Below, piece by piece: positions 1 through 20,411 of a stretch of DNA of 20,411 nt; positions within the stretch are counted from its first letter, which is position 1; every line of letters begins with the position of its first letter. A model generated the notes under the pieces. It ran no database searches. It was not told the origin of the DNA and worked only from the letters and a program-made list of their open reading frames with translations. Source of the DNA: a virus; IMG/VR virus record IMGVR_UViG_3300044302_005144, positions 1 through 20,411 of that record. The stretch is one strand, 5' to 3'. Made by a program: the position numbers and the translations under genes.

Positions 1-252
1 AGGGCCATACATAGGAGAAACCGATGTTCCGTTTCTGTATATGTCTCCGCCGGATTTACCGGGTACGGTTTCGCCGAATTGGTCGACGAAATCGCGATAA
101 GACTCTACCTTAGTGGGAGTCATCGCGATGCCCTTTTCAGAGCGTCCAATAATTACTGGTCCAATAGCGTCTGGTTGTTTAGGTCGAAAGGAGTTATCAA
201 TTTCGTTGATAAAGACTCCGGGTGACACAAACTTAAAATCTTTTACTGACAT
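1..252 (-). CDS. Contractile tail sheath protein, N-terminal part (gp18-like)
   Basis: This is the first 84 codons of a gene that runs off the left edge. Its start is ATG at 252, preceded by an AGAGAGGAA ribosome site. The translation opens MSVKDFKFVSPGVFINEID and continues with a segment reading AIGPVIIGRSEKGIAMTP. The 'SPGV...EID' opening followed by 'GP-VIIG-S-KG' and a 'YRDFVDQFG' stretch is typical of the N-terminal domain of myovirus tail sheath proteins, where this segment links neighbouring sheath subunits. Sheath proteins polymerise around the tail tube and contract to drive DNA delivery. The gene follows the neck and tail-terminator genes, as gp18 follows gp13-gp15 in T4, and a promoter-like motif lies 53 bases upstream of its start. 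The catalogue of later domains cannot be seen. Identity as tail sheath is well supported by sequence pattern and position. Confidence 0.87.
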   Translation of the reverse strand, partial: MSVKDFKFVSPGVFINEIDNSFRPKQPDAIGPVIIGRSEKGIAMTPTKVESYRDFVDQFGETVPGKSGGDIYRNGTSVSPMYGP

Positions 253-304
253 TTAGCAAGTTCCTCTCTGTGGTTATAATCAAGCAATTATAAGCTAATC
301 ATCA

Positions 305-313
305 GTAAATAGT
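305..313 (-). promoter_or_regulatory. Late-promoter-like motif ACTATTTAC ahead of tail sheath gene
   Basis: The minus strand reads ACTATTTAC here, 53 bases upstream of the sheath ATG and in the 115-base gap after the tail-terminator gene. The same 9-mer or a one-base variant recurs in the other gaps that open gene groups in this window. The inference is a phage late promoter. Confidence 0.55.
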
Positions 314-367
314 TTACGCATTTCCAAAAGTATCACGACATAACAAGAAATTAATCGGTTTCAGGAA

Positions 368-1249
368 CTAAACATCAAAAAGGCCCGAATCCCCCGGAAG
401 TGGGGTTGTTTCTCTCGGAAATGTGATCTCTACAATATTTTCATCGACTCTAACAATTCTTCTGTCGTCGTTTTTGCCCTCTCCAATTAGGTATCCTAAA
501 ACTTTTATACTAATATCGGAAGAAAACATTCGTATATCTTCATTTAAAGTTGCAACATTGTTATTAGCAGCAAAGCTTGAATCGACAAATGCTTCGTATG
601 TGTGTCCGTTTCTTTTAAGTATAAATGAGTTGATTTGGCCAGTTCTGGTTAAAAAGGGCTGTATTAGTTCGTTCATTTGTTGTTGGTATTCCGTTTTTAT
701 AGTGATCTTGTAATCAATATTGACATACACTGGAATTGGGATCGAGAGTGTTTGAATTACAATTTTTTTATTTATTCTCGGAAAGTGTTTTTGTAATTTG
801 GCGCCGGTTGCGGTTCTTGTGCCGCCGGCAACAGCAAAATTTCGTGTTTTGTCTTGTACTATTCTTTTGGCGATCGTCATCCGGCCCGTTCTACCTTTCT
901 TTTTGTCTGAATAGATATGCGCCTGATATGATCCTTTTCTTTGCGGATCTTTCGTTATGCCGGCTCTTTCGATGCTAATTAATGGTAGTTTTAGGGCGCC
1001 AGAGTTATCTCGTAATTCTTTATCGTTTTTGACCTGATATGCTCGTTCTGGAACCTGCCATAGCACTTCGACATTTTTGCGGCCTTCATTAGTAGTGGCA
1101 GAAAGGTCAAGATCTTGTTTGAGCCACGAAGTTATTGCAAAGTCTATATCCTCAATCGTAGACTCCAGCATTCCAATCTCTTTTAAAGTCATGGAGCCCG
1201 TATTTGGCAAATTGGGTATTTGGGCAAAATCAAAATTATTAGGAAGCAT
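368..1249 (-). CDS. Tail terminator / sheath stabiliser (gp15-like)
   Basis: This 293-residue protein resembles T4 gp15, which caps the tail tube and sheath and gives the surface for joining the head. The middle of the protein has 'HFPRINKKIV' followed by a proline-rich turn and 'YKITIKTEYQQQMNELIQPF'. This recalls the gp15 pattern of a 'PRI' strand, then 'YELSIFTRYEDDMFQIVEQILPYF'. The C-terminal part ends in strands like 'SDISIKVLGYLI', again as in gp15. I chose ATG at 1249 because AAGGGA lies seven bases ahead. A longer reading from a GTG at 1279 lacks a good ribosome site. The start overlaps the end of the gp14-like gene by 11 bases, suggesting translational coupling. The call rests on remembered family patterns and position before the sheath gene; a different neck-joining protein is possible. 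Confidence 0.7.
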   Translation of the reverse strand: MLPNNFDFAQIPNLPNTGSMTLKEIGMLESTIEDIDFAITSWLKQDLDLSATTNEGRKNVEVLWQVPERAYQVKNDKELRDNSGALKLPLISIERAGITKDPQRKGSYQAHIYSDKKKGRTGRMTIAKRIVQDKTRNFAVAGGTRTATGAKLQKHFPRINKKIVIQTLSIPIPVYVNIDYKITIKTEYQQQMNELIQPFLTRTGQINSFILKRNGHTYEAFVDSSFAANNNVATLNEDIRMFSSDISIKVLGYLIGEGKNDDRRIVRVDENIVEITFPRETTPLPGDSGLFDV

Positions 1250-1727
1250 CGAATAATCCCTTTCTTGCAAACTTTGCACTCGCTATTACTTCAAAAGTTT
1301 GATCAACTTGACCAAACAATTTTCTCGGACGCGAAAGCTTAGTAAGCTCATAATAATTATCGCCATATAAAATAAAGTCACCCTCTCTAACGAAGAGATT
1401 TTGATCCTCATTCAGTCGACGCTTATGAAACTTGACTGTAATGATCGAATCGGCATCAACGCCTACGCCTTCCATATATTTTGTAGATTCTTCGTCAAAC
1501 GAGACAAGTGCATAAACTCTGACTGGTGATAAGAAGGTTTTCTCTATAGCTTCGCCGTATAAATCGTGAAATTGTGTTCTTTCTAGATCAATTGAATAAT
1601 ATAAGATTGTTTGACCAATTACATTTTCAATCAACTCGTCATTGACTTGTTTTACTAAGTCGCGCTCTTTTTTACCTAAAAACAAGGGCGGTGGTGGCTG
1701 ATCCGGTCTTTTCCATTCATCTGACAT
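1239..1727 (-). CDS. Neck protein (gp14-like)
   Basis: This is a 162-residue protein. Its second half, with 'SIITVKFHKRRL', 'VREGDFILYGDNYYEL', 'LFGQ' and 'FEVIASAKFARKGL', follows the same order as T4 gp14 ('LSINPNLF', 'PKEGDLIYFPMDNSLFEI', 'YQLGQ', 'RKITAGKFIYSG'). T4 gp14 forms a neck ring with gp13 that closes the filled head and receives the tail. The protein is shorter than the 256 residues of T4 gp14 and lacks the gp14 C-terminal extension. The first 20 residues are proline-rich. It starts 6 bases after the stop of the gp13-like gene, with AGGA ahead of the ATG, and overlaps the next gene by 11 bases, so the three neck genes are probably translated together. The assignment is strengthened by the 13-14-15 order. 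Confidence 0.7.
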   Translation of the reverse strand: MSDEWKRPDQPPPPLFLGKKERDLVKQVNDELIENVIGQTILYYSIDLERTQFHDLYGEAIEKTFLSPVRVYALVSFDEESTKYMEGVGVDADSIITVKFHKRRLNEDQNLFVREGDFILYGDNYYELTKLSRPRKLFGQVDQTFEVIASAKFARKGLFDAS

Positions 1728-1733
1728 CTATTG

Positions 1734-3008
1734 CTATCCTACAAAAATTGGTAATGGGGCGAAAGTGAACGCTTTTGCGGTGGCTTCCGCTTTTTCGGTT
1801 GAAGTTTTCAGTAGTTCTTGATATTCCATCGATGCCAAGGTTTCGATCAGCTTAGCTTTTAGATCGTCTTGTTCTGCTTTAGCTTGAGCTAGCAATTCAC
1901 TATGATTTAGTGTAACCGCTTCACCCGGAATTGGAATAGTGGTGAATTTACCACGAATTTGACCCAACATCTCTTTGCAGAGAGCCAGTGCATATTTGCG
2001 GATCCACTGCTTGCCCATAGAGTTGATGTTTTTGTATGGAAGATTCTCATACGGAAGGGTGTTCATGTTGTTGACGCCCAATGTTCCATCATTATATCCG
2101 GCCTTATCCGCGGTTGAGTCTTGCTTAATATAAAATTGAAACCAAAACTCCTTGTCAAACTCTCCAAAAGTTTCGGGAGTTGGAAATAGTCTCAATTTGT
2201 TGTTTTTTAACTCATATGAGAAATGAGAGGTTCGTGTAAAGATCGAGTCTTCATACATAATGGCTTGCATCTTGTTTTGCCATGTTGGTATCAATTCAAA
2301 AGTCGAATCATCAGCAAATTGTCCATAAGTTGATGCATTTCCAACAACATTGATACCACCATAGTATCCGTAAAACCTCCACATGGCGCGGGGGGTCTTA
2401 TAGAATACTCTTGTAATATGCACTCGATTATTGCCCACTAATCCGGCATAATCAACGGCTCCGCCGGCTTCATCGGTACCGCTCTCACTAGCGGCTTCAA
2501 TAATACTTTGTAAATCGTAATCTTGTTTAGCTTTTTGGGTCTTAAATGATCCTGAATAGATCGTTTGAGTCCCTCCAATATTAGCCAAAGTGCCTAGACC
2601 ATCGCCAACTCTTTGTGCATAACTAATCTGAAATCTCGGCATTCTTAAGTTGGAAGCGGTCGGCCTGACGGTGCCTACCAACTCGCCTTTGTGGTTAAAT
2701 GTACCAGTTACATCTCCCAGCGAATCCCCTAGTGCGTTTTTGCTTTGATGCAAGTTGATAATATAAGAATACTCTAGAACTGCCTCTTCATATGCCGAAT
2801 AGACATTTGCCGGCGTTAGCTCAATATCAACAACATCTCCTCCCAGTTTTTTATAAACATAAGCCACTTGAAGGGCGGCTCCTGAAACGAAATCGGCGCT
2901 GCCTGTGTATATTCCAAAGGGAACTGCAGTCGCAACTGCGTCTGTTGAGCCTGTGGATGTTAATATAACGGCGCTTGTGGTTGATTTTGGCTTAAGATTC
3001 GTTGGCAT
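1734..3008 (-). CDS. Neck protein (gp13-like)
   Basis: I chose ATG at 3008 (MPTNLKPKS, 424 residues), since AGGAG lies nine bases ahead; an upstream in-frame reading from 3044 has no ribosome site. The N-terminal part holds 'DIELTPANVYSAYEEAVLEYSYIINLHQ', matching the 'VELTDDQIYQAINDALEKFEQY' opening of T4 gp13. Later come 'SYELKNNKLRLFPTPE' (compare 'YNDATRTLTLHPTPK') and 'WIRKYALALCKEMLGQIRGKF', followed by a helix 'HSELLAQAKAEQDDLKAKLIETL' (compare 'YATALALEQWGRNVGKF' and 'GLDEQKRLIEEL'). T4 gp13 joins gp14 in the neck. This protein is longer than the 309-residue T4 protein, the extra length lying between the N-terminal helix and the central strands. The basic 117-residue gene upstream probably shares its transcript. 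Confidence 0.75.
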   Translation of the reverse strand: MPTNLKPKSTTSAVILTSTGSTDAVATAVPFGIYTGSADFVSGAALQVAYVYKKLGGDVVDIELTPANVYSAYEEAVLEYSYIINLHQSKNALGDSLGDVTGTFNHKGELVGTVRPTASNLRMPRFQISYAQRVGDGLGTLANIGGTQTIYSGSFKTQKAKQDYDLQSIIEAASESGTDEAGGAVDYAGLVGNNRVHITRVFYKTPRAMWRFYGYYGGINVVGNASTYGQFADDSTFELIPTWQNKMQAIMYEDSIFTRTSHFSYELKNNKLRLFPTPETFGEFDKEFWFQFYIKQDSTADKAGYNDGTLGVNNMNTLPYENLPYKNINSMGKQWIRKYALALCKEMLGQIRGKFTTIPIPGEAVTLNHSELLAQAKAEQDDLKAKLIETLASMEYQELLKTSTEKAEATAKAFTFAPLPIFVG

Positions 3009-3086
3009 TAGTAAACTCCTACATTCTAAGTAGTAAACTACCAATGTAAACTCTATCTAGGATGACACTCAAACAACAAACAAGTA

Positions 3087-3440
3087 CTAATTTTTTGTAG
3101 TTCTGGCGCTTGTTTTTCTTTTTCTTGTAGTTTTTGCTCTAGCAGGGGGTGGCCTTTCGGTCTTTTTTTCTACTTTAGGTGCTGAAATCTTTTTCTTTAG
3201 CGTTGTTGGTTCTGCGGTTTTCTTTTTGATGGATTCTGGTTTTGCGGCGATCACTTCTTGGGGCGCCGGGTTCTCATCAATTGGTGGCGCTACGCGTTTT
3301 TCGATCTTTTCTTCAATCGGCGATACTTCAACAATATCTACTTGTGCTTTGTTCGCCGAAAGTAGCTTTGCGCGGGGGTGAGCGCTGTATTTATTTTTGA
3401 ATTTGCCGCGGATGGCTTTAATTCTTCTCTTTTTTCCCAT
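3087..3440 (-). CDS. Small, highly basic, probably disordered protein
   Basis: The product has 117 residues and is very rich in Lys, Arg, Pro and Ala. It opens MGKKRRIKAIRGKFKNKYSA and ends with a tail of lysine, arginine and threonine clusters (KTTRKRKTSARTTKN). A middle stretch of about 25 residues is more acidic (VDIVEVSPIEEKIEK). The composition resembles histone H1-type tails and nucleic-acid-condensing proteins, but no fold is recognisable. The ATG has a clear AAGGAG ribosome site and a promoter-like motif 28 bases upstream, just beyond a terminator, so this gene opens the neck-gene transcript. A packaged DNA-binding protein is one possibility and an assembly factor another; neither can be decided from sequence. 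Confidence 0.75.
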   Translation of the reverse strand: MGKKRRIKAIRGKFKNKYSAHPRAKLLSANKAQVDIVEVSPIEEKIEKRVAPPIDENPAPQEVIAAKPESIKKKTAEPTTLKKKISAPKVEKKTERPPPARAKTTRKRKTSARTTKN

Positions 3441-3467
3441 GGGAACTCCTTAGTGTTTAGTCCAACA

Positions 3468-3476
3468 GTAAATAGT
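3468..3476 (-). promoter_or_regulatory. Late-promoter-like motif ACTATTTAC opening the neck unit
   Basis: The minus strand reads ACTATTTAC, 28 bases ahead of the ATG of the basic 117-residue gene. It stands about 80 bases downstream of the terminator at 3559-3590. A motif after a terminator and before a new gene is the arrangement expected of a promoter. Confidence 0.6.
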
Positions 3477-3558
3477 AATCGCAGGTGCAAAAATCTCAAA
3501 AAATTGCCGGCGAAAAAATTTGGCAGATCGACATTTTTGTTTTTTTTGTCTCAAATGG

Positions 3559-3590
3559 AAAAACCCCCCAATCCAAAAAGGAAAGGGGGG
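3559..3590 (-). terminator. Rho-independent terminator after the 154-residue gene
   Basis: Read on the minus strand, six C pair with six G, and an inner CC/GG-containing stem (TCC with GGA) is separated from them by an AA/AA internal loop, with a five-base loop at the tip. Five T follow directly. It lies 34 bases past the stop codon, beyond a very AT-rich stretch (3592-3623). Confidence 0.75.
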
Positions 3591-3623
3591 CAAAATATTA
3601 TAAATATAATATTATATATTATT

Positions 3624-4088
3624 TTATTCAGCGGCTAAGGTAATAGCATCGACGACGCGTGAGCGGCCGGTGACATAATAGTTTGTTCCATCACACCACA
3701 GTATGGCGTGATCACCTTTTACAACGGTGCCGGTGAAGGTTAAAACTTCCGTTCCAATAACAGTCGCGGGCTGCAGCTGTACAGATCCGTTATCGGCCGC
3801 CGTTAAGACGGAACCCAGAATTAAATCTGTTCCGGGTGCTGTAATCGCCACAGGTTGGCTTTCATCATTTACCCAAAACTCACAATGCCAGCCCGAGCCT
3901 GCAGCGGCTACAGTTGGCAGAGTAACAGCGACATTGGCTGTCCCAATTGTAAATTTCTTTCCGCTATCGGCAGCCGTCAAAGTCTTGTTTGCGGTGATGG
4001 CTTCCACAACGAGGCGTGTTTTGAGCGCATTTGCATTTTCGTTAATCAGGCTACGAATTCGTGCCCAACCTACTCTTTTAGTTCCCAT
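3624..4088 (-). CDS. Small virion protein candidate next to the capsid gene
   Basis: The 154-residue product begins MGTKRVGWARIRSLINENAN, a basic helical opening, followed by a Thr/Val/Ala-rich region of probable beta strands (LTAADSGKKFTIGTANVAVTL). Near the C-terminus 'DHAILWCDGTNYYVTGRSR' resembles the 'SLYSNGANWFVF' endings of the fibre-like proteins elsewhere in this window. The gene follows the major capsid gene but has its own promoter-like motif and is closed by terminators on both sides. That allows it to be expressed at a level independent of its neighbours, as would suit an abundant surface or decoration protein. This role is an inference from position, size and composition. The ATG has AAGGAG eight bases ahead. 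Confidence 0.72.
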   Translation of the reverse strand: MGTKRVGWARIRSLINENANALKTRLVVEAITANKTLTAADSGKKFTIGTANVAVTLPTVAAAGSGWHCEFWVNDESQPVAITAPGTDLILGSVLTAADNGSVQLQPATVIGTEVLTFTGTVVKGDHAILWCDGTNYYVTGRSRVVDAITLAAE

Positions 4089-4152
4089 AATATATTTCTC
4101 CTTATATGAATATTAATTAGGTCAATTAACGAAGAGATTTCTCCCCTCGCAC

Positions 4153-4161
4153 ATAAGTAGT
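4153..4161 (-). promoter_or_regulatory. Promoter-like motif variant ACTACTTAT
   Basis: The minus strand reads ACTACTTAT, one base from the recurrent ACTATTTAT. It begins 12 bases past the terminator behind the capsid gene and lies 65 bases ahead of the ATG at 4088. Confidence 0.5.
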
Positions 4162-4173
4162 TTCACATAAACG

Positions 4174-4200
4174 AAAGCCCCCTTCAAAGAAGGAGGCTTT
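4174..4200 (-). terminator. Terminator hairpin after the major capsid gene
   Basis: On the minus strand AAAGCC and GGCTTT form the outer stem and CCTTC/GAAGG an inner stem, separated by one mismatch, with a three-base loop. Only a short T-containing tail follows (CTTTCGTTTATG), so the terminator is weaker than the other two. It begins 24 bases past the capsid stop codon. Confidence 0.65.
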
Positions 4201-4223
4201 ACATTTTAATTAACGGCTAGGGT

Positions 4224-6032
4224 TTAGCTAGTCGAGCCGGCTCCACCCAGCAGATCGCGGACAATAACGAGTCCGTACATATCAGGACGCACCATCTTCT
4301 TGGCATAACGCGTCATGACTCCCTTACGGGGTACGAAGTCTTCTGGTCCGAAGATCGTAGGTGTGGTTTGCAGTGGCACATACGGTGCGTACACATATCC
4401 ACTTTCAAGGAAAGAAGATCCGCGTCGACCGACGAGAACTACATTGCGGAGGAAGTAAGGATCGACAATAACATCGAACTTCTTGCTCAGCGAACCAACA
4501 TTGACTGCACCGACAGAGCCAGTATCGTCATCATGTGTGACATTGGCGCGGAATCCACTGGTGAACTCAAGGATGTTAGCAACTTCAGGTGAAACCACGA
4601 TGAAGTTAGCGCCACCCCGAAGAGTCTTGCGATGGATAGCAGCGGAAACATCATTGATTGTTTCAATGAGAGTTTCATACCACTCAGATACAGTACCAGT
4701 GAAGTCAGGGGCAGCCGAGGATGCACCAACTTCTTCGCCGGTTGTACGGTTTACGAACAGACCGGGTGCGCGGGACCAGTATTGTGTACCAGCCGTTCCA
4801 CCATTAACGAGGTCAGCAAGGATCTCGCGGTCAATTTCAAGAGCAATTTGCTCCGAAAGGATCGAAGTCAACTCAACTTCAGCATCAAGGTTGTGGTAGG
4901 CGTTAAGGTCTTGACCTAACTCCGGTGTCCACTTAGCCTTGAGCTTCTTAGTTTGAGCGGTAACAGCGATGCTGTCGACCTTGATGTCGATCTCTGGGAT
5001 GTCTTCGTTTCCTTCAAGGCCCCAAACAGTAGTACCAACGACGGAGCCGAGGGCATTGCTTGCTTTAAGGTTATCTCTGAGCGGAAAGTTCAGCTGACCA
5101 GCAGCGGTGTTGGTACCGACAGCAAGGGTGGCCACGAGGGTTCCGGCGGCACCGTTATCGCTAGCGATAACAAACTGAACAGTGTCGAGACCCGAAGTAG
5201 CCGAACTAGCAGTGAGCTTGGTCAGACGACGAATAACAACATCGTCTGCACTAACTCCTGTCATGTTAACGAACGATGCAGAGAATGCGCCAAGGTTATC
5301 CCAATCGGCTTCTTGAGCAGAAACCGAACCGGTAATATTAGCCTTAGCAATTCGAACAACACCGTACTCCATGACGCAACCACTCGAAGACAAAGCAAGG
5401 ATATCTGGATCCCATTGCAAATACTTGCGCTTTTGAGCTTCGGTCGAACCAGTAAGGCTGAACGCGTCAGTCACGGTGAATTGAGCAGCACCGATATTGG
5501 CAGAAGCCGACGGAGATGCGTACGCATAACCTGCAACATCACGCGGACCACCAAGTGTTGACTTCCAATCATCATTCGAGACGATATTCACACCACCAGT
5601 GATTTGGCTACCAACCTGATCAGTACCGTAAATGGACTTGTCGGCCACATTGCCAAATCTTTGGGTTTGTGAATTGGATGCTCCGAGATTCGGCGAATAG
5701 ACGAAATCAAGGAAGAAGATAAGTCCCGAGGGGAGACTCATCGGCTGGACACTAACGAGGTCGTTAGCGATCAAGCCTGCGAATACGCGGCGAACGATGG
5801 GGAATGCGACGGCTGCGAAACCCTCTACATCACCAGCACTCATGCTGCTACTTTCGCGAAGTAGTTCTTTTGCTTGGTTTTCAAGCAAGCGAGCCATGGC
5901 ATTCTTTTGACGATCTTTAGTAAGACCCTCAAGCAAACCAGTCTTCTCCCACTTGGAAAGAAGAGCTGAGCCTTCGGCGCGCATATCACGATTGACAACT
6001 CCTTCGGTCAATCTTTCGATAATACTAGACAT
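4224..6032 (-). CDS. Major capsid protein (gp23-like)
   Basis: This 602-residue protein is the prohead shell subunit. Its N-terminal part has the typical T4 gp23-family features: 'LLSKWEKTGLLEGL' (residues 24-37), 'MARLLENQAKELLRES' (46-61) and 'FAAVAFPIVRRVFAGLIANDLVSVQPM' (72-98). The C-terminal half includes 'LTSILSEQIALEIDREILADL' and 'DPYFLRNVVLVGRRG', also usual for the family. T4 gp23 loses about 65 residues to the gp21 protease at an I/L-x-E site. Here Leu58-Arg59-Glu60 followed by Ser gives an equivalent site. At 602 residues the protein is longer than the 521 of T4 gp23; the Ala/Thr/Val-rich stretch at about residues 150-350 probably holds a larger insertion domain. The ATG at 6032 has an exceptional ribosome site, and a terminator follows the gene. 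Confidence 0.93.
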   Translation of the reverse strand: MSSIIERLTEGVVNRDMRAEGSALLSKWEKTGLLEGLTKDRQKNAMARLLENQAKELLRESSSMSAGDVEGFAAVAFPIVRRVFAGLIANDLVSVQPMSLPSGLIFFLDFVYSPNLGASNSQTQRFGNVADKSIYGTDQVGSQITGGVNIVSNDDWKSTLGGPRDVAGYAYASPSASANIGAAQFTVTDAFSLTGSTEAQKRKYLQWDPDILALSSSGCVMEYGVVRIAKANITGSVSAQEADWDNLGAFSASFVNMTGVSADDVVIRRLTKLTASSATSGLDTVQFVIASDNGAAGTLVATLAVGTNTAAGQLNFPLRDNLKASNALGSVVGTTVWGLEGNEDIPEIDIKVDSIAVTAQTKKLKAKWTPELGQDLNAYHNLDAEVELTSILSEQIALEIDREILADLVNGGTAGTQYWSRAPGLFVNRTTGEEVGASSAAPDFTGTVSEWYETLIETINDVSAAIHRKTLRGGANFIVVSPEVANILEFTSGFRANVTHDDDTGSVGAVNVGSLSKKFDVIVDPYFLRNVVLVGRRGSSFLESGYVYAPYVPLQTTPTIFGPEDFVPRKGVMTRYAKKMVRPDMYGLVIVRDLLGGAGSTS

Positions 6033-6038
6033 TTTAAA

Positions 6039-6049
6039 ATCACCTCCTT
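6039..6049 (-). promoter_or_regulatory. Extended Shine-Dalgarno site of the capsid gene
   Basis: The minus strand reads AAGGAGGTGAT, which can pair over 11 bases with the conserved 3' end of bacterial 16S rRNA. It ends six bases before the ATG at 6032. Other genes here have four to six matching bases, so this is unusually strong and fits very high capsid synthesis. Confidence 0.8.
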
Positions 6050-6074
6050 TTTTTTATAATTTATGATTTTGTGT

Positions 6075-7322
6075 TTATTTTATTCCAGCTAGTCTTTTCA
6101 TCCGATCTTGGAAAGGATCGGACGCGGGCGCCTCTTTACGAGTTGCCCGAAGTACAGTATTGCGTCGACCAATAGCCTCGCTCAGTGATTGTGGGCTCTT
6201 TTTGGGAGAGTCTTCCACTGTGCTTTGAAGCGTATCAAAGATAGTCTTTGCCTCTGTAACAGAACCAGCGCTAGAAATTGTTTCGACAATTTTATCTTTT
6301 TGTCGCTCATTCAAGGAGGGATTTCTTAACACACGGTTCGTGTAAAGAAGCCTAGCGTTTGAAAGATTGGTGTTTTGAAGACCTTCTTTCAACTCGCCAA
6401 CGGCTTCTTCGTATTCCGAAAGCTTTTCTGTGAGTTGTTTATTCTCGAAAACTAACTCTTCTTGTGCTTTCTTCAAATCTTTTAATTCTTCTTCAACTTC
6501 TGTTGAACGGCGGTGGGCCAATTCTTTTTCAATTTCCCACTTCAAACTGTCAGAAGAGCGGCCCGCCCAGCCTGACAAATCTGCGCCCATATCGACAGTA
6601 AGCTTTTCCATAATGGCATCGATGAGAGTGTCTTGGCCTAATTCTTCAGACATGGCACTCATAGCGGCATCGAGTACTCCGCCGGCGGCGACATCAGCGG
6701 CCTTATCTCCAAGATCATCCTCTTCTTCAGCAGGAGCTTCCGCTTCTTCGAGTTCTTCTTCCTCTTCATCGTCTTCATTATCGTCCTTGCCGGGCTTCTT
6801 GTCTGCCCAGTCTGGGACACCATCACCGTCAGCGTCTGGTTTCTTTTCGCCTTCTTCTAAAAACTCGGAAAGATCGACTTCTTCGTCTTCGTCGATAGAC
6901 TGCTTAAGTGCTTCGATACTTTCTTGAAGAGCACCGAGATTAATTGTAAGTTGCTGGCTTTCGCCTTCGCCAGCAAAATCGCCTAAGTTCTGGCCGGCCA
7001 TATCGGCAAAACCGTCTGTGGCTCCTAAAGGAATTTCTTCATCGGCGAGCCCTTCTTCTGGTTCGCCTTCGCCTTCAGCAGCCATGGGATCTTCCATAGG
7101 CATTGCATCAAGAGCGGGATCTGCCATGGCGGGATCTTCAGCGGCCATGGGATCGGCGGCCATAGGATCGGCCGCGAGTTCTTCCTCTTGTTCTAAAAGT
7201 TTTTGTAATGTTTCTTTTACTTCTTCTGAGTATTTTTCAATCACAATAGTTTCGGCGTTCTTAAGTGCTGATGTGCGCAAGGCCTCGGCATCTACGATAG
7301 CTTCTTTTAATAAGTTTGACAT
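6075..7322 (-). CDS. Prohead scaffold / core protein (gp22-like)
   Basis: The 415-residue protein lies directly before the capsid gene, where T4 gene 22 stands. It is strongly acidic and mostly helical or disordered. Residues 50-85 repeat 'ADPMA'-type units, residues 140-205 are dominated by Asp and Glu, and residues 259-315 form a probable coiled coil (KWEIEKELAHRR onward). The basic C-terminus (DPFQDRMKRLAGIK) is like those of scaffold proteins that contact the shell. Residues 163-171 read DADGDGVPD, a calcium-binding loop pattern of the thrombospondin type 3 or EF-hand kind. Many L/I-x-E sites fit removal by the prohead protease. The ATG has GGAG seven bases ahead and a promoter-like motif 32 bases upstream. 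The function is inferred from position and composition rather than from clear similarity. Confidence 0.78.
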   Translation of the reverse strand: MSNLLKEAIVDAEALRTSALKNAETIVIEKYSEEVKETLQKLLEQEEELAADPMAADPMAAEDPAMADPALDAMPMEDPMAAEGEGEPEEGLADEEIPLGATDGFADMAGQNLGDFAGEGESQQLTINLGALQESIEALKQSIDEDEEVDLSEFLEEGEKKPDADGDGVPDWADKKPGKDDNEDDEEEEELEEAEAPAEEEDDLGDKAADVAAGGVLDAAMSAMSEELGQDTLIDAIMEKLTVDMGADLSGWAGRSSDSLKWEIEKELAHRRSTEVEEELKDLKKAQEELVFENKQLTEKLSEYEEAVGELKEGLQNTNLSNARLLYTNRVLRNPSLNERQKDKIVETISSAGSVTEAKTIFDTLQSTVEDSPKKSPQSLSEAIGRRNTVLRATRKEAPASDPFQDRMKRLAGIK

Positions 7323-7353
7323 TCATTTGCTCCATTAATGGCAGTTATACAAA

Positions 7354-7362
7354 ATAAATAGT
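7354..7362 (-). promoter_or_regulatory. Late-promoter-like motif ACTATTTAT ahead of scaffold-capsid unit
   Basis: The minus strand reads ACTATTTAT, 32 bases ahead of the scaffold ATG, in the 75-base gap after the beta-propeller gene. It would drive scaffold and capsid together up to the terminator at 4174-4200. Confidence 0.6.
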
Positions 7363-7397
7363 ATCTTTTGGGGCAAAGGTCATTTTTTTCAAGCAAT

Positions 7398-8618
7398 CTA
7401 TAGTGGGAATATGACGGGTGCTGTGATGCCTTTCCAGTTGTTGCCGGAAATTCCATCCACTATAATACTCCATGTCACTCCGTTGTCTGTACTTCTGTAT
7501 GCATCGCCGTTTCGATTCGCCGTAACCCAAACTCCTTCTCCGTCTGTTGTTATGTCTTCGAAAGTGTTACTATCATTCCAGAACTCGACGCCCTCATATG
7601 TCCCATCACTATCAAACCACTTACCTCCAACGCCGTGACTAGCGCTTGAATTCGTAATTGTCTTTCCGTTTACGCTGAATTTGAAAACACCTTTATCGTT
7701 AGTGGTAAGCATACATATGGTGCCAGCAACACCTTCGGCCCGGGCAGCTTGAGCATTGGAAGTTGGATTTCGAGGATACTTTGTCTTATTGGGAGTACCG
7801 GCGCCGTCTGCTGTTGCATTGTTGTAGGTTATTGTGGGGCGGAATTCTGTACCCCAGTCGGTTATATCGGACGCAGCACAACTGCGCGCATAAATCTGAC
7901 TGGAACGACTATAAATAACGACCCAAGAATTGTTAGTATATACGATACCTCGATGATAACCCGGGGTACCTCCAGACGACCACGGAGTTGAAGAGGTGAA
8001 GGATTCTCCATCATTAGTGGAGATGTAAAATTTGTTATCGTTGCCAAATGCCCAAGAGCCACTTCCGTTAGAGGCAATCATCATAACATTCTCAGCAGTA
8101 AAAGACGGAGGTTCTACCTGAGTGAAACTTGTGGCGCCGTCGATACTCCTAAAAAGTTTTCCGCTAGCTTGGCCGCCGGCCATCCAGACACCTTGCGGTG
8201 AAGATCCGGTGCTTTCACCCCACCTAATAACATATTGGTCAGCACTTGGAGACAAATTAATGGCAGTCCAGTCATGGGTGACGCTAACATCTTCTCCAGA
8301 AACTTGAATTTCTCTGTTACTCGAATCGCGCGTACAGACATATATAGGATTTCCACTAGCGTTCTTACCATATCCAATATCGAGGCCTGCAGGGGTACCA
8401 GTTGAATCAGTATTATCATATATTGTCCAATTAGCAGAGCCAGAAATAGAGCCGCTAGCGGCCCATGCAACATTGCCACCTTCCAACACGGCGACCCAGT
8501 AACTCACAGGAGGGGCAGCGGAGTTTCCGTTCACCATGGTAATATCTGAGGCAGTTGCTCCGTTTACCTTTACAATGCTAGCCCAATCTACTCCGTTCGC
8601 TTTTACTATATCAGCCAT
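7398..8618 (-). CDS. Beta-propeller fibre-tip or appendage protein with Asp-box repeats
   Basis: The 406-residue protein has three Asp-box (BNR) motifs: SIDGATSF (residues 158-165), STNDGESF (200-207) and STDNGVTW (376-383). Such motifs mark turns in sialidase-like beta-propellers, which bind and sometimes cleave glycans. The arginine triad and other active-site residues of true sialidases could not be placed, so binding is more likely than cleavage. The first 31 residues hold three short related units (VKANGVDWAS, VKVNGATASD, MVNG), a plausible attachment segment, ending in an Ala-Pro-Pro linker. It follows the 1249-residue fibre gene after only 12 bases, with AGGAGAG ahead of its ATG, so the two may form one appendage with this protein at the tip. 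That partnership is an inference. Confidence 0.75.
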   Translation of the reverse strand: MADIVKANGVDWASIVKVNGATASDITMVNGNSAAPPVSYWVAVLEGGNVAWAASGSISGSANWTIYDNTDSTGTPAGLDIGYGKNASGNPIYVCTRDSSNREIQVSGEDVSVTHDWTAINLSPSADQYVIRWGESTGSSPQGVWMAGGQASGKLFRSIDGATSFTQVEPPSFTAENVMMIASNGSGSWAFGNDNKFYISTNDGESFTSSTPWSSGGTPGYHRGIVYTNNSWVVIYSRSSQIYARSCAASDITDWGTEFRPTITYNNATADGAGTPNKTKYPRNPTSNAQAARAEGVAGTICMLTTNDKGVFKFSVNGKTITNSSASHGVGGKWFDSDGTYEGVEFWNDSNTFEDITTDGEGVWVTANRNGDAYRSTDNGVTWSIIVDGISGNNWKGITAPVIFPL

Positions 8619-8630
8619 TCAAGCGCTCTC

Positions 8631-11600
8631 CTATAATTGGAACCAATCATAACTTGGGTTAAAATAGATAATCTTCTCGGCTGCAATTCCGTGGCCGACC
8701 GCGCGGATCACATCGCCGACCGCGCTTGGGCGCGTAAACGATATAGTTCCTGCTGCAAGACCAACATAGCAAGTTCCACCTGTCACGAAAGTACTGCTGT
8801 CGCCGAGTGTGTTAGCGTGGAAATAGCCTTTAATAAGGATACCATCTGAGACAGAGGTACCTAGGGCAATCCCTAACTGCACCGGGCCAGCAGAGACTTC
8901 TTCATCCGCATCTGCATAGCGCCAGAAAGACCCTGTTGTCGACCCTGAAAGATACATTAGTTTTCCAGCGGCCAAGGTATCCGTTCCGTGTTCAGAACCA
9001 TAGTAAACAACTTCTCCTAGGCCCGTATCAGCCGAAAGGGTTGTTGGATCGGTGAAGGTCATGTGGTTATACAGCTCAGTTTTGCCAGAGACCCTCAAGG
9101 CTCCGGTTACTTCGGCCACAGACGATACAGAAAGTGTGCCGGTTACTGAAAGTGTGTGGGTCGGGGTGTCAGAATTCACACCGACTTTGTCTGCTGTGCC
9201 GGCCACATAGAGCATGTGAGTATTATTATCTGATTCTACGCGAAAGTCAATCATTGTTTCTGAACCCTGATTAACAACAACTTCTGGGACCCCTCCGTCG
9301 ATTCGGAAGCCTTCACGAATAGTGCCGTTATCGTTTGCTTTAAACACAATGTGCTTGTTGCTTGTGTTATTCTGGAACAAGATATTATTAGAAGAATTAT
9401 ACCCCATATAACCTAATCCGGTACCGGCACTATTGCTAAAAAAGATGTACGGCTCATGGTTTCTCATTTCAGCGTTTCCGGAAAGGAACAACATCTTGGT
9501 GCTAGAATCAAAAGTAAGGCGCTCTTCTGCTGTGGCGCTAGAGCCAGCATCAGATGTTAAAATTCTATTTGCGCCGGCACTGTTTAGCGTGGTAATCGAT
9601 GGAGCTGCACCGTTAGAAGCAGCAGTCAAGCGACCTTGAGCATCGACAGTTATTGCTGAATAAGTGTATGAACCTGCACTGACAGAAGTATCATCGAGAT
9701 TAACTGTTACAGTATCGGTTGCAGAAGCGGCCGTAGTTATACCTGTACCTCCTGCAATATCAACCGTGTTACCATCTGCGATGGCCTGATTTGAACCCCC
9801 ATCTGCTGAAAGCGTCCAGCTAGACATTGTTCCGGGCCCGACGCCCGAAAGTGTGCTTCCATCTCCATAGAAAGCAGATGCTGAAATGTTTATCGAAGCT
9901 GAAAGATTACCGTCAACGATAACATTACTTCCTACAGGATCTAAAACAATATTCCCATCAACACTACATGTAAGGTGAGCAGCGCTGGCGCCGCCATCAA
10001 CAGTTGAGATCGTGGTTGCACCGTTGGCGATGGTTTTAATCTGAAAATAATCGGCATTATCTGCTTGGCTTCTAATTCTAAAGTCCACATCGTTAGTGCC
10101 ATCACCGCAGTCAATGAATAGTCCGTAGTTTATATCTCCGCCAGTAGCTTTTAATCTTCCTGCTGTGTTGATGCTCGTGCCGTTTGTTCCAGCTGTTGAC
10201 TCGATATTTATACCCCACAAGTGGCACTCGCCGGCGTCAGCAGCGTGCGTAAGCCTCGGAGTAACATGTAAGCCATACATGGTGTTGATACCATTGGTGG
10301 CTGTCGTATTATCCATGTCAAGTTGGATACCATACATGGTATTATCTGATGTGGAAGCTCCGGTTTTATCCCAGTCTATATCTAAGCCGACTACTGAAGC
10401 CTCAGTGAGATCCGAGTAATTCTTGTCTATTTTTACTCCTGTTTTGCCGCCGTCTGACTGGACTGCGAGTGCTTGAGCGTTAATCGCCCCGGTATGATTC
10501 TGAATTATGAGCGCGGTATTTCTTGTTCCTGTGTTTGGTGAGTTATCATCAACATAAAGAGCATTACCGGTGGTTAAACCATCTGCGCCAATGGCAAGCA
10601 CCCTTGCTGTTGTTACATCATTTGCTGTTACATTGACCACATTTGCGTCAATGTTGCCGGCATTAATATCAAGACATTGCTGGTCAGTGTCGTTGTTGTT
10701 TAGCTGTAAAAGAGGCACTCCGGTCGCGCCTGCAGAAGCATGATTTTTAATTTCTAATGTGGCACCGGGCGATCCTGTATTGTCACCGATGCTCATCCTG
10801 TTGGAAGAACCCTCAACAAAAAGCATATGGGATTCGTCGGCAGTTTCAACTCTAAAGTCAACATCGACACCCCCTTCGTTAAATGTTACTTCGTTTTGAG
10901 TATCTTCGGTGAGATCTAGAAAATTGACTCCGCCGGCTTGGAAGTTTATATCGTCATCTGTAAAGTTAATAAATGTATCGGTATCACCTACATGAAAGAT
11001 CTTGTCGGAGACACCTAAATCTGTTCCATCAAATGTCAGATTGGCCTCGCCGTTAAGAGCATCCGCAGAACTAAAGGTGGCTACTCTGTTGTCTACGCCG
11101 TTGGCAACTGCTGAAACGGGGCTGGCGCTCAATAACACTCCGTTGGCATAAAACGCGGACCCGGAAATGTTTAACGAACTTGACAAGTGAGTGGTGTCTA
11201 TGACCGTAGTTGCAGTCCTAAGAGAAGAACCGGTAACTCCCAAGGATGCGGATATCTGACCGATCGATTTAAGTATATTGCCATCAAATGTCAGATTGGC
11301 CTCGCCATTAATAGAGGCGGCGCCGGCAGAAGTCAGAACATAGTTATCGGTCGCATTATTGTAGGTCGTAACTGACGGACCTGTTCCGCTGCTAGCGGCT
11401 GTTAAGCGGCCTTGCGCATCGACCGTTATGGCTGAATATGTGTAAGAGCCTGCGGATACACTGGTGTCATCTAGATTAACAGTCACGGTGTCGGTTGCAG
11501 AAGCAGCTGTGCTGATTCCGGTACCACCAGCAATATCGACGGTGTTGCCATCTGAAATGGCCTGATTCGAGCCAGCATCTGCCGAAAGTGTCCAGCTAGA

Positions 11601-12380
11601 CATGGTTCCGGGACCAACGCCACTAAGTGTACTGCCGTCACCATAGAAGGCGGCGCCAGAGATATGTAACGAACTTGACAAGTGTGCCGAGGTTATTATT
11701 GTGCTTCCTGCTCCGCCACCAACCATAGTGATCGTATCACCATAAATCGATATCGGAGAACCACCAGAAACAGCACTAGCTGTTAAAGCAGAAATAGTTG
11801 CGCTGGATGCTGAGATCGTAGATGAACCACTAAAAGTTAAACTACCGGTAATTGTAACTGAGGAAGCTGAAATATCAAGCGGAGAGCCGCCCACAATAGA
11901 ACTGGCATTAAGGACTCTAAAGTGACCAGTTGAACCGCTTACTCCCAGAGAGGCAGAGATTTCACCTGTCGCGGCTAAAATTGCACCGTCATATGTAAGC
12001 CCTGCTTCTCCTTGCACTGTTGAAGAGTTTACCGAAGTTATAACTCGATTGTCAGCCGCGTTGTTGTATGTGGTGATCGGAGGCGCGATGACCAAAGTAC
12101 CATCGGCATAAAATGCTGATGCTGAAATATTCAGTGAACTTGAAATTTGTGTTGTGTTGATCGTTGTGCCGGCCACATCCAGAGAAGCTGCTGTTATTCC
12201 TACCGAACACGAAAGGGGAATAGACGAAGTGATATAAGAGCCAGATACTATGAACCTTTGCTCGCCATTGGTTTTTAGTGCAATGAAGTCATTTTCGAAA
12301 TCCACTTGTGTGTCGAGAGGATCTCCTTCGTATTTTACATCACCGTGTTGTTGAGGGCCTTTTGAGCTGTTATATGCCAT
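8631..12380 (-). CDS. Long repetitive fibre-like protein (1249 aa)
   Basis: This is the largest gene of the window. The product is built from recurring beta-rich modules. Units like 'SLNISASAFYADG' and 'EANLTFDGNIL' appear several times. A module of about 80 residues, from 'GPGTMSSWTLSAD' to 'VDAQGRLTAAS', occurs twice almost unchanged. A 'DFRVE...HML(F/Y)V.G' module also occurs twice. The last 130 residues (from about 'VVYYGSEHG' to 'NPSYDWFQL') are not repeated and form a likely C-terminal domain. Similar architectures are common in fibre proteins of marine T4-like phages, usually trimeric rods for host contact. It starts MAYNSSKG, like three neighbouring paralogues, and its gene lies between the 375-residue and beta-propeller genes in a compact run. 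Whether it belongs to the tail or the head surface cannot be told. No chaperone gene is evident next to it. Confidence 0.85.
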   Translation of the reverse strand: MAYNSSKGPQQHGDVKYEGDPLDTQVDFENDFIALKTNGEQRFIVSGSYITSSIPLSCSVGITAASLDVAGTTINTTQISSSLNISASAFYADGTLVIAPPITTYNNAADNRVITSVNSSTVQGEAGLTYDGAILAATGEISASLGVSGSTGHFRVLNASSIVGGSPLDISASSVTITGSLTFSGSSTISASSATISALTASAVSGGSPISIYGDTITMVGGGAGSTIITSAHLSSSLHISGAAFYGDGSTLSGVGPGTMSSWTLSADAGSNQAISDGNTVDIAGGTGISTAASATDTVTVNLDDTSVSAGSYTYSAITVDAQGRLTAASSGTGPSVTTYNNATDNYVLTSAGAASINGEANLTFDGNILKSIGQISASLGVTGSSLRTATTVIDTTHLSSSLNISGSAFYANGVLLSASPVSAVANGVDNRVATFSSADALNGEANLTFDGTDLGVSDKIFHVGDTDTFINFTDDDINFQAGGVNFLDLTEDTQNEVTFNEGGVDVDFRVETADESHMLFVEGSSNRMSIGDNTGSPGATLEIKNHASAGATGVPLLQLNNNDTDQQCLDINAGNIDANVVNVTANDVTTARVLAIGADGLTTGNALYVDDNSPNTGTRNTALIIQNHTGAINAQALAVQSDGGKTGVKIDKNYSDLTEASVVGLDIDWDKTGASTSDNTMYGIQLDMDNTTATNGINTMYGLHVTPRLTHAADAGECHLWGINIESTAGTNGTSINTAGRLKATGGDINYGLFIDCGDGTNDVDFRIRSQADNADYFQIKTIANGATTISTVDGGASAAHLTCSVDGNIVLDPVGSNVIVDGNLSASINISASAFYGDGSTLSGVGPGTMSSWTLSADGGSNQAIADGNTVDIAGGTGITTAASATDTVTVNLDDTSVSAGSYTYSAITVDAQGRLTAASNGAAPSITTLNSAGANRILTSDAGSSATAEERLTFDSSTKMLFLSGNAEMRNHEPYIFFSNSAGTGLGYMGYNSSNNILFQNNTSNKHIVFKANDNGTIREGFRIDGGVPEVVVNQGSETMIDFRVESDNNTHMLYVAGTADKVGVNSDTPTHTLSVTGTLSVSSVAEVTGALRVSGKTELYNHMTFTDPTTLSADTGLGEVVYYGSEHGTDTLAAGKLMYLSGSTTGSFWRYADADEEVSAGPVQLGIALGTSVSDGILIKGYFHANTLGDSSTFVTGGTCYVGLAAGTISFTRPSAVGDVIRAVGHGIAAEKIIYFNPSYDWFQL
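9609..9875. repeat. Internal duplication of the 1249-residue gene, downstream copy
   Basis: This stretch encodes AFYGDGS, then the GPGTMSSWTLSAD-to-LTAASNG module. It matches the stretch at 11386-11651 almost residue for residue, while the DNA differs at many third codon positions. Confidence 0.85.
11386..11651. repeat. Internal duplication of the 1249-residue gene, upstream copy
   Basis: This copy of the module differs from that at 9609-9875 by only a few residues over about 80, such as A/G in 'SADAGSN' and S/A in 'QAISDGN'. Confidence 0.85.
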
Positions 12381-12414
12381 TTAATGTTGTTCTCCGTTTA
12401 TATTAAATATGTTT

Positions 12415-13542
12415 TTAAGAACCTTTAGTCCCTATTATCCACCAGTTTTCACCATCCGATTGAAATGTTCGAGAGGAATAATTCATTTTTATAGTTGTTT
12501 GGTTGTTTATATCGATTGTCCCCTCAGCGCAACTCACCTCAACTTCGTTTGAGTTTAATTTATACTTGTCTCTATTCGTTTTCTTTATAACCAGAACCCT
12601 TCCCCTGTTGTTCACAGCAGGAGGAAGTTCAACTTTAATCTTGTTGTTTGAGGCATCACACAAAATTGTATAATCGCTTTCTAAAACTTGATACACCCGG
12701 TCAGTTGTCTTGATTATGCTATAGTGTACGGAACCTTCGCAATTCAATCTCTTTTTTACATTAATGTGTTTAGAACTAAGTCTTCCTTCAAGATTTAATG
12801 TGTTGCTGTCGCAATCAAAGCTTAAATTGGCGGACGATTCAAATTCAGAATTTCCCTTAAGCTGTAGTTGGCCGCGCGCGCCTGCAGCATGAGGGACTTT
12901 TAAGCTAATATAGTTGTCGTAAAGGTTTCCCAGCGTGGTGTTTCTTGTTGCACTTACTGAAACATCTGAGACCACAAGCAAGTCGTCATCACTTAAGTTT
13001 TGTCCTCTGGTGTTGACTTTTTCTATTTTGGTGAGGTCCATTGTCAGCTTTTTTGATTTAAGGACGAGCCCGCAGTCATTTTCAAGATAAAGGCTCAAGC
13101 CTTCTTCGTCACAACAAATGCCATGGGCCGTTTTTGGTTGTAGTGCTCCTCTAACATTCTGCAAACCGTTGCCATAGTTTAAAAAATTTGCACCAATCTC
13201 GCCATTAAACTTATCGACTGGCAAATTTACTAAAAATCTCGCTGATCCTGCATATTCTTCGCTTACAATTCTTCTAGCACGCAAAAGTTCTCCATCATAA
13301 ATTAAATTATGGGAGGCTCTTGCTATATTTTCGTCATCATAAACTAAAATGCCCCCTTTCGTGGCACCGTTTATCTTTTTTATCGCCACATCTTTTAATG
13401 TCGCGCAAGGACTCTGGGCATCAGTGTCGTAAAAAACACTGGCGCTTACTGTGTTTTTAAAAACTTTTACTCCGCCGATCTCTTGATCCGCATGTTGATC
13501 TACCGAGCCTTGAACACTCCCCTTTAAAACATTATATGCCAT
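12415..13542 (-). CDS. Fibre-like structural protein with paralogous N-terminus (375 aa)
   Basis: The protein begins MAYNVLKGSVQGSVDQHADQ, sharing the MAYN opening with the 245- and 1249-residue proteins. A segment 'SHNLIYDGELLRARR' parallels the 'LTFDGNIL' units of the long fibre, and 'ANLSFDCDSNTLNLEGRLSS' is another. The C-terminal 60 residues, including 'TIDINNQTTIKMNYSSRTF' and 'SDGENWWIIG', resemble the tip-like endings of the 222-, 245- and 633-residue proteins. It has more Lys, Cys and Asn than those relatives and fewer simple repeats, so it seems to be a diverged paralogue. The ATG follows GAGGG with seven bases between. A promoter-like motif lies 18 bases ahead, overlapping the end of the Smr gene. 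The role is probably in a fibre or virion surface appendage. Confidence 0.78.
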   Translation of the reverse strand: MAYNVLKGSVQGSVDQHADQEIGGVKVFKNTVSASVFYDTDAQSPCATLKDVAIKKINGATKGGILVYDDENIARASHNLIYDGELLRARRIVSEEYAGSARFLVNLPVDKFNGEIGANFLNYGNGLQNVRGALQPKTAHGICCDEEGLSLYLENDCGLVLKSKKLTMDLTKIEKVNTRGQNLSDDDLLVVSDVSVSATRNTTLGNLYDNYISLKVPHAAGARGQLQLKGNSEFESSANLSFDCDSNTLNLEGRLSSKHINVKKRLNCEGSVHYSIIKTTDRVYQVLESDYTILCDASNNKIKVELPPAVNNRGRVLVIKKTNRDKYKLNSNEVEVSCAEGTIDINNQTTIKMNYSSRTFQSDGENWWIIGTKGS

Positions 13543-13553
13543 TTTTTGCCCTC

Positions 13554-13790
13554 TTAATCATAAATAGATTCATTTATCGTTTTGTCTTGTATTATGTAGG
13601 CTCCAAAGTTGCTGAAATGTTCTGGAAAATAATACATTTCGTATTTTTCTACAACTTCTTTAACGATCACTTTCATTTTAGGCGAGTTACCGGTGATGAT
13701 TTTTATAGGTGTTTCGTTAGATAATACAAATTGTTCTACCAAATCTCGGGCTTCGAAGTGAGTTTTCCCGTGTAAGTCCAGAATCTTCAT
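13554..13790 (-). CDS. Small stand-alone Smr-domain protein
   Basis: The 78-residue product is little more than an Smr (small MutS-related) domain. It begins MKILDLHGKTHFEARDLVEQ, with the DLHG motif at residues 5-8, then 'IKIITGNSPKMKVIVKEVV' where many Smr domains have a glycine-rich HGKG-like loop, and ends with 'YIIQDK'. The DLH motif is needed for RNA cleavage in bacterial SmrB, which acts on collided ribosomes; here it is intact, but the second motif is TGNS rather than HG-G. Nuclease activity is therefore uncertain, and nucleic-acid binding is a safe minimum. The start is ATG at 13790; a longer reading from 13904 would run back through the terminator into the previous gene. No ribosome site is visible, since the 20 bases ahead are pyrimidine-rich. 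Confidence 0.8.
   Translation of the reverse strand: MKILDLHGKTHFEARDLVEQFVLSNETPIKIITGNSPKMKVIVKEVVEKYEMYYFPEHFSNFGAYIIQDKTINESIYD
13560..13568 (-). promoter_or_regulatory. Promoter-like motif variant TCTATTTAT before the 375-residue gene
   Basis: The minus strand reads TCTATTTAT, matching the recurrent motif at eight of nine bases, 18 bases ahead of the ATG at 13542. It overlaps the last codons of the Smr gene (Ser-Ile-Tyr), so it could be chance. Confidence 0.4.
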
Positions 13791-13796
13791 ATCAAA

Positions 13797-13805
13797 GTAA
13801 GTAGT
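13797..13805 (-). promoter_or_regulatory. Promoter-like motif variant ACTACTTAC before the Smr gene
   Basis: The minus strand reads ACTACTTAC, beginning three bases after the terminator T-run and ending six bases before the Smr ATG. If this is a -10-type element, transcription would start at or next to the ATG, giving a leaderless message. That would explain the missing ribosome site. Confidence 0.45.
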
Positions 13806-13807
13806 AC

Positions 13808-13841
13808 AAAAAAAAGGATGCCCCCACAAAGGGAGGCATCC
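13808..13841 (-). terminator. Rho-independent terminator after the 633-residue gene
   Basis: On the minus strand GGATGCC and GGCATCC form a perfect outer stem, extended by three more G-C pairs past a bulged base, with a five-base loop. Eight T follow directly. It is the strongest terminator in the window and lies 31 bases past the stop codon. Confidence 0.88.
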
Positions 13842-13872
13842 AAAAAATCCAACGACTGTCGGAAAGTGTATA

Positions 13873-15774
13873 TTACACGATCTTCCAGTGGTCAGCGACA
13901 ACATAGACCATAGTTACAGCAGCGAATGGTGACTCAAGGACAATGCCCTCAAGGCCGTCGATTCTGTGATCAGCGGATCCTTTGTTGATTGTAATAACTG
14001 CATTGCTAGTAAGGTTACCTGCTTTAGCAACAACAACATCACCAACAGATGGTGAAGCTGGCATTGTTACGGTAGCGTTAGAGCTAGCGTCTGCAAAGTA
14101 GTTGTAACCTTCGACGAGAGCCTCGCTGTCGGCTTTAATAGCAACATTGTTACCTGTGACAGAAAGTTGACCAGAAGCAGCCGAAAGACCAGCGCCAGCC
14201 ATGCTGGCTACGAGGTCAGCAATACTTTCTTTCTTGGTTTCACCAGTTGCACCGCCGTCAAGGAAGACAATGTAGTCACTAGCAACTGCAGCTGCAGCTT
14301 CAGTGGTTAATGCAAGAGCGTCTTTAGCAAGACTGTCGACACCGTAGCGCTTAAGAGTACCACCGTCAGAGATCAACAACTCATCAGCAGCGGCGAGGCC
14401 GGCTTGAGCCAACTCAGTTTGACCTGAGATAACATTGTCATTGAGCATTGCGGTTTCAATAGCGTCGTTAGCAATGGTAAGAGCACCGCCGTCAGCGACA
14501 GTAGCATCACCAGAAACAACACCAAAGAAGTGGTCACGAATACTATCGACACCAACTCTCTTGATAGTTCCAGCGTCAGAGATCATCAACTCATCAGCGT
14601 CGGCGATATCGGCGTGAGCCAATTCGTCTTGACCAGAGATGATGTCTTCTGCGAGCATACCGTGCTCAACAGCACCTGCGGCGATGGTGAGAGCACCACC
14701 AGCAGCGACAGTAGCATCGCCGGAAACATTTCCAAAGATTGCATCTTCCATGTTGGAGAATGTAATCTTCTTCTCAGAGCCACCATCGGAGAACACGAAG
14801 TGATCACCTTGGGCAACACCAGTTCCGCCGAGAGCAGAAAGACCATCGATGTCAAGACCGATAGTAAGAATGCTGTCAACACCACCAGTAAAGGTAAGAC
14901 CTGTACCAGCGATAGAACCAGAGATACCAAGTTTGTCAGCAGTGATCGCAAGTGAGGAACCAGAAGTAGACATTGCGAGAATACCACCAGAGGCAGTAAG
15001 ACCGTCGCCAGCAGCAGCAGCAATAAGGTCAGACCATGCTTCTTTCTTGGTTTCGCCAGAAGCTCCACCATCAAGGAAGACAAGATAGTCGTCTGCAACA
15101 GCCATAGCAGCTTCGGTAGTTAACGCAAGGGCGTCTTTCGCAAAACTGTCAACGCCGTAGCGCTTAAGAGTACCACCATCAGAGAGAAGGAACTCATCAG
15201 CAGCCGCAAGGCTACCTTGTGCCAATTCACTTTGGCCAGAGATAACATTGTCGTTAAGCATAGCAGTCTCAACGGCATCGTTAGCGATAGTGAGAACACC
15301 ACCAGCAGCGACAGTAGCATCACCAGAAACATTAGCAAAGATTGAATCCTCTAAGTTAGAGAATGTAACCTTCTTTTCGGTTCCGGCATCGGAAATCAAG
15401 AAGTTGTCACCTTGAGCAACAGTTGCACTACCGAGTGCACTATACTCATCGATATCAAGTTCAAGAGCACCACCGACCTCAGCGAGACCGGGGCCAGCAA
15501 TTCCCGAAACAAAGTCGGAAACGGCTTCGCTCTTCACGAGGCCATCAGTGGCATCTTTGAAGTAAAGCGAATCAGCAGCGTTTGCAATCGCGGCGTCAGC
15601 GACACCGAGAAGTGAAACAGTACCACCAGCAGAAAAGTTTCCAGAACCGGAAACAACACCTGCGTCGGTGGCGGTAAATGCTGTAGTACCAGCATCGTTC
15701 TTAACCGTAAAAGTACCCTCTTGTGTAAGAGATCCACTCATAGTAGCGGCTAAGCTTTGAAATTTATAAGCCAT
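13873..15774 (-). CDS. Repeat-rich fibre or surface protein (633 aa)
   Basis: The protein begins MAYKFQSLAATMSGSLTQEG and is rich in Ala, Gly, Ser, Asp and Leu. A unit beginning 'VSGDATVA-GG-LTIA' and running through 'ISGQ-ELA', 'ADE-L-SD-GT-KR-GVDS' occurs three times. The first and third copies extend through 'AKDALALTTEAA' to 'DGGA-GETKKE', about 110 residues. A second unit, 'LSALG---VAQGD-F--SD-G-EKK-TFSN-ED-IF', precedes copies one and two. The last 90 residues, with 'NATVTMPASPSVGDVVVAKAG' and 'IVLESPFAAVTMVYVVADHWKIV', match the C-terminal domains of the 222- and 245-residue proteins. The gene has its own promoter-like motif, a strong GGAGGG ribosome site and the strongest terminator seen, so it may be made in large amounts. 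A trimeric fibre or capsid-bound spike is the likely product. Confidence 0.82.
   Translation of the reverse strand: MAYKFQSLAATMSGSLTQEGTFTVKNDAGTTAFTATDAGVVSGSGNFSAGGTVSLLGVADAAIANAADSLYFKDATDGLVKSEAVSDFVSGIAGPGLAEVGGALELDIDEYSALGSATVAQGDNFLISDAGTEKKVTFSNLEDSIFANVSGDATVAAGGVLTIANDAVETAMLNDNVISGQSELAQGSLAAADEFLLSDGGTLKRYGVDSFAKDALALTTEAAMAVADDYLVFLDGGASGETKKEAWSDLIAAAAGDGLTASGGILAMSTSGSSLAITADKLGISGSIAGTGLTFTGGVDSILTIGLDIDGLSALGGTGVAQGDHFVFSDGGSEKKITFSNMEDAIFGNVSGDATVAAGGALTIAAGAVEHGMLAEDIISGQDELAHADIADADELMISDAGTIKRVGVDSIRDHFFGVVSGDATVADGGALTIANDAIETAMLNDNVISGQTELAQAGLAAADELLISDGGTLKRYGVDSLAKDALALTTEAAAAVASDYIVFLDGGATGETKKESIADLVASMAGAGLSAASGQLSVTGNNVAIKADSEALVEGYNYFADASSNATVTMPASPSVGDVVVAKAGNLTSNAVITINKGSADHRIDGLEGIVLESPFAAVTMVYVVADHWKIV
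14221..14520. repeat. Long direct repeat in the 633-residue gene, second copy
   Basis: This stretch is closely similar in DNA to 15021-15330, with shared runs such as those coding for GTLKRYGVDS and AKDALALTTEAA. The repeats are about 800 bases apart. Confidence 0.8.
15021..15330. repeat. Long direct repeat in the 633-residue gene, first copy
   Basis: It pairs with the stretch at 14221-14520. The similarity holds at both protein and DNA level and could support recombination or misassembly. A third, more diverged and shorter copy lies between them, near 14520-14730. Confidence 0.8.
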
Positions 15775-15864
15775 ATTTTAAAACCCTCCATTTTATAGTT
15801 TTTATTATGGTTGAACGAGATACACTTATCCAAATTTGATCCAGATCAGAATACCCGCTCGACT

Positions 15865-15873
15865 ATAAATAGT
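15865..15873 (-). promoter_or_regulatory. Late-promoter-like motif ACTATTTAT before the 633-residue gene
   Basis: The minus strand reads ACTATTTAT (followed by A) in a 120-base gap, 91 bases ahead of the ATG at 15774. The long leader that would result contains no obvious strong hairpin. No good terminator was found between the previous stop codon at 15895 and this motif. Confidence 0.6.
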
Positions 15874-15894
15874 GCCTACTGAGCAGTATAAAAC

Positions 15895-16632
15895 CTAGTA
15901 AATGAAGTACTTGTTTGAACCGTTACAATAAAGCTGCAACGATGCATAAGGTGATTCTAAAACAACTGAATTTTGACTGTCGATTGTTTGTGATCCGGAG
16001 GCCAATATGGTGATCTTATTTGTGTGTGCGGCGCCGCCTTCGTCCTTAATGACTAACATTTGGCCGCTTAATAAAGTAGCAGCGTTGGGCAAATGTAAGT
16101 CCACAGCCGCACTTGTAGTGTCGACCCCAATAAAGTAATCTGTAGAAGATGCAGTTGCTGCCGATGTGATGGATCGACGATTCATTTTAAGACCGCCGCC
16201 AACTCTCAAAATATCACTTTGAAAGGTGAAGTTTAATGAGCCTGTCAAGTCTCCGTCAACAGAGTCGTGAAATTGAATCGCATGCGCGGGCCCTTCAGCT
16301 ACCACATGATCTGCTTTAACATTTACAAGATTACTGCCGTCGCCATAAAATGCGGAAGCTGAAATGTTTACGCTGGCACTTAGACCTCCAACAACACTTA
16401 GTGTACTTCCATCAAACTTTAAATTGCTCTCGCATGTTAGAGTATTTGCATCACCCCCAACATTAGTTATAATCGAATTGTTGGTGGCATTAGAGACGCG
16501 CGGAACATTAACAACCTCTGCAGCATCTGATGTGCTTAAGTTTCCTGACAGAATGGTCGCTGCTGCAATATCTAGTCGCGGCCGGAGTTCTTGAGGCAGG
16601 AACACAGTGCCCGACATATTGTTGTAAGCCAT
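15895..16632 (-). CDS. Fibre-like structural protein (245 aa)
   Basis: The protein begins MAYNNMSGTVFLPQELRP. Its middle has 'NNSIITNVGGDANTLTCESNLKFDGSTLSVVGGLSASVNISASAFYGDGS', written here only as a module name: it is the same unit of beta strands repeated through the 1249-residue protein. The C-terminal half runs 'GQMLVIKDEGGAAHTN', 'ITILASGSQTIDSQNSVVL' and 'SPYASLQLYCNGSNKYFIY', which matches the ends of the 222- and 633-residue proteins. It thus looks like a short fibre built from one module and a tip domain. The ATG has AAAGGAGG about eight bases ahead and lies 21 bases past the previous stop, so it is the last gene of the unit that begins at 17766. The host-binding role is inferred. 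Confidence 0.8.
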   Translation of the reverse strand: MAYNNMSGTVFLPQELRPRLDIAAATILSGNLSTSDAAEVVNVPRVSNATNNSIITNVGGDANTLTCESNLKFDGSTLSVVGGLSASVNISASAFYGDGSNLVNVKADHVVAEGPAHAIQFHDSVDGDLTGSLNFTFQSDILRVGGGLKMNRRSITSAATASSTDYFIGVDTTSAAVDLHLPNAATLLSGQMLVIKDEGGAAHTNKITILASGSQTIDSQNSVVLESPYASLQLYCNGSNKYFIY

Positions 16633-16653
16633 TTAGGGTGCCTCCTTTATTAA

Positions 16654-17322
16654 TTAGAAGACAAACCAGTTGGCACCATTAGAATATAAACTAATTGCCG
16701 GATTAGAACCAGTCAACACATAGGATGTACTATTATCAATTGTATATCCAGTCGACGCCGTGATGATAATGTTCGTCCCTACTCGACCATTTACTTCGTC
16801 TTTTACTATCAGAAGGGCTCCGGAACCATAAGTGGAAGCACTTGGAATTAAAATTTGTACATTCGAGCTATTTTGCACCCCTATAATATAACTTGGTGTG
16901 CTGGCCGTAACAGAGGTTGTCGTAATTGCCTCATAAAGACCATTGAACCCTCTGACATGTACAGCCTCGGTAGTCACACTAGCACTTAAAACTGTGGTGC
17001 TTGCTGCATTTTGAACTACAAGGCTGCCGATTCTTTGGTGAGTATCGTCATTTGAGTTACCAAAGTAGGTGGAGCCGGTGGCGTCAATGATTGAAATGTT
17101 TTCGTAATTGACTACGCTAGCACTCAGTGTTCCAGTTACGATTAAGTTACCGGACAGAATCATTGTGCTTGGTTGGTGTCCTGCATACGCAGCGGTGTGG
17201 TACATCAACATGCTAGAACCGGAAGTCATTCCGGCGCCTGACATAAACTGAATTGATCCCGTGGGACCAAATGCTGTTATCGATGCATCACAATCTACAT
17301 ATGCCCAACCAAACTTGGCCAT
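16654..17322 (-). CDS. Fibre-like structural protein (222 aa)
   Basis: The 222-residue product begins MAKFGWAYVDCDASITAFGP and is rich in Ser, Thr, Ala and Gly. 'LIVTGTLSASVVNYENISIID' and 'TYFGNSNDDTHQRIGSL' are typical of shaft segments in phage fibres. The C-terminal part has 'GALLIVKDEVNGRVGTNIIIT', 'YTIDNSTSYVLTGSNPAISLY' and a final SNGANWFVF, the tip-like ending found in neighbouring proteins. The gene begins three bases after the stop codon of the 146-residue gene; its AGGAG ribosome site is inside that gene's last codons, so the two are probably coupled. No cysteine pattern, enzyme motif or signal peptide is seen. It is probably a virion appendage subunit; which structure it joins is unknown. 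Confidence 0.78.
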   Translation of the reverse strand: MAKFGWAYVDCDASITAFGPTGSIQFMSGAGMTSGSSMLMYHTAAYAGHQPSTMILSGNLIVTGTLSASVVNYENISIIDATGSTYFGNSNDDTHQRIGSLVVQNAASTTVLSASVTTEAVHVRGFNGLYEAITTTSVTASTPSYIIGVQNSSNVQILIPSASTYGSGALLIVKDEVNGRVGTNIIITASTGYTIDNSTSYVLTGSNPAISLYSNGANWFVF

Positions 17323-17325
17323 AGG

Positions 17326-17766
17326 TTATACTCCTGTAGATCCGGTGAAATTGTCCTGTGTTCTTTGTGTTGGGATTGTTGTCAGACCAGCGAGGACATC
17401 TAGAGTACCGGCGGTGCCTTCATCTTTAAGATACAGCGTGCTGATTTTCATTTCATAAATATCAGACCGAAAATATCCACTTGATCCGCTAGGGCCCAAT
17501 GTAATGTAGTATGCATCTGAAAGACCCTCTGAGCCCGGGCAACCATTCTTAGTCACTCCGTTGTGGGACACGCCGGCCGTTGAGAATCCAATCCTCACTG
17601 TACTCTCGCCTTTATTAATTACCTGAAACCACCTTGTCACATACGGAAAATTAACCGTTGTTACATTAGAATTATAAATTACACTTGCTGTCGCGAATGG
17701 TCTTCCACTTACTTGATATGCTGGTGTGTGTCCGATACCGACTTCATTTTTCCAATTCATCGACAT
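17326..17766 (-). CDS. Unknown structural-like protein, first gene of the fibre unit (146 aa)
   Basis: The product starts MSMNWKNEVGIGHTPAYQVSG and is composed mainly of short polar strands: 'TVNFPYVTRWFQVINKGESTVRIGFS', 'SDAYYITLGPSGSSGYFRSD' and 'EMKISTLYLKDEG', broken here from one continuous run. The pattern is that of a small beta-sandwich virion protein such as an adaptor or decoration protein, but no family is recognised. The ATG has GGAGG seven bases ahead, and the recurrent promoter-like motif lies 30 bases upstream, overlapping by one base the stop codon of the bS21 gene. It therefore opens the transcript that carries the 222- and 245-residue fibre genes. A base or connector for those fibres is one reasonable guess. 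Confidence 0.75.
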   Translation of the reverse strand: MSMNWKNEVGIGHTPAYQVSGRPFATASVIYNSNVTTVNFPYVTRWFQVINKGESTVRIGFSTAGVSHNGVTKNGCPGSEGLSDAYYITLGPSGSSGYFRSDIYEMKISTLYLKDEGTAGTLDVLAGLTTIPTQRTQDNFTGSTGV

Positions 17767-17795
17767 AATAAAACCTCCAAAATTTGTTTACAATT

Positions 17796-17804
17796 ATAAA
17801 TAGT
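17796..17804 (-). promoter_or_regulatory. Late-promoter-like motif ACTATTTAT opening the fibre unit
   Basis: The minus strand reads ACTATTTAT (followed by A), 30 bases ahead of the ATG at 17766 and directly at the end of the bS21 gene. It is identical to the motifs at 15865-15873 and 7354-7362. Confidence 0.6.
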
Positions 17805-18052
17805 CATCTTTTTTTTCTATTGCGTTTTTCTTCTGCTCTTTGTTTTTTAAGTTCCTCTCGAATCCTTCGTCGATCAGACCTTTTTTTATCCGCTCTTTTT
17901 TGATCCGAGGGTTTAACATAATATCTTTTTTCTTTTATCTTATCGACAATCTTTGCTTTTTTAGTTTTCTTTATGAATCTTCTAATCATTCTTTCGTGAT
18001 TGCCGCGACACTCTTTAGATGTTACTAATACATTGGCTTTCTTTCTTGGCAT
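17804..18052 (-). CDS. rpsU: Phage-encoded ribosomal protein bS21 homologue
   Basis: The 82-residue protein is very basic. After MPRKKANVLVTSK it reads 'HERMIRRFIKKTKKAKIVDKI' and 'KEKRYYVKPSDQKRADKKR', matching the layout of bacterial bS21: a 'LRRFKR--EKAGV' helix, then 'RRREFYEKPTERKR' and a long basic helix. E. coli bS21 has 71 residues. bS21 sits on the 30S platform close to the 3' end of 16S rRNA and helps start translation; it is the ribosomal protein most often found in phage genomes. I chose ATG at 18052, two bases after the previous stop, with GGGAGG 13 bases ahead; a GTG at 18073 would add seven residues and lacks such a site. It is probably coupled to the gene upstream. Incorporation into host ribosomes is inferred from the family. 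Confidence 0.85.
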   Translation of the reverse strand: MPRKKANVLVTSKECRGNHERMIRRFIKKTKKAKIVDKIKEKRYYVKPSDQKRADKKRSDRRRIREELKKQRAEEKRNRKKR

Positions 18053-18054
18053 TA

Positions 18055-18444
18055 TTACTTCATCGCCTCCCACATCTTGCTAGCGCCGCCCATAATAGAG
18101 CTAATATCCACGCCGGCATCACTAGGATCTCCGAGATCAACGCCGCCGGCAGCCGTTTGTTGTTCTGCTGGTGCTGGTGTAGTGCCTTCAAACAAGTTAA
18201 CACCATTGTAAGCATCACCACCTATCGCATCCATAAGCTTTTTTCTATTTTGGCTATAGTCTCGTTTCTTCGGTGGCGCAACTCTGACAGGCTGTTCGGT
18301 TTGTTCTGTTATGATCGGCGCACTTCCAAGACCTTTCGCTACTTCTGACACTACATTAGACAAAAGCCCTTCTTCCAAAAGGACTTCATGGATACACTCT
18401 TTAACGAGCGGCTTGATTAGTTTTTTTAAATCACTCTTCTTCAC
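18055..18444 (-). CDS. Small unknown protein between protease and bS21 (129 aa)
   Basis: The protein starts with GTG at 18444 and overlaps the end of the protease gene by 14 bases. A GAGG site lies six bases ahead of the GTG, inside the protease gene. The N-terminal 40 residues form a probable amphipathic helix (MKKSDLKKLIKPLVKECIHE and onward to a Val/Ala/Gly stretch). The rest is polar, Pro/Ala-rich and probably disordered (PAPAEQQTAAGGVDLG), with a short helix SIMGGASKMWEAMK at the end. Helical openings of this sort are common in small prohead-core proteins of T4-like phages, and LLEE at residues 37-40 could be cut by the protease. A minor core or internal head protein is a plausible role but not demonstrated. 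Confidence 0.72.
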   Translation of the reverse strand: MKKSDLKKLIKPLVKECIHEVLLEEGLLSNVVSEVAKGLGSAPIITEQTEQPVRVAPPKKRDYSQNRKKLMDAIGGDAYNGVNLFEGTTPAPAEQQTAAGGVDLGDPSDAGVDISSIMGGASKMWEAMK

Positions 18445-19039
18445 TTAAAACCTCATTTAAAAGCCGGTTGATTTTATCGGCCTTTGTGAATACACTATTA
18501 TTAAACTCTTTAGCTTCGCGCATCATAAATGCGCCGGGTGTTGATGGTTCGGAAACCATATCAAAACAAATCAATTGAAAATCATCTTCGACCATTGTTT
18601 GTCCTTTCTCTTCTCGTACAGAGCCCATGCCCCGGGAAGAAACACCTACTGTAACACCACCGTTGACCAGTTCCTTGAGGATCTTGCCAGATGGGGTCTC
18701 TAAAACTTTAATCTTACCCATGACATTCTTACCTTCCATCCAGATCGCAGTCACCATGTGGGATGCGTTCCTAAGATTGATGACGGAATCGTCTGGGTGA
18801 TCTAGTTCTCCGAGTGCTCGACATTCTTTAACGAGCTTCTCATAGTTTTTAACTTCGCGCATCATTGTAGTGTGGGGATAAACCCTGCCATTGCCGTTTT
18901 GTGTTTCGGTCATTTGCATAATCCCAGAAAGAATCATTCCACCATCAGCAACATAGCGCTTTTCTTCTTCTGTAAGGAGGTCTTGACAGACACCGCCCTC
19001 ACATAGTGCGTAATATTCTCTGAGTAGTTTCTTTGACAT
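18431..19039 (-). CDS. Prohead core protease (gp21-like)
   Basis: This 202-residue serine protease resembles T4 gp21, which cuts scaffold and capsid proteins inside the prohead before DNA packaging. The family pattern is visible in order: 'NGNGRVYPHTTM' (residues 48-59), 'GELDHPDDS' with the probable catalytic His81, 'GVTVGVSSRGMGSV' (128-141) with the catalytic serine at 134 or 135, and 'LICFDMVSEPSTPGAFM' (156-172), where Asp160 stands in the conserved 'D-VS-PS-PGA' motif. The length is close to the 212 residues of T4 gp21. Its start codon shares a base with the preceding stop (TAATG), and the only purine-rich site (GGGGG) is 14 bases away, so it is probably translated by coupling. Its target, the capsid protein, is encoded 12 kb downstream here rather than next door. 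Confidence 0.9.
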   Translation of the reverse strand: MSKKLLREYYALCEGGVCQDLLTEEEKRYVADGGMILSGIMQMTETQNGNGRVYPHTTMMREVKNYEKLVKECRALGELDHPDDSVINLRNASHMVTAIWMEGKNVMGKIKVLETPSGKILKELVNGGVTVGVSSRGMGSVREEKGQTMVEDDFQLICFDMVSEPSTPGAFMMREAKEFNNSVFTKADKINRLLNEVLSEEE

Positions 19040-19941
19040 TATTTACCAAACCCCCATCTTCTTGAGATCTCTTGGAGTTGTTCGTTTAGGGTCTCGCCCT
19101 TTTTTACTTTGCTTTCGTTCTGTTGTTGCGCTGCTCGGGATGGTCTAGCTGCAGCGGCGGTGTTGCCGGCATTACGGCGACTTCGTGCTGCACGGCTAGC
19201 CCGCTGGCGCACAAGGCGGGCTTCTCTTTCTTCCGGGGTTTCTGCTGCTCTTCTCTCTCTTCTCCTAACATTACGAGGATTTTGAGAAAGCTGTCGACGA
19301 CCACTGGCTGCTGGGGCTGCGGCCGGTTCAGCGGCTGGTGCTGGTTCGGCTGCGGCAGGTTCAGCGGCTGCTGGCGCTGCGGCAGGCTGAGCGGCAGGCT
19401 GAGCGGCTGCTGGTTCAGCCGAGGGTGTTGCTGGCTGTGCTGCAGCTTGTTGTTGTTGTGCAGGGGCGGCTTGTTGCTGTTGTGCAGGGGCGGCTTGTTG
19501 CTGTTGTGCAGGGGCGGCTTGTTGCTGACCTTGCTGTTGAGCGCGCTGTTGATCCATACGCTGCATTCGAGCGGTTGTCGGAGCGTCTTTGGCAATCTGT
19601 TGAACTTGGGTGCGGGTTTGATTGATGGCTTGTTGAACCTTCGCTGTTTGATCCTCGATTCCCATCTTCGCTGCATCCATTTTAAGCGACTGGGCTAACT
19701 TAAGGAGTTGCTTGTCGTATGATTTCATAAGGGAAGACGCTTTTTTGAGCGCTTGGGTTGCGTCGATGTCAGTTGTGTCAGCACCAAAAGCACCAGCAAC
19801 CTTACTCTTCAACCCAGAACCTAGGCCAGCTGCGCCGGCTTTCATTCTATCGAGCACACCTTCGTCAATATCATCGTTTTCGATCATATCTTTAATTTCT
19901 TCGTTGATAATTTCTATCAATTCTTTTTTAGTAATTTGCAT
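19039..19941 (-). CDS. Ala/Gln/Pro-rich low-complexity protein, probable prohead or internal protein
   Basis: The start is ATG at 19941 (MQITKKELIEIINEEI, 300 residues), which has GGGGAG six bases ahead; a reading from 19986 is less likely. Residues 1-115 are helical, including an acidic N-terminal helix and a long Gln/Lys-rich helix. Residues 125-205 are low complexity, first 'PAQQQQAA' repeats and then Ala-Pro-Glu runs. Residues 206-280 are strongly basic, with many Arg-Arg pairs (NPRNVRRRERRAAE). The last 25 residues again look ordered (ETLNEQLQEISRRWGFGK). The gene stands directly before the prohead protease, where T4 has the small core proteins gp67 and gp68. A core protein with a DNA- or shell-binding tail is plausible. 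No known family is recognised. Confidence 0.75.
   Translation of the reverse strand: MQITKKELIEIINEEIKDMIENDDIDEGVLDRMKAGAAGLGSGLKSKVAGAFGADTTDIDATQALKKASSLMKSYDKQLLKLAQSLKMDAAKMGIEDQTAKVQQAINQTRTQVQQIAKDAPTTARMQRMDQQRAQQQGQQQAAPAQQQQAAPAQQQQAAPAQQQQAAAQPATPSAEPAAAQPAAQPAAAPAAAEPAAAEPAPAAEPAAAPAASGRRQLSQNPRNVRRRERRAAETPEEREARLVRQRASRAARSRRNAGNTAAAARPSRAAQQQNESKVKKGETLNEQLQEISRRWGFGK
19447..19527. repeat. 24-bp tandem repeat, three units plus a partial one
   Basis: Units lie at 19447-19470, 19471-19494 and 19495-19518, followed by nine bases of a fourth. The second and third are identical and the first differs by one base. Each codes for eight residues of the AAPAQQQQ type, so gain or loss of a unit keeps the reading frame. 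Confidence 0.95.
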
Positions 19942-19986
19942 AGCTAACTCCCCTTGCAGCAATGGCGTACCGGTTGTAGCATCCAC

Positions 19987-20295
19987 TTATTGGTCCAAAT
20001 GTTTATGTTCATGTTTTATTCCTTCATCTCCAATGATCATGTTGAGAACATATGAAGTTCCCGATGATAGCCAACCTAAAAGTAAAAAATTGACAATAGT
20101 TACATCAAAACTAAATAGTTCAGTAAACGGAGAAAGTAGCATTAAAAGCCAACCCACATGAAATCCCACGCACATTGGACATCTAAAAAGTTCTCCGAGC
20201 GTTCCTTTGGTCGGTCTTATCTCATTAAATATACTACCATATACAATGCCTTGTGTTAAGCCGTAGGCGCATAGTATAAATGCTAATAATTCCAT
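19987..20295 (-). CDS. Small membrane protein with CPMC motif (DUF1360-like)
   Basis: The 102-residue protein has a hydrophobic N-terminal segment (residues 2-19), then 'LFRCPMCVGFHVGWLLMLL' with Cys39 and Cys42 at the membrane border, and a further hydrophobic segment at about 66-88. The 'CP-C-GF--G' pattern following a short loop is typical of DUF1360-type membrane proteins found in bacteria and phages, whose function is unknown. The C-terminus is soluble and carries a His-rich HEHKH. The protein has no place in the T4 head cluster; it may act in the inner membrane, for instance as an anchor for prohead assembly, but this is speculative. The ATG has AGAGGA three bases ahead. The stop codon at 19987 lies 45 bases before the next start. 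Confidence 0.8.
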   Translation of the reverse strand: MELLAFILCAYGLTQGIVYGSIFNEIRPTKGTLGELFRCPMCVGFHVGWLLMLLSPFTELFSFDVTIVNFLLLGWLSSGTSYVLNMIIGDEGIKHEHKHLDQ

Positions 20296-20305
20296 TTTTC
20301 CTCTT

Positions 20306-20410
20306 TTAAATTGTATACATATAATTCAACGAATATGGGTCTCGAATGTAATTCTGTCGAATTGAGCCCTTTTCTGTTGATTGTGGGACTTCTCCCAATT
20401 CTGTAGAGTT
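20306..20410 (-). CDS. Possible C-terminal end of an upstream gene (partial)
   Basis: An open frame enters from the right edge and ends with TAA at 20306, ten bases before the next ATG. The 34 visible residues end 'SIRQNYIRDPYSLNYMYTI'. This spacing leaves room for the next gene's ribosome site, which favours this frame. Two other minus-strand frames are also open over most of this short stretch, so the choice is uncertain. By analogy with T4 the portal protein (gp20) might end near here, but nothing in the sequence identifies it. Confidence 0.35.
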   Translation of the reverse strand, partial: NSTELGEVPQSTEKGSIRQNYIRDPYSLNYMYTI

Positions 20411-20411
20411 C

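Follow-up and report, generated by a model that had tools for sequence, protein, structure and literature searches.

An Smr-like gene with a predicted leaderless start behind a variant T4-type late promoter box in uncultured, T4-related marine phages

Late promoters of phage T4 are described in PMC2988020, in the sections that deal with them, as an 8-base box lying about one turn before the transcription start, with its first two bases at -13 and -12, where the Aeromonas phage Aeh1 has a/gC; according to the same account these promoters have no conserved -35 sequence. The box reads TATAAATA in T4 and KVP40 and NATAAATA in cyanophage S-PM2, as given in the relevant passages of PMC2984593. With respect to messages without a leader, the middle and late messages of the Thermus phage phiYS40 are described as mostly leaderless (PMC3594737, in the part concerned), and one paper remarks that transcripts of phages often lack a leader (PMC5312081). 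Leaderless late messages of phages, which a sequence-only reading of the DNA treated here had called unusual, were thus already known from phiYS40.

The window analyzed here is an entire virus record of 20,411 bases, whose source is a group of uncultured, T4-related marine phages. It contains a T4-related late module, in which gp23 (Pfam E 3.5e-74) is accompanied by a protease of the gp21 type, and the long structural genes of the ORF list lie on its minus strand (Table 1). A fibre protein of 1249 aa (8631-12380) carries a long repeated segment (GDGSTLSGVGPGTMSSWTLSADAGSNQAI..., with a close copy further on), and the frame 19039-19986 contains a run of near-identical, Q- and A-rich PAQQQQAA repeats. 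One of the ribosome-site 4-mers AAGG, AGGA, GGAG or GAGG was present 4-16 bases before 15 of 18 starts placed on a start codon, two further, misplaced starts being left out of this count. The three starts without such a 4-mer were 1279 (start uncertain), 19039 and 13790, the last being the ATG of the Smr-like gene.

Table 1. Features around the Smr-like gene and further late boxes in the window.
Feature	Position	Strand	Remarks
Upstream fibre/structural gene	13873..15774	-	ORF list; PHROG matches weak only; terminators would end its transcription
First hairpin and T run, weaker, terminator-like	13848..13863	-	Folding; just upstream of the strong terminator
Strong intrinsic terminator	13808..13841	-	Stem-loop 13841-13816, T8 at 13815-13808
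Late -10 element of the Smr-like gene, ACTACTTAC	13797..13805	-	Motif scan; without upstream G..TTT
Predicted transcription start	13792..13793	-	A 13792 is offset 13; G 13793 one base earlier
Smr-like gene	13554..13790	-	78 aa, DLHG motif, ATG without ribosome site
Second late -10 element, TCTATTTAT, in the Smr 3' end	13560..13568	-	Next fibre ATG follows after 17 bases
Downstream fibre gene (MAYNVLKG...)	12415..13542	-	ORF list; ribosome site GAGG
Late -10 element, ACTATTTAT	17796..17804	-	Before gene 17766, SD-led
Late -10 element, ACTATTTAT	15865..15873	-	Before gene 15774, SD-led
Late -10 element, ACTATTTAT	7354..7362	-	Before gene 7322, SD-led; upstream G..TTT present
Late -10 element, ACTACTTAT	4153..4161	-	Behind a terminator, before gene 4088, SD-led; G..TTT present
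Late -10 element, ACTATTTAC	3468..3476	-	Before gene 3440, SD-led; upstream G..TTT present
Late -10 element, ACTATTTAC	305..313	-	Before a gene running off the record; upstream G..TTT present

The strong terminator, the gap of 17 bases, the promoter-like motif and the missing ribosome site, all reported in the sequence-only reading, can be read directly on the minus strand. The gap between T8 and the Smr ATG (13790-13788) is GTACTACTTACTTTGAT (13807-13791), and none of the four ribosome-site 4-mers was found 4-16 bases before this ATG. The hairpin of the strong terminator has a predicted energy of -19.3 kcal/mol, which was reached in 0 of 200 shuffles. At the place of the first, weaker structure a separate hairpin was predicted in 17 of 18 aligned loci despite sequence change, the exception being L131.

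Searched in the window with up to one mismatch, the 9-mer ACTACTTAC was weakly enriched (6 found against 3.0 expected, with 7 of 100 shuffles as high). The pattern [AT]CTA[CT]TTA[CT], picked after the window had been seen, had 8 matches in the window, all of them on the coding strand; seven of the eight boxes sit 6-90 bases before a listed start, and the eighth (313) precedes the gene that runs off the record. For a count independent of the window, ACTA[CT]TTA[CT] was searched in the other 94 loci, where 247 matches fell on the gene strand and 5 on the opposite strand; with the window included, the 95 loci gave 254 sense and 5 antisense matches. These loci (the window, 14 Smr relatives and 80 gp23 relatives; 1,006,859 bases or 1.007 Mb) are related to each other, so that the counts are not independent events. 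Judged by its distribution in the sequences, ACTAYTTAY is a real element. Two other candidates were dropped: a scan for sigma-70 promoters gave 10 in 5.5 kb against 8.4 expected and none at the Smr site, and TATAAATA as the late box gave 37 sense against 87 antisense matches in the 95 loci, part of the latter being the complement of ACTAYTTAY itself.

After thinning, 162 sites away from Smr were available for comparison. From 148 of them the box leads to a Shine-Dalgarno start, none of which is nearer than 13 bases; another 9 lead to an ATG without Shine-Dalgarno site (22-87 bases away, in L023 9 bases), and the remaining 5 are followed by no start. Counted from the first A of the motif as offset 0, offset 13 is a purine at a frequency of 0.85, and the next base is A in 62% of these sites. 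Laying ACTAYTTA on the T4 late box, which starts at -13, makes offset 13 the +1 position, in agreement with the purine peak, which likely marks the RNA start. The strand bias, the nearby gp23 and structural genes and the purine peak together point to the T4-type late arrangement, in which a short -10 box is followed by a start about one turn downstream.

Further upstream, sites with (84) and without (78) a predicted hairpin have in common, counted from the motif start, a G at around -19 and T at positions -16 to -14. These upstream GG/T peaks thus look like a promoter element and not like terminator remains only. Relative to the predicted RNA start this G..TTT lies at about -32 to -27. By a fixed rule it was in place at 95 of the 162 sites, compared with 2-17 at places shifted 6-44 bases further up, and in the window it was found at four of the eight sites (7362, 4161, 3476 and 313). 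Where G..TTT is in place, offset 13 is a purine in 87 of 95 cases and the box leads to a Shine-Dalgarno start in 93 of 95; without it the corresponding numbers are 51 and 55 of 67. Possibly the late promoter has two parts, with G..TTT as the -35-like one. At the 28 Smr sites described below it was never found (0/28), because the T run of the terminator sits about five bases closer there. By this sequence comparison the promoter of Smr is a barer and perhaps weaker one, and the absence of G..TTT lowered our confidence in a leaderless start from high to fairly good.

The ACTAYTTAY box is probably read by a gp55-like late sigma factor. A gp55-like ORF was found in the 187 kb relative G002 (E 1e-5 with P-SSM2 gp55), and searches of G002 with T4 gp55 and with both gp45 queries gave no match. 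The looser pattern ACTAYTTA[CTA] gave 30 against 3 matches in G002, where base shuffling predicts 15.6 per strand, so that many single matches may be due to chance. The late box seems to be common to the cultured Flavobacterium phage immuto (L210, 41.6 kb), in which ACTAYTTAY gave 7 sense matches and 1 antisense match, mostly shortly before start codons. In the fetched parts of four further relatives the sense/antisense counts were 0/1 (Mel-JY01), 0/1 (RM378), 0/0 (LR756508) and 0/2 (P-SSM2). A literature search for CTATTTAT with late promoter gave nothing on phages of this kind among the matches listed, and one for ACTATTTA with bacteriophage and promoter gave nothing on a ACTATTTA late box among the best 10 of 17 matches, going by their listed entries.

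Smr nucleases carry a glycine-rich second motif, and Smr proteins are related to ribosome-associated nucleases. The window protein matched the Pfam Smr family (PF01713) at E 0.0013 with 19.3 bits, under the gathering cut-off of 25.7 bits, and 28 of 32 homologs matched it at E up to 0.1 (best 2e-5). In the alignment of these 32 sequences L6, H7 and G8 are invariant, and L4 and D5 occur in at least 90%. An AlphaFold model (pLDDT 90.6) was compared with known structures by Foldseek. Against the PDB, no match had an E under 0.001; the human Smr domain 3fau_B was found at rank 2 behind a mitoribosomal entry (E 0.042, probability 0.97, TM 0.53). The Smr protein of Agrobacterium phage Atu_ph07 likewise took rank 2 (E 0.0067, probability 1.00, TM 0.73), behind an unnamed viral protein (E 1.8e-5). 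The DLHG motif and the alternating alpha/beta fold of the model are in common with both proteins and are consistent with an Smr fold. Compared with Smr domain proteins, the window protein is a stand-alone unit of 78 aa under the Pfam cut-off, and its second motif, TGNS, replaces the glycine-rich one. A search of a phage collection for Smr, with E up to 0.1, gave one match, LR756502, which was partial and covered 44% of the query; a profile search of solved structures gave no match, and NCBIfam gave nothing credible.

Homologs were drawn by the DLHG/TGNS pattern, by which others may be missed, from the best 80 of 86, 79 of 82 loci and 80 of at least 600 matches. This gave 70 distinct Smr proteins, of which 28 have a MAYN-type fibre start no more than 70 bases away and 42 are encoded in other contexts. 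An Smr gene in a fibre cluster is consequently a recurrent feature of this phage group and not, as supposed from the window, an unusual one. Identity to the window protein falls to 41-47% among the 17 of the 28 fibre-cluster members that were aligned (window included). The Smr tree (70 columns, poorly resolved) requires four changes of the fibre label, two of them forced by starred branches.

In the 28 fibre-cluster genes the motif precedes the start codon by 3 (7 genes), 4 (11), 6 (6), 7 (2), 14 (1) or 15 (1) bases. The window and its relatives were compared with respect to two properties expected of a leaderless mRNA, namely that the start has no Shine-Dalgarno site ahead of it and is directly preceded by a -10 element: in 26 of the 28 the motif lies 3-7 bases from an ATG or GTG and no ribosome site is present. 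The two exceptions both combine a longer spacer with a ribosome site (GGAG in L251, GAGG in L120) and pair in the tree at 94/86, below the starred level. Apart from them, the expectation that relatives would keep the spacing between motif and ATG and lack a ribosome site was borne out. A purine is present at offset 12 or 13 in all 28 genes. Such a short distance between motif and start codon (3-7 bases) makes it probable that the Smr message starts on the start codon or no more than about three bases from it. The window ATG occupies offset 15, and the predicted leader is 2 bases (start at A 13792) or 3 bases (start at G 13793). The earlier proposal that the motif acts as a -10 element gains support, short of proof, from the comparison; where it would have the message start at the ATG, a very short leader of not exactly zero length is predicted for the window.

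Of the 28 start codons, 21 are ATG and 7 are GTG. In seven genes the start codon is at offset 12, one base ahead of the modal start, and initiation must therefore shift by one base; six of these seven codons are GTG, which is reported as a poor leaderless start in E. coli and less so in natural messages (PMC9031893, in the part concerned). L099, L100 and L131 have a doubled start, ATGATG or GTGATG, with the first codon at offset 12 behind the late box. L014 has ACTAATTAA, which we counted against a leaderless start. In the 45 bases before the Smr homologs of other contexts the late motif was not found (0 of 42; in L159 no more than 8 upstream bases are available), and the ribosome-site 4-mers are missing in 35 of 42, so that a missing ribosome site alone proves little.

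The late box likewise occurs without Smr. In 39 distinct upstream regions without an Smr gene (L233 and six loci with no match to the first residue of the fibre protein were excluded) the fibre gene is preceded by one (22) or two (17) late-type boxes of a looser pattern. A tie between the presence of the box and that of Smr was consequently dropped, and the box alone does not show that it serves Smr. In the loci with two boxes (among L213-L289, e.g. L215 near 1457) the pairs lie between the terminator and the fibre gene, 18 bases apart in 16 of 17 cases and 17 bases in one; 13 of the 14 distinct 18-base pairs seen belong to this locus. The box of the fibre gene, TCTATTTAT, overlaps the last Smr codons and is still present in L014, whose Smr stop comes earlier. 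Given the boxes in Smr-less relatives, the Smr gene has a terminator-proximal box on one side and the box of the fibre gene on the other. Its near-zero leader may have arisen from a compact insertion, or Smr may have been lost in the other relatives; it is the persistence of the 3-7 base spacing that suggests function.

Other leaderless candidates were listed in all fetched loci. They number 11 and are mostly weak, those at L151 1042 and L066 1421 being most alike to the Smr case. In L151 a late-type gene (MSQDFKYHYGLGHVP..., 137 aa) has ACTATTTAA, 6 bases and an ATG, and in L066 TCTATTTAT and 5 bases precede the ATG of a 360-codon frame that resembles the window gene 1239-1727; both are without a ribosome site. 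At L197 2131 on the minus strand (G002 near 17870) a frame of 310 codons, also lacking a ribosome site, has its ATG 6 bases behind ACTATTTAA; chance matches to the loose motif are numerous there. The candidate in L186 has a ribosome-like AAGGA upstream.

From these data we consider it quite probable that the Smr-like gene is a conserved late gene behind a variant late promoter, whose leaderless start geometry was kept in distant relatives. The intrinsic terminators would stop the message of the upstream fibre gene, and the ACTAYTTAY box directly behind them would launch a new message about 4-5 bases past the motif. Having no ribosome site, this message would be translated leaderless, via recognition of its 5' end, and could continue into the next fibre gene, which would also be served by its own late box inside the Smr end. 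A much more far-reaching idea is that the Smr-like protein is deliberately kept off Shine-Dalgarno translation. Its gene, almost alone in being leaderless among SD-led late genes and placed behind a reduced late promoter that lacks G..TTT, would be expressed by whole 70S ribosomes in small, timed amounts at a stage of late infection that favours leaderless messages, with the protein level coupled to the state of the translation machinery, and the locus would define a two-part G..TTT/ACTAYTTA late promoter class of a large T4-related phage group; we hold this to be distinctly unlikely.

Translation of Smr could also depend mainly on messages that pass the terminators, the start being simply a non-SD one and the box weak or unused. 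The Smr homologs of other contexts, 35 of which have neither a ribosome-site 4-mer nor the promoter motif, would fit such readthrough, as would the missing upstream element of other late promoters at all 28 Smr boxes. However, two hairpins with T runs separate the genes in the window, a late-type box stands 3-15 bases before the start in all 28 Smr genes, and a T run matching the pattern is found in 26 of them, L285 and L286 having five T. Furthermore, readthrough does not predict the ribosome site in both longer-spacer sequences, and we regard it as unlikely.

If the motif is a promoter, initiation might still occur several bases earlier or be spread, so that the message would carry a short leader lacking a ribosome site. 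The start site was assigned from base composition and the T4 alignment, a one-base shift is needed in seven of the 28 genes, and sites lacking the upstream element have a less marked purine peak, all of which speaks for a short leader. Against it stand the peak at offset 13 over the 162 other sites and the finding that no Shine-Dalgarno start lies under 13 bases from the motif, as expected for an RNA starting 4-5 bases past it; such a leader therefore appears quite improbable. That the box serves the downstream fibre gene only, the Smr frame being carried along with little or no translation, would agree with the one or two boxes at the same place in Smr-less relatives (22 and 17 of 39). Yet the fibre gene owns its TCTATTTAT box, conservation of the Smr protein sets in at its first residues and the Smr frame is intact in the 28 fibre-cluster members found, which makes this explanation highly improbable.

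If a leaderless start holds, one gene in an SD-led, T4-related late region keeps this geometry across deep divergence. The two lengthened-spacer sequences, both with a ribosome site, would then form a natural contrast and a clean test of why the leaderless route was kept. The ACTAYTTA box and the upstream element would further serve as a signature of late promoters across many uncultured phages, and the enrichment of the box in the cultured immuto offers a phage in which the promoter is testable.

Compared with the T4 family, as far as described in the cited accounts, the present loci have in common a single short -10-type box before late structural genes and a predicted purine start about one helix turn past the box start, as well as a gp55-like gene in the relative G002; the AC at -13/-12 of the window-group box corresponds to Aeh1. 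Unlike in T4, the box reads ACTAYTTA and not TATAAATA, and G..TTT is found near -35 in 95 of the 162 other sites, in contrast to the T4 promoters as characterized in the source cited. A late phage message without leader, predicted here from the sequence, resembles what has been described for phiYS40. Unlike in the account given of that phage, nearly all late boxes here lead to Shine-Dalgarno starts, with Smr as a recurrent exception. Leaderless phage late messages and T4-type late boxes are both already known, and what the Smr case adds to them is a variant late promoter and a recurrent exception.
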